Source: Methanosarcinaceae archaeon
GTDB taxonomy: Archaea; Halobacteriota; Methanosarcinia; Methanosarcinales; Methanosarcinaceae
Assembly (NCBI GenBank): GCA_020055655.1
Contig: JAIPUR010000009.1
Span: 1 to 64,000, forward strand
DNA: 64,000 bases
Direction: 5' to 3'
Shown here: in pieces, positions 1-64,000 of the stretch
How positions within the stretch are numbered: the first letter of the stretch is position 1
Layout: every line of letters begins with the position of its first letter
The notes under the pieces: generated by a model
Told to the model about the DNA's origin: nothing
The model's input: the letters and a program-made list of their open reading frames with translations, nothing else
Database searches by the model: none
Translations under genes and position numbers: made by a program

Positions 1-372
1 GCAACGGTAGCCTCTCCCAGGGAGACAAAAAGAACGATAAATACCCATAATAAAGGAAGTGATGAATTGAAAATAGATGATGATACTTTGATACTTAAGA
101 CAAATCCGCAATTCTATGATATGGAAGAAAACGGTTTAAAATCAAATACAGTGAGAGTTTTTGACCAATCAGAAAGCAAACTGATTAAAGGCAAGGAGTT
201 TAAGAAAATCAGGATAGTAAACTCTGAATCTGGTCAGTTTTTCGAAAGGGAAATATCAAGCACAGTGCAGTACTTTGCTTATGATACTCAGGTGAGACTA
301 TTCTATAAAGACACTGATTGTGAAGGTCTTTATGATGGTTCTGTCTGGATATTCTCATGGAAGCACACCTAA
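1..372 (+). CDS. ASCH/DUF3850-like small protein, 5' end probably outside the window
   Basis: The reading frame is open from base 1 to the stop at 370-372, so the gene may begin upstream of the window. The first internal candidate start is TTG at 67, preceded by GGAAGTGA at 55-62, which would give 101 residues. The segment FYDMEENGLKSNTVRVFD resembles the start of ASCH/DUF3850 domains (a 'G-K-x-x-E-V-R' type motif), small beta-barrels linked to RNA or modified-base binding. That assignment is by eye only. No neighbour on the left is visible, and the next gene is 640 bases away. Function unknown. Confidence 0.45.
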   Translation, partial: ATVASPRETKRTINTHNKGSDELKIDDDTLILKTNPQFYDMEENGLKSNTVRVFDQSESKLIKGKEFKKIRIVNSESGQFFEREISSTVQYFAYDTQVRLFYKDTDCEGLYDGSVWIFSWKHT

Positions 373-1013
373 ACTGCCAATAAAAGGAAACTGTAATTCT
401 CACTCCACCAAGTAAAGGAAATAGTGATTAATAGTCAGTAATCTTTTTTTTAAGAAATATTTGATCATCTATTTATCAAAGTAATCAAAAGATAGGTGCT
501 CCCAGATAGCTAATTAATACGAGTATGCACAGAGTAACACTTTTGCGATTTCCAACGACATACTACAAAAACTTGATTTCCCTTTTATACAATCTCGGTT
601 TTACTCGCATCTGTTAAAGGTGCGGAAAAATATTTCCTCTTAGTTTCACAAAAAGGAAATCACCAGTTTATTTTCAGTGAGTTATTCCCCAGTTTTTCCA
701 CTGCAACCCATCTATACCGTGGTACTGTAAAAACCACTATTTCCTTTTCTCCAAAAATCACCCGATAGCGATTTCTAAAAAATAACACTGGAATTCTAAA
801 ACTTTACATACCCAGCACTTGCGCCGCTTCGCGGCGCATCTGGCTTTTTTCCTCCATTCCCTTAGGTACACGATTAAGGCGTGTGTGCCACGCTTGACAC
901 ACATACCGATTTTATACCTTGAAATCTCCATTGGAAATACACCGGTTGAAGCCATGCACTAAATCTAAATAATTTCAACTATTGTGTAATATAGCAAAAA
1001 AGGGGTGTCAAAC
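373..1013. other. Gene-poor stretch with GC-rich hairpin
   Basis: I see no convincing coding region here. A 65-codon frame on the minus strand (758-955) has an atypical Arg/Lys/Cys-rich composition and is rejected. Features visible: a T8 run at 444-451, a GC-rich hairpin GCGCCGC-TTC-GCGGCGC at 821-837 that contrasts with the AT-rich surroundings, and a second short inverted repeat GCGTG...CACGC just beyond. It may be a decayed mobile element or an RNA gene; nothing in it is decisive. Confidence 0.4.
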
Positions 1014-1418
1014 ATGAAAATGAGAGTTATAAGTTCCAAAGAAGAGATTGATACAATTAGCAAAAATGAAAAGATGATCCATATTGCATTTAGGCCTTCA
1101 AACACCGATATTCTTGCAGTTATTTCAAAATGTCCATACCTAAAAGCCATCCAAATCCCACCTTCATATAAGCGAACTATTTCAAAGTCAACACAAATGC
1201 TGTTTGAAATGCAGAACATTTCACTCATTGAAGGTGATATCTCGGAACACAGAAAAGATACCAATGAATACTCAGAACTGTCACAAGAGATCTATGACAA
1301 GATAGATCAGTATCTATCAGAAGGATTGACAGAAAAGGAAATAAAAGAGAAGATGTTACTTTTTACAACATTGAGCAATGAACTTCTCGGATTCTTGATC
1401 AAATCCAGAAAACAGTAA
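1014..1418 (+). CDS. DUF1699 family protein
   Basis: A 134-residue protein of the methanogen-restricted DUF1699 family, recognised from the N-terminal pattern (MKMRVISSKEEI), the central HIAFRPSNTDI and the AIQIPPSYKRT segment. Function is unknown. No membrane segment or signal peptide is seen; the C-terminal third is helical and charged with a 'LSEGLTEKEIKEKM' stretch that looks like a small helix-turn-helix. I prefer ATG 1014 to the in-frame GTG at 1005 because AGGGGTG at 1001-1007 makes a ribosome binding site at good distance. It stands alone between intergenic stretches. Confidence 0.8.
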   Translation: MKMRVISSKEEIDTISKNEKMIHIAFRPSNTDILAVISKCPYLKAIQIPPSYKRTISKSTQMLFEMQNISLIEGDISEHRKDTNEYSELSQEIYDKIDQYLSEGLTEKEIKEKMLLFTTLSNELLGFLIKSRKQ

Positions 1419-1482
1419 TTTTTTTCAAGAATACCCTGTGAATATTGCTACTAGATAATTTTTTGATATAACTCTACAAAAT

Positions 1483-1740
1483 ATGAAGGAATCGATCATG
1501 AAACTTAAACTATTCACAATCCTACTTTTAATCATATTGACAAGCGGCTGTGTAATAGATAGCAGTTCATCATGTGCTGAAGATCCCGTTATACAAGACA
1601 TGGAATCTGAGCACAATGGATCCGATTACGAAACTGAAGAACCCGAATACATAGAACCAGATACCAGCTCACCAACTGCTGAAAATTCAGTCGTCGAAGA
1701 AATGGAATCTGAGCACAATAATTCCTCTGCCCTACATTGA
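1483..1740 (+). CDS. Small putative lipoprotein, possibly truncated
   Basis: An 85-residue exported protein. Residues 7-22 form a hydrophobic signal peptide ending in a lipobox (LTSGC, Cys23), so the mature protein would be a membrane-anchored lipoprotein. The rest is acidic, low-complexity sequence rich in Glu, Ser, Asp and Asn. An 'MESEHN' unit occurs twice, and the DNA is directly repeated (ATGGAATCTGAGCACAAT near 1600 and 1702). A second ATG at 1498 is an alternative start. Coding-like sequence continues after the stop in other frames, so the gene may be frameshifted (see the 1741-1949 entry). Function unknown. Confidence 0.55.
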   Translation: MKESIMKLKLFTILLLIILTSGCVIDSSSSCAEDPVIQDMESEHNGSDYETEEPEYIEPDTSSPTAENSVVEEMESEHNNSSALH

Positions 1741-1949
1741 TCCACAAGAAAGCTTCAGAATTACCCTTCCCAGGATGCAGGTCCATCCATGAAGCCAGAT
1801 ATGTTGAACTAAAAATAACTTTCCGCAAAACTTTCCGCAAAAAGAACAGAGCGGAACTTATAAAACAGGTCTTTATTCTCCTGAATATAAACAGCATTCT
1901 TTATCCGTTTCTCTATGGAAACCAGATTTTTCTCATACTCATAAATTGA
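1741..1949 (+). pseudogene. Possible out-of-frame remainder of the lipoprotein gene
   Basis: Immediately after the 1483-1740 stop, a second frame reads PYIDPQESFRITLPRMQVHP and stops, and a third frame then reads ELKITFRKTFRKKNRAELIK into a hydrophobic tail ending at 1949. Together these look like one protein interrupted by two frameshifts. A 12-base tandem repeat (ACTTTCCGCAAA twice, about 1820-1843) lies inside. Alternatively the fragments are chance open frames; no homologue is recognised, so this is tentative. Confidence 0.3.
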
Positions 1950-2037
1950 TGACATAAAAGAGTCACTTCGCAAGTATTCTTTAAATTGAACTGCCAGGCG
2001 AAGTGAAAGTGTTACAGCACTAAACTGTGAAAATTAC

Positions 2038-2108
2038 GTCCCGACCGAGAATTGAACTCGGGTCTAAGGCTCCGCAGGCCTCAAGGATATCCTCTACCCT
2101 ACCGGGAC
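2038..2108 (-). tRNA. tRNA-Arg (anticodon GCG)
   Basis: The reverse complement folds into a complete cloverleaf. Acceptor GTCCCGG pairs with TCGGGAC; the D arm is GGGT/ATCC; the anticodon stem GAGGC/GCCTT encloses loop CTGCGGA with anticodon GCG (2073-2075); the T arm CCGAG-TTCAATT-CTCGG is canonical. CCA is not encoded. GCG would read CGC/CGU arginine codons. The gene stands alone, 121 bases before the divergent YchF-like GTPase. Confidence 0.9.
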
Positions 2109-2229
2109 ACTGAGTTCGTTTCCTAATGTACTCTTCCGATATAAAGATTATTGGTAGAACATTACATATGGGTCTTTTGTGGAGATGGCATCGATAAAAG
2201 TTAAATCCTGCAAAAAGGATTAGTAAACC

Positions 2230-3411
2230 ATGTCAATGACCATAGGACTTGCAGGAAAACCAAATGCAGGAAAGTCCACATTCTTCAAGGCCGCCACCAT
2301 GGCGGATGTGGATATCGCAAATTATCCATTTACCACCATTAACGCTAACAAAGGTGTCAGTTATGTGCGCTCCGAGTGCCCATGTCTGGAAAAGGAAAAA
2401 CGTTGCGGGCAATGTGTAGAAGGCATCCGTTACATACCCATCGAGCTGATCGACGTTGCGGGACTGGTACCCGATGCCCACATGGGACGTGGACTTGGTA
2501 ACACCTTCCTTGACGAACTCAGGCAGGCGCAGGCCATCATTCACGTTATCGATGCCTCTGGAGGAACAGATATCGAAGGCAACCCCGTGGACCTAGGCAA
2601 CCATGATCCACTTGATGATATTGATTTCCTCAACCGTGAACTCACCATGTGGATGTTCAGCATCCTCAAACGAAGCTGGACAAAGCTGGCACGCAAAATC
2701 CAGGCAGAAGGACTCAGCCTCGAAGCCATCATTGCCGACCAGCTTGCCGGAGCAGGTGTCGATGAATATCATGTCATCTGTGCCCTTACAGACTGCAAAC
2801 TTGACAAAAATCACATCAAATGGGAAGATGAAGATCTTGTAATTCTTTGTGACATGATCCGCACCATCAGCAAACCCATGATAATAGCAGCCAATAAAAT
2901 GGATGTAGCACCTGACAAATACGTAAGTGGACTGATGGATCTCGATCAGATGGTAGTACCCACAAGTGCAGCAGCAGAACTTGCACTCAGATCTGCATCA
3001 AAGGGAGGAGCCATCAAATATGATCCAGGAGACGATGACTTTGCCATCACCTCGGAAGAACTTTCAGCCGCTCAGATAAAAGGTCTTGAGAACGTACGCA
3101 GCCTTATCCAGAAAACAGGTGGAACCGGAATACAGGAGTGTATCAACAAAGCGGTATTTGAAGTGCTTGACCTGATAATCGTTTATCCTGTGGAGGATGA
3201 AGCCAAATGGACCGATAAGAACGACAGAATGCTTCCGGATGCATTCCTCATGAAGAAAGGCTCAACAGCACACGACCTTGCATATAAGGTGCACTCCGAT
3301 ATTGGTGACAGCTTCCTCTATGCAGTCAACGCAAAAACAAAGATGAGACTTGGGGAAAAACACGAGCTAGAAAATGGAGATGTCGTAAAGATAGTATCCA
3401 CCGCGAAATGA
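2230..3411 (+). CDS. YchF-related GTPase with TGS domain
   Basis: A 393-residue Obg-class P-loop NTPase of the archaeal YchF-like type, which associates with ribosomes and translation. G1 is GKPNAGKST (residues 9-17), G3 is DVAG (75-78), and NKMD (222-225) is G4. A C-terminal TGS domain covers about residues 315-393. Between G1 and G3, cysteines 50, 52, 59 and 62 form a CxC...CxxC cluster, probably a zinc site seen in archaeal members. Full length for the family. It is followed 38 bases later by the cis-prenyltransferase homologue; the two may be co-transcribed. Confidence 0.92.
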   Translation: MSMTIGLAGKPNAGKSTFFKAATMADVDIANYPFTTINANKGVSYVRSECPCLEKEKRCGQCVEGIRYIPIELIDVAGLVPDAHMGRGLGNTFLDELRQAQAIIHVIDASGGTDIEGNPVDLGNHDPLDDIDFLNRELTMWMFSILKRSWTKLARKIQAEGLSLEAIIADQLAGAGVDEYHVICALTDCKLDKNHIKWEDEDLVILCDMIRTISKPMIIAANKMDVAPDKYVSGLMDLDQMVVPTSAAAELALRSASKGGAIKYDPGDDDFAITSEELSAAQIKGLENVRSLIQKTGGTGIQECINKAVFEVLDLIIVYPVEDEAKWTDKNDRMLPDAFLMKKGSTAHDLAYKVHSDIGDSFLYAVNAKTKMRLGEKHELENGDVVKIVSTAK

Positions 3412-3449
3412 GATATAGACTATAGTCGAAACATCCTTATCCAATAGAC

Positions 3450-4115
3450 ATGAGTCTTGCAACATCCCTGTATGAAAGCTACCTTCTGGGCCAAATATTA
3501 AAGCAACCGGAAAAAGTACCTAAACATGTATCCCTCGTACTTTCAGAAAGTGATCTGCTCCAGACCAGTGGATTCGTAAAGCTCAGGGAATACATACAGT
3601 GGTGCAAGCAGATGGGTATCGGCATTACAAGCATATACATTGATGTGCTGGATACCGAAGAACAACTGCGCTCGGAAATGATAGAAAAGCTTCTTACAAT
3701 GCTTGACAATATGCTCAAAAAGCTACCCCAGGATGTTGGATTTGAGGTATATACAGGAGAAGGTGAACTTCACAGCAAGAAAGAAAGTAATGGCTTGCTG
3801 GCATACTTTTCTGTAGGATTTGGCGGACGTAAAGAAGTAACAAAAGCAGTGATATCAGTTCTTTCTGATGTTAAAGCCGGAAAAATGGAACCCGAGGATA
3901 TTACAGAAAATGACATCGAATCCCGTCTGAAAGTAAAACATGAACCCGACATATTCATCCGATCAGGTGGAAAACACCTCTCGGATTTCCTGATATGGCA
4001 GGCAGTATACTCAGAACTCTATTTCTCAGATGTGAACTGGTATAAAATGAGAAAGCTGGATATAATTCGAATAATCAGGGATTTCCAGAAAAGACAGAGA
4101 CGCTTTGGTAAATGA
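3450..4115 (+). CDS. Cis-prenyltransferase (UppS-family) homologue lacking the catalytic Asp
   Basis: A 221-residue member of the undecaprenyl diphosphate synthase family, which makes long-chain polyprenyl (dolichyl) diphosphate carriers for glycosylation. The C-terminal substrate-binding motif is intact (RSGG at 171-174 followed by LSDFLIWQAVYSELYF). The N-terminal catalytic motif, normally H-V-A-x-x-M-D-G-N-R-R-W, reads KHVSLVLSESDLL here, so the catalytic Asp position is Ser32 and both Arg are missing. The same pattern marks accessory subunits of heteromeric cis-prenyltransferases (NgBR/Nus1). The likely role is partner of a canonical subunit encoded elsewhere. It lies 38 bases after the GTPase gene. 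Confidence 0.8.
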   Translation: MSLATSLYESYLLGQILKQPEKVPKHVSLVLSESDLLQTSGFVKLREYIQWCKQMGIGITSIYIDVLDTEEQLRSEMIEKLLTMLDNMLKKLPQDVGFEVYTGEGELHSKKESNGLLAYFSVGFGGRKEVTKAVISVLSDVKAGKMEPEDITENDIESRLKVKHEPDIFIRSGGKHLSDFLIWQAVYSELYFSDVNWYKMRKLDIIRIIRDFQKRQRRFGK

Positions 4116-4128
4116 ACATATAGATAGA

Positions 4129-4584
4129 TCATGAATCCAAATCTATCCTTTTCCCCATAACAATAGCATCTTCATCAATGTAATAAGCCTTTACTAATTC
4201 TTTTTCCTGGAAACCATTAGCAATATAGAATTCCTGAGCTGCAAGATTACTCGCCCTCACCTCAAGTGTAACTTCGTCATAACCATAAAAATTCAGAGTT
4301 TCCATACACCATTTAACTAATTTGCTCCCCACATCCTTCCTACGAAAATCCGGGCCCACTGCTATGCTCATAATATGGCCTTTGCCATCGAAATCACCCA
4401 CTATCAGATATCCCTGTATCGTGTCATTTTCCTCATAGACAACGAATCCAGGATCCTCAAGATGGGACTTGAAAAGAAAATCAAGCCATGGCATTGGAAA
4501 TGAGGCATTTTCGATAGCCACAATATCCGGAATGTCCTGTAGTTCTGCCTTACGGATCACAATAAAAATCCTCTGGGCAAACAT
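4129..4584 (-). CDS. rimI: RimI-like GNAT N-terminal acetyltransferase
   Basis: A 151-residue GNAT-fold acetyltransferase of the RimI/Ard1 type, which acetylates protein alpha-amino groups using acetyl-CoA. The N-terminal IRKAELQDI and ASFPMPW segments are typical of the group. The acetyl-CoA loop is RRKDVGS (residues 81-87), and the LEVRASNLAAQEFYIANGF segment (about 107-125) is the conserved C-terminal core. It is convergent with the cis-prenyltransferase gene (13 bases between stops) and divergent from the zinc-ribbon gene; the 43-base gap between the latter holds a TATA-like ATTATATATTT. Confidence 0.85.
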   Translation of the reverse strand: MFAQRIFIVIRKAELQDIPDIVAIENASFPMPWLDFLFKSHLEDPGFVVYEENDTIQGYLIVGDFDGKGHIMSIAVGPDFRRKDVGSKLVKWCMETLNFYGYDEVTLEVRASNLAAQEFYIANGFQEKELVKAYYIDEDAIVMGKRIDLDS

Positions 4585-4627
4585 ACTGATGTAACAATTA
4601 TATATTTGACACCCCTAAATTCCAGCG

Positions 4628-5134
4628 ATGGCCAGATACGGAGTAATAGTTTGTCCGAAATGCAGAGAGCATGCCCAGATCATAGAACTTGCAGCCACAA
4701 AGACCATTCGGTGTCAAAAATGCAGTTCCAAGTTGCCAAAACAAAAACTACGACTTTTTTTCAGTTCAGATGAGCTTGCAGAGGCAATCTCAGTTAGAAC
4801 ACAGATACAGGCAAAACTCCATGATAAGAATGTAGATATGGAGACTGTATTAAATGGGGCTGGCATTAAAAATGCATTCGATGATGCGCAGGAAACTGAA
4901 CTTTCCATGTCCAATTTGGTTGACAACAGGGAGAAGGTCAAACCTAAAAAAAGTCCACGGAAAATCATCCTTGAATTACTGCGCTCAAATTATGGAAGCA
5001 TGGAAATTGATATGCTTAAAGAAAGGGCTGCAGAACATGGAATCGAATACGAAAAATTTGAAACAATGTTGGAAAGGATGTTAGATTCCGGAGAGATATA
5101 TAGTCCGTCTGTCAAGATGGTACAACTTGTGTAA
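4628..5134 (+). CDS. Zinc-ribbon / winged-helix protein (DUF5817-like)
   Basis: A 168-residue protein with an N-terminal zinc ribbon (CPKC at 9-12 and CQKC at 29-32), a middle helical segment starting RLFFSSDELAEAI, and a C-terminal domain (about 95-168, SPRKIILELLRSN...) that looks like a winged helix ending in a beta strand. This arrangement matches the archaeal DUF5817 family, whose role is unknown but which is presumably nucleic-acid binding. The start is ATG 4628, very close to the promoter-like ATTATATATTT, so the transcript may be short-leadered or leaderless. Confidence 0.7.
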   Translation: MARYGVIVCPKCREHAQIIELAATKTIRCQKCSSKLPKQKLRLFFSSDELAEAISVRTQIQAKLHDKNVDMETVLNGAGIKNAFDDAQETELSMSNLVDNREKVKPKKSPRKIILELLRSNYGSMEIDMLKERAAEHGIEYEKFETMLERMLDSGEIYSPSVKMVQLV

Positions 5135-5277
5135 TAATATAAGGTGATCCGGAATATATTCAGGATTCTATACAAAAGATATATTTGAAAAGAGAACTTA
5201 TATGTGATGTCTGAACGATTCGCATTTAATTATTAAAACTATCAATATTATCAAATATCATATTCCCAGGTTAAAAC

Positions 5278-6546
5278 ATGTCCGACACAACACTAGATAT
5301 TGTTGAACTGCTGCTGACAGCCCACATATACAACAAGTACCCGGAATTGGATGTGAATGATCTTCCAAAGAACATTCGTAAGCACTACTGGAGCCGGGAT
5401 CGAAGAACAGTACCAAAGCCGATTAAAACAAAAGTGCCTGATGTTGAAAAACTATTGGAGATCAGTGCTGTGAACAAGCATGTCAGTTCACTTCCTTTTG
5501 TAGATATTGATGAGATGGGATTTCTCATTAGGCTTACTGCTCTGGAAGTCGCTGCAGAGTGGTTCCAGAAAATGGATGAATCCAGAGAAAGGATCTCACA
5601 CAATCCCACCCTTGCATTCCATTATGAAAAGAAAGAGACCGAAGGTGTCGACTACGGGCAGGCAAAGAGCAAAGTCAGGCCTAAAGAAGTGGACAGGGAA
5701 TGGATAGAATCTTTCATTGAAGAAATTGCAAAGGAAGAGGCCGGTGAGGACATGCTCAAGCTCGTTGAGATATGTGCCCCTGAAGATGTTCAGCAAACCA
5801 TCAGTGACCTTATCCTCACAGTTGACCAGGAAGACGAGGTCAAAAAGATAGTAAAAGCCATCCAATACAAGGACTACCTGAAGCACATCGGACTCTACGA
5901 TGTTGGTAAGGTCCTTATGGTAGGTCCACCTGGAACAGGAAAGACATCACTTGCAAAAGCAATGTCAGAGCACCTTTCTATCCCCTTTGTGGAAGTCAGA
6001 TTGTCCATGATAACCGACCAGTATCTTGGTGAGACAGCAAAGAATATCGACCGTGTATTCTCTCTTGCAAAAAGGCTTAGCCCATGTATACTTTTCATAG
6101 ATGAGTTTGATTTTGTAGCCAAGAGCCGATCATCAGATGAACATGCTGCATTGAAAAGAGCAGTAAACACATTGCTCAAAGCCATTGATGGCATCAGTCT
6201 TACAAATGATGGAGTTTTGCTACTGGCAGCAACGAACCACCCGAATATGCTGGATTCCGCTGCATGGAGACGCTTTGATGAGATTATGCAATTTCCACTT
6301 CCTGATGAAAATATGCGCAAGAGGATACTTGATATCGTCACAAAGCAAATCGAAGGTGAATTCAATACAGCTGATATAGCATCCCTTACAAAAGGGTATA
6401 GTGGTTCTGATCTGCGTATGATAGTGAGGGAGGGAATTCTTAGCGCACTTGTACTGGAGCGTATGGAACTTAGCCAAATGGATATGCTAAATGCAGTAAA
6501 CTCATTTGATGAAAGAGAAGACATAAAAACCAACGAATACGAATAA
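5278..6546 (+). CDS. AAA+ ATPase (SpoVK/PAN-like ATPase domain)
   Basis: A 422-residue ATPase with a family-specific N-terminal region (about 1-175) and one AAA+ module. Walker A is GPPGTGKT (216-223), Walker B is ILFIDE (271-276), and a sensor region AATNHPNMLD precedes tandem arginines WRRFDE that serve as the Arg finger. The C-terminal lid continues to about 405. Such single-AAA proteins remodel or unfold protein partners; the substrate here is unknown. The PhnP-like hydrolase gene begins 10 bases downstream, so the two form a unit. Confidence 0.85.
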   Translation: MSDTTLDIVELLLTAHIYNKYPELDVNDLPKNIRKHYWSRDRRTVPKPIKTKVPDVEKLLEISAVNKHVSSLPFVDIDEMGFLIRLTALEVAAEWFQKMDESRERISHNPTLAFHYEKKETEGVDYGQAKSKVRPKEVDREWIESFIEEIAKEEAGEDMLKLVEICAPEDVQQTISDLILTVDQEDEVKKIVKAIQYKDYLKHIGLYDVGKVLMVGPPGTGKTSLAKAMSEHLSIPFVEVRLSMITDQYLGETAKNIDRVFSLAKRLSPCILFIDEFDFVAKSRSSDEHAALKRAVNTLLKAIDGISLTNDGVLLLAATNHPNMLDSAAWRRFDEIMQFPLPDENMRKRILDIVTKQIEGEFNTADIASLTKGYSGSDLRMIVREGILSALVLERMELSQMDMLNAVNSFDEREDIKTNEYE

Positions 6547-6555
6547 ACTAAAGAT

Positions 6556-7296
6556 ATGAAGATCACACTTCTTGGAACAGGAGACGCCCCCGGAACCCCA
6601 GTGATAGGATGCTCCTGTCCCACCTGTCTTGATGCACAAACAGGAACTAAAAGTCGCAGGACAAGATGTGCCATTCTCGTGGAATCTGACAAGGGTACTG
6701 TCCTTGTTGACACTGGACCTGATCTTCGATATCAGATGTTAAAGAACAATATCCGACATGTTGATGGAGTTATATGGACGCATGGCCATTATGACCACTT
6801 TGCAGGCTTTTCTGAATTCCATAGAGTACAGTACAAAGTAGATGTATACGGTCTTGAAGAAACACTTGAATACATACTTGATTACCTGCAATTCTTACAC
6901 CCCATAAAACACGATATTGCACTTAACACTCCTTTTGAACTTATTGGGCTGGAATTCACATTATTTGGAGTGGTTCACCCTCCTGCAAAAAATCCTGTAG
7001 GGGTCATAGTAAGCGATGGGAAGAACAAGGTTGTTATTACAGGTGATTGCCAGAGAAACATGCCAGAGAAAACTATGGAATTAATACAAGATCCAGACCT
7101 GCTTATCACTGATGCCATAGTCCCACCCACAGTTAATGTCAAAAAGCACATGAATACCACAGAGGCAACGGACCTTGCTAAATGTATTGGAGCAAAAGAA
7201 GTGGTATTCATTCATCTTAGCCATTATTTCAAACCTCATGAGGAGGCTATCAAGGAATATCCTCTAAGTTACGATGGAATGGTGTTTGACTTCTAA
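6556..7296 (+). CDS. PhnP-like metallo-beta-lactamase-fold hydrolase
   Basis: A 246-residue MBL-fold phosphodiesterase-type enzyme. HGHYDH (76-81) is the dinuclear metal motif, VDTGPD (51-56) the preceding strand, and TGDCQRN supplies the bridging Asp. An N-terminal Cys cluster CSCPTC (19-24) is the extra zinc site typical of the PhnP subgroup, whose known members cleave cyclic ribose phosphates. There are no phn genes here, so the true substrate is open. It is linked to the AAA+ gene by a 10-base gap, and its stop overlaps the convergent DUF5803 stop by four bases. Confidence 0.82.
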   Translation: MKITLLGTGDAPGTPVIGCSCPTCLDAQTGTKSRRTRCAILVESDKGTVLVDTGPDLRYQMLKNNIRHVDGVIWTHGHYDHFAGFSEFHRVQYKVDVYGLEETLEYILDYLQFLHPIKHDIALNTPFELIGLEFTLFGVVHPPAKNPVGVIVSDGKNKVVITGDCQRNMPEKTMELIQDPDLLITDAIVPPTVNVKKHMNTTEATDLAKCIGAKEVVFIHLSHYFKPHEEAIKEYPLSYDGMVFDF

Positions 7297-8216
7297 TTCT
7301 TACCCTTCTTTTTGGGAGAAATGGACTGGTTTTCAATATCTTCCCGTGCTTTTATCAATTTTCTCTTTTCAGCATAGAATCTGAAGTATACGATAAATGC
7401 AGCAGCACCTAATACCAAAGCTGCAATTCCAAGGCCAAGTGGTGCAGACCTGGAATAATACTTTATGCTGATCAATTGTGGTGCCGGAGTTGCTGAGCCG
7501 TTAGAACCCGAAAGATCCTGAACTGCCTTTAGCAGACCTTTTGGGGCTTCCAGCTTATTGTACCACACAATATTTTCCCGGTCCTGTGAATCAATATATA
7601 CATCATCTGGCTCAGGACTTGCCTTCCCTATGAGGGAGTTACCAGTTGTATAGCCTTCAGGTAGTACAAAACGTACTACAGAAGGAGGAGTTGTCAGATA
7701 CATGTAATCCTGACCCATGGGCCTTTTGACTGTGTACGCCACATAGCCAGTTACAGGCTGCTCGAAATTGATATAAACGTGTTTTTGTCCCCTTATGACA
7801 TCGTCGGATATAGTATAGTTTAGATCTGATACTAGAAGCGACTCTGCCAACTCAGTAAAATATTTTTCTGAAGCATTTGTATTGTTGGCGTAATCACCAA
7901 GCACCACAATGTTGCTCACTGGATCTTCATTGGAGCTACTCAAGTCTTCTAAAGGAATTATATCGATCGTTGATTCATTTTCTGCAATGTGAACAACTTT
8001 GACTATTTCATCTTCTGTAAAATAAAAAGTACTCGTGGGAATCAGTTTCCCATCTTCAAAGCTCTCGGATAAAAATGCCTCAAACTCATATGCACTTGCA
8101 TCTGACATGAGCTTTTCATCATTTACAGGAACAATGTCATCAATACAGCCACCTGCAAAGATAGAAAGTACAATGATACCAAGAATATAAAGCGAGAGTT
8201 TTGCCTGTTTTTCCAT
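7293..8216 (-). CDS. DUF5803-type membrane lipoprotein
   Basis: A 307-residue cell-surface protein. The N-terminus is a signal peptide with lipobox FAGGC (Cys24). A beta-rich extracellular domain follows (about 30-255), containing TGYVAYTVKRPMG and PPSVVRFVLPEGYTTGN. A single transmembrane helix lies at about 262-282, followed by a Lys/Arg-rich cytoplasmic tail. This arrangement fits the archaeal DUF5803 family, function unknown. It is transcribed on the minus strand after the ABC exporter genes, with an 81-base gap. Confidence 0.7.
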   Translation of the reverse strand: MEKQAKLSLYILGIIVLSIFAGGCIDDIVPVNDEKLMSDASAYEFEAFLSESFEDGKLIPTSTFYFTEDEIVKVVHIAENESTIDIIPLEDLSSSNEDPVSNIVVLGDYANNTNASEKYFTELAESLLVSDLNYTISDDVIRGQKHVYINFEQPVTGYVAYTVKRPMGQDYMYLTTPPSVVRFVLPEGYTTGNSLIGKASPEPDDVYIDSQDRENIVWYNKLEAPKGLLKAVQDLSGSNGSATPAPQLISIKYYSRSAPLGLGIAALVLGAAAFIVYFRFYAEKRKLIKAREDIENQSISPKKKGKN

Positions 8217-8297
8217 TAGTACACAAATTGATGATTTATTTTATCAAGCTGTCGCTATTTCAGATATTGACAATAATACCTGCCAAATATTTCCTGT

Positions 8298-9089
8298 TCA
8301 GACAATAAGCCTCTTTTTCATCAAATTGATAGAAAGTATCACTAGGATCACACTGATTACAAGTATCCACATTAGATCAAATACTATTATAGTTGTAGGC
8401 GCACCAAATGAAAGCATACGAACAACGCTCACAATATGAGCCAGGGGTAAAAATGCTATGGCAAAATACTGGATCGTTTCAGGAAGAGCTGATAGAGGAA
8501 AAAAAGTACCACTAAAAAGAAACATTGGGGTTATGAACAAAAGCACAGGATAATTTATTGCCATTATATTCGGCGTAATTGAAGCAAAGCACATCCCTAT
8601 GGAAGCAAAGAGTATCCCTCCGAGAAACGCGAAAGGAATTATGAGAAGAGAGTACCGTAGATCTATCAAACCGAACATGGATATAACAGGGATCATTACA
8701 GTGGCATTTATCATGCTTCTTGTTGCGCCCCAAAGTAACTCACCGGCAATCACATCCTCAATTGACAGGGGAGTGGCTATAATGGCATCAAATGTTTTCT
8801 GGTAATGCATCCTCACATAAGAGCCATAGCTACATTCAAAGAAAGATGCATACATAATGGAAATTGCGATCAATGCAGGAGCTATGAAATTGGCGTAGGG
8901 AACTCCATCTATATTCTCAATGAATTTACCAAGACCAAATCCCAGTGCCAGAAGATAAAGGATCGGCTCCAAAAAAGGTGGCAAGAAATTCAGCTTAACA
9001 TCTTTCATAAAAACATCACGATTTCTTTGCCACACTTTAAAAGATCTCGAACTAATGGAAGGGATTCGAAAATATCCAAACATATTCAT
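8298..9089 (-). CDS. ABC-2 type exporter permease (NodJ/DrrB-like)
   Basis: A 263-residue integral membrane protein with about six helices. Segments such as FIAPALIAISIMYASFFECSYG and FLGGILFASIGMCFASITPNIMAINYPV, with the FSGTFFPLSALP signature, are typical of NodJ/DrrB permeases. It would form the membrane channel of a drug, lipid or polysaccharide exporter with the ATPase encoded just upstream; the genes overlap by four bases (start inside the ATPase stop). The substrate cannot be read from sequence. Confidence 0.88.
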   Translation of the reverse strand: MNMFGYFRIPSISSRSFKVWQRNRDVFMKDVKLNFLPPFLEPILYLLALGFGLGKFIENIDGVPYANFIAPALIAISIMYASFFECSYGSYVRMHYQKTFDAIIATPLSIEDVIAGELLWGATRSMINATVMIPVISMFGLIDLRYSLLIIPFAFLGGILFASIGMCFASITPNIMAINYPVLLFITPMFLFSGTFFPLSALPETIQYFAIAFLPLAHIVSVVRMLSFGAPTTIIVFDLMWILVISVILVILSINLMKKRLIV

Positions 9090-10000
9090 TCCCTCAATCT
9101 CCTGCCAGTAAGTTTAAGAAAAACATCTTCAAGTGTTGCAGCCCTTGCACTAAATTGGGAAAGGATACATTCCTGCAGGAGATACTCCGACACCCTTTTG
9201 GGATCATCTGTATAAATATGCACATGATCACCCATGACCTCATAAACTTCTCCATTTTTATCTAAACAATCAATGAGTTTTCCACTAAGCTCTGCCTCCA
9301 CAATACCCGAGCTGATATGTTCTTTAATAACACTTTGCGGACTACCTTCCACAAGTATTTTCCCATTGTCCATCACCACTAACCTCTCACAAAGTTTCTC
9401 AACCTCATCAAGATAATGAGAGGTCAATACAACGGTGACCCCCTCTTTCTTAAGGGCGCGGATTTTTTCCCATATGCTATGTCGTGCCTGAGGATCAAGT
9501 CCAACTGTGGGTTCATCAAGTATCAGCAATTTTGGACGGTTGATGAGTGCTCTGGCAAGCACAAGTCTGCGCTTCATCCCACCTGACAAACTCTCGGTCA
9601 TCGCGTCTTTTTTGTCTTTGAGATGGACAAAGTCGAGCAGCTCAAGCACTCTTTTTTCAGCTTCTGCTTTTGGGATATCAAAATACCTTGAAAACACCAT
9701 AAGGTTCTCATACACTGTGAAGTCGACATCAAGATTGTTTTCCTGTGGAACCACTCCCAACAGGGATTTTATCTCACTGGGAGCTGACATTACATCCAGT
9801 CCAAAAATACTAAGCGAGCCAAAACTTACAGGCGAAACACACTGCATCATACGCATAATAGTGGTCTTACCTGCACCATTTGGACCAAGAAAGCCAAATA
9901 TTTCACCTTCATCAATACTAAAGTCAACATTATCTACAGCTTTCAGCTCATTGAAATCCTTACACAGATCTCTGGCAACAATTATAGAAGTTATTTGCAA
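9086..10000 (-). CDS. ABC exporter ATP-binding protein (NodI/DrrA-like)
   Basis: A 304-residue ABC ATPase. Walker A is GPNGAGKTT (39-47), the signature is LSGGMKRR, Walker B with D-loop is LLILDEPTVGLD, and the H-loop is LTSHYLDE. A C-terminal extension of about 80 residues is typical of DrrA/NodI proteins. The start is TTG at 10000, preceded by GGTGG. It is the first gene of a two-gene exporter with the permease downstream, and is divergent from the thioredoxin-fold lipoprotein gene. Confidence 0.9.
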   Translation of the reverse strand: MQITSIIVARDLCKDFNELKAVDNVDFSIDEGEIFGFLGPNGAGKTTIMRMMQCVSPVSFGSLSIFGLDVMSAPSEIKSLLGVVPQENNLDVDFTVYENLMVFSRYFDIPKAEAEKRVLELLDFVHLKDKKDAMTESLSGGMKRRLVLARALINRPKLLILDEPTVGLDPQARHSIWEKIRALKKEGVTVVLTSHYLDEVEKLCERLVVMDNGKILVEGSPQSVIKEHISSGIVEAELSGKLIDCLDKNGEVYEVMGDHVHIYTDDPKRVSEYLLQECILSQFSARAATLEDVFLKLTGRRLRE

Positions 10001-10123
10001 CCACCAGATAAGAATTAACTGGGTATGCTATTAATATTTCGATTATGTACAGGGATCTACAATTTTCGAATGGCTACGAAACACTTATGACATAATGAAT
10101 TAATGTTTTTATGGGGATTTGAT

Positions 10124-10660
10124 TTGAAAATTAGAAGAAATACAATAATTGTTATTTTAACGATCTTTTTGATCATAGCTTTTGCCGGTTGCTCGGAAAA
10201 AAACACTGAAAGTCCAGAAACTACCGGGCAGTGGAAAGACATGGAGCTTAAGGATGTCAAAACCGGAGAGATCTTCAAAGTGAGTGATTTTGAAGGCAAG
10301 ACCATATTAATAGAGAGTTTCGCGGTATGGTGTCCCACCTGTCTGAAACAACAGAAAGAAGTCAAAATACTGACAGAAAATGAAGATGAGAATGTGATCC
10401 ATATTGCGCTTGATACAGACCCTAATGAAGATGAACAGGTGGTTCTTGGTCACATCGAGTCAAATGGTTTCAATTGGTACTATGCCGTGTCGCCTGTAGA
10501 GTATACCCAGGCACTCATTGATGAATTTGGAGTGACCGTTGTGAATGCACCATCTGCACCGATAATCCTTGTGTGTGAAGACCAGTCTGCAAGACTTCTA
10601 AGAAGCGGAGTTAAATCTGCTGATGATCTCCAAAATGAGATTAATACGGGTTGTGCCTGA
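10124..10660 (+). CDS. TlpA-like thioredoxin-fold lipoprotein
   Basis: An extracytoplasmic thioredoxin-fold protein of 178 residues from TTG 10124 (an in-frame ATG at 10103 would add seven). The signal peptide ends in lipobox AFAGC (Cys23). The redox motif is WCPTC (Cys70 and Cys73), followed by the cis-Pro region NAPSAPIILV. This resembles TlpA/ResA-type thiol reductases acting outside the membrane on exported proteins. I chose TTG because GGGGATT lies just upstream and the signal peptide then starts with the usual charged KIRRN. The DUF3179 lipoprotein gene follows 48 bases later. Confidence 0.8.
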   Translation: MKIRRNTIIVILTIFLIIAFAGCSEKNTESPETTGQWKDMELKDVKTGEIFKVSDFEGKTILIESFAVWCPTCLKQQKEVKILTENEDENVIHIALDTDPNEDEQVVLGHIESNGFNWYYAVSPVEYTQALIDEFGVTVVNAPSAPIILVCEDQSARLLRSGVKSADDLQNEINTGCA

Positions 10661-10708
10661 TTTGATCAGCAATAATTACAAATTTAATCCTAAGAGGGCG
10701 TGGGGAAT

Positions 10709-11713
10709 ATGGTACATAAGAACAGAATAGTTTTTGTCTCTCTTCTATTAATGGCAGCGATTTGTTTTTCGGGCTGTACCAACGTAGCTGATGAGCAGCC
10801 AAAAATGGAGAAACTTAGCGAAATCTCAGAAACGGAAGAAGAAATGGGGGTAATGCTCACCGAGATGGGAGTGAAATATCTGGTACATCCCGACAAGTTA
10901 CGCTCAGGCGGTCCTCCCATGGACGGAATACCTTCCATCGACAATCCAAAATATGTTTCCGTTGAAGAAGCAGATGAATGGATACAGGATAATGAGCTTG
11001 TACTTGCTCTTACCTATAAGAAAACCACTAGAGTATATCCTCTGCAAATATTGGTCTGGCACGAAATAGTAAACGATTTTATTGAAGGCGACCCCATACT
11101 CATAACTTACTGCCCGCTATGCGGATCAGGAATAGCCTATGAGAGAACACTGGATAATGAAACTGTTGAATTTGGAACTACTGGTAAGTTATACAATTCC
11201 AACCTTGTCATGTACGACAGGAAAACAAACACTTACTGGACACAAATAGATGGGCTGGCCATTATCGGAGAACTCACAGGAACTGAACTTACGGCTATAT
11301 CTATTGATACAGTGACATGGAGAGACTGGAAAGAAGTACATCCGGAATCTGAAGTCCTTAGCCAGAATACTGGTTTTTCCAGAAGCTATGGTACTGACCC
11401 TTACGGAAGTTACTATGAAGACAGTTATCTGTTCTTCCCTGTGGAAAATGAAGACAATAGAGTTCACCCAAAAACAGTCATTTTTGGAATAGAAATTGAT
11501 GGTGCGTTCAAAGCATACAAAGAGAGTGACCTTGTTGAACTCGGAAGCATTGATGATGTTGTCAATGGAGTGAATATCAGTGTTAGCAGAGGGGATGCAG
11601 GAACAGTTCGGATAACAAATATTGATACAGATGAAGTAATTGTCAAGGAGCGTGATTTCTGGTTTGCATGGTATGCATTCCATCCGGAAACAGAGCTTTA
11701 CCAGCAAGAATGA
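10709..11713 (+). CDS. DUF3179 lipoprotein
   Basis: A 334-residue exported protein. The signal peptide ends in lipobox CFSGC (Cys23). The body is a full DUF3179 domain with the characteristic YPLQILVWHEIVND and ITYCPLCGSG segments; its Cys pair could bind metal or heme, but function is unproven. ATG 10709 is preferred to GTG 10700 because GAGGGCGTGGGG then sits upstream. It is downstream of the thioredoxin-fold lipoprotein, which may maintain its cysteines; that is inference from position. Confidence 0.8.
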   Translation: MVHKNRIVFVSLLLMAAICFSGCTNVADEQPKMEKLSEISETEEEMGVMLTEMGVKYLVHPDKLRSGGPPMDGIPSIDNPKYVSVEEADEWIQDNELVLALTYKKTTRVYPLQILVWHEIVNDFIEGDPILITYCPLCGSGIAYERTLDNETVEFGTTGKLYNSNLVMYDRKTNTYWTQIDGLAIIGELTGTELTAISIDTVTWRDWKEVHPESEVLSQNTGFSRSYGTDPYGSYYEDSYLFFPVENEDNRVHPKTVIFGIEIDGAFKAYKESDLVELGSIDDVVNGVNISVSRGDAGTVRITNIDTDEVIVKERDFWFAWYAFHPETELYQQE

Positions 11714-11803
11714 AACATATCATTAGAAGGAAGTACTGCAAATAATTGGTACTTTCTTCAACTGTATTTTAAAGTAACAGCTACATAGGACACATGATCA
11801 AAA

Positions 11804-12211
11804 ATGGCAGAATTGAAAAATATAATTGAGACCGCAAAGAGCAAAGGCACTTTCAAAACATTGCTTAAAGCTGCAGAGGTGCTCAAAATTACTAATAAAT
11901 ACAGCACTGAAGGACCCTATACAGTATTTGCACCAGTTGAAGCTGCTTTTGAGCCAATACCAGATGAAGTGGTTGATGAATCTTTTGACGACCATGATTA
12001 CCTTATGACCATTATCAACTACCACATAGTTGAAGGAAAATACACAACTGAAGACCTTCGAAAACTTGATTCACTTCAAACTATTAACGGCAAGGAATTG
12101 AGAATCATTTCCAACGGTGAAATAAAAGTTGAGGCAACGAGGATAATAAATCCAGATATCGAGTGCAGCAATGGAATAATACATGCCATTGAGGATATAC
12201 TGATTCCTTAA
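11804..12211 (+). CDS. Single fasciclin (FAS1) domain protein
   Basis: A 135-residue protein that is essentially one FAS1 domain. The H1 motif is YTVFAPVEAAFEPIP, and the H2-like segment is HIVEGKYTTEDL followed by NGKELRI and a C-terminal CSNGIIHAIEDILIP. FAS1 domains usually mediate adhesion. No signal peptide is seen from ATG 11804, so either the protein is cytoplasmic or the start is misplaced. A 90-base gap separates it from DUF3179, and it is convergent with the TPR gene. Confidence 0.88.
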   Translation: MAELKNIIETAKSKGTFKTLLKAAEVLKITNKYSTEGPYTVFAPVEAAFEPIPDEVVDESFDDHDYLMTIINYHIVEGKYTTEDLRKLDSLQTINGKELRIISNGEIKVEATRIINPDIECSNGIIHAIEDILIP

Positions 12212-12225
12212 CCCCCACAGACTGC

Positions 12226-12627
12226 CTAATTCAAGCAGGCATTGCTACTAACACGGTTAATAGCTCCGTTGATGACCATTTTTAGCATAACGAATCCATC
12301 ATCATCGGGGTAATAACTTATTGCTCTTTCAAGTATATCCAGCGATTTCTCAGCCATTGAGCAGCGGAGGTACGCATCTGCAAAAGTTATGAGAGCAAAT
12401 TTTGAGAATGGATCCATATCCAGAGCTTCTTCCAGAAACTCAAATCCTTTTTCAGATTCACCCATAAGACAACAAGCAAGTCCCTTTAATGAAAGGGCAT
12501 TTTCATTTAGTGGATTAACCTGCAAAATCTCATCCAGACAGGATATAGCCTTTTCATGCAGACCATCGGCTATCAGCAGATCTGCTTTTCGCATCAGAAG
12601 TTTTTCATCTATGGAAGAACTGTCCAT
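12226..12627 (-). CDS. Small tetratricopeptide repeat protein
   Basis: A 133-residue helical protein with about three TPR units (LLIADGLHEKAISCLDEILQ, ALSLKGLACCLMGESEKGFE, ALITFADAYLRCSMAEKSLD). TPRs are protein-protein interaction scaffolds. No other domain, signal peptide or membrane segment is present. It is convergent with the fasciclin gene and lies downstream of tRNA-Pro. Partner unknown. Confidence 0.75.
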   Translation of the reverse strand: MDSSSIDEKLLMRKADLLIADGLHEKAISCLDEILQVNPLNENALSLKGLACCLMGESEKGFEFLEEALDMDPFSKFALITFADAYLRCSMAEKSLDILERAISYYPDDDGFVMLKMVINGAINRVSSNACLN

Positions 12628-12680
12628 ATTAAAAATTGTGTTCTTATCGATAATAAAGGTATAGCAAAATACAAACCAAA

Positions 12681-12718
12681 AAAATAGAATTAATTAAAAA
12701 TGATGGGGTCGCGGAGAT
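12681..12718 (-). repeat. Duplicate of the tRNA-Pro 3' end and flank
   Basis: This 38-base segment repeats 12793-12830 with one mismatch (G at 12708 versus A at 12820), offset by 112 bases. The original covers the last 15 bases of tRNA-Pro plus 23 bases of downstream AT-rich flank. Duplicated tRNA 3' ends are what site-specific integration leaves behind. The intervening sequence is too short to be an element, so this would be an excision scar or a decayed tRNA copy. Confidence 0.65.
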
Positions 12719-12792
12719 ATGCAACCCAGATGACGCTTCTGGAGCGCGGAAAGAGGTACGACACTACGTGTAGGACCTCAATAAATAAAATC

Positions 12793-12830
12793 AAAATAGA
12801 ATTAATTAAAAATGATGGGATCGCGGAGAT
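12793..12830 (-). repeat. tRNA-Pro 3' end copy of the direct repeat
   Basis: This is the copy of the 38-base direct repeat that contains the functional tRNA 3' end (12816-12830) and its downstream flank. It pairs with 12681-12718. Confidence 0.65.
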
Positions 12831-12890
12831 TTGAACTCCAGTCGCTAGACCCCCAGCCTAACAGGATGGACCAGGCTACCCTACGATCCC
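12816..12890 (-). tRNA. tRNA-Pro (anticodon GGG)
   Basis: The reverse complement gives acceptor GGGATCG pairing with CGATCCC, discriminator A, an anticodon stem with loop CTGGGGG (anticodon GGG at 12852-12854) and T arm GGAG-TTCAAAT-CTCC. CCA is not encoded. The anticodon stem contains G-T wobbles but is extended to six pairs. Its 3' end is duplicated at 12681-12718. Confidence 0.88.
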
Positions 12891-12932
12891 GCAGGATTGT
12901 AACTAGATAGGCATCCCACTATTTCACTCTTT

Positions 12933-13676
12933 CTAACAGTTTGAGTTCAGCCAGATATCGTAGGCTTCAACCACTTCTTCACCGTCAACGAATGCGAGGT
13001 CGTGGTTAGCACCATATTTTTCTGCATCCGGCCTTGCGAGTGCTCTGCCATTGCTGTCATCAAGCATTTCACAAACTACCATTGCAGGAGTTATGCCAGC
13101 CATTTTTGCAAGGGCTATGGAGAGTTCGGTCTGTCCCATACGTTCATGGACAAGACCTTTTGCTGCACGCAGGGTTGCAACGTGACCCGGAGTACGGAAC
13201 TCGCTACCGAAATGGACATCTTCACCATTAAGTGTTCTGTCTACGATCTCTCCAAGCTTGTTGATGGTCAGAGCCCTGTCGTTGTCAGGAATACCGGTGC
13301 GAGTATCCCTGTGATTTACCCATATTGAGAAGGAGGAACGAGAATCGTATTTGAGGTCACCGCCTTTTTCCACTATCTTTTCAAGAGAGCTGTTGCTCTG
13401 GCTTGCATCCCTCATAATATCAGCAATGAAAGGAAGGCCGAGTTTTTCAGATGAATCGGAATCCAGAGATACACACATCAGGCCACCTGCATCTTTGCGC
13501 ATCCACCTGACATCTTCAGGGGTCACAGCATTTGCAGGAATGGTTAAATCGGTCTCTGCCTCACGTCCTTCCAGATCGAAAAGAAGGATCATCTCGCCAT
13601 TCTGAAGAGCTTTGATAGCCTTCTGTATATTTTCACTGTAGCCGCTTGTGCTTGTATCTGAACTCATAAATATCAC
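12933..13676 (-). CDS. ribB: 3,4-dihydroxy-2-butanone 4-phosphate synthase
   Basis: A 247-residue RibB enzyme that converts ribulose 5-phosphate to 3,4-dihydroxy-2-butanone 4-phosphate plus formate, feeding the lumazine step of riboflavin synthesis. Motifs seen: EGREAETDLTIPA (the acidic active-site loop), RKDAGGLMCVSL, DTRTGIPDNDRALTI, FRTPGHVATLRA and RMGQTELSIALAKMAG. It is a stand-alone RibB without the bacterial RibA fusion. It lies three bases after rbkR and is presumably co-transcribed and repressed with it. Confidence 0.93.
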   Translation of the reverse strand: MIFMSSDTSTSGYSENIQKAIKALQNGEMILLFDLEGREAETDLTIPANAVTPEDVRWMRKDAGGLMCVSLDSDSSEKLGLPFIADIMRDASQSNSSLEKIVEKGGDLKYDSRSSFSIWVNHRDTRTGIPDNDRALTINKLGEIVDRTLNGEDVHFGSEFRTPGHVATLRAAKGLVHERMGQTELSIALAKMAGITPAMVVCEMLDDSNGRALARPDAEKYGANHDLAFVDGEEVVEAYDIWLNSNC

Positions 13677-13679
13677 CTT

Positions 13680-14351
13680 TCACTCACACTTTTGTTGAGC
13701 TGTTACTGTAATTTTAACATCGTCTCCGTCTTTTAGCCCCAGTTTCTCGCGCAGTTTTACAGGAGCTATAAGTTCCAACAGGTCTTCAGGATAATGACTT
13801 CTATCGGGTATGATCACTGCAGCTTTGATGCCGCCGATTTCCACAGGGTAGCACTTTCCACCACCAAATGTCCGTTCGCCATCATTGAAGCCATTGATTA
13901 TGAATGGCTGCATTAGGTCGGTCTTTTCCCGTAGTTCAGCGCTCATGTCATCCAATCTGACATTGAGAGTCCCTGGAAATGGAGTGAAACCAAGTTTATC
14001 CTGAAACTGAGATACGTATCCATCCTTGGCAATGTAATATTTGCCCTCACCAAGGCCGGTTATGATAATACCCAAAAGGTCGATGCGTGGAACATCCTTA
14101 CAGAATACCCGCTGGTAATCTGCATACTCATTTTTGAGAAGGTCAACTGCATTCTCTTTCAGGAGGACCAATTGTCCGCCGGTTACGAGTTGTCTTTCTA
14201 TCAAATGCTCATCTTCCAGTTGCTTGAGCATTCTTGCAGCCGTTTTTGAACTGGTGTCGGTATGTGTGGCAAACTCACTGGAGGATATTTTGACCGGACC
14301 TTCGATCGCCCCGAGCAATGCCAGTTTTTTAAGAGTTTTCACTTTATACAT
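13680..14351 (-). CDS. rbkR: RbkR: winged-helix repressor fused to CTP-dependent riboflavin kinase
   Basis: A 223-residue bifunctional protein. Residues 1 to about 85 are a winged helix (ALLGAIEGPVKISSSEFA, SKTAARMLKQLEDEHLIERQ). About 95-223 is the archaeal RibK domain with GLGEGKYYIAKDGY and LGFTPFPGTLNVRL, which phosphorylates riboflavin to FMN using CTP. The family regulates riboflavin genes in archaea. It is the first gene of an rbkR-ribB operon with a three-base gap. Two matching palindromes at 14368-14379 and 14386-14397 lie between its start and its likely TATA element, suggesting autorepression. Confidence 0.93.
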   Translation of the reverse strand: MYKVKTLKKLALLGAIEGPVKISSSEFATHTDTSSKTAARMLKQLEDEHLIERQLVTGGQLVLLKENAVDLLKNEYADYQRVFCKDVPRIDLLGIIITGLGEGKYYIAKDGYVSQFQDKLGFTPFPGTLNVRLDDMSAELREKTDLMQPFIINGFNDGERTFGGGKCYPVEIGGIKAAVIIPDRSHYPEDLLELIAPVKLREKLGLKDGDDVKITVTAQQKCE

Positions 14352-14367
14352 CCTTCATCACATCAAT

Positions 14368-14397
14368 CTCATTTTTGAGCAGATACTCATTTATGAG
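14368..14397 (-). promoter_or_regulatory. Candidate RbkR operator pair
   Basis: Two 12-base inverted repeats, CTCATTTTTGAG (14368-14379) and CTCATTTATGAG (14386-14397), lie in direct orientation 18 bases apart, just upstream of the rbkR ATG (14351). A weak TATA-like TTTATG on the minus strand lies near 14410, so the repeats would cover the transcription start. Assignment to RbkR is inferred from position. Confidence 0.5.
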
Positions 14398-14430
14398 GTA
14401 GTGGCACATAAAGGTTTTGTTTTAGGGAGA

Positions 14431-14724
14431 TTATTGGACAAATGATATTTTCGGATTAAAGATTGACAGATAATTTAGTATGAATTTCCCAATGTTCGGC
14501 TTCAGCGAATTCTTCATAATAAGGTCCATTTTGATTCCCAAAGAATCAGAAAGGTAGTTCTCAAGATTGACAAATTTAAATATAGTAGGAGTCTTGCTAA
14601 ACTCCACCAGCACATCAGAATCTCTCTTTTGATTCTCTTCGTCCCTCACATATGAAGCAAACAAAGCGATATAACTTACATTATAATCTTCTTGCAGCTC
14701 CGGAAACATCCCATGGAGCTTCAT
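14431..14724 (-). CDS. Orphan MNT-type nucleotidyltransferase-fold protein
   Basis: A 97-residue minimal nucleotidyltransferase of the MNT (MntA-like) type, usually the antitoxin partner of HEPN toxins. The active-site loop is recognisable: the usual G-S-x-x-R-G-E...S-D-x-D reads FASYVRDEENQKRDSDVLVEF, keeping D-x-D but replacing the leading Gly by Ala and adding residues. The C-terminal SLKPNIGKFILNYLS matches the family end. No HEPN gene lies alongside, so it is either a degenerate remnant or works with a distant partner. It is 79 bases upstream of rbkR on the same strand. Confidence 0.7.
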   Translation of the reverse strand: MKLHGMFPELQEDYNVSYIALFASYVRDEENQKRDSDVLVEFSKTPTIFKFVNLENYLSDSLGIKMDLIMKNSLKPNIGKFILNYLSIFNPKISFVQ

Positions 14725-14854
14725 TCTGTAAGTTTGAATATCTCTGTTTTCTGGTATATTAATCTCAAAAATAGTCTTTTCTAAATGATATGTTATTTTC
14801 CATATGTATAAGCTGTTTGCCTTTTCAGTTCATACTTTTAGACATGAATCGCCT

Positions 14855-14908
14855 ATTTGGTTTAGCAAACCAAATAAAATGCTGTTTATTTGGTCTGGCA
14901 GACCAAAT
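14855..14908. promoter_or_regulatory. Twin palindromes, candidate operators
   Basis: Two near-identical 21-base palindromes: ATTTGGTTTAGCAAACCAAAT (14855-14875) and ATTTGGTCTGGCAGACCAAAT (14888-14908), each with nine-base arms and a three-base centre, offset by 33 bases (about three helical turns). A TATA-like ACTATAAACTA follows at about 14910, then the DUF2254-like gene at 14967. Position and spacing suggest binding sites for a dimeric regulator that is not identifiable here. Confidence 0.6.
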
Positions 14909-14966
14909 GACTATAAACTAATTACAATACTGTTTTATTTATTGAAACTGTCTAACTTATGAGGAT

Positions 14967-16250
14967 ATGCTAGGAACAAAAGCAAAAGAAAAATACAATG
15001 AATTTGCAGAGTTCTTCGACCGACCTGTATGGAAGAATAGAATTCTGTTCTATGCATCCATATTTGCAAGTATAGCTTTAGCGTTCACGATCATATTCGG
15101 ATTATTCAAACTCATATTTCCCGACTTCAGCATCCTGACTAACACTGCTTACACCCAATACAACATTACCGAACTTGATAACATGGGATTCTACGACAAC
15201 GAGCGCTATCTCCTCAGCGCCCTAGTCCAGAGTTTAGCAGCCGTTATCGCATTGGTGATAACACTCAGCCTTGTAGCCGTTCAACTTGCAGCCCAATCCT
15301 ATTCCGCAAGGGTTATTGATGTCTACAAAAAGAATCCTGATATGTGGATACTTCTTGGAATCTACATTTTGACAATATTCTACGGGCTTGGTTTGATCAA
15401 GATTATTGGACTCGGTATTTTGAGTAACTACATGGAGGGCGCTATTTTTGTAGCTTATTTCATGGGGTTCTTTGCTTTTGTATGCCTGGTTCCGTATATG
15501 CTCAAGACTTTGGATTTGCTGAAGCCTTCGACTGTGATTAAATTGCTGGCGGCGGATATTACAAAAAAGAAAATTATTGATTCCTTAAATGATGATGGAA
15601 AAATTGAAGAGAATGATCCGGTTCAGCCGATTATTGATATACTGAGTGCTTCTATCGAGAAAAATGACTATGAAACTGCAAGAAACTGCCTTTATGCAAT
15701 AAAAGATTCTACCTTTAATATATTCAACCATTTTTACGAAAGTGGAACGGAAGACAATAAGGTATCAAATCAAATCATGCTACATTTGGAATGTTCTGGC
15801 ATGCATGCAGTAAACATAAATAATGAAGAAATGTTGGACTTGATAATTAAATGCCTTCAGGCGGTAGGAGAAAGAACAATCCACTTAAAAATAAACAAAG
15901 CTGAAAATGTGGTTGCAATCGCACTGCAAAATATTGGAACAAAGGCATCTGATCAAGAACTTCAACGAACCGTAAGAAGTACTATTTTTGCACTTCATGA
16001 TATGGGTATGAAAAAATTAGAAAACGAAGTTGAAAATGCATATAGTATTCTATTTGATGCAATCAAAGAGATAGGAATCCATGCTATAGAACTGAATATT
16101 AAAAATGGAGCATTGGAATCGGTGATTTCTTTAAAAGCGTTAAATCGAGAAGTAGCAAAGCAAAATAACAAATATTTAATAAAGCGAGTAGAGGGCAACT
16201 TAGAGCAATTAGAAGCAAAGGCAAAAAAAAATAATTGGAACTTTATGTAA
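14967..16250 (+). CDS. DUF2254-like membrane protein
   Basis: A 427-residue protein with four predicted transmembrane helices (about 27-51, 84-108, 126-149, 158-180) and a large cytoplasmic helical region (about 200-427) that looks like a repeat solenoid (units near ARNCLYAIKD, LIIKCLQAVGE, AIALQNIGTK, IFALHDMG). The helix-2 segment LSLVAVQLAAQSYSARVI matches DUF2254 proteins. Function unknown. It is monocistronic, downstream of the twin palindromes, so probably regulated by a specific factor. The start is ATG 14967, with GAGG close upstream. Confidence 0.65.
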   Translation: MLGTKAKEKYNEFAEFFDRPVWKNRILFYASIFASIALAFTIIFGLFKLIFPDFSILTNTAYTQYNITELDNMGFYDNERYLLSALVQSLAAVIALVITLSLVAVQLAAQSYSARVIDVYKKNPDMWILLGIYILTIFYGLGLIKIIGLGILSNYMEGAIFVAYFMGFFAFVCLVPYMLKTLDLLKPSTVIKLLAADITKKKIIDSLNDDGKIEENDPVQPIIDILSASIEKNDYETARNCLYAIKDSTFNIFNHFYESGTEDNKVSNQIMLHLECSGMHAVNINNEEMLDLIIKCLQAVGERTIHLKINKAENVVAIALQNIGTKASDQELQRTVRSTIFALHDMGMKKLENEVENAYSILFDAIKEIGIHAIELNIKNGALESVISLKALNREVAKQNNKYLIKRVEGNLEQLEAKAKKNNWNFM

Positions 16251-16269
16251 AATCAGATTGGCAACTATT

Positions 16270-16965
16270 TCATTCCCCATCATCCACAAACATCTTCGCG
16301 ATCAATCCCAAATGATCCTCATGGAAAGGATCTAACTCCTTCCTCTGCAAAACTTCAAATTCCACATCGAAGCCGCTTTCAAGTTTTCTGACCTCTTCCT
16401 TGAATATCTTTTTTGGACTTGCAACTGTGTCTATACTCCTTGATTTTATGGAGAGCATGAGCTGACCTGCTTCTTCAAGGAAATATTTTGAGTTGACGGC
16501 AGCCATCTCAGCCTGATTGGGCTGGGCTACGTCCTGGAATATTGCATCCACCTTGTCCACTATATGGGCATAGGATTGTGGCTTGTTGGCGTCTGCAAGT
16601 ATTGGGACGATGTTTGGGCGTTGATCACAGAGTTGTATCAGGTCACGCATGGTTCTTGGGGAGAACTCCACTGCATAGACGATACCGTCCCTGAGAATGT
16701 CGGAAACGTGGCTTACGGTCGTACCTGAAGCTGCACCGAGATAGAGCACCGTGGAATCGTATTCCAGAGGTATCTCGAAATTCTTGAGTGCCATGGCTCC
16801 CAATTTGCTTCTGTTTGGGTCCCACTGGCGATATTCCACATCGTCTTCAGTAATAAGGCGCTCACCGTATACGCTAAGACCGGGAATCAGGTTTCTTGTG
16901 GCAAGCATGCTGCGGTCATCGATAGTTATATTGTAAATCCCATTGTAGATCTCTTCAACTGACAT
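16270..16965 (-). CDS. flpA: Fibrillarin-like rRNA/tRNA 2'-O-methyltransferase
   Basis: A 231-residue archaeal fibrillarin, the SAM-dependent catalytic subunit of C/D box sRNPs. Motifs: YRQWDPNRSKLGAM, the SAM-binding VLYLGAASGTTVSHVSDI, VYAVEFSPRTMRDL, DVAQPNQAEM and LMLSIKSRSID. Full length. The start codon overlaps the stop of nop5 by one base, so the two core sRNP proteins are co-translated from one mRNA. Confidence 0.96.
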   Translation of the reverse strand: MSVEEIYNGIYNITIDDRSMLATRNLIPGLSVYGERLITEDDVEYRQWDPNRSKLGAMALKNFEIPLEYDSTVLYLGAASGTTVSHVSDILRDGIVYAVEFSPRTMRDLIQLCDQRPNIVPILADANKPQSYAHIVDKVDAIFQDVAQPNQAEMAAVNSKYFLEEAGQLMLSIKSRSIDTVASPKKIFKEEVRKLESGFDVEFEVLQRKELDPFHEDHLGLIAKMFVDDGE

Positions 16966-18053
16966 TACTGCTTACCTCCCTTCTTCTTATTATTTGATCT
17001 GCGATTTCCGTCTTTTTTATTGGAACCACCCGGTTTGCCAGATCGTCCTGATCTGCCACCTTTACCGGACTTACCGCCTTTTTTCTCCTTTTTAGGAGCT
17101 GAAGGATTTGCCTTGCGGATCATCTCCAGTTTCTTATCCAGATTTTCCTTGATGGATGGGTCCAGTTCACCGGAATAGCAATCCATTCTTGCAGCCAGAC
17201 TTATCTTTGCAGCAAAGGCTCTTGCAAGCTTGCCCCTTTGCCACCATGGTGCATTTTTGATAATAATATTATTAAATATAATTCCGTGTTTAGGAGATGG
17301 TGCACGGTCACGCAGATGCTTGAAAAGCGCACGGCTGGCACCGATGACTTGAATGGTACTGGACGGGAACGCTGCAAGCTTCTCCAGACTTCCTGCCATG
17401 CTGATGAGCCTTGCACCAAGCGGTGCTCCGGCAATATTGGAAAGGTTTGGTGCAACAGAGCCCATGTTAGTGACAATATAAGCTTCAATGTGGCTACGAG
17501 TATCGTAAAGACTGCATATATTGGATGCCAGATGGCGCAGAAGTTCCTCGTCTGCAAATGAAATATCCGAACCCATTGAGTTTGCTGCTTTCTCAAAGAA
17601 CTTGTGGTCTTCAGGAAGAGATTCACGGGAACCATATTGTGCTACAAAATTTGCAAGGGATTCACCCTTCAAGGGTAACTCCGGGAAGTATCGGCCATAC
17701 CAGACCATAAGACGCTCACTGAGTTCATTGACATTCCTGTCAATATCATCCATGGCCTCTACAGCCTGGATAATACGAGTATCATCGGTATCACTCTTTG
17801 ATATCTGCATTTTTGCAGCCCTGATGCAAACATCCCTGAGCATTATATCGTAATCTTTATCAAGTTCTACAAAGCCAAAGTCCAATGCGACCTGCCGTAG
17901 ATCAGGAGCATTTACAGCCTCATCCCGAGATGTTTCCTGCAAAGAAACAAGCACCTCTGCAAGTTTTTCAGGATCTTTTTCAAACGCCTGACAATCTTCA
18001 ACCTCCCCTTCTTCGTTGATATTAAGCTTACCAAACCATGCTGTAAATTCCAA
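16965..18053 (-). CDS. Nop5/Nop58 C/D box sRNP core protein
   Basis: A 362-residue archaeal Nop5, the scaffold that bridges fibrillarin and L7Ae on C/D box guide RNAs. The central coiled coil and NOP domain are clear (ASNICSLYDTRSHIEAYI, GAPLGARLISMAGSLEKLAAFPSSTIQVIGA, the conserved LFKHLRDRAPSPKHGIIFN). The C-terminal 45 residues are a Lys/Gly/Arg/Ser-rich tail (GKSGKGGRSGRSGKPGG) typical of the family. It lies upstream of flpA with a one-base overlap and immediately after the beta-RFAP synthase gene, suggesting one three-gene transcript. Confidence 0.95.
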   Translation of the reverse strand: MEFTAWFGKLNINEEGEVEDCQAFEKDPEKLAEVLVSLQETSRDEAVNAPDLRQVALDFGFVELDKDYDIMLRDVCIRAAKMQISKSDTDDTRIIQAVEAMDDIDRNVNELSERLMVWYGRYFPELPLKGESLANFVAQYGSRESLPEDHKFFEKAANSMGSDISFADEELLRHLASNICSLYDTRSHIEAYIVTNMGSVAPNLSNIAGAPLGARLISMAGSLEKLAAFPSSTIQVIGASRALFKHLRDRAPSPKHGIIFNNIIIKNAPWWQRGKLARAFAAKISLAARMDCYSGELDPSIKENLDKKLEMIRKANPSAPKKEKKGGKSGKGGRSGRSGKPGGSNKKDGNRRSNNKKKGGKQ

Positions 18054-18054
18054 A

Positions 18055-19029
18055 TTATACCTCCTTTATCTCTGCGCCCGTATTGTTTGCCTTTGTAAGC
18101 ATAACATTGCCTCCTATAGTATTATCCAGAAGCTCCTGCACATCTTCCATGATGTATGTGGCATCCTCCCTGTTTTCCACAATACCATAAACCGCAGGCC
18201 CAAATGAACTCATACCTGCACCGGCAGCACCTGAATCCTGCATTCTTGTAATTACATCCTTCACTACCTGCAGCTGAAGATCGACTTCACATTTCTTAAA
18301 TCCAAGTTTTTGGATATGATTTAGCGAATATCCAAATGCCTGTATATTTTTTTCCAGTATAGCAGGCATCATATTCATAAGAATAAGATGTGACAGTTCC
18401 CGGACATCGGTCAGGGGAACAGGACAATATTGCTGGAACATGTCCACTTCCTGCTTATCGTGTGCACCCTGTGTGTCAGGTATCGCGAGAACGATATTCC
18501 AGTCAGGGAAATCCTCTCTGAAAAGTATTGGAGCCGGATCAGACTTGCTTACTGATGATGGTGAAAAAGAGCCTTTTAAACTGAATTTGTGGCCAGCATC
18601 TATAATGAATCCACCTGTTTCAAAAGAAGCAACACCAATACCTGATGTGCCGCCACGTCCTACTTTTATTGCAAGTTCCCGGACACTCATGCCAAGACCG
18701 TAAAGCTCATTCACAGCCGCAGCGGCTGAAAGTGCTGCCTGCGTACCTGAACCAAGTCCAATGTGTGGGAACATATCTTCTTCAATATTGATACTGATAC
18801 CTTCGCCTTTTGGAAGTATTGCTTTTGCTGCAAGCTCCATTCTTTCCCTGAGAACAGACTCACCACTAATCAGTAATTCAGAAGACTTTTCAGCAGATAT
18901 TACCACATTCGGAGAATCAAGAGATATACCCACACCTCCATCGATCCTGCCCAGTGAGGCATTCATATCGACCAATGTCATGTGGAGCCTTGAAGGAGAT
19001 TTTATTCTAATCATATCAAAGGATATCAT
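18055..19029 (-). CDS. Beta-ribofuranosylaminobenzene 5'-phosphate synthase
   Basis: A 324-residue beta-RFAP synthase, first committed enzyme of methanopterin biosynthesis, condensing 4-hydroxy/aminobenzoate with PRPP. It has the GHMP-kinase-like fold: MIRIKSPSRLHMTLVD at the start, FPHIGLGSGTQAALSAAAAV (about 86-105), the GRGGTSGIGVASFETGGF loop and C-terminal DSGAAGAGMSSFGPAVYG. Methionine 6 (19014) is an equally good start. It is first in a run with nop5 and flpA, separated by one base from nop5; the functional link between them is unclear. Confidence 0.88.
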   Translation of the reverse strand: MISFDMIRIKSPSRLHMTLVDMNASLGRIDGGVGISLDSPNVVISAEKSSELLISGESVLRERMELAAKAILPKGEGISINIEEDMFPHIGLGSGTQAALSAAAAVNELYGLGMSVRELAIKVGRGGTSGIGVASFETGGFIIDAGHKFSLKGSFSPSSVSKSDPAPILFREDFPDWNIVLAIPDTQGAHDKQEVDMFQQYCPVPLTDVRELSHLILMNMMPAILEKNIQAFGYSLNHIQKLGFKKCEVDLQLQVVKDVITRMQDSGAAGAGMSSFGPAVYGIVENREDATYIMEDVQELLDNTIGGNVMLTKANNTGAEIKEV

Positions 19030-19056
19030 TACAGCATACTATTAAATATTAACAGT

Positions 19057-19737
19057 TTATGTCGAAATACTCTTGTTCCTTAGGTATGCCCATGACACAC
19101 GCAATACGTTCCTATTAAAAATAAACCTGAAGATCACAGGGATCAAAGTTACCGGCCTGATACGAAAGTTTGCAACTGTAAAAAAATCAAGTGATTCATC
19201 GATGAATACAGGTTCCACATCCAGTTCCAATTTTTTGCACTTCTGCAAAAGATATCCCTTCAAAACATGAATATAACCATATACCATACCTGTATTTGCA
19301 GGATCATCGAAACCAAAACGAAGATCGCATTTGAAAGAATGGATCTGAATGGAAGTAAGAAGACCTTCAAGCAGTCTGACAACTGGTTTGATGACCAATT
19401 TCAAAGCAGCAATGCTTTCCTGAACATTCCACTTGAATTTGGAGCTTTTTTCATCTTTACTCTTAATTTTATCTGTATCTTCATTCTTGCCTTCATCTTT
19501 AGTTGAGCCGAGCACGTCGTTCTGATCAAATTCATCAAGATCTGGATCATTGGAGGCTTCACTTGATCGTGTTCTATCATTCAGAACATGTGAAATAAAA
19601 AGCCATTTCACATGAACCATATGGTGCATATCTGGACCTTTTTTACTAATATCTACAAAAATATCAATTGCAGCAAAGAGTATTAGTAAAACTATACTGA
19701 TGAAAATAAGTGATATTGCATAGACAAGTGAAAGCAT
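19057..19737 (-). CDS. DUF2953 membrane-associated protein
   Basis: A 226-residue protein with an N-terminal membrane helix (about 4-27), a segment reading VDISKKGPDMHHMVHVKWLF, an acidic linker (about 65-95) and a C-terminal beta-rich DUF2953 region with SFKCDLRFGFDDPANTGMVYG and the VEPVFIDESLDF segment. Family function unknown. It sits 24 bases after a GerW (YtfJ) gene; the same gene pair (ytfI-ytfJ) is found in spore-forming Firmicutes. Confidence 0.75.
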   Translation of the reverse strand: MLSLVYAISLIFISIVLLILFAAIDIFVDISKKGPDMHHMVHVKWLFISHVLNDRTRSSEASNDPDLDEFDQNDVLGSTKDEGKNEDTDKIKSKDEKSSKFKWNVQESIAALKLVIKPVVRLLEGLLTSIQIHSFKCDLRFGFDDPANTGMVYGYIHVLKGYLLQKCKKLELDVEPVFIDESLDFFTVANFRIRPVTLIPVIFRFIFNRNVLRVSWAYLRNKSIST

Positions 19738-19761
19738 GTCTGCCTTTTAAAAAAAGAAAGC

Positions 19762-20172
19762 TCAGGCTTCTGATTCTTCCTCGCTTTCAGTTGCTTCAGC
19801 CTCTTCCTCGACCGTATCAGACTTGCTCTTGCACTTCATGGACTTTACCTTGCTGATCAGTCCGGGAACCGATTCCAGTAGAGCTCCAAGGTCGGATTTG
19901 CCTGATATGGACATCATGCGCGTACCCTCAGGGGACACCACAATGAAGGCTACAGGTTCGATCTTAGCACCAGCACCTCCGCCGCCGCCAAAGCCTTCTT
20001 CACTGCCATCCTTTTTCCCTTCGCCTCCACCACTACCAAATCCAAATGAAACCTTGGTGACCGGTATGATAGTAGTATCACCGACTGTTACCGCCTCTCC
20101 AACAACGGTCTTAGTGCTCACTAATCTTTCGAGTTCTGCAGATAATTCTTTCATGAGATCTTCAAGTGCCAT
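19762..20172 (-). CDS. GerW/YtfJ family protein
   Basis: A 136-residue protein of the GerW (YtfJ) family. It has the diagnostic VVGEAVTVGDTTIIPVTKVSFGFGSG core (about 22-48), a Gly-rich loop (GFGGGGGAGAKIEPVAFIVV) and a C-terminal acidic tail starting near residue 117. In Bacillus the homologue is a spore protein, but the family is widespread in non-spore-formers and archaea, where the role is unknown. It is upstream of, and probably co-transcribed with, the DUF2953 gene. Confidence 0.85.
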   Translation of the reverse strand: MALEDLMKELSAELERLVSTKTVVGEAVTVGDTTIIPVTKVSFGFGSGGGEGKKDGSEEGFGGGGGAGAKIEPVAFIVVSPEGTRMMSISGKSDLGALLESVPGLISKVKSMKCKSKSDTVEEEAEATESEEESEA

Positions 20173-20257
20173 ATTAAAACCCCCATATAAATGGAAATTA
20201 TTCCTATATTAAAAAAGAATCTAATGGGTAAAAAGGCTAACCGGATATTTTGTGCTC

Positions 20258-22438
20258 TTATTCACTGTTGTCCATAAAGAAGTTCATAAGGGAATATTTC
20301 ACTTTTTCAGGATCCACATCAATAAACTCTCCCCCTTCTTCTAATGGAAACGCATTGAATACAGAGAATTTACCTAGTTTTTTGGGAGATCCTGTAAGAA
20401 ATCTTCCATCTAAGAGTATTCTTGCACCGTGGTCATCTGGAGAACGTACAACTCTTCCCATTGCCTGTCGAATCTTGCGTATAGTAGGCACCTGTACAGC
20501 ATAATCCCAGCCAGCCCCATAACCAAAGACATGGTCATATGCAGATTCAACTGCATTCATTCTGTCATTGAGGGCAGGATAACCCACTCCGACTATGATA
20601 ACAGTTCTTCCCCTGCCATCGCGATAATCGATGCCTTCACTCAAAGTTCCCCAAAGATATGATACAAGTATCGCTTTTCCACCACGTTCTCCTATGCCAA
20701 AGAATTCTTCCCGGACTTCCTGAGATGAAACACCTACCTCATCAAGGAAAACAGGAAGTTCGAACTGGGATTCCAGTTTCTTGAAATATCGTCTTGCTTC
20801 AAATGAACTCTGGAAGAAGATGATTACATTACCCTGGGTATTTTCCACTGCATCAAAAAGAACTTCCTCCAAGACCTGTTGAGTTTGCTGATCATCCCTG
20901 CTCTTTGCAAAAAGTGGAGGCACAGACACCGCAATTGTCAGGCGCTTATCCTCTGGGAAGGAAGTACCATAAACTATCTCACATGTTTGCCTGTTGATGC
21001 CAAGCGTGGATTTAACCATATCGAAGGGCTGCAATGTTGCGGACATGAGGATTGCTGAGAATAGAGAACCGAAAAGAGGTTCTGTAACATTTTTAGGAAT
21101 GCAGGTGAAAAGTTCGATCCGACCATATATTTCATCGTTGGGGTCGCGTCTTACATTCAATATTGGATAATAGTTGAGATTATTGGAGAGTATAAGATAT
21201 GAGGACAGGAAATCTGCAACGTAACGTATATGAGATCGTTTCAGTACTTTGCTCAGACCTTTCTTGTACTGATCACGATAATTGTTGTCAAGCATACTTC
21301 CAAATTCACTTGCTTCTGACAGCGTCTTTTGTATGGCAACATCATCGCCAAATCCAGCATCCCTTGCAATACGCATGAATTTACCGGATATCATGTCGTT
21401 ACGTTCGTATGGATCACTTATACGCATGTCATACCAGTGTTTCCCAACACGCTCACGCTCTCCGAACTTGAAACGTGAAGTATAGGTTTCCCTTATTACA
21501 TCATAGAGTATTTTGAAAAGATTATGAGCGCCTCCATCGGGCATCTGGTCTATATTGCCCTCGATCTCAGCTATTGCCTTCTCGAGAGTATGCTCTGTAA
21601 TCGTTAGTGATGAATGTGACCTTGCAGCAGATTCTATATTATGAGCTTCATCAAAGATGGCTATGACATCCTGAGGCTCTTTTTCCAGCCAATTGAGGAC
21701 TGTTGTGAATATATCGGCATTAAGTACATGATGATAGTTACAAATTACAAGATCTGCATGTTTCAACTCACGTTTGAGGAGCTCATAACCACACATACCC
21801 TGCTGGAAAGCATATTCGTTGACCTCTTCAGGACTGCGCACATCTGCAAAAAGCCATTTTCTGAAAGATTCACTATCTGAACGCAATACTTCGTACAGGT
21901 AATTGCACGAACGGTCCCTTAATTCCCTGATCTTTTTTTCTGAAACATCCAGCTCTTTAGCCAGGGCATCGCGCAGTGCTATTAATGCAGAATCTTTTGA
22001 GCTTTTGTAATTCTCATTTGCAGAACGCATTTCCTGCTTCTTTAAAGCTATCTCACGTTCTGTCTCTACAAGTTCGAATGTATTCTCCCGCTTGACAGTA
22101 CATTCCTCGTAATCAGCCTCAAGTGGACACATTGTGCTTTTGCCCTTGACCACTGCCACTTTCACTTCATTGGAGCGTTTGATCTCTCTTGCTTCATCGA
22201 TGAACTGAACCATTTGCTGATGCACATTCGTTGCGATAACTACAGTCTTGCTAAGCTGCTTGCCAACATTCAGGGACGGTGCAAGTGCACTCAGGGTCTT
22301 CCCTGTACCACAGGCGCCCTCAAAGAGAACAACATCCTGATTCATCAATGCAGCATGTATCCTATCCATAGCATCCTGCTGATTTGGATAGCAAGATTCC
22401 TTTGGAAAGAATTTCATGTAGCCGACATTATTGCTCAT
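20258..22438 (-). CDS. XPD/Rad3-family superfamily 2 DNA helicase
   Basis: A 726-residue Fe-S helicase (DEAD_2/HELICc2), a 5'-3' DNA unwinding enzyme of repair type. Walker A is GACGTGKT (41-48), the DEAH box is FDEAHN, motif III-like ILMSATLQP is present, and motif VI is QAMGRVVRS. Cysteines 104, 113, 178 and 216 are placed like the four ligands of the XPD iron-sulfur cluster. The insert between the second and third cysteines is long and coiled-coil-like. It is monocistronic, starting at ATG 22438, 47 bases downstream of the pilin stop codon. Confidence 0.9.
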   Translation of the reverse strand: MSNNVGYMKFFPKESCYPNQQDAMDRIHAALMNQDVVLFEGACGTGKTLSALAPSLNVGKQLSKTVVIATNVHQQMVQFIDEAREIKRSNEVKVAVVKGKSTMCPLEADYEECTVKRENTFELVETEREIALKKQEMRSANENYKSSKDSALIALRDALAKELDVSEKKIRELRDRSCNYLYEVLRSDSESFRKWLFADVRSPEEVNEYAFQQGMCGYELLKRELKHADLVICNYHHVLNADIFTTVLNWLEKEPQDVIAIFDEAHNIESAARSHSSLTITEHTLEKAIAEIEGNIDQMPDGGAHNLFKILYDVIRETYTSRFKFGERERVGKHWYDMRISDPYERNDMISGKFMRIARDAGFGDDVAIQKTLSEASEFGSMLDNNYRDQYKKGLSKVLKRSHIRYVADFLSSYLILSNNLNYYPILNVRRDPNDEIYGRIELFTCIPKNVTEPLFGSLFSAILMSATLQPFDMVKSTLGINRQTCEIVYGTSFPEDKRLTIAVSVPPLFAKSRDDQQTQQVLEEVLFDAVENTQGNVIIFFQSSFEARRYFKKLESQFELPVFLDEVGVSSQEVREEFFGIGERGGKAILVSYLWGTLSEGIDYRDGRGRTVIIVGVGYPALNDRMNAVESAYDHVFGYGAGWDYAVQVPTIRKIRQAMGRVVRSPDDHGARILLDGRFLTGSPKKLGKFSVFNAFPLEEGGEFIDVDPEKVKYSLMNFFMDNSE

Positions 22439-22485
22439 CGCTCTACCTATTACCTCACATTACTTAAACGATTTTGACAGGAGAA

Positions 22486-23127
22486 CTAAGCCACAGGAGT
22501 GACTATATGATCGCATTCTGCTATGAGGGAATCTGTGTTTTTATCGAATATCTTGATGCTTACTGTGCTGTCTTCTTTTAGACCATAATTATTAGCGGTT
22601 TCTTCGAAAGCACCAATTTTAACAGTAACAGATGAATTGTACCTTATGCCATCATCCCCATTCAATCTGAGTGTTTCACCTACAGACCAAAAGCCATCAG
22701 ACAAATCAGGATTATTCAGGACATATTTAGAATCTTTATCTACAAAAGAGATATCACCATAATTAACAAGAATTTCGCTATATCGAATTTGGCCGCCATG
22801 CCCTAAAAATCCCGTATATGCACTTCCCTGACCAGCAATAACAATACGTGTAGAATCTGCATCCAAGTGTTCACCACCTTGATGCAGTAGCACCATATTA
22901 TTTTCCTTGTACTGTACATTGTTAGGAACTCCACCATCTAGACTTTCAATTTCGATGACTGCCATGGGGGGTGCTTTGTTCAAAGATGATGAGAAGCCAT
23001 CTCCGTAAACTGTAGAAACAGTGACCCCTGCAAAAATAATAGTCAGAAACAGCATCAACATCACACCCATAACAGGAGATACGGCACTGCAGTTATTTTT
23101 AGCATTTGTTAAATAGAAAGTTTGCAT
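22486..23127 (-). CDS. Type IV pilin-like (DUF1628) exported protein
   Basis: A 213-residue archaeal pilin. The N-terminus carries a class III signal: a short polar leader, then AVSPVMGVMLMLFLTIIFAG, the classic archaeal pilin H-domain cleaved by a prepilin peptidase before the hydrophobic stretch. The remainder is a beta-rich surface domain (GGVPNNVQYKENNMVLLHQGGEHL is typical of DUF1628). It would assemble into or associate with a surface filament. No assembly ATPase or membrane gene is nearby. Confidence 0.85.
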   Translation of the reverse strand: MQTFYLTNAKNNCSAVSPVMGVMLMLFLTIIFAGVTVSTVYGDGFSSSLNKAPPMAVIEIESLDGGVPNNVQYKENNMVLLHQGGEHLDADSTRIVIAGQGSAYTGFLGHGGQIRYSEILVNYGDISFVDKDSKYVLNNPDLSDGFWSVGETLRLNGDDGIRYNSSVTVKIGAFEETANNYGLKEDSTVSIKIFDKNTDSLIAECDHIVTPVA

Positions 23128-23369
23128 AGTTTGCCATTCATGCCCTACAATATAAACTTTACTTAATCATATTATTATATTTTTCTATTGTAAAGGCAGA
23201 TCAAAATCAGACAAGTTTCGGAGAAGCAAAATATGCAAAAAAGCATGTAATGCTATATTGTGAACGTCTGACGATAGGTATTTATCTCAGTTCTGTTATG
23301 ATACGTCCTAGTGTTACTACCATACAGTAGTTACTATTATTCGAAATAAAAGAAAGGAGATATAATAAT

Positions 23370-23546
23370 ATGGTTGCAATTATTACTGCTGATGAATGCG
23401 TCGGATGCGGAGCATGCTTAGATGAATGCCCAACTGAAGCTATCACACTTAACAGTGACAATATAGCTGTAGTCAACGATGATGAATGTATTGACTGCGG
23501 TGCATGTGTCGATGTCTGCCCAACAGATGCAATAGCAATGGAATAA
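23370..23546 (+). CDS. 2[4Fe-4S] ferredoxin, 58 residues
   Basis: A small electron carrier with two complete CxxCxxCxxxCP motifs: Cys10, 13, 16, 20 and Cys40, 43, 46, 50. Length and spacing match clostridial-type ferredoxins, the likely electron partner for methanogenic oxidoreductases. A ribosome binding site AAAGGAGA lies about 10 bases before ATG 23370. A TATA-like GCTATATT near 23251 would give a leader of about 90 bases containing an ACTAC/GTAGT hairpin. A T-rich tract at 23563-23580 probably ends transcription. Confidence 0.95.
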
Positions 23547-23672
23547 TTATACAATTATTCCCTACTTTATTCTTTTTTATACTCATTCTCAGGCTTCAAG
23601 AATACATTTCACCGATACCATTAAACTCAATACGGAAGTTCTTGAATAATAAGTATTCCAAGCGGTGATATC

Positions 23673-24413
23673 ATGAATAATAGCAGTGCTCTAAAACTTT
23701 TAGTCATAGCAGTTTTCCTTTTCAGCTGTACTGTTACATCAGTAAGTGCATCTATGTTTGAGCTAGAGATAGTGCCTCTTTCTAAACTAGCAGATGATCC
23801 CAATTCCTATGATAGTACCATGGCATACCGCAAGATCAGTGTCAAAGGTAATCTAACTGAAATAAATAAACAATATGCTACCATCACAGAAGAAGACCAT
23901 TCCCTAAGAATTGATATCACAAAAGTTGAACTGTTTGATGGATTCAACGTTACCGATCAGGCAATGATAACTGGCGAGTTCACACACAAACATATAGATG
24001 AAGATGTTTTGCATCCAAACTATGTACTTCACTACCCTATTGAAGATGTAGGAATCGTTAATCTTAGCACAGTAAATAGCGCTATTGAATCATACAATGG
24101 AAAATACATCACAATAATTGGAAATATCAGCAGTATTGAAACAACAATGGGAAGACACACCATTGTAATCGAAGAGGCTGGAACAGAAGAAACAATGAAG
24201 GTGTATTATTACGGTGCTACTGATCTTGAAGTCAACGATAAGGCTAAAATAATTGGTCTTTATAATGGAAATATTCTTCACAGCGAAACAATGGGAAAGA
24301 AAAGAGATAAGCTATCAATTTCCACATTTCTCCCTGGATTTTCATCTTTGATGAGTATAGCGATCATCGGTTTATTGGCAACGTTATTAAAACAAGGAAA
24401 ACGTAACGATTAG
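23673..24413 (+). CDS. Exported PGF-CTERM surface protein with OB-like domains
   Basis: A 246-residue exported protein. Residues 8-27 form a signal peptide. Two related beta-barrel-like units follow (about 50-120 and 130-195), each with an 'I-S-V-K-G-N-L/I-I-G-N-I' strand pattern similar to OB-fold nucleic-acid or cytochrome-maturation modules. The C-terminus reads LPGFSSLMSIAIIGLLATLL then KQGKRND: a PGF motif (221-223), a hydrophobic helix and a basic tail, the archaeosortase A recognition signal. It would be processed and lipid-anchored. UMP kinase follows eight bases later. Confidence 0.7.
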   Translation: MNNSSALKLLVIAVFLFSCTVTSVSASMFELEIVPLSKLADDPNSYDSTMAYRKISVKGNLTEINKQYATITEEDHSLRIDITKVELFDGFNVTDQAMITGEFTHKHIDEDVLHPNYVLHYPIEDVGIVNLSTVNSAIESYNGKYITIIGNISSIETTMGRHTIVIEEAGTEETMKVYYYGATDLEVNDKAKIIGLYNGNILHSETMGKKRDKLSISTFLPGFSSLMSIAIIGLLATLLKQGKRND

Positions 24414-24421
24414 AGGTTATC

Positions 24422-25135
24422 ATGTTATTTATTCTATCAATCGGCGGATCAATTTTAGCAAAGGAATTAAAGCCAGAGAGTTTTATGGCTTATGCTGCTG
24501 CTCTAAAAGAGCTTTCCAGCGAGCATGACATAGTAGTTATCACAGGCGGCGGTGCTGCTGCAAGAGATTATATCAACGTTGCACGATGCACAGGCTCCAA
24601 TGAGGTTGAGTGTGACTATATAGGAATAGATATTACTCGCCTGAATGCAAAGCTACTCATTTCTGCACTTGGAGATGCTGCATACAATGGAGTACCGCAT
24701 GACTATAGAGAGGCGGAAAAAGCTCTGAACTCCGGCAAGATAGTTGTCATGGGAGGAGTTATACCCGGACAGACAACTGATGCAGTGGGAGCCATACTTA
24801 CAGAATATCTTAATGCAAAAATGTTTGTGATCGCAACGGCTGTGGATGGGGTATACTCAGCAGACCCACGCGAAGATCCAAACGCTGTAAAGTACGATAC
24901 CATGACGCCTGCAGAACTTGTAAAAACTGTCATAACAACTGAAATGAAAGCTGGTTCCAAATCACCTGTTGATCCACTGGCTGCAAAGATCATTGAGCGT
25001 TGCGATTTTGAAACCATTGTGATGGATGGGAGTAACCCACAGAATGTATTAAATGTAGTGATGCAGGAAGCAAACAACACAGAAAGAGAAAATGTTGTTT
25101 ACCTCGGAACCCGTATTATAAGTAAAAAGATTTAA
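24422..25135 (+). CDS. pyrH: UMP kinase (archaeal PyrH)
   Basis: A 237-residue amino-acid-kinase-fold enzyme phosphorylating UMP to UDP. Motifs: ILSIGGSILA (N-terminal ATP loop), VVITGGGAAARDYI, the archaeal DYIGIDITRLNAKLL, GGVIPGQTTDAVGA, and ATAVDGVYSADPRE. Length is normal for the archaeal type. It starts eight bases after the PGF-CTERM protein stop, with GAGGT upstream, so the two are probably co-transcribed. Confidence 0.94.
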   Translation: MLFILSIGGSILAKELKPESFMAYAAALKELSSEHDIVVITGGGAAARDYINVARCTGSNEVECDYIGIDITRLNAKLLISALGDAAYNGVPHDYREAEKALNSGKIVVMGGVIPGQTTDAVGAILTEYLNAKMFVIATAVDGVYSADPREDPNAVKYDTMTPAELVKTVITTEMKAGSKSPVDPLAAKIIERCDFETIVMDGSNPQNVLNVVMQEANNTERENVVYLGTRIISKKI

Positions 25136-25142
25136 GTGAAAT

Positions 25143-25439
25143 TTAATTGTAAGCTACCAGATAGTCCGATGAATTCATTTCACAGACTGTTGTATTTTCT
25201 TTTGAAGTGCTGTCTTTTAAAGCTTGAATGGTCCTTTCAAATTTCTGTATCTGAAGCTTTGCAACCCGTGCTTTTTCGTTTTCACGATTAAGCTTTTCCA
25301 GCAACTCTGCACGCTGGTCTTCTGAAATATCCGCATTGATGATCTGCTTCTCGTATGTTAATGAGAGCTGTACATACTTACGGAATATCTCATTCATTGT
25401 ACAAAGATCATTTTCAAGGTCTTCAATTGATTTTTCCAT
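25143..25439 (-). CDS. Small coiled-coil protein, unknown function
   Basis: A 98-residue, strongly helical protein; residues 1-75 are a near-continuous coiled coil (EKSIEDLENDLCTMNEIF, RAELLEKLNRENEKARVAK). The C-terminal 25 residues are polar. No motif is recognised. It is convergent with UMP kinase (seven bases apart) and has no partner on its own strand, so little can be said beyond a probable oligomeric or structural role. Confidence 0.6.
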   Translation of the reverse strand: MEKSIEDLENDLCTMNEIFRKYVQLSLTYEKQIINADISEDQRAELLEKLNRENEKARVAKLQIQKFERTIQALKDSTSKENTTVCEMNSSDYLVAYN

Positions 25440-25659
25440 GCCACCACATCTTTAACAGATCATCTGAATGAACTGGAATCGCCATACCAGATATTGTCCT
25501 TATTCCTACAAATAAAGCTAATTTCACCAAATATAAGTTTTTCCGCATCTATCGAACTCATTATGATGATAATAGTAAATAGCAAGACCAATAGCATTAG
25601 GCAAAGATCGAACTGATAAATGGATTTAAAATGCAATTAATGCAAAATAGAATGAAAAT

Positions 25660-25675
25660 GCATCCCGAAGGATGC
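25660..25675 (-). terminator. Hairpin terminator of the leuD-leuB unit
   Basis: GCATCC-CGAA-GGATGC gives a six-pair stem with a tetraloop about 20 bases after the stop of the isopropylmalate dehydrogenase-type gene, followed on the minus strand by T-rich sequence (CATTTTCATTCTATTTT). Confidence 0.6.
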
Positions 25676-25693
25676 AAAAATATGAATATTAGT

Positions 25694-26821
25694 TTATTTT
25701 CCAAGAACTATCCTTGCGATATCCTCACCAACATCTGATGTGCTTGCGGAACCACCCATATCATAGGTCTGTACCTTGGCATTGAGAATGTTAGTTTCGA
25801 TTGCAGAAACAATAGAATCTGCAGCTTCCTTTTCTCCAAGCTGTTCAATAAGCATTGCACCTGCCCAGATAGTTGCAGTTGGATTGACCTTATTCTGACC
25901 CTTGTACTTTGGAGCTGAACCATGGATCGGCTCGAACATACTTGTACCCTCAGGATTGATGTTTCCACCTGGAGCAAGACCGAGTCCGCCCTGTACCATT
26001 GCACCAAGATCGGTGATGATGTCTCCGAACATGTTTGGAGTTACAACAATATCGAACCATTCCGGATTCTTCACAAACCACATGGTCATTGCATCTACAT
26101 AGTTGAAGTCTGTAGTGACATCAGGGTGCTTTGCTGAAATTGCATTGAATTCCTCTCTCCAGAATCCATAGATATCAGAAAGTACGTTTGCCTTGTCCAC
26201 AGATGATACATGCTTCTTACTGTTCTCAGCAAGATCGAATGCATAGTTGATAACTCTCTGTGTGCCTTCCTTTGAGATCATACCGACCTGATAGGCGATC
26301 TCTTCGCTGTCAGTCTCGATATCAAGTCCGAACTTAGCGTTGTAAAGGGTTCTTGAAACTTCAAGAAAATCCTTGCTGATACCTTTCTTTGCACGTCCAC
26401 CAATTCCAATATAGAAATCCTCGGTGTTTTCCCTGACAACTGTGAAGTCAATATCTGCAGGGGTTTTATCCTTAATAGGAGTCCATACACCTTCAAGCAA
26501 CTTGATAGGACGGAGGTTGATGTACTGGTCAAAGTAGAACCTTGCTGCAAGCAATATACCTTTTTCAAGCACACCTGGTGCGATTCTGTCGTCACCAATG
26601 GAACCAAGGTAAATAGCCTCGTAGCCTGAAAGATCTTTAAGTGAATCTTCGGATATTAGTTCACCTGTTTCGAGATAATGATCTGCACCGTGTGGGAATT
26701 CTACCCAGTCAACGTCAAATCCAAATCTCTCTCCTGCAGCATCTATAACCCTGCAACCTTCAGCTATGATCTCAGGACCTATGCCATCTCCGGGAATTAC
26801 CGGAATCTTATATTGAGTCAT
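25694..26821 (-). CDS. Isopropylmalate/isocitrate dehydrogenase family enzyme, probably LeuB
   Basis: A 375-residue beta-decarboxylating dehydrogenase. Seen: [17 protein letters not shown] (N-terminus), [17 protein letters not shown] (substrate loop), [14 protein letters not shown], the metal site DAMTMWFV...[15 protein letters not shown], and the NAD loop [21 protein letters not shown]. The lack of NADP-type residues suggests NAD. Adjacent to the isomerase small subunit gene (23 bases), so a role in leucine biosynthesis is likely; homoisocitrate dehydrogenase (AksF, coenzyme B) remains possible because methanogens carry both. Confidence 0.85.
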
Positions 26822-26844
26822 TTATTCACCTGTAATTGTAAATC

Positions 26845-27324
26845 TTAGATAATCTGTCTGGTGTATTCTATCAGACCGCCAGCATCCATAATGCCCCTTA
26901 CGAATTCAGGGAGAGGAGATGCCTGATATGTCTCGTTCTTTGTGACATTTGTGATTAACCCTGAAGCAAGGTCAACCTCAAGTTTGTCACCGTCTGATAT
27001 CTTATCTGTTTCAGGGCACTCGAGAAGTGCTACACCTATGTTTATTGAATTCCTGAAAAAGATACGTGCAAATGACTTTGCAATTACACAGCTTATCTTT
27101 GTACCTTTAAGGGCAATTGGAGCGTGTTCTCTTGATGAGCCGCAGCCAAAGTTATTACCTGCAACAATAATATCGCCTTCCTGCACCTCACTTGCAAATT
27201 CTGGCCTTACGCCAATAAAGGCATAGGCTGCAAGCTCCTCTGGAGTGTTGAGGATGAGATACCTTCCAGGGATTACAGCATCAGTATCTACGTCATCTCC
27301 GAATTTCCATACTCTTCCGTTCAT
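26845..27324 (-). CDS. leuD: 3-isopropylmalate dehydratase small subunit
   Basis: A 159-residue LeuD-type swivelling domain that completes the hydro-lyase active site with a separate [4Fe-4S] large subunit. Motifs: [19 protein letters not shown], the [17 protein letters not shown] core and [14 protein letters not shown]. The specificity loop after RY reads LIL rather than the LRT associated with homoaconitase, which favours isopropylmalate. No large-subunit gene is adjacent. It is upstream of the dehydrogenase gene with a 23-base gap. Confidence 0.88.
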
Positions 27325-27463
27325 ATTTACACCGAGTTAAAATCATTTATAATAGATAATCAGGTTAGTTGGAATAATACCATAGATACAATCATACTAA
27401 ATAATACTAACTCGAAAAGAGATAGTCTTCTCCAGTATAAATAGGACAGTTAAAAAAGAATTA

Positions 27464-28747
27464 TTACATATTCAACAGGTACGGTTCGTCTCCGCCATGC
27501 CAGCTTATACGCGGCCTCATACGAATAATATGTGCGGATTCAGTAGTATCATCCACAATAAATGCAATTCCCCTTTCATTCCCCATTTTTCTGATAGATT
27601 CTACAAAATCCTCTCTCATATATGTAGGCCTTACAGATCCAAGTGCCTGAATATCATCCTGCGAAGTTAGTCGGTGGCATATAATGATATCTGACTGAGA
27701 AAGAACATCGGGATGCAAGGAAGATGGACGCTGAGTAGCGAGCACAAGTGATAGGCCAGGTTGCCTGCCCTGTCGCAACCATTCATTGATCAATAGGCCA
27801 GATGCCAGAGTATCTTCCCCATTTGGAACGAACTGATGCGCTTCGTCTATGAACATCCAGACCAGTGGAATTCCTTTTTTCACATCTTTATCGCCCATAA
27901 TAGTCCTCTCATATGAGCGACGTGTATCCAGGCTTTTATGATACAGCTCCTTTGCAAAGAAAGCAACAACTCCTGCCCGTACTGCATGGTCCCTAATTGT
28001 GCTAACGTCAATTACAGAAGCTGAGCCACTTTTCACCATACTTGAAACATCAATACCCTTTTCAGAATAAACACCCCAGGAGCGTGCTGTTGCAAAATAA
28101 TTTGTTGCCGCCCCTTTTGAAACAACATCAGAGCGTTCATCTTCAAGAATAGCATCTTCGACATCATCAAATGAAAAGTGTTTTTGAACTGCTCTTAAGT
28201 TCTCGATGATGCGCACTATCAGAACACCTGCTGGAGCCAGGGGGTCCACACTAAAAAGATGACACCATTCATAACCATCCATTTGAGAAATGGAGATCGA
28301 TATATTGGTCACATCAATATTTCTTTCAACATACTCATTCTCACTACCACTTGGAACAAAAATATCTACATCCTGCCCCTGTGGATCCAGTCCCCATTTA
28401 GAAAGAGTTTCAGCCTGTAGGTTATTTGGTTTTTGTAGTGTCCAGAATATTCCCATGGTGTCAACTATGACTGATGCGACGTTAGATCTTATTTTAGAAG
28501 GCAATCGTGCCAACTCTTCGATCAACACACCCATAGTGTAAGATTTACCATAGCCACGTTTTCCGGCTATAAGGATCGCATGTGGTCGGGATGCATCCAG
28601 TTCAATATGAGATCCTTCGGAATTATCAAGTGCAAGATACCGACCAAGATACAAGCAAGCCTCATTTCTTCCTTCAAGGCTTCCCAGAACATATTGATTT
28701 TGAGAGACACCTGCATTGAAGTCATCTGACATATAGTCCATGGGCAT
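27464..28747 (-). CDS. HerA-like (DUF87) ATPase
   Basis: A 427-residue FtsK/HerA-superfamily ATPase. The N-terminal beta-barrel region contains CLYLGRYLALD, Walker A is GKRGYGKS (62-69), Walker B is WMFIDEAHQF, followed by LLINEWLRQGRQPGLSLVLATQRPSSL, the characteristic sensor region. HerA-type proteins are hexameric DNA translocases for end resection or defence. No NurA nuclease, Mre11 or Rad50 gene lies next to it, so the partner is unknown. It is a single-gene unit. Confidence 0.85.
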   Translation of the reverse strand: MPMDYMSDDFNAGVSQNQYVLGSLEGRNEACLYLGRYLALDNSEGSHIELDASRPHAILIAGKRGYGKSYTMGVLIEELARLPSKIRSNVASVIVDTMGIFWTLQKPNNLQAETLSKWGLDPQGQDVDIFVPSGSENEYVERNIDVTNISISISQMDGYEWCHLFSVDPLAPAGVLIVRIIENLRAVQKHFSFDDVEDAILEDERSDVVSKGAATNYFATARSWGVYSEKGIDVSSMVKSGSASVIDVSTIRDHAVRAGVVAFFAKELYHKSLDTRRSYERTIMGDKDVKKGIPLVWMFIDEAHQFVPNGEDTLASGLLINEWLRQGRQPGLSLVLATQRPSSLHPDVLSQSDIIICHRLTSQDDIQALGSVRPTYMREDFVESIRKMGNERGIAFIVDDTTESAHIIRMRPRISWHGGDEPYLLNM

Positions 28748-28861
28748 TGGGCGTTGCTACATTATATAATACTTTCTTCTTAGCTATAAATTATAAAAAT
28801 TTAGCTAAATAATATTTGACTAGGAAGAGTGAAAAATATGAATAAAATATCCCAGTAATCC

Positions 28862-28869
28862 TTATATAA
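28862..28869 (+). promoter_or_regulatory. TATA box for the candidate small RNA
   Basis: TTATATAA lies about 25 bases before the point where the RNA structure begins (28889-28893), the normal archaeal distance. No open reading frame begins downstream within 250 bases on the same strand, so it is best explained by an RNA gene. Confidence 0.6.
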
Positions 28870-28888
28870 TACAATGTATATGTAGGTG

Positions 28889-28995
28889 CGCCAGGAATCC
28901 CACTATAGAATCAGCCCCTCTGACATACAGATTCTATTTTTATACCCCAACTTCACCCAACAATCATTATGTGGGATTCCTCTTTCCTTTTAACA
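28889..28995 (+). ncRNA. Candidate structured small RNA, about 100 nt
   Basis: A closed RNA-like structure. The ends pair in a perfect 11-base stem: AGGAATCCCAC (28893-28903) with GTGGGATTCCT (28971-28981). Inside, an eight-base hairpin ATAGAATC (28905-28912) with GATTCTAT (28930-28937) has the loop AGCCCCTCTGACATACA, and a C-rich unpaired strand ACCCCAACTTCACCC follows. A TATA box lies 25 bases upstream and a pyrimidine tract (TCTTTCCTTTT) ends the unit. The two exposed C-rich stretches could pair with ribosome binding sites. It matches no RNA family I can name. Confidence 0.6.
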
Positions 28996-29077
28996 TGACA
29001 AAAGTGATTAACCAGCAGTTTTTCAATTTTTGATGAAGATATGAGAAATCGCAGATCAAAGAAGTGGAGAATATCTG

Positions 29078-29125
29078 AAAAATAAAAAGGAAGTAGCCAT
29101 GAAAAGTACATAGCGCTATTCATGG
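29078..29125 (-). terminator. Terminator of purP
   Basis: CCATGAA (29097-29103) pairs with TTCATGG (29119-29125) around a loop containing TAGCGCTA. In the minus direction the hairpin is followed by CTACTTCCTTTTTATTTTT. It begins 13 bases after the purP stop codon. Confidence 0.65.
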
Positions 29126-29137
29126 AGTTATTAAGTA

Positions 29138-30205
29138 TTATGACAGGATCTTCTCAAGCTGTTTAGAATCTATAGCATGCCTGATCTCTTGTGCAATGCG
29201 TTTTCCTGTGGAAAGTCCTGGCTCTACAAAGTCAGAATAAGGAGAACCACTTGGGTAGATATTAGTTCCTGCAACGATCCTTGCTGATATTTCAAATACC
29301 TTGATCTCGAGCTGATCTGTAAATACAGTCTCAAGACAGAAAGGACCGATCATTCCGCCGAAAAGTTTGATAGATTCTTCAACTACTCTGTCACCAAGCT
29401 CGAAGATAAGCGGCAAAAGAGATTCCCTTGCAACGAGCGGAACATTTCCTGTCACCACATATGTTGGGTGGATACCTGCCTCCTTCAGCTCTTTTGGTGA
29501 ACCAAGTCTGAATATCTCATCAGCATTTGATTCCACTCTGCGATCCATACTAAGCATTTGAAGTGCACCTTCACTTAGCTGGTATCCCCCTTCCTGAATT
29601 GGTGAATAGAAATAGTGAAGGTAATAACGTGTGCCGACCATGAATTCCTGAATGGTGTATTTCTCATTTGGATCTACATGTTCCTCGAATTCTTCCTGGT
29701 TCTTAGCAATAAAGAAACCACGTCCACCTTTAGCACCATGGTATTTCACCATGACCGGTCCATTGATATCTTCCGGTCTGATCTGCCTTGGCATGTGAAT
29801 TCCAGCACCTTCGAGCCATTCGCGCTCCATTTCCCTATCAGACTCCCATTCGAGAACTGATCTGTTTCCAAATGTAGGAACTGCAAGCTCAGCAAACTTC
29901 TTAATGCCCAGATATTCAACAAATGAGCCATGTGGAATTACAATTGCATTCTTAGCCACCAGTTCATCAACTATGTTTGGAATATCCTGATGACTATCGA
30001 CCACAATGAATTCATCGGGCCTTGCCATAGGAAAGGCATCATAGAACCGCGGGGGTTGCTTTACACAGATCCCTATGGTCTTGAAACCTTCCTTCCTTGC
30101 CCCATCAAAGATCTGAAGGCTGGAGTGAGAACATACGGTTGCAATACTGATATTGTCAAGATCATAGTTCCCTACAATTTCCATAATGTGTTCTTTTGTG
30201 ATCAT
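29138..30205 (-). CDS. purP: PurP, formate-dependent AICAR ligase
   Basis: A 355-residue ATP-grasp enzyme converting AICAR, formate and ATP to FAICAR, the archaeal replacement for the folate-dependent transformylase in purine synthesis. Seen: ISIATVCSHSSLQIFDGAR, KQPPRFYDAFPMARPDEFI, VIPHGSFVEYLGIKK, FGNRSVLEWESDREMEREWL and MVKYHGAKGGRGFFIAKN (ATP-grasp loop), and C-terminal FEISARIVAGTNIYPSGSPY. Full length. It is a single-gene unit ended by the hairpin terminator at about 29.1 kb, and divergent from the HTH protein. Confidence 0.95.
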   Translation of the reverse strand: MITKEHIMEIVGNYDLDNISIATVCSHSSLQIFDGARKEGFKTIGICVKQPPRFYDAFPMARPDEFIVVDSHQDIPNIVDELVAKNAIVIPHGSFVEYLGIKKFAELAVPTFGNRSVLEWESDREMEREWLEGAGIHMPRQIRPEDINGPVMVKYHGAKGGRGFFIAKNQEEFEEHVDPNEKYTIQEFMVGTRYYLHYFYSPIQEGGYQLSEGALQMLSMDRRVESNADEIFRLGSPKELKEAGIHPTYVVTGNVPLVARESLLPLIFELGDRVVEESIKLFGGMIGPFCLETVFTDQLEIKVFEISARIVAGTNIYPSGSPYSDFVEPGLSTGKRIAQEIRHAIDSKQLEKILS

Positions 30206-30336
30206 AATAAGCCCCTAGAATTTAGCACATATTGTCTTAGTCATTATTTAAGTTTTCGAGTTGAATTGGAAATAAGACTACAAATTTAGTTGAAGTTTAA
30301 GGAAGCAATATAAACTTTTATTAATATACTTTGATT

Positions 30337-31236
30337 ATGCAGGAATCACAAGAAAGTACTAGTTCTGACAAAGTACTCATTCTTCCCCTAAGTGAGGATT
30401 CTAAAAAGGTCACACAAGCATTGTCTAATGAAAAGGCAATGAAGGTACTCGAAACCCTCACCGACAAGGCCATGTCCGCAACGGATGTAGCCGCAGAATT
30501 AGAAATGCCACTAACAACTGTCAAATACAATATCGATAGCCTTGTTGAAGCGGATCTTTTGAAAGTAAAGGAAACTAAATGGAGTCGGAAAGGCAGGGAG
30601 ATCAAGATATACGAACCAGTGCAAAAGTTCATCGTGGTTGCCCCGGGAAACATGGCCAAAGATAAGAATTCCATACTTAACATGCTCAAAAAGTATCTTG
30701 GAATGGTAGCAGGAGCAGTTTTCGCTGCGACTGGACTTGAAGTTCTTACAAGGAACTCAAATCTGCAATATGCAGATACGGCAATGCCAGAAGCCATGAG
30801 CACGATGAGCGCCGAAGATAATGCAGAACCTATGCTTTTTGAGTCTGCGAATGATACCATGATGGATGAAAAAATGGTAGCCCAGGAATTTGTTGAAGAT
30901 GATCAATACATAGCAGATGAAGCTTCTATGGAAAAGGCAGAAATGGAATCTATCCCGGAATCTGCAGATCAGGCTGAATTCATGAAGAGGTCTGATATAC
31001 CAGAGGATACATCAGCATACACATCAAACGATACATTGCAGGCTGATGTATACGCAGGCGAAGCAGATAATATCACACAAATTCCAGCTGAAGGAGCAGC
31101 AATTGCCAGCGACCAGGCAAGCGGATTTATTCCAGAACTTCTGTCACATGTTAGCTTTTGGTTCCTTTTCGGATGCCTGTTCATTATTGCATTCCTTTTC
31201 GTGCGAGAAGTATATTATAGAAAAAAGAATATATGA
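30337..31236 (+). CDS. Membrane-anchored winged-helix regulator
   Basis: A 299-residue protein from ATG 30337. Residues about 25-95 form a winged helix (LSNEKAMKVLETLTDKAMSA, DVAAELEMPLTTVKYNIDSL, KGREIKIYEP). A moderately hydrophobic segment (about 113-130, LGMVAGAVFAATGLEV) precedes a long acidic, Met/Glu/Ala-rich linker, and one strong transmembrane helix (about 267-289) closes the protein before a basic tail. It therefore looks like a membrane-tethered DNA-binding protein, perhaps released or modulated at the membrane. Eight bases before the GTG at 31244; the gene pair with truA is probably one unit. Confidence 0.7.
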   Translation: MQESQESTSSDKVLILPLSEDSKKVTQALSNEKAMKVLETLTDKAMSATDVAAELEMPLTTVKYNIDSLVEADLLKVKETKWSRKGREIKIYEPVQKFIVVAPGNMAKDKNSILNMLKKYLGMVAGAVFAATGLEVLTRNSNLQYADTAMPEAMSTMSAEDNAEPMLFESANDTMMDEKMVAQEFVEDDQYIADEASMEKAEMESIPESADQAEFMKRSDIPEDTSAYTSNDTLQADVYAGEADNITQIPAEGAAIASDQASGFIPELLSHVSFWFLFGCLFIIAFLFVREVYYRKKNI

Positions 31237-31255
31237 GCGATGAGTGGTGAATGCT

Positions 31256-32068
31256 ATGAGAATCGCTCTAAAGATCGCATATGTTGGAACAGGATATAAT
31301 GGTTCCCAGGTTCAACCAGGTGTTGCAACCATCGAGGGGGAACTGCTCAGATCACTTATGGAATTGGAGATCATTGATGATCCCAAGAGCGCCAGGTTTG
31401 CCAGCTCGGGCAGAACAGATGCAGGAGTTCACGCCAAAGGACAGGTGGTGGCATTTGACACTGACAAAGCCAATCTTGCAATTCCACGGGTGATCAACTC
31501 AAAGCTTCCAAATTCTATATGGGCATGGGCATATGCAAAAGTACCTGATGATTTTGACCCCAGGAGATGGCCGGTCAGCCGGAAATACCGATATGTAATG
31601 AGTGGAGAACAATACGACATCTCAATGATAAGGGCTGCCTCAAAAAAACTTGTCGGAAAACATGATTTTGCTAATTTTTGCACCGGTGTACAAAGTAAGA
31701 GTACAGTGCGCAACGTTGAGAGAGTTGATGTCAGAGTTAGTGGAACGCTTACAATGATAGATATCCAGGCAAATAGTTTCCTCTGGAACATGGTCCGAAA
31801 GATAGTGGCAGCGCTCACCATGGTTGGAAGTGGTGTGCGGGATGAAGAATGGCTGGAACAAATGCTAGATCCTGAATCATATGAAGAGGGAATTGAACCT
31901 GCACCTGCATACGGACTAACTTTAATGAAAATAAATTATGCAGAGAATATAGACTGGTCAGATGATGGGTATGCAGCACGCAGAGCTAATGAGCATGTAC
32001 ATGAGTATCTGGTACGTCATCGAGTTATGGCAGAGGTCATGGAACAACTGGCAGCTCCACAAAAATAA
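31256..32068 (+). CDS. truA: tRNA pseudouridine synthase A
   Basis: A 270-residue TruA that forms pseudouridine in the tRNA anticodon arm (positions 38-40). The start is taken at ATG 31256 (MRIALKIAYVGTGYNGSQVQP); an upstream GTG at 31244 would add four residues. The catalytic motif is SSGRTDAGVHAKGQ with Asp55. FDPRRWPVSRKYRY and FLWNMVRKIVAAL are conserved. The metallopeptidase gene begins ten bases downstream, so HTH-truA-peptidase probably share a transcript. Confidence 0.95.
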   Translation: MRIALKIAYVGTGYNGSQVQPGVATIEGELLRSLMELEIIDDPKSARFASSGRTDAGVHAKGQVVAFDTDKANLAIPRVINSKLPNSIWAWAYAKVPDDFDPRRWPVSRKYRYVMSGEQYDISMIRAASKKLVGKHDFANFCTGVQSKSTVRNVERVDVRVSGTLTMIDIQANSFLWNMVRKIVAALTMVGSGVRDEEWLEQMLDPESYEEGIEPAPAYGLTLMKINYAENIDWSDDGYAARRANEHVHEYLVRHRVMAEVMEQLAAPQK

Positions 32069-32077
32069 GGATTTAAA

Positions 32078-32656
32078 TTGCAGCTTATTCAAATGAAGGA
32101 TCAAATTACTATTCATGATGCACTGATAGATTACGAAGTGATTCGAAGAAATGTGAAAAACGCACGTATCGAGTATAGAAATTCAGAATTGAAGGTAATA
32201 GTTCCAAAAGCTCATCCTGACCCACATGAACTGGTGCAGCGGCATCGGAGATGGATATATAACAGACATGCTCACATGAAAAATGTACATTCGTTTGCAG
32301 AAAAACTCGAGCTTGTACATAGCAGATGCGAAGACGAATTTACAACATTTGTCAATACCCTTGTTAAAAAAATAGGAAACGACATCGGAGCCATTCCCCA
32401 AAAAGTACGCTTTCGTAAAATGAAAACAAAATGGGGAAGCTGCAGTTCAAAAGGAAACATAAACTTTAACAGCCATATGAGACAACTTCCTGATGAAATG
32501 ATAGAATATATTGTTTACCATGAAATGGTACACCTTATAGAATTGAACCACAGTCCACGTTTCTGGAAACATATCAAACTACGTTATCCGGACTACAAAA
32601 AAAAGAAGAAAGAATTATCAGGTTACTGGCACCTTTTACAGAAAAATAATCCCTGA
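32078..32656 (+). CDS. YgjP-like M48/SprT-type zinc metallopeptidase
   Basis: A 192-residue protein of the YgjP (DUF45) family. The zinc motif is HEMVH (in YIVYHEMVHLIELNHSPRFW) with the third ligand region HSPRFWKHI; KMKTKWGSCSSKGNINFN is the family signature. In other organisms such genes often accompany restriction systems, but none is seen here. The start is TTG 32078, with AAGGA six bases upstream; the next Met (32093) lacks a ribosome binding site. Confidence 0.85.
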   Translation: MQLIQMKDQITIHDALIDYEVIRRNVKNARIEYRNSELKVIVPKAHPDPHELVQRHRRWIYNRHAHMKNVHSFAEKLELVHSRCEDEFTTFVNTLVKKIGNDIGAIPQKVRFRKMKTKWGSCSSKGNINFNSHMRQLPDEMIEYIVYHEMVHLIELNHSPRFWKHIKLRYPDYKKKKKELSGYWHLLQKNNP

Positions 32657-32657
32657 A

Positions 32658-33695
32658 TTAATCTTTGCGAAGAACTGTGAAAGTCCTTGTGAGACTTTTG
32701 TGGATCTTCTGAGTGAAAACGGTGACAACTTTAAAACCTGCATCATCAGCAAAGTCAATTACCGATAATTCAGACACTACCACCGCAAGTCTTCCTTTTT
32801 TCAATACCCTGTACATCTCGGCAAATGAACCGGAATAAAGATGATGTAGAGATTCTGCTTGGATAGCTGCAGAGCGTCCATATGGCGGATCAGTAACAAT
32901 AGCATCAACACTCGAATCCTTCAATGCTGTCCTACATGCATCCCCAACGAGCAAAGAATAGTCTGCATTAAACATATCAAGATTCATTCTTGCACCATGA
33001 GATATCTTGCGACGAACCTCAAGCCCTATAACGTGAGCTGAAAGCAGGCCAGCTTCCACAAGAATACCGGCAGTCCCGCTAAATGGGTCAAGGAGGACCT
33101 CACCAGGCTTGACACAACTGATATTTACCAGCGCCCTTGCCACCCGGGGCATTAGCACACCTGGATAGAAGAATGGCTTTTTCTGAGGCGAACGATGCTC
33201 ATAAGCACCTCTGTCAATAGATGTCAGCAGAGAACCGAGAACTGCACTGTCGGTCATGATCAAGCGGAAGACAACATCGGGTTCCTTGAGATTAGCCCTG
33301 AAACCTTTTCTGAAAATACTGCCGCCGAGATAGCCTTCGACCTTTTCGGTTTTGATGCTACCATTATGTTTCATCCTCCTGGCGCGCACTACAAAAGTTT
33401 CCCCGGAATCGATATGTTCAGATACATCGCTACCATCTGCCATTTTTATGATACTATCAAAGTCAAGATCACATATTCCAACTACTTTGAGAATATGATG
33501 TGACATTGAAAGTCTCTCGCCGATAGATAACAGTGATCTGTCAATATCGCCTGCGCTGCCCCGGATATCAAGTACCAGACATTGTTCAAAATGGGCATAT
33601 TCTTCATAATCCAGCTCTTCCACCCCAAGGCAGCCTATGATCTCCTCCACAGGAAGAACAGCATGTTCACCGGATAACTCAAAAGCATATAGCAT
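32658..33695 (-). CDS. tRNA (guanine-10-N2) dimethyltransferase (Trm-G10 type)
   Basis: A 345-residue RNA methyltransferase with an N-terminal THUMP-type RNA-binding region (about 1-150) and a Rossmann SAM domain. Motif I is LLDPFSGTAGILVEAGLL, the catalytic motif is VTDPPYGRSA, and VFRLIMTDSAVLG plus KPFFYPGVLMPRVARAL are typical of the archaeal Trm11/Trm-G10 group that makes N2,N2-dimethylguanosine at tRNA position 10. Convergent with the metallopeptidase gene. Confidence 0.9.
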   Translation of the reverse strand: MLYAFELSGEHAVLPVEEIIGCLGVEELDYEEYAHFEQCLVLDIRGSAGDIDRSLLSIGERLSMSHHILKVVGICDLDFDSIIKMADGSDVSEHIDSGETFVVRARRMKHNGSIKTEKVEGYLGGSIFRKGFRANLKEPDVVFRLIMTDSAVLGSLLTSIDRGAYEHRSPQKKPFFYPGVLMPRVARALVNISCVKPGEVLLDPFSGTAGILVEAGLLSAHVIGLEVRRKISHGARMNLDMFNADYSLLVGDACRTALKDSSVDAIVTDPPYGRSAAIQAESLHHLYSGSFAEMYRVLKKGRLAVVVSELSVIDFADDAGFKVVTVFTQKIHKSLTRTFTVLRKD

Positions 33696-33744
33696 GATAA
33701 ATCAAAGACACCAGAGGTAATATTAAAGTCAATCGGGGAAAATA

Positions 33745-34041
33745 TCAGAACATTAACTCAAGTGCTTCCCTGCCGGTCATACCCAGCTTTATGCCAAGAT
33801 GGATTGCCGCCTGAGTTGCACCTACAACAGCTGCATCCAGTACATCATCAAATGTATTCACACCTTTTACCTTAACTGCCACATCACCAAGTCCGTCTGC
33901 GGTTTCCATATCAAGATATCCGCACATTACAAAACCCTTATCAGCCCTGATTAACAGTAGAGGAGCGACCTGCATCTGAAAACAAAGACCAATAGCAGAA
34001 CCATTTTCCAATTCTATTTTTTCAATCTCCATATTGATCAC
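33745..34041 (-). CDS. DUF1805 (YunC-like) protein
   Basis: A 98-residue protein filling the DUF1805 family: APLLLIRADKGFVMCGYLDM, LGDVAVKVKGV and the C-terminal GMTGREALELMF. The family is a small alpha/beta domain of unknown function found in archaea and Bacillus. It lies 49 bases before the Trm-G10 gene on the same strand and 56 bases after the exported protein gene. Confidence 0.85.
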   Translation of the reverse strand: MINMEIEKIELENGSAIGLCFQMQVAPLLLIRADKGFVMCGYLDMETADGLGDVAVKVKGVNTFDDVLDAAVVGATQAAIHLGIKLGMTGREALELMF

Positions 34042-34097
34042 CGGATCTAGTTGAAATCTAGTTATGGATATTACTCAGACAAATATGAAATATGCGT

Positions 34098-34853
34098 TCA
34101 AACATTTAGCCCGGATTCCAGTTCTTTGGCCAGTCCACCAGTAAATCCTGGAAAAATATCATCCAATAATGAAGTGGATTCCCGCTCATAAGTATTCTCT
34201 TCCGGAGCAGCTATTGATTCAGGCATACCATATTCCGCAGAGTAGGATTCTTTTTCTGCAAATTCTATGCTGGCTTTGCCTTCCTTATCAAATATACCCG
34301 AAATAGAGGAGTTACTTGTATTTATGGTAGTTACATCATCAATTCCATGACTACCTCTAATCTCAATATTTTCAGGCACTTTTATGGTCACATTGCTGCC
34401 GGGTTCACCCCTGAACCATATATTTCCAGCAGAGGGAAGAATACTGGAGAAAGAATAATGTACTTCGTATATATTGACAACATGTGCAGGAGAAGTTACC
34501 GGGCCCAGTAATTCAGAGGAGAAGGATGATTCCATGCTTTTAATGGATATGCCATCTGAAGAATTATTGATGCGAACATCCATTTCATTGCTTATTGATT
34601 CAAAAAAGGTTTTTCGGGATTTCACATCAACCTTTAGTAATTCCCAGGCACTCACAAAATTGTCATTGTTGCCGAGCTCAGAATCGATGAGAACTTTGAA
34701 TAATAAAGAGTGGTTATCTGAATAGCTTTCAGTATATACCCAGCTCATTGAATCATGGCCAATGTCAATATCATTCTCCCAGCTATAAGCCAATGCAGGC
34801 TGAGACAGAGCAAAAAGTGTTAAAAATAAAAGAATGGATGCATTGACCTTCAA
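34098..34853 (-). CDS. Exported beta-rich protein of unknown function
   Basis: A 251-residue secreted protein with a clear signal peptide (about 1-22, ending SQPALA). The mature part is beta-rich with many Ser/Asn residues and probable N-glycosylation sites (NHS, NSS, NTS). There is no C-terminal anchor, although the end (DIFPGFTGGLAKELESGLNV) contains an internal PGF without the hydrophobic helix of a sorting signal. I do not recognise the family. It follows the methionine aminopeptidase gene by 13 bases, so the two probably share a transcript. Confidence 0.6.
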   Translation of the reverse strand: MKVNASILLFLTLFALSQPALAYSWENDIDIGHDSMSWVYTESYSDNHSLLFKVLIDSELGNNDNFVSAWELLKVDVKSRKTFFESISNEMDVRINNSSDGISIKSMESSFSSELLGPVTSPAHVVNIYEVHYSFSSILPSAGNIWFRGEPGSNVTIKVPENIEIRGSHGIDDVTTINTSNSSISGIFDKEGKASIEFAEKESYSAEYGMPESIAAPEENTYERESTSLLDDIFPGFTGGLAKELESGLNV

Positions 34854-34866
34854 AATAACATCCTCT

Positions 34867-35763
34867 TTATATTGTGGTTACCTGGCAGCCATCATCAGTA
34901 ACAATTACAGTATGTTCCGCCTGAGATACCATTCCGCCAGAGACTTCTTTTAACACAGGATACGAATGAACTATACCTGAGCGTTCCAATTGCATCAAAG
35001 CGAAATCCAGCTTTTCGGTTTTTAACCACCTTTTTGCAAATGGAAGTGTACTGTAAGGAGCTAGTTCTTTGAGAAGCTTGCGTGCCGCCGGCATTCTGAC
35101 AGGCTTTACATCCACAAGCTGGTATATCTCTGTCAGAGTTCCGTCGACAACCTTGCCAACCCCATTGGTTGCAAATGGCTCTATGGCAACCACATCACCA
35201 GTATGAAGAACCGCACCACCACTTACTTTTCTGTTCGGGACACTTGGAGAAACATGTGGCAAATATTGTGCAAGCCCATGTCCCGTGAGATTGCCTACGG
35301 GTTTGAAACCATATGAATTGATAGTATCTTCTATGACCGCACCAAGTTCAGCAGTGTTCACACCACTGGCAACCGTATCGATTGCAGCACTAAGAGCGGC
35401 TTCAGAAGCTTTTACAAGATCAGAGAACTCACCTGACAGATCAATGGTAATGGCAGAATCGGCAATGTAACCATCTACATGTATGCCCAGGTCAAGCTTT
35501 ACTATATCCTCTTCGAAAACATCATCGTCTCCCATAAGAGGAGTGGCATGTGCTGCCTCATCGTTTCGGGAAATGTTACAAGGGAATGCAGAGCCATCGG
35601 CACCTAGCTCAAGGGCACGGTTCTCGACAAATTCAGCAGCTTCCAGAATACTTGAACCGATCTGTATCTTGTCCTTTGCCTCACTGCGGACCTGAGAAAG
35701 TATCCGTCCTGCTTTTAAGTAATTCTCTATTATCTCTTCGTTATCCTGAAGCTGCTCGGTCAT
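34867..35763 (-). CDS. map: Methionine aminopeptidase, type II
   Basis: A 298-residue metalloenzyme removing N-terminal methionine. Seen: FPCNISRNDEAAHATPL (including the conserved His), VKLDLGIHVDGYIADSA (two metal Asp), TGHGLAQYLPHVSP (His), and the C-terminal Glu residues in AIEPFATNG and QAEHTVIVTDDG. The archaeal/eukaryotic-type insertion is present. The gene follows the M24 peptidase gene on the same strand (38 bases apart), giving a run of two related peptidases. Confidence 0.95.
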   Translation of the reverse strand: MTEQLQDNEEIIENYLKAGRILSQVRSEAKDKIQIGSSILEAAEFVENRALELGADGSAFPCNISRNDEAAHATPLMGDDDVFEEDIVKLDLGIHVDGYIADSAITIDLSGEFSDLVKASEAALSAAIDTVASGVNTAELGAVIEDTINSYGFKPVGNLTGHGLAQYLPHVSPSVPNRKVSGGAVLHTGDVVAIEPFATNGVGKVVDGTLTEIYQLVDVKPVRMPAARKLLKELAPYSTLPFAKRWLKTEKLDFALMQLERSGIVHSYPVLKEVSGGMVSQAEHTVIVTDDGCQVTTI

Positions 35764-35801
35764 ATGTTATCTCCTGCATCCATAAAACATAAATTTTTGG
35801 G

Positions 35802-36977
35802 TCAGACTAGAAAACTCTTTTCCATTTTAGTAAGGTTCTCGCATCCATCTTCTGTGACGTAGAGCAAGTCCTCGAGTCGAATACCGCCCACATCAGGATA
35901 GTATAATCCCGGTTCGATGGTAATAATGTTGCCCACTTCAAGTTCAATGTCACTATTACCCACATAAGGGGACTCGTGTATATCCAGGCCCACCCCATGT
36001 CCTGTGGAATGAATGAAACCTACACTTGAGCCATCGCGGGTGGTACTGTGACCTCTTTCTTCAAATATATCACATACCTTATTATGGACCTCACTACATT
36101 TTACTCCGGGTTTGACCATTGCTATGGCGGCTTCCTGTGCAGCGAGAACTGATTCGTACATATCTATGAGTTTTTCCGATGCTTCCCCTTTGAGCACGGT
36201 ACGGCTCATATCAGCAAAGTATCGCATTTTCTTGCTACGTGGAAATATATCTATTACCACCGGCCCATCGGCCATGATGATACCTTCACCTTCCCAGTGA
36301 GGATTTGCAGAGTTTTTCCCACCGGCAACTATGGTGCTTTCCGCCTCACAACCAAGCTCAAGGAGAGTTATGTCGATCTCTTTACGAATGAGTTCAGATG
36401 TGAGATCGTAACCCTGATAGTTTAGTTTTCCATCTATTATTTCGGATTTATGGATCATCTGTACAGCTTTTTCCATGGCAGTATTGCAGGCGGCCTGAAC
36501 ATCCCGGATGATGGAAATCTCAACATCGTTTTTGCAGGCGCGTAACTGGCCAAATGGACTTTTTGAAGCTATTATTGAAAAACCTTCTTCCTTCAGAGTT
36601 TGAGCAGTGAAATATGGAAAATCCCGCGGTACAGCTATTTTGCGAGCTCCGTTGTTCTGCAGGATCTCTGCAAGGCAATCACAGTATGCTATTGCCGGGT
36701 CCCCCCTCAATTTCACTTTGTCGCGGTATCCGCATTCCTGTAATGTTTTTACAGTTGAGACGCGAGATTCTATTTCTGCACGTCCATGCTCCATTTCTGA
36801 CACCAGTAAGATTTCAGACCCACCCTTTATTTGCAGGTAAGCAAAAGAGTCCGATGCAAAGAACTGCGTGGCATAGAACATGTCGGCATTGCTGGAGTTA
36901 CCAAGCATCAAAAAAACATCTGCTTTATCTGCTTCGAGTGTTTCACTTATATCAAGTGGATTTTTCTCTTTTGTCAT
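35802..36977 (-). CDS. M24 family Xaa-Pro dipeptidase-like protein
   Basis: A 391-residue creatinase/prolidase-fold peptidase. The N-terminal creatinase-like domain runs to about residue 150. The catalytic domain shows IDIFPRSKKMRYFADMSRT (metal Asp residues), HSTGHGVGLDIHESPYVG (His) and ITIEPGLYYPDVGGIRLED (Glu). The full metal-ligand set D-D-H-E-E is present, so it is probably active on proline-containing peptides. It is upstream of map. Confidence 0.88.
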   Translation of the reverse strand: MTKEKNPLDISETLEADKADVFLMLGNSSNADMFYATQFFASDSFAYLQIKGGSEILLVSEMEHGRAEIESRVSTVKTLQECGYRDKVKLRGDPAIAYCDCLAEILQNNGARKIAVPRDFPYFTAQTLKEEGFSIIASKSPFGQLRACKNDVEISIIRDVQAACNTAMEKAVQMIHKSEIIDGKLNYQGYDLTSELIRKEIDITLLELGCEAESTIVAGGKNSANPHWEGEGIIMADGPVVIDIFPRSKKMRYFADMSRTVLKGEASEKLIDMYESVLAAQEAAIAMVKPGVKCSEVHNKVCDIFEERGHSTTRDGSSVGFIHSTGHGVGLDIHESPYVGNSDIELEVGNIITIEPGLYYPDVGGIRLEDLLYVTEDGCENLTKMEKSFLV

Positions 36978-37230
36978 GGAAGCTAATTTGTGCTTCTTAG
37001 TACAAAATTGTTGTTAGATTAAAATAAGAGAGAAATACAAGATATATTCAAAAGCATCGGGGCAAATTAGTGAACAATCTGTCGCCTTGAACAAGTACAG
37101 CACACTATTATTCAAATTAGATTTGTGCGCATATAATTTGAAAATAAATACAAATTTTGCAATACCATGTAGAAAAAGTATTATTTCATCGACATGCTGG
37201 CTATATAGACCTCCATTGAAAAGAAGGAGT

Positions 37231-37620
37231 ATGTACCATGCAGAACAACTCAGCCACCGATTTGCAGAGTTGAGAGTATTTGCTAATGATATTAAGTACA
37301 TAATTCTTTTTTACGTGCTGGGAGATTTTTTGACAACCCTGCATGCACTAAATTATGGTGTCGAAGAAAATGGATTTCTGGTGATAATAATTGCAGAATT
37401 TGGGATTTGGTCCATGCTTTTATTGAAAATGGTCTTTTTATCCATAGTATACTGGAATTACCAGGTACTCAATGATCCGAGCACAAAATGGACTACGATG
37501 ATATGGGATTTCTCGAGAAAGGGAATTGCACTTGTAGGATTATTCCTCGTAGTGAACAACCTCATGGTGATCTTTATGCAAAACAGCCTGATCCAGGTAC
37601 TTGGCCTGATAACAATTTAA
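37231..37620 (+). CDS. Small DUF5658-like membrane protein
   Basis: A 129-residue protein with about three transmembrane helices (about 24-42, 52-74, 95-118). The segment FYVLGDFLTTLHALNYGVEENGF matches the DUF5658 signature in which a glycine-aspartate sits in the first helix. The start is ATG 37231, preceded by AAGAAGGAG; a longer frame from 37087 has no ribosome binding site and adds non-membrane sequence. Function unknown. Confidence 0.7.
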   Translation: MYHAEQLSHRFAELRVFANDIKYIILFYVLGDFLTTLHALNYGVEENGFLVIIIAEFGIWSMLLLKMVFLSIVYWNYQVLNDPSTKWTTMIWDFSRKGIALVGLFLVVNNLMVIFMQNSLIQVLGLITI

Positions 37621-37818
37621 GCTGATTGAGATTTAAAACAATTGATATCAAGGTCCAACATATCCTGCAATCATAAAGATACTGACTATGATTGATACAT
37701 AGAAGTGCAATGGTGACGATATTAAATATGTTAAAGCCTGCACTATTAGTTGTTCGCGCCGTTAACACCTGCAACAGCAGAATTATTTAAGGGAACATTG
37801 ATGGAAACTCCATCACAC

Positions 37819-37842
37819 AAAAAGACTGAAGCTAAAAGCTTC
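37819..37842 (-). terminator. Terminator of the 35-residue gene
   Basis: GAAGCT-AAA-AGCTTC (37828-37842) is a six-pair hairpin 18 bases after the stop at 37861. In the minus direction it is followed by AGTCTTTTT (T-run 37819-37823). A second hairpin, TGATGGA-AAC-TCCATCA (37799-37815), lies just beyond. Confidence 0.65.
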
Positions 37843-37860
37843 CATTAGAACTTCACTTGA

Positions 37861-37968
37861 TCATACACCTAACATACCAGCAACGAATATGGTACCGGAG
37901 ATCAATAAGAAGTACACCGAAGTGACGAATAAGAGTTTTTTCACTTCTGCATCAACACATACATTCAT
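37861..37968 (-). CDS. 35-residue single-span membrane protein
   Basis: A very short gene encoding MNVCVDAEVKKLLFVTS and onward to VAGMLGV. Residues 12-33 form one transmembrane helix preceded by an acidic/basic N-terminus. The gene has a strong ribosome binding site (GAGGTGGTG at 37977-37985), a TATA-like TTATATAT about 40 bases upstream (38004-38012) and a hairpin/T-run terminator downstream. This complete set argues for a real gene. It may be a subunit or regulator of a membrane complex; no homologue is recognised. Confidence 0.7.
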   Translation of the reverse strand: MNVCVDAEVKKLLFVTSVYFLLISGTIFVAGMLGV

Positions 37969-38185
37969 ATAGACTACACCACCTCGCCACTAGGTGAACA
38001 ATGATATATAAATAAATCGTTTTCTTCGTAGAACAATATACATTTTTACAAAGAAAAGTAGCAGGGCAAACAGAAACTAAAAAATAATCATATAAAGATT
38101 AAACAATAAGTTGGAAAATACAAAGTTATTTCGAATTGCATAAAATAAAGAAAAAAGAACCCGGTAAAACCGGGAAAGAATTTAG

Positions 38186-38258
38186 CGCCCGAACCGGGAT
38201 TCGAACCCGGGTCGGAGCCTCGACAGGGCTCCATGATAGGCCTCTACACTATTCGGAC
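38186..38258 (-). tRNA. tRNA-Asp (anticodon GTC)
   Basis: A 73-base cloverleaf on the minus strand: acceptor GTCCGAA with TTCGGGC, discriminator G, anticodon loop CTGTCGA (anticodon GTC at 38222-38224) and T arm CCGGG-TTCGAAT-CCCGG. A minus-strand TATA-like CTTTATATG lies about 62 bases upstream, with tRNA-Tyr further upstream. Confidence 0.95.
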
Positions 38259-38344
38259 AGTTGCGGATTAATGTTAGCTTATTTCGCTTATGAGCACCCC
38301 TAAGAGGCAGTCTTCGCATATAAAGCTTTTCATGATTTGAAAAG

Positions 38345-38453
38345 TCCCACCTCCCAGACTCGAACCGGGGACATCGCGGTGCCTGCGCGTAATGTGATCA
38401 AGTCACATGAATCAAACTACAGCCGCGCACTCTACCAACTGAGTTAAGGCGGG
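38345..38453 (-). tRNA. tRNA-Tyr (anticodon GTA) with 36-base intron
   Basis: Acceptor CCCGCCT pairs with AGGTGGG, discriminator A; the D arm is ACTC/GAGT; anticodon stem CGCGG/CCGCG; anticodon GTA at 38418-38420; T arm CCCGG-TTCGAGT-CTGGG. A 36-base intron (38381-38416) interrupts the loop after position 37, the canonical archaeal site. The intron contains its own ATGTGA/TCACAT hairpin, consistent with a bulge-helix-bulge substrate for the splicing endonuclease. Mature length is 73. Confidence 0.9.
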
Positions 38454-38636
38454 TCAATCAAATCATGCATCTGCGACGCATTAACGCCCGATACAACTCC
38501 CAAATACGCACCATCGTACTTAGCTCTTTCGCCAAAGAAAGAACAGCATCAAAAATTCAATACCAGAGATCACGAAAATCATTGATTGGAAAAAGAATAA
38601 AAAGCAGCCCATAAAGAGCCGCGTAAGACCATATAC

Positions 38637-39827
38637 TTAGAAAGTGTTAAGATCGCCCTTGATAACCATATCAGTTATCTTGGTTATGTTCTCAAGCCAG
38701 TCATCAATTACGGATTCAGCTTCACCTCTGACAGATGCAAAGTTTGCACCATCCTCAGGAATGATCTGCGCACTGGCAACGAGTGGCTGGTCTATTGGTT
38801 GACCGATCTGTGAGAGCAGTCTAATATAGACATCCTGCACCTCATCGACCTGCTTAACGACATCTCTTGCCATCTGGGTAGACAGCAGGTTGTATATCTT
38901 ACCAATGTGGTTGATCGGATTCTTACCACTTGTAGCTTCCATACTCATTGGTCTGCTTGGAGTGATAAGACCATTACAACGGTTTCCACGGCCTACTGAG
39001 CCATCGTCACCCATCTCTGCAGAAGTTCCGGTAACTGTAAGGAAAACAGAGTCACACTTGTCTGCTGCGTTGATGCGTGTCACTACATTTCTGTCTGTGC
39101 GCTTCAATGCAAGATCTGTAACATAATCTGTCATCTCTTCCTTGAGGTTCATGTAGTGATCCATATCATCCACATGTCTGCCTACCATACCACAGCAGAT
39201 AGTAAGGGAAATATCTTCACCATCTCTAAGACCCATTACCTTGATATCAGTCCCAATTGCAGGAATTGTTTTCTTAAGGTCAGTGATGAGCATCCTTTCA
39301 GACTCAAGAACTATCTGTTCAAGTTCTGAAAACGGAGCATGCCCTACACCAAATGAAGTGTCATTGGCAACTGGAAGCTGATCTCTGTTGAAAACATCCC
39401 TCAGATCAGAAGAACCTGTACCAAGCTTACAATCAATGATCATGTCACTTTCAAGGTCAAGATCCACAATAGTATTTCTCATGTATTCCCTGGCCGCCCT
39501 GAGAGCAACCGCTTCAGCAGGAATTTCAATACCATCGAATTCCTTTGTAGCCCTTCCCACAAGAAGAGTGTAGATAGGCTGTATTACCTCCCCATCACCA
39601 AACTGCGGATTGGATCTTCCTGCCACTATCTGGGTTTCATCGGTGTTGTGATGGAGTACTACACCGCATTTCTTAACGTACTCTGCACATAATGCACGGC
39701 TTACCGCCTCAGCAAGACCATCGGAGATACTGTCTGGGTGACCTATACCCTTTCTCTCAACAAGTTCTATCTGCTGTTTTTCAACAGGCATCTCCATAAG
39801 GTGCTCTACTTTGATATTTCGTATCAT
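38637..39827 (-). CDS. mat: Archaeal S-adenosylmethionine synthetase
   Basis: A 396-residue archaeal-type methionine adenosyltransferase making SAM from methionine and ATP. Seen: [87 protein letters not shown] and [19 protein letters not shown]. Full length. It is monocistronic and divergent from the his genes. Confidence 0.97.
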
Positions 39828-40082
39828 TTGCCATCCTCATATGATTTGTATAAATTAAATATAAACAGTAAAAAATGCATAACTAAAACCAAGTCGCATC
39901 TTCACCATACCAACTGAGCATCCCATATGTAATATTTACCACCCTACATACATTACTCATGATAATAATGAAGCTAAGGCAAATTAGAGTAGATACTCCA
40001 TAATAGCGTGAAACCTATATGTTATAAATGTCTTTGGAAATCATTCAATTGATAATCTTAATTCCATTTAGAAGGTTTTCCA

Positions 40083-40937
40083 ATGATACGTATCGCAATA
40101 CCCAATAAAGGGCGCTTACATGACCCAACTGTAAATCTGCTCAAAGAAGCAGGCATCCCTGTACTCGAAGGTGGTACTAGGAAGCTTTTTGCAAAAACAA
40201 CTGATCCCGGGATCACTTACCTCTTCGCGAGGGCTGCCGACATACCTGAATATGTACAGGATGGTGCAGCAGATGTGGGAGTCACTGGAATGGATCTCAT
40301 ATCCGAAACCGATTCTGATGTAGAAGTACTTCTTGACCTTCAATTCGGTGGTGCCAGCCTGGTGCTTGCAGTCCCGGAGGATTCCACAATATCATCATCA
40401 AGTGAACTTGAAGGTATGCGCGTAGCTACCGAATTCCCAAACATTACCCAAAAATATTTCGAGAATCTGGGGATCAACATTGAAGTTATAAAGGTAAGTG
40501 GCGCCTGTGAAATGACACCTCATGTCGGAATTGCAGATGCCATTGTGGACATATCAAGTTCAGGAACTACCCTTATCACAAATCGCCTTAAAATGATAGA
40601 AAAGGTGTTCACATCTTCAGTTTACCTCATTACAAACAAGGATAGTCAGGAAAACAACGACAAGATCGGACAAATTAAAACTGCTCTTGAAAGTGTCCTG
40701 CGCGCTAAAGGAAAACGTTACCTCATGATGAATGTACCTGCCGATTCCCTTGAAAAGGTCAAGCAAGTATTACCAGGGCTTTCAGGCCCGACTGTTATGA
40801 AGGTCGAGTCCGATGACTCCATACTTGCAGTTCATGCGGTAATCGATTCCGCCAATATATTTGCCACAGTGGATGAACTCAAAGGTGCCGGTGCTAAAGA
40901 TTTACTGGTAGTGCCAATTGAAAGAATGATGCCTTGA
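40083..40937 (+). CDS. hisG: ATP phosphoribosyltransferase, long form
   Basis: A 284-residue HisG_L, the first histidine-pathway enzyme (ATP + PRPP to phosphoribosyl-ATP). The N-terminal MIRIAIPNKGRL, GAADVGVTGMDLI, CEMTPHVGIADAIVDISSSGTTL and the C-terminal ACT-like regulatory region (about 205-284, ending LLVVPIERMMP) are present. With its own regulatory domain it needs no HisZ. It leads a hisG-hisA-hisB run; hisA begins six bases after its stop. A TATA-like TTATAAAT lies near 40021. Confidence 0.95.
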   Translation: MIRIAIPNKGRLHDPTVNLLKEAGIPVLEGGTRKLFAKTTDPGITYLFARAADIPEYVQDGAADVGVTGMDLISETDSDVEVLLDLQFGGASLVLAVPEDSTISSSSELEGMRVATEFPNITQKYFENLGINIEVIKVSGACEMTPHVGIADAIVDISSSGTTLITNRLKMIEKVFTSSVYLITNKDSQENNDKIGQIKTALESVLRAKGKRYLMMNVPADSLEKVKQVLPGLSGPTVMKVESDDSILAVHAVIDSANIFATVDELKGAGAKDLLVVPIERMMP

Positions 40938-40943
40938 GGTAAC

Positions 40944-41681
40944 ATGAGCTTTGAAGTGATCCCTGCAGTGGATATGAGAAACGGTAAATGTGTACAACTT
41001 GTACAGGGCGTACCTGGGAGTGAGACGATATCACTGGATGATCCTGTAGCAGTAGCAAAGGATTGGGTGTCACAGGGTGCAAAAACCTTACATTTGATCG
41101 ACCTGGATGGTGCCATCGAAGGAAGTCGCCAGAACGCACCCATCATAGATAATATTGTCAAAGAGTGCAAACCGATGGGAATGAAAATACAGGTAGGCGG
41201 TGGCATACGCTCCTATGAAGATGCAGCAAGCCTTCTGGAAATTGGGGTTGACAGAGTAATACTCAGTACCGCAGCCGTCAATAATCCCCAGCTTGTAAAA
41301 GAACTAGCAGAATCTTTTGGAAAAGAGCGTATAAATGTTGCCCTCGACTCGAAAAATGGAAAGGTAGCCATCGATGGTTGGAAAACACAATCAGAACATA
41401 CTGCTGTGGAAATGGGAGTTAAATTCCAGGAACTTGGAGCAGGAAGTCTGCTTTTCACTAATATAGATACCGAAGGGCTCATGCAGGGAGTCAACACCAA
41501 ACCTACAGAAGATCTTGTCAATTCCGTAAGCATACCTGTAATTGCATCAGGCGGAGTTACAGGTCTGGACGACCTTATAAGCATAAAAAAAACCGGAGCC
41601 AGATCAGTGGTTGTTGGAAGCGCACTGTACACTAATAAATTCACATTAACAGAAGCGATAAATACCATCAATGAAGAGTAA
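40944..41681 (+). CDS. hisA: HisA, ProFAR isomerase
   Basis: A 245-residue (beta-alpha)8 barrel isomerase of histidine biosynthesis. Catalytic Asp lies in EVIPAVDMRNGKCVQLVQG; the phosphate loops are VGGGIRSYEDAASLLE and IPVIASGGVTGLDDL; LFTNIDTEGLMQGVN contains the second acid. It is the middle gene of the his run. Confidence 0.96.
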   Translation: MSFEVIPAVDMRNGKCVQLVQGVPGSETISLDDPVAVAKDWVSQGAKTLHLIDLDGAIEGSRQNAPIIDNIVKECKPMGMKIQVGGGIRSYEDAASLLEIGVDRVILSTAAVNNPQLVKELAESFGKERINVALDSKNGKVAIDGWKTQSEHTAVEMGVKFQELGAGSLLFTNIDTEGLMQGVNTKPTEDLVNSVSIPVIASGGVTGLDDLISIKKTGARSVVVGSALYTNKFTLTEAINTINEE

Positions 41682-41714
41682 TAATTATATTTTAATAAAG
41701 TTCAGGTGCATGCT

Positions 41715-42290
41715 ATGAGAGAAGCAAATATTTCACGCAAGACCAGTGAGACAGACATCCAGATGAAGCTCAATATAGATGGAACTGGCTCATCAGAAAT
41801 TGATACGGGAATTGGTTTCTTAGATCATATGCTTACTGCATTCTCAAGACATGGAAACTTTGACTTCAGCGTTAAAGCCACAGGCGACCTCATCGTAGAT
41901 GACCATCACCTTATAGAAGATACAGGAATAGTACTGGGGCAGGTTATTTCCGAAGCACTCGGTAACAAGGCAGGCATTGCCCGGTTTGGTGAAGCACGCA
42001 TACCCATGGATGAAGCACTTGCAGATGTGGCACTTGATCTTGGCGGACGCAGCTACCTTGTACTTGACGTGGAATTCACAGCAGCAAAAGTTGGAGAGTT
42101 CAGCACCCAAATGGTAAAGCACTTCTTTGAGTCTGTTGTCCAGAATTCTAATATCAACATGCATGCTCATGTTTATGGTGACAACGACCACCACAAGATG
42201 GAAGCACTTTTCAAGGCCTTTGCATACGCCATGAAAAGAGCAACTGTTATTGAAGGAAGCGATATTAAAAGCACTAAAGGCTCACTTTAA
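41715..42290 (+). CDS. hisB: HisB, imidazoleglycerol-phosphate dehydratase
   Basis: A 191-residue single-function dehydratase. The metal-binding His clusters are [38 protein letters not shown] and the C-terminal [23 protein letters not shown] 41715 is preferred to the in-frame GTG 41706 because AGGTG lies before it. A hairpin (GCTCAC-TTTAA-GTGAGC, 42280-42296) overlapping the stop ends the his run. Confidence 0.95.
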
Positions 42291-42296
42291 GTGAGC
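42280..42296 (+). terminator. Terminator of the hisGAB run
   Basis: GCTCAC-TTTAA-GTGAGC, a six-pair hairpin spanning the hisB stop codon, followed by TTTAGACATATTTTT. Confidence 0.55.
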
Positions 42297-42328
42297 TTTA
42301 GACATATTTTTAATTAAGTTCTAGTGAA

Positions 42329-44437
42329 TTAGAACTTACTTTTTAACCTCTCATAGAATTCCTGTTCTGGACCATCTGTTTTTCTTGAAAGTCTCTCTAC
42401 TATCAACTCAGGAGTGCTTCTGGCAATGTAGCTGTAACGAGGACTTCTGTCAACAACAAGATTTAAGTCAGAATCAAGCCCACTGGCCTCAATACCATCG
42501 ACCCTTATGCTACGATCCGTGCTCTCAAGTATCAGTTCAGAAAGGTGAGATACAAAAACTGCCATGCTTTTTTCATTTTCTGAGAGAACTTCAAGTATAC
42601 CTGCAATGATCTTTGCAGAAGCGCCTGGTTCTGTGATAGATTCAAGTTCGTCCACCAAAACCATCTTACTGGAATCGTCAGCAACCACAGAGAAATCCTT
42701 CAAAGTGGTTTCAAAAGCGCCGGCATCAAGTGTACCTTTGGATTTGGCAAAATAATAGAAACCGTCGGTAAGTGAGATCTCAAAAGAGCTTGCTGGAACC
42801 GGGAATCCCATGTGTGCAAGAATTACAGATTGTGCAAGTAACTCAAGCATCGAGGTCTTACCACCTGAATTCACACCACTTAGCAATACAACATTGGAAT
42901 CATCTTCCGGACTAAGAGAATTCTTACCTACAGAATAATTAATAGGAACAACATCCCCATACCTGGAAAGCAGGAACATGTTCCGCCCATCTTCAAATCC
43001 CATCCCAGTAGAGGATAAAATATCAGGAAGTATCAATCCGTATGCATTAGCAAAGCATCCAATACTGAATCCCACATCAAATTCCAGAACAGACTTTACC
43101 ATATCCCGCGACATCCCAAGGTAGGATGAAAGTACACGCGAAACTTCGCGCTTATGGTCGATCTGCCTTTTGGATACCTGTTGTATTAGATGTTGTTTGA
43201 AAATAGATATTTGTTCAGAATCTACTTCCATGGGATGTGAGATATCCTCTGAAAAAAGCGAATCTACAAATATTGATTCCTTTTTATTCAGATTCAAGTT
43301 AGAGCATAGATTACTACTACACTCCTTTATGGCAGAATGGTAGCTTGAGTGAAGTTTTTTCCCTAGTAATTCCTTCAACTCAACAGAGCCCTTCATCACT
43401 TTAAGCATATCCTGACCATTCAGCGTTAATTCGCTGTTCTTGAGATCTTCATCAAGTTTCATATTGGCATCTTTGACTTCAGCAGAGACAAATTGAGCAA
43501 GATGTTCAATTGCAAAATCAAGCCTGTCAACCTCCTCATCCGTACCCTGTATAATGTCACCTTCTTCATCAATCAATGCCAAAGTTGATCCAAGAATTCC
43601 AATGTCATCCTCTGAAACCGATTCCATAAATTTGATACCTTTGGAGCGAAGCAGTTCAACAACCTCGATTGAAGAACTGATGCTTTCAAGATTCTTTGAA
43701 AAGGAACTTATGTTCTTTTCCGGAATAATTTTCCATTCCGGAACTTTTCTAATATCCGAAACAAATTCCGGATTCACATCTTCCGGAAGTTCAAAAGAAA
43801 GATAAGTGTCATCTGCCACCATAACATGAGAATATCCCCTGGCAACATCAATGAATTCTGACAATGACCGCACTAACTGAACATCCATATGATTGCCAAA
43901 ATGCTCACGCGAATACTCAAATATATCCTGGTCACCAGTCATTATAACACGGTCACGTATCTTTGGAAGCTCATACCTGAGATTTAATTGTTTTACCTTC
44001 TGAAGAAGAGATACCACCCTGCAATCATCTGCAAGAGCTTGTGCAGTCTCCATGTATGAAGATACACAGGTACGCATTTCCATGATCATTTCCAACTTGC
44101 TTGAGGGGTATGGGAAAAATATGTTCAATTTATCCCTTGCATACGCCGTGTGTGCAAATGTTCTGATAATATCAAGCAATTTTTCATAAACATCCATTGA
44201 CTCTCTGGTTTTCAAAAAATCTGAAACATCCACACCATATTTTTTGGACCTTACATCATGCACCAGAGAGACAGCATAACGTTGTCCAATACCATCCACT
44301 TCGGAAATACTGGCAATATCACCGCCTACTATGGCTTCGAGTGCAAGTTCTTCACTTCCAAAGTATTCCACAAAGCGTCTTGCCATCTTTTCCCCTATAC
44401 GAGGTACATCTTCAAGACTTCTGATATCTGTTGACAT
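42329..44437 (-). CDS. MutS-like ATPase with N-terminal helix-hairpin-helix
   Basis: A 702-residue DNA-repair type protein. Residues 1-65 carry two HhH-type motifs (LEDVPRIGEKMARRFVEYFG and ISEVDGIGQRYAVSLV). The middle is helical, MutS lever-like. The C-terminal ATPase (about 500-700) has Walker A SGVNSGGKTSM, Walker B MVLVDELESIT and a following VFVSHLSELI, as in MutS domain V. It lacks the mismatch-recognition domain I, so it is not a standard MutS. It is the third gene of a run with the DUF4130 and radical-SAM genes (15 bases after the former). Confidence 0.82.
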   Translation of the reverse strand: MSTDIRSLEDVPRIGEKMARRFVEYFGSEELALEAIVGGDIASISEVDGIGQRYAVSLVHDVRSKKYGVDVSDFLKTRESMDVYEKLLDIIRTFAHTAYARDKLNIFFPYPSSKLEMIMEMRTCVSSYMETAQALADDCRVVSLLQKVKQLNLRYELPKIRDRVIMTGDQDIFEYSREHFGNHMDVQLVRSLSEFIDVARGYSHVMVADDTYLSFELPEDVNPEFVSDIRKVPEWKIIPEKNISSFSKNLESISSSIEVVELLRSKGIKFMESVSEDDIGILGSTLALIDEEGDIIQGTDEEVDRLDFAIEHLAQFVSAEVKDANMKLDEDLKNSELTLNGQDMLKVMKGSVELKELLGKKLHSSYHSAIKECSSNLCSNLNLNKKESIFVDSLFSEDISHPMEVDSEQISIFKQHLIQQVSKRQIDHKREVSRVLSSYLGMSRDMVKSVLEFDVGFSIGCFANAYGLILPDILSSTGMGFEDGRNMFLLSRYGDVVPINYSVGKNSLSPEDDSNVVLLSGVNSGGKTSMLELLAQSVILAHMGFPVPASSFEISLTDGFYYFAKSKGTLDAGAFETTLKDFSVVADDSSKMVLVDELESITEPGASAKIIAGILEVLSENEKSMAVFVSHLSELILESTDRSIRVDGIEASGLDSDLNLVVDRSPRYSYIARSTPELIVERLSRKTDGPEQEFYERLKSKF

Positions 44438-44452
44438 GCCAGAACAACTCCA

Positions 44453-45286
44453 TTAAGTAAAATTATCCAATGTGCAATTTGCAATTCCACGCTCTATTTT
44501 GTACCTATCCCGGTAAGACATTTTGCTTATAGAAGAAGATACCTTAGGTTGAACTTTCTTTGCATGTTTTTTGTTTCTTCTGTTGCTAATCATTTGAGAA
44601 TCATAGTAAATATCCCAGAGATCATCAACCTCATTAGTTTCCCTGGAAAAACTCAGATTCTCTACAAATGAAGAACTTATGTGCGTAAAGTGATCCAGAC
44701 CTATGTAACGCCCATTTCCAACCCATGCATTTTCCTTTTCAATAACTACAATAGGAACATCAGGATTCTTGCCTGATAGCCACCTGCAGAACATGTCCCC
44801 TATACGATGAGGTGAATCTATCCGGACAGATAATATACCATTTACAAAATCAGGGCGGGAGAACATGCATAATTGATGATATGAACGAGCAACCTCACCC
44901 ATATAATTGTAATATTTTTTCCCTGTCAGGGTCTTGCCGATATACAACGCATCTGCATTTTCTTTACATGAGCAAAGGAAATTCACAAACTCTGCAGGAT
45001 TGCATCTTGAATTTCTTAGTGTAAGATCGACATATCTCTCAATACCCGGATCGCCTTTGAACATGGCACCCTTTCTTTTACCGAGTAGTTTGGAAATCAG
45101 TTCAGTGCAGTTTGCCGTAGGCCTGAAACCAAGTGTTTTTACACCGTCGTCGATTCCGGAAAAGGATAATTTTCTTTTTAGGTCATCTATATTTTTTGCA
45201 AAAATAAGATCTGAATTTGGATTTTCCAGTAATTCAAAACAGGCGAGAAGTACGCCTTCAGGATTGTTCTTAAAAGCTATTATCAT
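44453..45286 (-). CDS. DUF4130 (TIGR03915) predicted DNA-metabolism protein
   Basis: A 277-residue protein of the TIGR03915 family, almost always encoded beside a radical-SAM/HhH protein. Seen: the KLLGKRKGAMFKGDPGIERYV region, CSCKENADALYIGK, and MFSRPDFVNGILSVRIDSPHRIGDMFCRWL. In bacteria the domain is fused to a uracil-DNA-glycosylase-like domain, which points to DNA repair; the activity is unknown. The start overlaps the radical-SAM stop by four bases. A Lys/Arg-rich C-terminal tail could bind DNA. Confidence 0.85.
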   Translation of the reverse strand: MIIAFKNNPEGVLLACFELLENPNSDLIFAKNIDDLKRKLSFSGIDDGVKTLGFRPTANCTELISKLLGKRKGAMFKGDPGIERYVDLTLRNSRCNPAEFVNFLCSCKENADALYIGKTLTGKKYYNYMGEVARSYHQLCMFSRPDFVNGILSVRIDSPHRIGDMFCRWLSGKNPDVPIVVIEKENAWVGNGRYIGLDHFTHISSSFVENLSFSRETNEVDDLWDIYYDSQMISNRRNKKHAKKVQPKVSSSISKMSYRDRYKIERGIANCTLDNFT

Positions 45287-46425
45287 GCGCCTGCCCCCAT
45301 AAATGAAGCAAGTTTCAGTTGTCTGCCGCCATTTATCTCTATGTACGGTCTTGCCCTTGACAGTACAACTCCAAGCCTCAACAATTCTTTTTCAGAAAGA
45401 AGCGGCCTTGATTGGACTATTCTTCGAGCACCTACAGGACCTATACCCGGCACAAGAAGTAATTCAGCCATGCTGGCAGAGTTTATATCAACAGGAAAGC
45501 GTTCAGGATGAGCTTGTGCAATAAGGAGCTTGGGGTCATGGTCTGAAAGAAAACCAGAATCATCATAGACAGCATCGAAATCGAAAGATTTCAATCCGTA
45601 GTCCTTAAGCAAAAAGGAGGTCTGATACAGTCTTATTTCCCTCCATGCAGGGGATGGATCATTATTTTCAAGTGGAGTCGCAGTAACAGGATCAAAACTC
45701 ATAAAATATGGCCTTCTTAGCTCATATTTATCCATGAAATTGTCTACAGTTCTAACAATATCCCTGTCTGGTTCGGAAAGTGCACCAACTACGAACTGTG
45801 TGTCATTAGCACCAATTATCTTGCCCCCGTATCCCACTTCCTTTCGTTTCTTGTTTATAAGATCCCTTGTCCACTGAAGCCTCTGAAGAACGTCATTGTT
45901 ATAATCAAAGTTTGGACATATTTCGGAATAATTCACAGAATTCGTGGTCTCTGCATTGACGCCAAACTTGTTCGCATAATCTGCAATTTCCTCAAGCAGG
46001 TGTTTAGGTGTGCCCGGCATCATTCTCATGTGAATATAACCTGTAAACCCCTGATCTCGCAAAAGCGTGGCAACTTCAAGTTGCTTCTCTGCTGTTTTTT
46101 CGGCATCCCCAATGATGCCAGAGGAAAGGAAAAGACCTTCCACTGCATTCCTCCTGTAAAATGACCATGTTATCTTTGCGATCTCTTCAGGTGAAAGGGA
46201 AGCTTTAGTGGACTCACGACCACATCTGTTAGGGCAATAAGTACATTCCCCTGCACATGAATTTGTCAGAAGGGTTTTGTAGAGCTGGATGCACCGACCA
46301 TCCGGACCAAAGGCATGACAGACTGCACCCTGGTTGCAACTATCATACTTAGTTCCTGCAGAGAGGATGTTCATCCTCTCTGAAAGTGTAAAATGGTGTT
46401 CATTTGCAGACTGGCCAGCGTTCAT
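45283..46425 (-). CDS. Radical SAM / HhH predicted DNA-repair protein (TIGR03916)
   Basis: A 380-residue radical SAM protein. The Fe-S motif is C-x3-C-x2-C: CAGECTYC (Cys57, 61, 64), followed by PNRCGRE. Upstream cysteines (30, 36, 45) could hold a second cluster. The C-terminus carries an HhH motif, LVPGIGPVGARRIVQSR. Substrate unknown; the family is predicted to modify or repair DNA. It leads the run radical SAM - DUF4130 - MutS-like. Confidence 0.88.
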   Translation of the reverse strand: MNAGQSANEHHFTLSERMNILSAGTKYDSCNQGAVCHAFGPDGRCIQLYKTLLTNSCAGECTYCPNRCGRESTKASLSPEEIAKITWSFYRRNAVEGLFLSSGIIGDAEKTAEKQLEVATLLRDQGFTGYIHMRMMPGTPKHLLEEIADYANKFGVNAETTNSVNYSEICPNFDYNNDVLQRLQWTRDLINKKRKEVGYGGKIIGANDTQFVVGALSEPDRDIVRTVDNFMDKYELRRPYFMSFDPVTATPLENNDPSPAWREIRLYQTSFLLKDYGLKSFDFDAVYDDSGFLSDHDPKLLIAQAHPERFPVDINSASMAELLLVPGIGPVGARRIVQSRPLLSEKELLRLGVVLSRARPYIEINGGRQLKLASFMGAGA

Positions 46426-46532
46426 TACATTTTAGTTGAACAAAGACATATATAGGCAGAGACCAAGCGGGGTGAAAGTATTCAAAAAGGTTCAAACTAG
46501 AAAATAAACTTAAAAAATGATGCGATTGATGA

Positions 46533-47087
46533 TCACTCGTCTTTAACTTTGACCTTGACCTTGAGGAAAGTCACAGGTTGAAGCTTCTTCCACATGACAG
46601 TGGAATCTTCATCAAATGTGAAATCGCTAACATTCTTTTCAGAAAATACGCCATCTACTTCATAGACAAAAAAACCTTCTTCACCATTTGTAGAAACAAT
46701 GTTTTCCTGACCTCTGAGATTTCGTACCTCAACGACTGCTGCCTTCTTTAACGCTTCAAGCAGTGTACCTCCTTTTTCGATCTCAACTGTCTTGGCAGGC
46801 GCAAAGATATCAAGTGCATTGAATATATTCCTGTTATTAAGCTGGAGAACATGGGTTTTTCCATATACTTTCCTATATATCAATTCAGCAGCCTCAAGAA
46901 TATTTGCATGCTTTGCTGCAACAGGAACTGAAATACCAAGTTCCCTTGCTAATTCTGATATGTGCATCTCTCCCTCGGTCAGTCTCTCCAGCATCTTTAA
47001 CCGGGATTCACTACCAAGAGCACTAAAAAGATGCAACCTATCATCATGTTCCGGGTCAGTATTTTCTTTACTAGCAAGTGCACTCAT
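46533..47087 (-). CDS. ArsR-type regulator with C-terminal transcobalamin-like (DUF4430) domain
   Basis: A 184-residue regulator from ATG 47087 (a longer frame to 47138 would read through the promoter). The N-terminal winged helix is clear (LFSALGSESRLKMLERLTEG, ISELARELGISVPVAAKHANIL). The C-terminal half (about 100-184) shows GTLLEALKKA, then GFFVYEVDGVFSEKNVSDFTF and DSTVMWKKL, the pattern of the DUF4430 transcobalamin-like domain. It lies 79 bases after the cbiZ/TIM-barrel pair, which makes cobamide sensing an attractive but unproven idea. A palindrome lies between its TATA box and start, and the transcript is probably leaderless. Confidence 0.7.
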   Translation of the reverse strand: MSALASKENTDPEHDDRLHLFSALGSESRLKMLERLTEGEMHISELARELGISVPVAAKHANILEAAELIYRKVYGKTHVLQLNNRNIFNALDIFAPAKTVEIEKGGTLLEALKKAAVVEVRNLRGQENIVSTNGEEGFFVYEVDGVFSEKNVSDFTFDEDSTVMWKKLQPVTFLKVKVKVKDE

Positions 47088-47096
47088 AACTAAGAG

Positions 47097-47115
47097 TATA
47101 GTTTTGAAAACTATA
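47097..47115 (-). promoter_or_regulatory. Palindromic operator in the ArsR promoter
   Basis: TATAGTTTT-G-AAAACTATA is a 19-base perfect palindrome ten bases upstream of the ArsR ATG (47087). A TATA box (TATATA, 47112-47117) overlaps its distal arm, which puts the transcription start at or next to the ATG. Autoregulation by the encoded protein is inferred. Confidence 0.6.
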
Positions 47116-47165
47116 TATCTATTTCCTAATACACACAATTCAAAGTGCTACAACACACATATGTA

Positions 47166-48167
47166 TCAAAGATGATGCAATGCAGATCTCTGAGTACTGA
47201 TATTATAGTCAATAGATTCAAAGTCACCCAACATAAACTCATGGGTCAGATAATCAGGGGACACAAAATCTACTATTTTAGAACAATTCTTATTTTTAAA
47301 GGGAAGATGATGATCAATTTGCCCCACTACATCCATGACCTTTCCAAAGCGTTCAGAAAAAGGAAGCTTGCAATAATTATCAGGAAGTTCAATACACTTG
47401 TTTCCCTGCATGAAATCTCCAGAGAGACTGTGATGAAAATGAATTCCTTCAAATCGATCCATCATTTCATCTGAATATTTTGAAAGCACGGAAAGAACCA
47501 CGTCAATAGAATCAAGCTCTTCGGTACATACCATAGTAGCATTCATCAAATGACCCACATCCAGTATGAAAGCCCAGTTATCAAATTCAAGCTGTTCGAT
47601 GAAATATTGAGTGTCCTCAGGGTCCAGGAATGTCAGGCCAGGCCACCATAGATTTTCAAAGAAAAGACGAACAGGTGGCTCTCCATTAGGATATATCTTC
47701 ATAGATTCATTTAAGAATTCTGCTGTAGTGTCCATCACATCGCGGTTACTGTAATTGAAATTGCGAGTAAATACATTTTCCATTTCTACATATGCTACAT
47801 GAAAAACACCATAAGCAGCATCAAGTGAAAGGGCATTGTCCATAGAGGTACGGAAATTAGATATAATCTCATCCCGGCTGGAACCACCAAAAAGGAAGAA
47901 CTTCTCAATGTCATCCATTTCAGAAGAAAATACAGAATCATCTATCCAGGCCCTGTGGCGCCCCATCCAGTAAGGTAAATGCACAGCCTCTATCAGATCG
48001 GAAGGAATATCAGGAAGAGGAGAATGGTCTATAAAAAGTTCGATACCATCCAGATCATGCTTCTTCAAAAAGTTTTCGACATTACCCCAGTCCGAATCAA
48101 ATACGCACATATCTGCTTCGTAGAGAGACAAATTCATCAGTTCTTTCATATAACCCCTAGTTTTCAT
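47166..48167 (-). CDS. TIM-barrel protein (sugar phosphate isomerase/epimerase-like) paired with cbiZ
   Basis: A 333-residue protein resembling the AP-endonuclease-2/xylose-isomerase-like barrel family: DLDGIELFIDHSPLPD, AVHLPYW, AAYGVFHVAYVEM, VRLFFENLWWPGLTFLD, WAFILDVGHLMNA and FEGIHFHHSL carry the expected Glu/His/Asp metal positions. Its start overlaps the cbiZ stop by four bases, so it is translationally coupled to it. A role in handling the ribosyl or lower-ligand portion of cobamides is plausible from context; the sequence does not prove it. Confidence 0.7.
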   Translation of the reverse strand: MKTRGYMKELMNLSLYEADMCVFDSDWGNVENFLKKHDLDGIELFIDHSPLPDIPSDLIEAVHLPYWMGRHRAWIDDSVFSSEMDDIEKFFLFGGSSRDEIISNFRTSMDNALSLDAAYGVFHVAYVEMENVFTRNFNYSNRDVMDTTAEFLNESMKIYPNGEPPVRLFFENLWWPGLTFLDPEDTQYFIEQLEFDNWAFILDVGHLMNATMVCTEELDSIDVVLSVLSKYSDEMMDRFEGIHFHHSLSGDFMQGNKCIELPDNYCKLPFSERFGKVMDVVGQIDHHLPFKNKNCSKIVDFVSPDYLTHEFMLGDFESIDYNISTQRSALHHL

Positions 48168-49306
48168 TTATCGAGACAATCGTCCATATTAATACAATTC
48201 CCATTTTTGATGAGCCATGAAGTTACTCTGATCCAGTTATCAAGTATAGGATCATTCTCGTCCAGAAGAAGATCAAATGGAACTTCATTTTCAGTTTTTA
48301 AAAGATCAGGAAGACCTTTCATAATAGAGAGAGCTACAGTCCTGCCTGATTTTTCCGGGATCATTCCCCAGGATATCTCATCAAGTAAATGAAGCATTGT
48401 ACAAGTACTTCCCACAAGGTACGGATTTTTCGAGATATTACGTAATTCCTTAAAAAAACGAGCTTTCCGGTTTTCCCCTTCCAATTTAGAAGCAAAGCTC
48501 CAATATGTTGCTTCATCTATCCCAAATCTTTCAAGGCGTACCATCATATCTCTTTGGTTTATGGGGCTAAGATCAGACTGGAGTTCCAACGCTTTAGAAG
48601 TAGCTTCCATAACAGTCCTACCGATAAGCTCACCTAATTTGGAATGTTTACCTGTGTCTGTAAGTTTTGCAGAGCTTGTCTGGTCTGATACGATAGCGAT
48701 CATATCAGTCCCTGATCCCGTGGCAATTCCCTGTGAATAGCGACTCGGTGCCATTAGTTGTTGCAAGGTTGCGGTCTTTGCTTCAGTTGCTGTAATAATA
48801 GCACGAGCCATTGCATATTCAGGCAACGATGCGCCAATAAGTAGAATGGTATTGATAGTACCCTGAATATACATGTGAGTGCCTTTTTCCTCATGATATG
48901 ATGCAGGATCACCAACTCTCCCACCATTGATCACTATACCTGCTGTAACTATTGCAGTGACTTCCACACCCCTAAAAGAATGAGAAATTATAGCAACATT
49001 GTCCATATTAGCTGCAGTCAGCATGGCTGAGCTATATTCAGGTTCGAGGCCAAGCCTTTCTGAAACTATAGACACATAGTCAGAAATGGAGCCACCCTCA
49101 AGATCATCGACGGCCTTTACTCCCTTAGATATTTGATGATTAAAAATGGCCTTGAGATCTTTTCTATAACCGCCATTTACCCAGGAACTTGTAATTGTAT
49201 CCCTGCCATCTGGCAGTAAAACTACAATAGAATCAGGGTGTCTGTATATCTTTTCACCACTTGATGATTCCAGCAAAAGTACGGTAGATCCGGCTGTTCC
49301 GCTCAT
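48164..49306 (-). CDS. cbiZ: Adenosylcobinamide amidohydrolase
   Basis: A 380-residue CbiZ, which cleaves the aminopropanol arm of adenosylcobinamide to give adenosylcobyric acid for cobamide remodelling and salvage. The CbiZ domain (about 60-215) contains YSSAMLTAANMDNVAIIS, VTAIVTAGIVINGGRVGDPASY, NTILLIGASLPEYAMARAIITATEAKTATLQQL and YSQGIATGSGTD. A C-terminal extension (about 216-380) includes a second helical domain. The N-terminal 50 residues are also beyond the minimal domain. It leads a two-gene unit with the TIM-barrel gene. Confidence 0.9.
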   Translation of the reverse strand: MSGTAGSTVLLLESSSGEKIYRHPDSIVVLLPDGRDTITSSWVNGGYRKDLKAIFNHQISKGVKAVDDLEGGSISDYVSIVSERLGLEPEYSSAMLTAANMDNVAIISHSFRGVEVTAIVTAGIVINGGRVGDPASYHEEKGTHMYIQGTINTILLIGASLPEYAMARAIITATEAKTATLQQLMAPSRYSQGIATGSGTDMIAIVSDQTSSAKLTDTGKHSKLGELIGRTVMEATSKALELQSDLSPINQRDMMVRLERFGIDEATYWSFASKLEGENRKARFFKELRNISKNPYLVGSTCTMLHLLDEISWGMIPEKSGRTVALSIMKGLPDLLKTENEVPFDLLLDENDPILDNWIRVTSWLIKNGNCINMDDCLDK

Positions 49307-49375
49307 GTATAAAGTTACTATGTTAGCTACTGCTTATAAACATTCCATTTTATCCATACTGGCGTACTCATGTTT

Positions 49376-50761
49376 TCATGAATGAAAAGCAGTAGTTTTT
49401 AGCAATACTTTCACATAAATCCTGGCCCAGATATACGTTACTATGGAGCCAATTATATTCCCAATAACCATTCCCCACCATACACCGATCAGCCCAAAAC
49501 CAAGATTGAATGCGAAGAAGAATGAAAATAGAGGAACTAGTATAATTGCACGGATGATGGTAGCCGTGAGTGCATAAGTTCCCTTTCCAACTCCCTGGAA
49601 TAAAGATGATGAAAGCATACCTAGAGATACAGTTGGGTAGAAAAGACAGATTATTCGCAAAAATATCACAAGATCCGGAGCAATATGCATAGCACCCTCT
49701 GATCTTGTAAATATGTAAGCGATCTGAGGAGCCAGCACAAATGTAAAAACCGCTACTGCGGTTTCCACAAGGAAGCCCAGTTTTGTAGCATACATATGAG
49801 ATGATGATACTTTTTCATATGAACCCTGGCCATAAGCAAAACCAGTCATAGTCACAACAGCTGTTGCAATTCCAATAAGCGGCGCAGTGGCAATGGCTGC
49901 AACACGCCAACCGACCGTATAAATCGCTACACCATCTGTGTCGCTGACATATATGATAACAATATTCATAAATAGCATCATCACAGCCATTGAGATCTGC
50001 TGAATTGATGATGGCACACCAACCCTGAATATATCTCTGAGAATTCCTTTGTCAAATCTGAAATCCTTGAAATTGAATAAAAGGTATGTGTCTTTCTGGA
50101 AAAATAACCAATTGGACATCAATAAACAGCTTACTGCCATAGAGATAATAGTAGCCCACGCAGCACCTACTATACCTATTCCTGCCCAGTATATGAGAAT
50201 CGGATCCAGTATTATGTTCAGAACTGAGCCCAGTACCATGGCATACATTGCTCTTTTTGCGTCACCCTCACTACGAAGGATAGCACCTGCCACATTTGGG
50301 AAGAACATAAAAAGGCTACCTGCGAAAATAACTTTACCGTAGGAGGTAGCCATATCTGCAGCGTCACCTGCACCCACTGAATCAAAGATGCTCCGAGCAA
50401 AGATGAACAATGATACTGAAAAAACAATTACCAATATCATCATCAATATCATGGTATGAACTGCTACATTGTCAGCTTCATCTTTGTTACCTGCACCAAG
50501 TTTGCGAGATATTGCAGAACCACCACCAACACCAAGTCCATTGGAAAGTGCAATTGCCGTGAAGAAGAATGGAAATACAAAACCCACTGCTGCAAGTGCA
50601 TCTGATCCAAGACCGGATACCCAGAAAGTATCCACCAGGATATAGATGGTCTGTATGGACATGCCGAACATCATAGGTAATGCAAGCTTGAAGATAGCTT
50701 TTTTTGGATCCCCAAGCATAGTTTCCATGCCGGAACTGCTTTTATACCCCGTGTCTTTCAT
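49376..50761 (-). CDS. MATE family efflux transporter
   Basis: A 461-residue, 12-helix transporter that exports cationic compounds using an Na+ or H+ gradient. It has the repeated MATE core: FKLALPMMFGMSIQTIYILVDTFWVSGLGSDALAAVG, SNGLGVGGGSAISRKLGAG and the matching second half (GVGKGTYALTATIIRA, GVWWGMVIGNIIGSI). It overlaps the MarR gene by four bases (start within the MarR stop), so it is the efflux target of that regulator. Confidence 0.93.
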   Translation of the reverse strand: MKDTGYKSSSGMETMLGDPKKAIFKLALPMMFGMSIQTIYILVDTFWVSGLGSDALAAVGFVFPFFFTAIALSNGLGVGGGSAISRKLGAGNKDEADNVAVHTMILMMILVIVFSVSLFIFARSIFDSVGAGDAADMATSYGKVIFAGSLFMFFPNVAGAILRSEGDAKRAMYAMVLGSVLNIILDPILIYWAGIGIVGAAWATIISMAVSCLLMSNWLFFQKDTYLLFNFKDFRFDKGILRDIFRVGVPSSIQQISMAVMMLFMNIVIIYVSDTDGVAIYTVGWRVAAIATAPLIGIATAVVTMTGFAYGQGSYEKVSSSHMYATKLGFLVETAVAVFTFVLAPQIAYIFTRSEGAMHIAPDLVIFLRIICLFYPTVSLGMLSSSLFQGVGKGTYALTATIIRAIILVPLFSFFFAFNLGFGLIGVWWGMVIGNIIGSIVTYIWARIYVKVLLKTTAFHS

Positions 50762-51249
50762 TTTGATAGCTTCCTGATATTATTCTCGGCAGAGATATTC
50801 TCACCCGCTCGCATAAGCATAGATATGAATGATGCAGCTTCAGCTTCGGTGAAACCACTCATAAGTAGGTCATTAAGACGGGAACTGATTTCCATGAACA
50901 CATTTTCCATGGACCTACCTTTTTTAGTAAGCCGGACTATGTAAGCGCGTTTATCATCGGGGTCGCGTTCTCTGGTGACATACCCTATTTCCTCAAGTCT
51001 GTTCATGGATCTTGTGATGGTAGCCCGATCATAACTAAGAGAGCTTGCAAGCTCCTCCTGTTTGATACCATCGCAATGTAAAAGAAGCATCATAAATGGG
51101 AACTGACCACTACCGATACCATAGGGTCCCAGTTCTTTTGCCAGATATATCTGTATGGACCTGAAAAGATGAGAACTGTAGCGACCTATGGATTCGTGCT
51201 CCCAGAGTCTGTAAATATGAGAATCATTGTAACTTGTCAAAGCTTTCAC
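50758..51249 (-). CDS. MarR family transcriptional regulator
   Basis: A 163-residue winged-helix repressor of the MarR type: QFPFMMLLLHCDGIKQEELASSLSYDRATITRSMNRLEEIGYVTRERDPDDKRAYIVRLTKKG. It is followed with a four-base overlap by a MATE transporter, the usual repressor-target arrangement. The start is GTG 51249 (MKALTSYNDSH). Palindromes at 51257-51284 lie directly upstream in the leader. Confidence 0.9.
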   Translation of the reverse strand: MKALTSYNDSHIYRLWEHESIGRYSSHLFRSIQIYLAKELGPYGIGSGQFPFMMLLLHCDGIKQEELASSLSYDRATITRSMNRLEEIGYVTRERDPDDKRAYIVRLTKKGRSMENVFMEISSRLNDLLMSGFTEAEAASFISMLMRAGENISAENNIRKLSK

Positions 51250-51256
51250 CTAAATG

Positions 51257-51284
51257 TTGCATCTGCAATTGTTGCGCATGCAAC
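51257..51284 (-). promoter_or_regulatory. Candidate MarR operators
   Basis: Two TTGC...GCAA palindromes lie in tandem: TTGCATCTGCAA (51257-51268) and GTTGCGCATGCAAC (51271-51284), immediately upstream of the MarR start (51249). A TATA-like TCATATA is about 15 bases further up. TTGC/GCAA half-sites are typical of MarR binding, so autorepression is likely. Confidence 0.6.
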
Positions 51285-51311
51285 AGAAGGTGTTGAAGTA
51301 TATGACTTTTT

Positions 51312-51563
51312 TCATTTGAACTTCAGATAAAAATAAGACAAAAATGATAATTTCAACGACTTCGAGCTTTTCTCAAGCACTTTTTCAAAAGGAGCGATCA
51401 TCCGATTCTTCATGGTCTTTTCAATATCCTTTTTTACCGGCGGTAAGCTGGTGAAGAATGAAAACATGGACACAATTATTCTTTTGCGCAGGTCGTTCTG
51501 TGGAAAATCATAAAGTCCATGCTTTCTGTAAAACCGGTCATCTGCTTTGAATATAGCTCGCAT
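51312..51563 (-). CDS. Small basic hypothetical protein
   Basis: An 83-residue Lys/Arg/Phe-rich protein (RKHGLYDFPQNDLRKRIIV). I recognise no domain, signal peptide or membrane segment. It lies between the MarR and ABC-ATPase genes without obvious coupling to either. GGGGAAGT immediately before the ATG may be the ribosome binding site. It may be a remnant of a longer gene, but no upstream continuation is seen. Confidence 0.4.
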   Translation of the reverse strand: MRAIFKADDRFYRKHGLYDFPQNDLRKRIIVSMFSFFTSLPPVKKDIEKTMKNRMIAPFEKVLEKSSKSLKLSFLSYFYLKFK

Positions 51564-51648
51564 ACTTCCCCATATTGCATCGTGACACTGATATCACCTT
51601 TCGGACTTCCATTTAGAACACATATTTTCATGCCATCATTTCCACAGA

Positions 51649-52563
51649 TCAATCAACAAGCATTTCTACACCCATAAGTTCAAGGAATATCTCCTCGAGG
51701 GAGGGTACAATAGTGCGCATCTCAACAATATCCCCGCCTTCTGATGCAACCCATTTGCTGGTCTTGTTGATCACATCTATATCATGGGTTATCAGCACGT
51801 AGTCACCATTGACCTCTTTGAGATCGGCAATATTATAATTATTGATACTTTCTACCTTGAACTCAAGACGATATTGAGTCCTCCCATATTCTTCTCTGAT
51901 CTGGTCAGCAGTGCCTCTAGTGATCATCTTACCTTTTTTCATGATTAGAATATTGTCACAGAGACTCTCTACCTGATAGAGATTATGAGCACTAAAAATT
52001 ACAGTTTTACCCCTTTCCCTGAGAGAACGGACATAATCTGTAATGTATTTGGAGGTCATTGGATCAAGGCCGGATGCGGGCTCATCATAGATCAGAACAT
52101 CAGGGTCATTTATCAGAGAGCGGGCTATAGCAACTTTGCGTTTCATTCCTTTGGAAAGATCGCCTATTTTCTTACCCTCAGCATTTAGGTCGAGATCAAA
52201 AAGAAGGTCAAGTATCCTCTTTTTAGCAATGTCTTTCTTGATGCCATATAATTCTGCAAAGAACATTAAGTAGTCATCAACACTCATACCTTCATACAGT
52301 GGTGATTCTTCTGGAAGGAAACCTAAAAATGACTTTATCTCAACGGCATCGCGGTCTATATCCAGGCCCTTCATAGTAATATTACCATCACTTGGCCTCA
52401 CAAGACTACTGAGCATCTTCAGCGTGGTTGTCTTGCCCGCACCATTTGGCCCCACTATCCCGAATATTTCACCTTTTCCGATGGAAAACGACAGACCGTC
52501 TACTGCAAGAAAATCACCGTACTTTTTCCTGAGTCCTTTTACTTCAATAATATTTTGAGCCAC
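51649..52563 (-). CDS. ABC transporter ATP-binding protein (GldA/CcmA-like)
   Basis: A 304-residue ABC ATPase beginning at GTG 52563 (M-A-Q-N-I-I-E-V-K); a longer frame upstream adds a spurious hydrophobic segment. Walker A is GPNGAGKTT (38-46); GFLPEESPLYEGMS is the Q-loop region; LSKGMKRKVAIARSLIN is the signature; VLIYDEPASGLDPM is Walker B. A C-terminal domain (about 220-304) is typical of NatA/GldA. It is a likely ATPase for the two permeases encoded on the opposite strand at 53.6-56.5 kb, the only ABC permeases nearby. TATA-like ATTTTATATG precedes the start, so the transcript is nearly leaderless. Confidence 0.88.
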   Translation of the reverse strand: MAQNIIEVKGLRKKYGDFLAVDGLSFSIGKGEIFGIVGPNGAGKTTTLKMLSSLVRPSDGNITMKGLDIDRDAVEIKSFLGFLPEESPLYEGMSVDDYLMFFAELYGIKKDIAKKRILDLLFDLDLNAEGKKIGDLSKGMKRKVAIARSLINDPDVLIYDEPASGLDPMTSKYITDYVRSLRERGKTVIFSAHNLYQVESLCDNILIMKKGKMITRGTADQIREEYGRTQYRLEFKVESINNYNIADLKEVNGDYVLITHDIDVINKTSKWVASEGGDIVEMRTIVPSLEEIFLELMGVEMLVD

Positions 52564-52685
52564 ATTAAGATATTTGTCGTTAATACATATAAAATATGTT
52601 ATAAAAATCAAAACTAAGATCAGAACTAAAATCGAAATTGGAAAATTACCAAAAAGAAATGAGAGTTGCTCAAAGAGCAACTTTA

Positions 52686-53495
52686 CTAATTTACCTTGTC
52701 CAAATGCACATCCAGTTGAGGGAATGGTATCTCAATACCTTCTCTGTTGAATGCATCATGAATACCAATTGTAAGCTCGTTCTTGACAGCCCAGAAATCT
52801 GCAGTCTTGACCCATGCACGTAACTGGAGATTAACAGATGAATCTGCAAGTGCTGTGGTTACTACCGCTGGAGCAGGGTCTGAAAGTACAAGGCTGTGAG
52901 CCTCTATAAGATCCAGGGCGATCTTCACGGCGTTATTTATATCGCTACCGTAGCTTATCCCGACATCAACTCCAACCCTGCGAGTTGGCATGCGGGTTGC
53001 ATTGACTATAGGACTGCCCCAGACAAGTTTGTTAGGCAATGTTATGAATTGGTTATCAGGGGTCAAAAGTTCTGTTGCCATGATACCAACAGAATCTACA
53101 GTACCTGAAAGACCATTGACAGTTACATATTCTCCTTTATCAAGAGGTCTGAGAGATGCTATCCAGACACCTGCTGCCACATTGTTCAGGGAGTCCTGCA
53201 TACCAAAACCAAGAACTAAACCAATGACTGCAGAAAGGCCCACAACAACTGAACTAACATCAACATCAAGGGCGCTTACAAATACAAGTAAGATTGCCAC
53301 ATAGAGCAAGGCCCGCAAAAATCTTGCCAGAAACTCGATTACAAGTTCCGGGAGTTTTGTTTTCTGTAATCCGTCCCTAAATATTTTTGTCAGCATGCCA
53401 GTGACGATCAATCCTGCCACCAGAATAAGCAATGCAAAAATAAGCTGTGATACAGCTATACTTGTGTACGGTATAGTTTGTGCTAAATCTACCAT
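52686..53495 (-). CDS. MscS-type small-conductance mechanosensitive channel
   Basis: A 269-residue MscS channel. The start is ATG 53495 (MVDLAQTIPYTSIAVSQ), with AAGGTGGT just upstream; the longer frame to 53804 would cross the divergent permease start. Three helices (about 14-40, 59-80, 87-116) are followed by the pore/vestibule segment VGLVLGFGMQDSLNNVAAGVW and a beta domain starting PLDKGEYVTVNGLSGTVDSVG. It opens under membrane tension to release solutes. It is divergent from the permease gene. Confidence 0.9.
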   Translation of the reverse strand: MVDLAQTIPYTSIAVSQLIFALLILVAGLIVTGMLTKIFRDGLQKTKLPELVIEFLARFLRALLYVAILLVFVSALDVDVSSVVVGLSAVIGLVLGFGMQDSLNNVAAGVWIASLRPLDKGEYVTVNGLSGTVDSVGIMATELLTPDNQFITLPNKLVWGSPIVNATRMPTRRVGVDVGISYGSDINNAVKIALDLIEAHSLVLSDPAPAVVTTALADSSVNLQLRAWVKTADFWAVKNELTIGIHDAFNREGIEIPFPQLDVHLDKVN

Positions 53496-53616
53496 GTCTA
53501 CCACCTTATTATAATCAAAAAATATATAGAAGTGCGAATTTAATTTGGATCCCATGTGATATAAACCATTATTTCTTGAACACTTATTAATATAATAGCT
53601 GCGTAATAAAAGATAT

Positions 53617-55419
53617 ATGTCCGGCTGGTTCACTATTGCGAAATGGGAATTGTTTAGGTCAATGCTTAAATTTGACACCCGATCAGTTCTAATGTTACTG
53701 TTTTCTTTAATACTAGTGATTGCTGCCTCATTTGCTGCTACCCAAACAGGGATGAGTATGAACCAGAAAATATACGTTGCAGCCTCTAATGAGCCTACTA
53801 TCAAACCAATTATTGAAATGGACCAGCGTTTCGATTGTGTAGTTACTGATACCTATGAAGCAAGCCATTTCTATACGCTGAAAGCTGACATGGCAATCAT
53901 CGGTAATAATGCATATCTAGGCGACACGAATAAAGCTGCAGCTGCCGGAGATGCCCTCGATAATACCATTAAGAACTACCGTGAGGCAGTACTTACATCC
54001 TATAATGACATCAATAACAGCCATCCTGTATGGATCACAGTTCACGACCTTGACAGACCCCAGGATTTCCAGTTAGCCGGGGCCAGTGAAGTGGCAGAAG
54101 GAATTGAACAAAGCAGTACAAATGAGAATGAGGTAAATTCTCCCGAATCAGAAAACATCGTACCTGAATCCGTAAGTTCTGGTAGCTCTTTTGTAGCACC
54201 TGAAAATGTTGATGAATTGACACAATATGGATCAAAAGCATTTTTTGAAACACAAACTATCTCAACACCAACTCATTTTTCACCCCCGATACCATTTAAG
54301 GCAATACTATACGCATTTCTGTTCATTTTTCCCATATATTTTGTATCGCAGTTCTACTCCACCAGTATAATGGATGAACGTACGAACAAAAAAGGTGAAC
54401 TTGTAATTGTAGCGCCACTAAGAGGTAGAGATATTGTCATAGGCAAGACTGTGCCCTACATCCTTGCTACACTGCTAATACAGGCAATAGTAACCATTTA
54501 CATAATGGGACTTGCAGAAAACATGGATGCACTGAAAAGTTCCATAATAATACTTGCAGCAATTTTCCCTGTTGTCCTCCTCTTCTTTGCCCTATCATTC
54601 TTTGGGGCAATTCTTTCAAGAAGCTTCAAGGAACTAACCTTTGCAAGTGTATTCCTCTCCGTAGTAATATCAGGATATCTTTTCTTCCCGGCAATGTTTG
54701 CCAATATCCATGCCATCAGTTCAATCTCACCCGTTACACTGATAGTGAGGTTGATAGAAGGAGAAACTATACAGATGCAAACATATCTGTTCTCAACGCT
54801 TCCATTTTACTTTGTTGCAATATCTGTCTACGCTTTTGGAACTTATATATTCAGAGAGGAAGACCTGTTCACACAAAAGCCTGTATTTGACAAGATCACA
54901 GATTGTTTTGAAATATTCCTTTCAACAAAATACGGCTCAGTATTTTTGCTCAGTGTGATATTCATACCCTTTGTATACATGACACAGCTAATGCTCATTG
55001 TCATGCTTTTCAACCTTCCTGTACCGTACTCTATAATCACCATGATAGCACTTTCAGCAATGGTTGAAGAACTTGTTAAATCTGCAGGGATCTATACAAT
55101 ATTCAAAAGGAATATTAAGGAAATTAACCTGAAAAATGTATTGCAGCTTTCAGTTCTTTCAGGTTCAGGATTTTTTGTAGAAGAAAAACTGGCCACGATC
55201 CTTACGCTTGCACCTATCGCAAATTCAGCTTTTGGCTCGGTAATGACAATGGGCGCATTGCTCCTAATTCCACTTGTATTGCATGTATCAACAGTTGCAA
55301 TTAGTTCCCTTGTAATGTATCGGAAAGGAACAAAATGGTACATCGTATCAGTACTCTCAGCCACTGCAGTTCATGCACTATACAATCTATTCATACTAAG
55401 GGGGTTCCTCTTTGGCTAA
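53617..55419 (+). CDS. ABC-2 permease fused to PrsW-type intramembrane protease
   Basis: A 600-residue membrane protein with two modules. The N-terminal half has the ABC-2/NatB plan: one helix (about 24-42), a large exterior loop (about 50-225), then several helices; STSIMDERTNKKGELVIVAPL and GKTVPYILATLL are typical. The C-terminal half (about 440-600) carries all PrsW-like motifs: EELVK (484-488), GSGFFVEEK (516-524), His556 in VLHVST, and HALYN (586-590). The glutamate and histidine residues are those proposed as catalytic in glutamic intramembrane proteases. It overlaps the next permease by eight bases. Confidence 0.75.
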   Translation: MSGWFTIAKWELFRSMLKFDTRSVLMLLFSLILVIAASFAATQTGMSMNQKIYVAASNEPTIKPIIEMDQRFDCVVTDTYEASHFYTLKADMAIIGNNAYLGDTNKAAAAGDALDNTIKNYREAVLTSYNDINNSHPVWITVHDLDRPQDFQLAGASEVAEGIEQSSTNENEVNSPESENIVPESVSSGSSFVAPENVDELTQYGSKAFFETQTISTPTHFSPPIPFKAILYAFLFIFPIYFVSQFYSTSIMDERTNKKGELVIVAPLRGRDIVIGKTVPYILATLLIQAIVTIYIMGLAENMDALKSSIIILAAIFPVVLLFFALSFFGAILSRSFKELTFASVFLSVVISGYLFFPAMFANIHAISSISPVTLIVRLIEGETIQMQTYLFSTLPFYFVAISVYAFGTYIFREEDLFTQKPVFDKITDCFEIFLSTKYGSVFLLSVIFIPFVYMTQLMLIVMLFNLPVPYSIITMIALSAMVEELVKSAGIYTIFKRNIKEINLKNVLQLSVLSGSGFFVEEKLATILTLAPIANSAFGSVMTMGALLLIPLVLHVSTVAISSLVMYRKGTKWYIVSVLSATAVHALYNLFILRGFLFG

Positions 55420-56506
55420 TATTTCAAAGATCAATTGCATTGCAAAAAAAGAATTTGCAGAGCTTATGCATGAGAAGACATTCATTCTTTCAATACTCAT
55501 ACAGCTTTTCATAGCATCTTTTTCGACATTCCTTGTAATAGGACTAACATCATTCTATGACCCATCTGCACTGGGTGATGTAGAATTTAGTGGAACGAGC
55601 ATTGCTGTTGTAGGAACCGAAGAAAGTGACCTTTATCTGCTCTTGCAAGTCTCAAAACTTGATATAAGACTATACAGCGATTTTGGTGATGCTTATTCCG
55701 ATTTTTATGAGCAGGAGGTCGATGCCATTGTACTGGCACCTCCTGATCCACCCGAAGGAGATGAAATCCTCAATGTTGATATCTACCTTCCAAAGTCAGA
55801 GATCAAATCCACATTGATATCACTACAGCTCAAAGAGCCTCTTGAGCAATATGAAAAAAGGGTTAGAGATATCAGAACTCAACGTCTACCAGGTTACGAA
55901 CCTGTAAAGCTGAATATCATTGAGAGAGGACTGAAAACATCTACAACCTACTTTGAATTCATATATGTAGCACTGCTGCCACTTTTAATGTTCACCCCTG
56001 CATTTATATCCGGGGGACTGGTGATCGATTTCATTACTGAGGAATTTGAAAGGAAAACAATGGAATTACTAATGGTCTCACCGGTATCCTTCTCCGAGAT
56101 AATAAATGGAAAAGTTCTGCTCGCTACAGCCATCGTACCCCTGCAATCACTGACATGGATGGTACTGCTGGCAGCAAATATGATATCGATCAAGAATCCG
56201 CTGCAAATACTTACAGTAGTCACATTAATAGGACTCATACTTGTAATCCTAAGCAGCATCATGTCCATTACTTTCAAAGAAAGGGGAGTAGTGCAGCTGA
56301 TCTATTCACTTGTACTTATTTTCCTGTTCATGGCATCATACCTGTTCACAAATTCGCCTCTGAATCTTGTAAGTCGTCTTTCAGTGGAAAGCATTGGTAC
56401 ACTTGAATCATCTATCTGGATAGGTATCTACAGCCTTGTGGCAATAGCACTTTATTTCCTTATGGGCATCGTAGTAAAACGAAATATAACAACATTTAAA
56501 AGATAA
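55412..56506 (+). CDS. ABC-2 type permease (NatB-like)
   Basis: A 364-residue permease with an N-terminal helix, a long exterior loop (about 45-185) and five C-terminal helices. The segment FITEEFERKTMELLMVSPVSFSEIINGKVL is the standard ABC-2 coupling region. It starts inside the PrsW-fused permease gene (eight-base overlap), so the two are coupled and probably form a heterodimeric channel powered by the ATPase at 51.6-52.6 kb. Confidence 0.85.
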   Translation: MANISKINCIAKKEFAELMHEKTFILSILIQLFIASFSTFLVIGLTSFYDPSALGDVEFSGTSIAVVGTEESDLYLLLQVSKLDIRLYSDFGDAYSDFYEQEVDAIVLAPPDPPEGDEILNVDIYLPKSEIKSTLISLQLKEPLEQYEKRVRDIRTQRLPGYEPVKLNIIERGLKTSTTYFEFIYVALLPLLMFTPAFISGGLVIDFITEEFERKTMELLMVSPVSFSEIINGKVLLATAIVPLQSLTWMVLLAANMISIKNPLQILTVVTLIGLILVILSSIMSITFKERGVVQLIYSLVLIFLFMASYLFTNSPLNLVSRLSVESIGTLESSIWIGIYSLVAIALYFLMGIVVKRNITTFKR

Positions 56507-56516
56507 AAATACACAC

Positions 56517-58346
56517 ATGAGTTCAATGGCTACACGCACACTGGTTTTCTTTATACTACTCTTATCATTTTTAGCACCTGCAGCCAATGCATACGATATT
56601 CAGAATGAGGACATCTGGATATTTCAGGGAGCATATCAACTGGAAATAGGGGGCAGAGCTGAGCTGGAAGGATTTACAGTCAAGCTTCATGATATCAAGG
56701 ATGATGGAAGCTCTGCTACCATACTTATCTATCGAAATAGGGTTTTCAAAGAAGCTTTTCTTATTGATGACGATGCAAATAACGTGCAGACATATGAAAA
56801 AGAATTAAAGGTCACTGCCAGTGAAGTCAATGCAACATCGGTATCAATGGAAATACACAAGCAGCAAACCGAAAGAGTATGGATCACCAGTACTAAAAAA
56901 ACAGCAGTTAAAGAAGGAAAACAAATAGAAGATGGAGAATATATCGTCAAGCTAAAAGAGCTTACGGAAGAAGGGGCTTTGATCTCAGTTGAAGGGAATG
57001 GAAATAGCATAGAAGATACCTACAAAATGGCTGAGTATGAAAAGATTCCTGACGAGTTCATGATGAATATTGTTTACATCAATAAAAATACAGAAGAGGT
57101 ATTCATTGAAACACTCAGACCTGGTGAACCTGGAATGAGTGTTTTTGTTAAAACTGATAAAGAAGAGTATTACCCTAATGAAAAGATCGAATACCAGTTC
57201 AGTTTAAGCAATACTGGCACAGTTCCTTTGCATGGATTAATACTTAGCACATCTACCAGTGAAGGTTCTGTTGAAGACACGGTACTGCAACATCCCTCTT
57301 TAGATCCGACCAAGGTCAAGAAATTCGTTGTCGATATAGTACCGCCTAGCAGCCCTGTTGCTAAAAATATAACGATCCGTTCAGAAATAAAAGGCTATGA
57401 TTACAAAGCCAATGAATATTCAAATAGCAGTATTCTGGAACTGCCTATAAAGCCATATATTTCCATTGAAAAAGATGTTGAAATGTTGAAAAAAAGTGCA
57501 ATTGATACTGAATTTGGTACTGACGAGTATTTTCTTGTCAGCCTGACAGTTAAAAACATGGCAGGATCCCAGACAGCACTAACAATTACTGATGAGCTTA
57601 ATGATTCCTTTATTCCGGATAATATGGAAAAGCTGGAATGGGGCATTCTTATGGAACCTGCCTCTGAAAAAACTATTACATATCATGTGAAGCCAACGGT
57701 GCCTGGTAATTTTACATTTGGAACTGCCACTGCTCAGTGGAACTACAAGGGAGACACCTACAGAGTGAGCACAGGCCTGGATAACGAGGTCTATCAGGTA
57801 CATGGCTTGAAGGCCACTGTTGAGAAAAGCATTGTTTCAAATTATCTGTACCCTGGAGATCGAACCGAAGTGATCGTCAAAGTCACAAATACTGGCGACA
57901 GACAAATTGAAGTGAGCTTGTCCGACGAAATATCTCCCGAATTAGAACTTGTAAGTGGGGGAACAAGCTGGAGAGGAAACATAGCTCCCGGAAGATCAGA
58001 AGAGATAACTTATGTGATCCAGGCACAGAAAATAGGAGACTTTTACCTCCCTGAAGCACATATTGAATTTACTGATGAGGATGATAAGAGAGGGACTTCG
58101 GACTCAGGAACACCAGTGATTTATGTAGATAATGCACTTCCTGTGGTAGAGTATGAAGAATACATTGATGCTGAAGAATATCACTATGAAGATGAAGGAA
58201 TTATTGAAGAGAATGATGCTGAAATGACCGAATTGACGAGATCTGGAGCAGTATGGTTTTTGACATACTCTTTTGTTTGCATATTACTTCTTATTGCAAT
58301 AGTGCCAACTGGTGCATATTTATATATAAACAGAAAAATACAGTGA
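56517..58346 (+). CDS. Exported DUF11/COG1361-like surface protein
   Basis: A 609-residue secreted protein: signal peptide (about 1-26, ending ANA), beta-rich body, and a C-terminal transmembrane helix (about 582-603) with a short basic tail. The middle contains Ig-like repeats of the type SVFVKTDKEEYYPNEKIEYQFSLSNTG and LKATVEKSIVSNYLYPGDRT..VKVTNTGDRQIEVSLSDEI, matching DUF11-type and CARDB-like modules. An acidic linker precedes the helix. It follows the permeases by ten bases and is probably part of the exporter unit, perhaps as its substrate or an extracellular receptor. Confidence 0.7.
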   Translation: MSSMATRTLVFFILLLSFLAPAANAYDIQNEDIWIFQGAYQLEIGGRAELEGFTVKLHDIKDDGSSATILIYRNRVFKEAFLIDDDANNVQTYEKELKVTASEVNATSVSMEIHKQQTERVWITSTKKTAVKEGKQIEDGEYIVKLKELTEEGALISVEGNGNSIEDTYKMAEYEKIPDEFMMNIVYINKNTEEVFIETLRPGEPGMSVFVKTDKEEYYPNEKIEYQFSLSNTGTVPLHGLILSTSTSEGSVEDTVLQHPSLDPTKVKKFVVDIVPPSSPVAKNITIRSEIKGYDYKANEYSNSSILELPIKPYISIEKDVEMLKKSAIDTEFGTDEYFLVSLTVKNMAGSQTALTITDELNDSFIPDNMEKLEWGILMEPASEKTITYHVKPTVPGNFTFGTATAQWNYKGDTYRVSTGLDNEVYQVHGLKATVEKSIVSNYLYPGDRTEVIVKVTNTGDRQIEVSLSDEISPELELVSGGTSWRGNIAPGRSEEITYVIQAQKIGDFYLPEAHIEFTDEDDKRGTSDSGTPVIYVDNALPVVEYEEYIDAEEYHYEDEGIIEENDAEMTELTRSGAVWFLTYSFVCILLLIAIVPTGAYLYINRKIQ

Positions 58347-58368
58347 TTATAAGATAGAGGGTGATAAA

Positions 58369-58767
58369 ATAGGAATAATAGCACTTGTTGGTTCAGCTCT
58401 CCTTTTTGCAATATTTGCATTTATGGTGCTTTTTGCTCTGATTAATATTTCATCCAGACTGGCAATGTTGATATTGTTCTTTATACCACTCTTTGCTACT
58501 CTCATACTTCCGGGTACATCTACTGGTTTTCTTGCATACCAGCATTTTTTACTTGCAAACGGCCTGGTACCTGTTAACAATTTCCATATACTGTTGATGG
58601 TCTGGTCTACCTTGATAGGAATTATACTGTATACCGAATTCCTTACATGGTATCTTGCAAAAGGCAAGAAAAACTCGGGTGATGTTAAAATAGACCTTGC
58701 AGACATACATAGTACATTGAGAGCAGCTATTGCGGTGATGAAGGATAAAATAGCTAAGCGCAATTAG
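58369..58767 (+). CDS. Small membrane protein with a non-canonical (ATA) or displaced start
   Basis: A membrane protein whose canonical first Met (ATG 58423, 114 residues) falls inside a hydrophobic helix. The frame upstream stays open and hydrophobic (IGIIALVGSALLFAIF...), and an intact ribosome binding site GAGGGTGAT (58357-58365) is four bases before ATA 58369. The real start is therefore probably an ATA codon or a mutated ATG. With it the protein has about 132 residues, three helices (about 2-28, 30-55, 66-92) and a C-terminal amphipathic tail. Function unknown; it lies within the exporter unit. Confidence 0.55.
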   Translation: MGIIALVGSALLFAIFAFMVLFALINISSRLAMLILFFIPLFATLILPGTSTGFLAYQHFLLANGLVPVNNFHILLMVWSTLIGIILYTEFLTWYLAKGKKNSGDVKIDLADIHSTLRAAIAVMKDKIAKRN

Positions 58768-58805
58768 AGGTACTTTGTACAAGAAACAGATATTTTGGAA
58801 TAAGC

Positions 58806-59075
58806 ATGGAAGAAACAGGCAACGAAAAAGAGACAGTGGAGTTTAAACCAAACCCATTAAAAGCTATTGCATATTCATTATTATTTCCGGGCCTTGGACA
58901 AATATACAATAGAGATATGGGTAAAGGAAGCTATTACATAGTACTTGGTTTTACTATGATAGTAGCGTCCTATCTTGTGATCCCTATTTTTATTTATATC
59001 GCATTCCTGTTCTATTGCATGCATGATGCCTACGTTTTTGCAAAGAATAAGAATGAAAATGAAAATACTGGATAG
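58806..59075 (+). CDS. TM2-type small membrane protein
   Basis: An 89-residue protein with two transmembrane helices (about 21-38 and 44-72). The segment LLFPGLGQIYNRDMGKG matches the TM2 domain signature (P-G-x-G-x-x-Y then G-K). The ends are charged and polar. It is the last gene of the ABC-exporter region on this strand; the family is associated with membrane regulation, but the function here is unknown. Confidence 0.7.
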   Translation: MEETGNEKETVEFKPNPLKAIAYSLLFPGLGQIYNRDMGKGSYYIVLGFTMIVASYLVIPIFIYIAFLFYCMHDAYVFAKNKNENENTG

Positions 59076-59090
59076 TAGGTATCTTCAGAA

Positions 59091-59921
59091 TCAAGTTTTG
59101 CTTTCCTGGTTGTAAGTTGCGGTTTGTAGTTGAGGAATACCATGCATACCCATTACAGCATAAACTGGCTGTGTAGGAGCTATCCACACACTTCCCGTAC
59201 CTTCAAATGTTTGCAAGAGGCCTTCTCCTGATGTAAATGCACCGCTAATCCCTTTTGTTGATCTTTCCACTGTGAAATCAACAGAGCCGGATCTTAGTAA
59301 AGCAAAGTTTCCATCAACCTGTAATTTTTCATTGTTCAACTGGTATTTGAGGATCTCGTTCATTGGCACAGGTATTTCGAGCACACATGCACCTTTCCCA
59401 CTTACTTTAGTCTGGAACCATCCATCTCCACCAAAAAGACCAGCCGTAACATTTTTCTGGCTTGTCACCCCCACTTCAAGGGAATCCTCACAGCAATAGA
59501 AGAGTCCTTTATCTACTATAATTGAGCCACCATCAAGTTTCACAATGATATAATGACTGAAACTTGGTTCAAGGAAAACTTCACCAACACCGCTGTACCT
59601 GGGTTTGAATGTGGATTCGCTGGTCAGCTTATTCTTTAGCATTTTCTTAGCAAGTCCACCAACACCGCCAGTATTTGACTCGCTTCTAATGTTACCTTTG
59701 TGGAAATTAAGAGCACCGGCTTCAGTGATAACTCCACCTTCATTGAGTGTGACCTTAACTTGCTTTAAAGACATGCCTGATTTTTGAACGTAATAAAGCT
59801 CTTTGGATAGATGTGGATCTTTGCTACCTTTTAGATCATTGTACTCCAGTACCTCTATCTTCACGGTATCTGTCTCTGCTGAATCAAGAACGTTCACATT
59901 TTGATAAAATTTACTACTCAA
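59091..59921 (-). CDS. AIM24 family protein
   Basis: A 276-residue beta-helical protein of the AIM24 (TspO-like trimer) family. Repeated short strands with Gly turns are seen: MSLKQVKVTLNEGGVITEAGALNF, FLEPSFSHYIIVKLDGGSIIVDKG, WFQTKVSGKGACVLEIP and the C-terminal TGSVWIAPTQP. Cytoplasmic, function unknown; in other organisms members associate with membranes. It is convergent with the TM2 gene. Confidence 0.85.
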   Translation of the reverse strand: MSSKFYQNVNVLDSAETDTVKIEVLEYNDLKGSKDPHLSKELYYVQKSGMSLKQVKVTLNEGGVITEAGALNFHKGNIRSESNTGGVGGLAKKMLKNKLTSESTFKPRYSGVGEVFLEPSFSHYIIVKLDGGSIIVDKGLFYCCEDSLEVGVTSQKNVTAGLFGGDGWFQTKVSGKGACVLEIPVPMNEILKYQLNNEKLQVDGNFALLRSGSVDFTVERSTKGISGAFTSGEGLLQTFEGTGSVWIAPTQPVYAVMGMHGIPQLQTATYNQESKT

Positions 59922-60051
59922 TCAAATCACCCTTTATTAAATATATAATATATTACAAAACATATATAGAGCTTTTCTGAATTAATATATGATTTAAAAT
60001 AAAGCTCTGCAAAAGAGTTGTTAAATATGAACGCAATAGAGTAATCTATCA

Positions 60052-60437
60052 ATGATGGCTGATCAGAAAGAGAAGCATATCGAGATTTCAGAATACATTG
60101 CACCATGGGGTATCTACTGCAAAGCATGCGAATCATATGGAAAAAACATGTACTGGATGCAGATCTGAAAAAACACAGAAATATAAAAGCAAATACGGTT
60201 GCAAGATTGGTACATGTGCCCTTGAGAAAAATATTGATCTTTGCATCAACTGCAAGGAGCATCAACTGCAAAGTCTAAAATGATAAATTCCTCAAGACAA
60301 ACAAAAATGACCCACGTTACCAATACAGCAGAGATGCATCACAGGATATGAGCATCATAAAAGATCATGGCCTTGATGAATGGGAAAGATATCAGGATGA
60401 AAATGGAAATATGATCTATGCGGTGGAACCATTATGA
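60052..60437 (+). pseudogene. Frameshifted DUF3795 protein gene
   Basis: Three consecutive frames assemble into one DUF3795-like protein. Frame 1 (from ATG 60052) gives KHIEISEYIAPWGIYCKACESYGKN, a +/-1 shift at the A6 run near 60141-60146 leads to KTCTGCRSEKTQKYKSKYGC..IGTCALEKNIDLCINCKEHQ, and a second shift at the A4 run near 60277-60280 leads to DPRYQYSRDASQDMSII..GLDEWERYQDENGN, ending at 60435-60437. The cysteine pattern (CxxC, CxGC, C-x3-C, CxxC) is that of DUF3795 zinc-binding proteins. Both shifts are in A-runs, so this is either a recent pseudogene or assembly error. Confidence 0.7.
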
Positions 60438-60467
60438 TATACAACTACAAATTCGGGAAATGCGAAC

Positions 60468-61271
60468 ATGAATTCTTACCAACAGAAAAATAACATCTTA
60501 TTTCTTGCCTGCAGAATGTTTGAAGATGAAGTTGTTCATCTGATAGAGAATGACAGGGATGCAAAGGTAGTTCTTATTGACAATGAAGAATCAAAAGGTA
60601 TCAAAGGAAAGCTGGACAGGCTTTCAATTGGATACGGCGTTGCAAGTGTGGAAGAACTTGAAAATACTTTGAGTGAAAATAATGGCCTTTCATTGGTAGT
60701 TTATTTCCTTGAGTTTGCACTTGATGAAGATCCGCAATTATTGAAGGAAGAGGTTTACAAAACCGTAGAAGAAGTAGCAAGTTTTGTCGATGGGATACTT
60801 GCCTTTTATGGACTTTGCGGGAATGTACTTGGCTCCATCGAATACGATTTCAGAGAACTTGATATACCAGTCAGGATACTCAAAGATAAAGGTGGGCATG
60901 TGGTAGATGACTGCATATGTGCAGCTTTTGGGGACAGGGGTTTGTACATCAATGCCATGAAGGGGGAAGAGCAGGGAGAAGGAACTTATTTTTTAACTCC
61001 AATGCAGGCTGTTTACTGGAAGGAAATGCTTGTTGCGACAAGACTCACGCCTGACCCTGATAATATTGAGCTTACAAAAATGGTCTTTGACTATTCAGGT
61101 TACAAATATGTTGGAAAGATAGACATAGGACTTTATTATGAAGACGAATTTGAAAATAAGGTCAATGAGTTTTCCAATGCATTTGAATTTAAGATTCGAA
61201 ACTTTGAAGGCTCAACAGAAGTTGTGGACCTGTCTTATGAATCCATCAAAAAAGAGATCCTGAAAAAATAA
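60468..61271 (+). CDS. DUF1638 protein
   Basis: A 267-residue protein of the DUF1638 family, common in methanogens and other methyl-group-using anaerobes, sometimes beside corrinoid methyltransferases. Seen: FLACRMFEDEVVHLIEND, GILAFYGLCGNVLGSIEYDF (Cys in a Gly-rich loop), VDDCICAAFGDRGLYIN and TYFLTPMQAVYWKEML. Activity unknown. It begins 30 bases after the broken DUF3795 gene and is convergent with ABCE1. Confidence 0.85.
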   Translation: MNSYQQKNNILFLACRMFEDEVVHLIENDRDAKVVLIDNEESKGIKGKLDRLSIGYGVASVEELENTLSENNGLSLVVYFLEFALDEDPQLLKEEVYKTVEEVASFVDGILAFYGLCGNVLGSIEYDFRELDIPVRILKDKGGHVVDDCICAAFGDRGLYINAMKGEEQGEGTYFLTPMQAVYWKEMLVATRLTPDPDNIELTKMVFDYSGYKYVGKIDIGLYYEDEFENKVNEFSNAFEFKIRNFEGSTEVVDLSYESIKKEILKK

Positions 61272-61312
61272 AGATCTTCTAATAATTGATAAAAAGAAAA
61301 ATAGAAGGGAGA

Positions 61313-63082
61313 TTACTCATCAGGATTGTGGTAGTAATATTCTCCCTTTGCCTTTTGTTCCCTGTCAAGTCTGGAGTTTGGCTTGTTTACCCTTGGACGA
61401 GAAGTATCTTCATCACGTCTGAATGTGATGTTAAGGTTTGCAAGGAACTTGTTCATACCATCCTGCATGGTTGAAGCGGCATGTGCCTTACCACTAACTG
61501 CAGGTTCACCCTCAAACACTATAAGACGCTCACTGAGCATGTCTATCATGTAAATATCGTGATCAACCACCATTGCAGTCTTTCCGTTGTTCTCTGCGAA
61601 TCTCTTAATGACCCTGGTAGCCATGGAACGCTGCTCAACATCAAGATGAGCACTTGGTTCGTCAAGAATATACATGTCAGCATCCTGGCAAAGACATGCT
61701 GCAATGGCAACTCTCTGCAATTCTCCACCACTAAGATCTGTAAGCATTCTTTCGTAAAGCTTCTCTATTTTCAATGGTCCTGCAACCTCAGACTGGAAAT
61801 AGCTTGTATCAAATTTACGGGAGATACCTCGAAGGAAATACTCAACCTGCAAAGAACTCTCCGGCTTAATGTACTGGGGCTTAAAAGCAATCTTGACATC
61901 GAGGTCAAGTTTTCCTTCATCCGGTTCTATCTCCCCTGCAAGCATACGTACGAATGTGGATTTACCGATACCATTTGGCCCAACTATACCTAATACTTCG
62001 CCTTCTTTTAAAGAGCCAGCATCGGTTTCAAGATAGAAGGTGTCGCCATAGCTTTTGGAGAAGTTATCATACTCAACCAGTGTTTCAATATCTGTCTCCA
62101 GCCTTGGAGGATGGACTTCAAACTTGATAGCATCCGGCCTGACACGCACATTCTCTTCAGGCAGGTAGCCCCTAAGATACTGATTAATAGCAATACGCAC
62201 ACCCTTTGGATGAGTGACCACACCATATCCTCCCGGTTCACCATATGCAATGTGCACAGCGTCAGCCAGCATATCCAGTAGAGCAAGGTCGTGTTCAACA
62301 ACAAGTACAGCCTTATCGTTTGCGATCTCCTGTATCAGTTGCGCTGAATTGATACGCTGATAAATATCAAGGTATGGACTTATTTCATCAAAGAAATAGA
62401 AATCTGCATCTTTTGCAGCACAGGCAGCAATAGCAACCCTCTGAAGTTCTCCACCACTGAGTTCGGTTATCTTTCTGTCTACAATATGTGAAAGGTCAAG
62501 CCTTTCAATAAGTTCACTCAGAACGCCTCTTTCATCTGTTTTATCCAGTAGTTCACTGGTCTTACCCTTGAAAGCTTTAGGAATTAGGTCTATGTACTGA
62601 GGTTTCTGGGCGACTTTGATGTCACCATCCATTACCTTCTCGAAATAGTCATGGAGGGCACTGCCTGAATAATATTCAAGCACCTTTTCCCAGTTAGCAT
62701 CCTCTCCACCAAAATTAGGTGTTAAAGTACCTGAAAGGATCTGTACTGCTGTACTTTTACCAATACCATTTGGACCAAGGATACCTGTCACTTTGCCAAC
62801 TTGTGGAATTGGAAGACCATAGAGCGCAAAACTGTTAGGACCATATCTATGTGTGGGTTCGTTGAGTGCCTCTGGAAGGCCAATTATCATTATCGCTTCA
62901 AAAGGACATTTGTGTACACAGATACCACAGCCAACGCAGAGTTCCTCGGAGATAACAGGTTTGCCATCTTCCTCAAAAACAATGGTTTCATCCCCGGTCC
63001 TCACACGTGGACAATATTTCTCACATTCATGGCTGCAGCGTCTTGGCTGGCACCTATCCTTACTTAAAATTGCTATTCGCAT
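61313..63082 (-). CDS. ABCE1/Rli1 ribosome recycling factor
   Basis: A 589-residue essential ATPase that splits ribosomes after termination. The N-terminus holds two [4Fe-4S] clusters (cysteines from RCQPRRCSHECEKYCP and LCVGCGICVHKCPFEAI). Two ABC domains each have GPNGIGKST Walker A motifs, LSGGELQRVAIAACAAKDADFYFFDEISPYLD and LSGGELQRVAIAACLCQDADMYILDEPSAHLD signatures, and a hinge between them. The family is universal in archaea and eukaryotes. Convergent with DUF1638, and 45 bases downstream of the EMC6-like gene on the same strand. Confidence 0.97.
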   Translation of the reverse strand: MRIAILSKDRCQPRRCSHECEKYCPRVRTGDETIVFEEDGKPVISEELCVGCGICVHKCPFEAIMIIGLPEALNEPTHRYGPNSFALYGLPIPQVGKVTGILGPNGIGKSTAVQILSGTLTPNFGGEDANWEKVLEYYSGSALHDYFEKVMDGDIKVAQKPQYIDLIPKAFKGKTSELLDKTDERGVLSELIERLDLSHIVDRKITELSGGELQRVAIAACAAKDADFYFFDEISPYLDIYQRINSAQLIQEIANDKAVLVVEHDLALLDMLADAVHIAYGEPGGYGVVTHPKGVRIAINQYLRGYLPEENVRVRPDAIKFEVHPPRLETDIETLVEYDNFSKSYGDTFYLETDAGSLKEGEVLGIVGPNGIGKSTFVRMLAGEIEPDEGKLDLDVKIAFKPQYIKPESSLQVEYFLRGISRKFDTSYFQSEVAGPLKIEKLYERMLTDLSGGELQRVAIAACLCQDADMYILDEPSAHLDVEQRSMATRVIKRFAENNGKTAMVVDHDIYMIDMLSERLIVFEGEPAVSGKAHAASTMQDGMNKFLANLNITFRRDEDTSRPRVNKPNSRLDREQKAKGEYYYHNPDE

Positions 63083-63127
63083 GTAAAATCCCTGTCACTA
63101 GAATAAATGTTTTAAAAAGAGAAAAGG

Positions 63128-63541
63128 TCAATTAAGAAGCAATGTCCATGTCACCATGCAGAAATTAATGACAATGAATTCAACATAGAACCAGTCCTTA
63201 AAACCGAAATCCTTAGGGTTGATCTTGACAAGTGGAAAGATCAGTCTCATGGCATAGTATGAGAGTGCTGCAACAATGGTCAATATGGCATACCATTTTA
63301 TTTCCGGAGCGTCACCAACACCTAGCTGCGTGAATATTATAACTCCTGCAATTATACCTATGATAGATGCCACTACTGTTTTTATAATACCATCAATATG
63401 GACCTGCTTTTTTTCCTCTGGAGTCTTTGGCTTAAAAGCAGTTTTTCCGGCTCCTGAAATTGAAGAAGGAACTACTTCTGCAGTTTTCGCATCTGACGTA
63501 TTAGAAGAAGCGGACTGCTTTTTTTTAGACGATTTAGACAA
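63128..63541 (-). CDS. EMC6-like small membrane protein
   Basis: A 137-residue protein with a polar N-terminal 47 residues and three helices (about 52-71, 83-103, 115-135), joined by IDGIIKTVVASIIGIIAGVI. The pattern matches archaeal proteins annotated as EMC6-like, relatives of a membrane-insertion complex subunit; this is by eye. The start is TTG 63541, with AGGAGAT eight bases upstream and a TATA-like TTTATATAAG about 55 bases upstream. It is separated from ABCE1 by 45 bases on the same strand. Confidence 0.6.
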   Translation of the reverse strand: MSKSSKKKQSASSNTSDAKTAEVVPSSISGAGKTAFKPKTPEEKKQVHIDGIIKTVVASIIGIIAGVIIFTQLGVGDAPEIKWYAILTIVAALSYYAMRLIFPLVKINPKDFGFKDWFYVEFIVINFCMVTWTLLLN

Positions 63542-63638
63542 TTGATCTTATCTCCTGGAACAACTTAGATAATATGCTACTTAAAAAAACGGGCACTTAT
63601 ATAAAGCTTTATCCTACATCCCGCATAACAGAGCAGAA

Positions 63639-64000
63639 CTAGATAAACTCATTGCTCAGTACATTGTCGATCTTATCGATGGAAACCCCATTAAATCCAA
63701 TTTGCCTCAAGTGACTTGTAAATCTTTCTGGCCGATAACCACTTGGGTGATACACAACTGTAAACTCAGGGTTGATATCTTCGACCATTTTTGTGAGTCC
63801 ACAGGCATCCAGATGGTCGCTTATCTGTATAGAAGGATAACGATAATCAGACCTGCCGGTCATAACATATTTAGAAATATGAGAGGAAAGTTTATTCAGG
63901 TCCCATGGCGGAACAATACTTATAGAATCATCACAGGAATTACCCAGCGGAACAAGCTCACCTGCATTATCAAGTAATTGCCGGGTCAGAGCAAGAGACT
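63639..64000 (-). CDS. C-terminal part of a metallo-beta-lactamase (beta-CASP-like) nuclease, truncated by the window
   Basis: The minus-strand frame is open to the window end, so at least 120 C-terminal residues are present and the start lies beyond 64000. The segment SIQISDHLDACGLTKMVEDINPEFTVVYHPSG resembles the final motif of MBL-fold beta-CASP nucleases or exonucleases, with SDH as a metal-binding motif. The catalytic N-terminal half is outside the window, so the specific enzyme cannot be named. It is transcribed toward the EMC6-like gene. Confidence 0.5.
   Translation of the reverse strand, partial: SLALTRQLLDNAGELVPLGNSCDDSISIVPPWDLNKLSSHISKYVMTGRSDYRYPSIQISDHLDACGLTKMVEDINPEFTVVYHPSGYRPERFTSHLRQIGFNGVSIDKIDNVLSNEFI

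Follow-up and report, generated by a model that had tools for sequence, protein, structure and literature searches.

The closest described systems are the intergenic sRNA154, sRNA41 and sRNA162 of Methanosarcina mazei (reviewed in PMC5867862), of which sRNA154 is reported to be a conserved, structured RNA and, like sRNA41, to mask ribosome binding sites (RBSs). For Methanolobus psychrophilus R15, a dRNA-seq study gives 195 intergenic sRNAs and treats nine conserved sRNAs, which have a cold box ahead of their promoters, as one set (PMC5378194). The window analysed here, a stretch of 64,000 nucleotides from a Methanosarcinaceae archaeon (contig JAIPUR010000009.1), carries at positions 28892-28982 of its + strand a conserved RNA element that, like the three M. 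mazei RNAs, is intergenic and comes from the same archaeal family. Whereas the cold-box sRNAs are portrayed as a set of nine, this element is present as a single copy per genome. To our knowledge, archaea have few structured sRNAs whose conservation extends past a single genus. We consider it highly probable that a small-RNA gene exists at this locus.

Conservation, folding and covariation of the RNA element

An earlier note on this DNA had proposed a stand-alone small RNA whose terminal stem is closed and whose C-rich stretches are exposed. Its conservation, the compensatory changes, the promoter and the evidence on the strand strongly support this proposal. The perfect 11-bp terminal stem (P1) that it described is indeed present, with a 5' arm AGGAATCCCAC at 28893-28903 and, as its exact reverse complement, a 3' arm GTGGGATTCCT at 28971-28981 (both + strand). 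For the 91-nt element (28892-28982) the folding energy is -21.8 kcal/mol, with z = -4.5, a value equalled by none of 200 shuffled sequences, and a longer stretch around it folds with z = -2.8. Because the window contains two perfect 11-bp inverted repeats with loops of 40-100 nt, the stem alone is unremarkable and structure alone is not decisive.

Conservation is what makes the window element real. A 301-base BLAST query found matches in 16 of 40 relatives, most of the longer ones covering only query positions 99-216, that is, the RNA and its immediate promoter, and covariance models identified 33 homologues of 84-115 nt (E ≤ 0.01), one per genome, among 186 genomes of the order. These belong to four genera: 23 of the 27 genomes of the window genus Methanolobus, four of g21 (which we take to be Methanomethylovorans), four of g24 and two of g12. 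Model R1 was built from 17 sequences and the broader R2 from 29. The window sequence, which was among the training sequences of both models, matches full length (model positions 1-103) with 64.3 bits in R1 (E 2.2e-13 in its own genome) and 64.4 bits in R2, the E-values of model-building members arising by construction. R1 detected the divergent copies of G021, G023, G005, G040, g21 and two genomes of g24, some of them weakly (E 0.4 for G040), before they entered R2; the copies of G010 and G015 were initially recognised by reading the syntenic locus.

The models gave no copy in g23 or g17, presumably Methanosarcina and Methanococcoides, respectively; in g23, no match reached E 0.5 with R2 or 0.1 with R1. 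Two genomes of the window genus, G011 and G012, have the neighbouring genes with no RNA between them; of the other two members of that genus in which no copy was found, one has a contig that stops soon after herA (G020) and the other is 70% complete (G013). Marginal matches in G087 and G075 lay inside genes, with the stem absent, and were rejected.

What we call the canonical form occurs in Methanolobus records named M. vulcani, M. bombayensis, M. profundi and M. psychrotolerans. Canonical copies share a pairwise identity of 0.94 within the RNA, against 0.69/0.73 upstream of it and 0.65 downstream. The RNA core contains 7% G and 31% C, against 17% G and 14% C upstream, and all copies are G-poor and C-rich; an equally skewed composition over 67 nt was met in 227 of 114,268 overlapping segments of a 400-kb stretch of one relative.

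An ungapped count inward from both ends finds P1 positions 2 to 6 and 9 paired throughout the 33 copies and detects double changes at positions 5 (A-U to U-G or U-A), 6 (A-U to G-C) and 9 (U-A to C-G). The 21 double-change cells compare with 7.4 in shuffles, none of 2000 of which scored as high. When the two-stem structure was evaluated on the model-fitted alignment of the 33 copies (A4), 92% of cells were paired, compared with 35-51% when slid, and no shuffle was as high on four of five measures; the ungapped count is nevertheless the cleaner test, since a model-fitted alignment leans to the structure. In the group formed by G021, G023, G005, G040, G015 and G010 the terminal stem is extended (GAGGAA..CCUGCAU/AUGCAGG..UUCCUC), and the GAGGAG/CUCCUC pairing of G010 is a compensatory change.

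The covariance check suggested for two stems upheld P1, with compensatory changes among the 33 genomes, and showed the inner hairpin to be lineage-specific. In the window copy this hairpin is as had been described, spanning 28905-28937 (+) with ATAGAATC (28905-28912) paired to GATTCTAT (28930-28937) over 8 bp around a C-rich 17-nt loop; relatives have another hairpin instead. Canonical species form UGAUGCAUU/AAUGUAUCA between two C-rich strands; the window copy has lost the 3' arm of that hairpin by deletion and has gained another, AUAGAAUC/GAUUCUAU, which encloses CCCCUC. By alignment, the CCCCUC element (CCCCTC in DNA, 28915-28920, +) lies in the apical loop of the window copy and in the 5' junction strand of canonical copies, and ACCCCAACUUCACCCAA (28944-28960, +) is the conserved unpaired 3' strand. 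Despite the hairpin swap, CCCCUC and ACCCC..UUCACCC persist in the window copy and its relatives, as expected if the C-rich elements are working parts.

Promoter, strand and gene neighbourhood

The TATA box and the downstream pyrimidine tract pointed out in the earlier note are both present. The end of the box CTTATATA (28861-28868, +) lies 23 nt upstream of the stem. All 33 homologues have a TATA-like box, at a distance of 21-28 nt from the stem (six of the 33 rows were read by eye, the script having chosen a neighbouring 8-mer). With the box-to-start distance of about 19-22 nt that the dRNA-seq study gives for M. psychrophilus (PMC5378194), transcription is predicted to start at 28888-28893 (+). 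The first 12 nt past the stem contain 59% T and 81% pyrimidine over the 33 copies, against 34% T further downstream; from this content the T-rich tract TTTCCTTTT (28983-28991, +) is the likely 3' end, and the predicted transcript would terminate within it.

The + strand is the working strand, given the near-fixed TATA distance in all copies, the pairing of the stem and the folding behaviour of the two strands. Stem position 7 is U-G in 14 copies, where the opposite strand would have C-A, and the + strand of a canonical copy folds with z -4.3 as against -0.2 for the - strand. The promoter region of some copies shows a further feature: in those of g24 (L059, L061, L245 and L259) the TATA box sits within an inverted repeat just ahead of the stem (GCACAACC..GGTTGTGC in L059, for instance), and CCTAC..GTAGG occupies a similar place in some Methanolobus. 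These repeats are possible operators.

Both neighbours in the window lie on the - strand, namely a gene for a HerA-like ATPase (DUF87; 27464-28747) and purP (formate-phosphoribosylaminoimidazolecarboxamide ligase; 29138-30205), so that the + strand from 28748 to 29137 is free of neighbouring genes and the RNA stands alone between them, as originally observed. The commonest order, found for most copies, is leuD, herA-like, RNA, FAD-dependent oxidoreductase (Pfam Pyr_redox_2) and purP. The RNA of Methanolobus and g21 is oriented divergently to the herA-like gene, and its 3' side faces the oxidoreductase or purP; in g12 and part of g24 the RNA adjoins the same oxidoreductase, followed by purP where the contig allows, and in G120 and G124 it comes after a gene for an MFS transporter, close to herA. 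The window lineage, G002 and G019 have kept the RNA although the oxidoreductase is gone from the locus. Vertical descent is the best account of the shared neighbourhood.

Two further observations concern the neighbouring genes. About 126-449 nt past the RNA at L060 (G080), a short ORF carries the C-terminal motif AGDRTGLSRDLVNSAATGRLAARGRLKI of the FAD oxidoreductase and is apparently a decayed remnant of it, beside an intact RNA. The HerA-like frame contains one in-frame TAG in G058, G057 and G020, which could reflect pyrrolysine read-through or gene decay.

Target searches and candidate functions

The RNA would be transcribed independently from its intergenic gene as a molecule of about 90-110 nt, starting at or just before the 10-12-bp stem and ending in the T-rich tract past it. 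With the start at the stem and the end directly behind it, the stem would close both ends of the RNA and probably protects them. Between its arms, C-rich and almost G-free single strands would be displayed, separated by one variable hairpin. CCCCUC and ACCCC..UUCACCC are the putative seeds, which may engage G-rich stretches of several mRNAs by short, imperfect pairing and thereby alter their translation or stability. Trans-acting regulation is most likely the function of the RNA, a reading to which we give most weight because the C-rich elements survive the change of the surrounding helix, and which also draws on the example of the M. mazei RNAs sRNA154 and sRNA41 (PMC5867862), an analogy being no test. 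Taken as a whole, the statement of an intergenic sRNA of this size that acts in trans through C-rich seeds appears to us somewhat more probable than its negation.

The more specific suggestion that the C-rich loops pair with RBSs gained no support from several tests, although such pairing may yet occur. BLAST over ten genomes revealed no antisense site that recurs over a length of at least about 14 nt, and a 19-nt wobble pattern allowing up to three mismatches matched essentially only the RNA gene itself. Against 338 RBS regions from 400 kb of one genome, the loops gave duplex energies no better than those of shuffled loops, and exact complements of both C-rich strands were absent from the viral sequences of IMG/VR. 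The exact 10-mer CAGAGGGGAA, complementary to the 5' seed, occurred at 45 non-self sites versus 13 for the reversed control in ten Methanolobus genomes; these sites lay mostly inside genes, the genes were unrelated, and the excess may reflect codon or SD composition. The corresponding 3'-seed 10-mer was not enriched (39 versus 58 for the control).

The target search proposed earlier accordingly yielded no conserved target. Its best candidate was the mRNA of an MscS-like channel (named from sequence), whose unusual RBS CAGAGGGG complements the 5' seed in G004 and G009, with close forms in G041, G019, G022 and G006. It was rejected because the match is confined to one subclade of six Methanolobus species, the other 17 orthologues, including that of the window, lacking it, and yet the 5' seed is invariant in canonical species. 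Also set aside were the 5' matches of ABC-permease and secreted-protein genes, seen in one genome each, and a 16-nt match recurring at one place that, read in one genome, lies in sense in the thermosome gene and is a coding coincidence with the window sequence.

The lack of a conserved complementary mRNA site in these searches also bears on the main rival reading, that the RNA acts by binding a protein, as scaffold, decoy or sponge, its G-free C-rich strands being the site of an RNA-binding protein. We regard this as possible, though not probable. About 60 nt that are mostly unpaired and nearly invariant in 14 species would suit such a role, but the strands vary much between subclades while staying C-rich, which would call for a loose motif.

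It is improbable that the element works in cis, be it in 3'-end or antisense control of the convergent oxidoreductase or purP, or as part of a - strand leader of the herA-like gene. Often a few bases separate the end of the RNA from the stop codon of the convergent oxidoreductase, a neighbour shared by several genera. Against a cis role, however, the RNA persists in the lineages named above that have lost the oxidoreductase, the G120 copy adjoins an unrelated gene, every copy has its TATA box on the + strand, and both the U-G pairs and the folding favour that strand.

A housekeeping guide RNA of the C/D or H/ACA type, directing rRNA modification, would likewise be small, intergenic and single copy. 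We consider this very improbable. A C/D guide is marked by a C box, a D box and a kink-turn, and no RUGAUGA C box was visible by eye in the aligned copies; nor does a conserved ACA lie past the stem. At gathering score, Rfam 15 detected three tRNAs and nothing else in the whole window, hence no match at the element, C/D models included; a relaxed threshold gave three weak, sub-gathering matches around it. The canonical fold, in which a wide, asymmetric bubble lies between the closing stem and a hairpin, recalls the 6S RNA that holds RNA polymerase. That RNA has a large central bubble within 160-200 nt, however, and we know of none from archaea; the present element has a length of only about 100 nt and a bubble that is one-sided in the window copy, which leaves a 6S-like role with very little likelihood. 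That the stretch encodes a small protein is scarcely credible: several canonical copies contain the open frame MYHTPNFTQTIIMRGSS, but indels break it in G008, G007 and the window, which has no such start, and structure is what is conserved.

Relation to described archaeal small RNAs

Judged from its sequence and predicted fold, the RNA represents a small-RNA family that is new and has no entry in Rfam; its general kind is that of archaeal intergenic sRNAs. A non-exhaustive literature search found no prior report of a conserved family with a described structure of this sort. G040 (3,072,769 bp), which we take to be M. psychrophilus R15, carries its homologue at 1876727-1876825 on the - strand. 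The RNA may be one of the 195 sRNAs that the R15 study gives for this strain, in which case its transcript may already have been detected there. If G040 is R15, published start-site data exist in a cultured species.

Across 33 genomes the RNA has a defined gene, a defined promoter and strand, and a stem backed by covariation. The natural losses in G011 and G012 are available for comparison, and the RNA provides a handle on RNA regulation in methylotrophic methanogens outside Methanosarcina. One may speculate, at low confidence, that it is the founding member of a class of archaeal sRNAs with sealed ends, in which internal helices are exchanged between lineages, G-free C-rich strands are kept and broad regulation is exerted through a protein or many mRNAs.

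As regards sRNA154, sRNA41 and sRNA162, the covariance models of the present RNA found no homologue in any of the Methanosarcina genomes searched. With archaeal intergenic regulatory sRNAs in general it shares an intergenic promoter of its own and a conserved non-coding structure.
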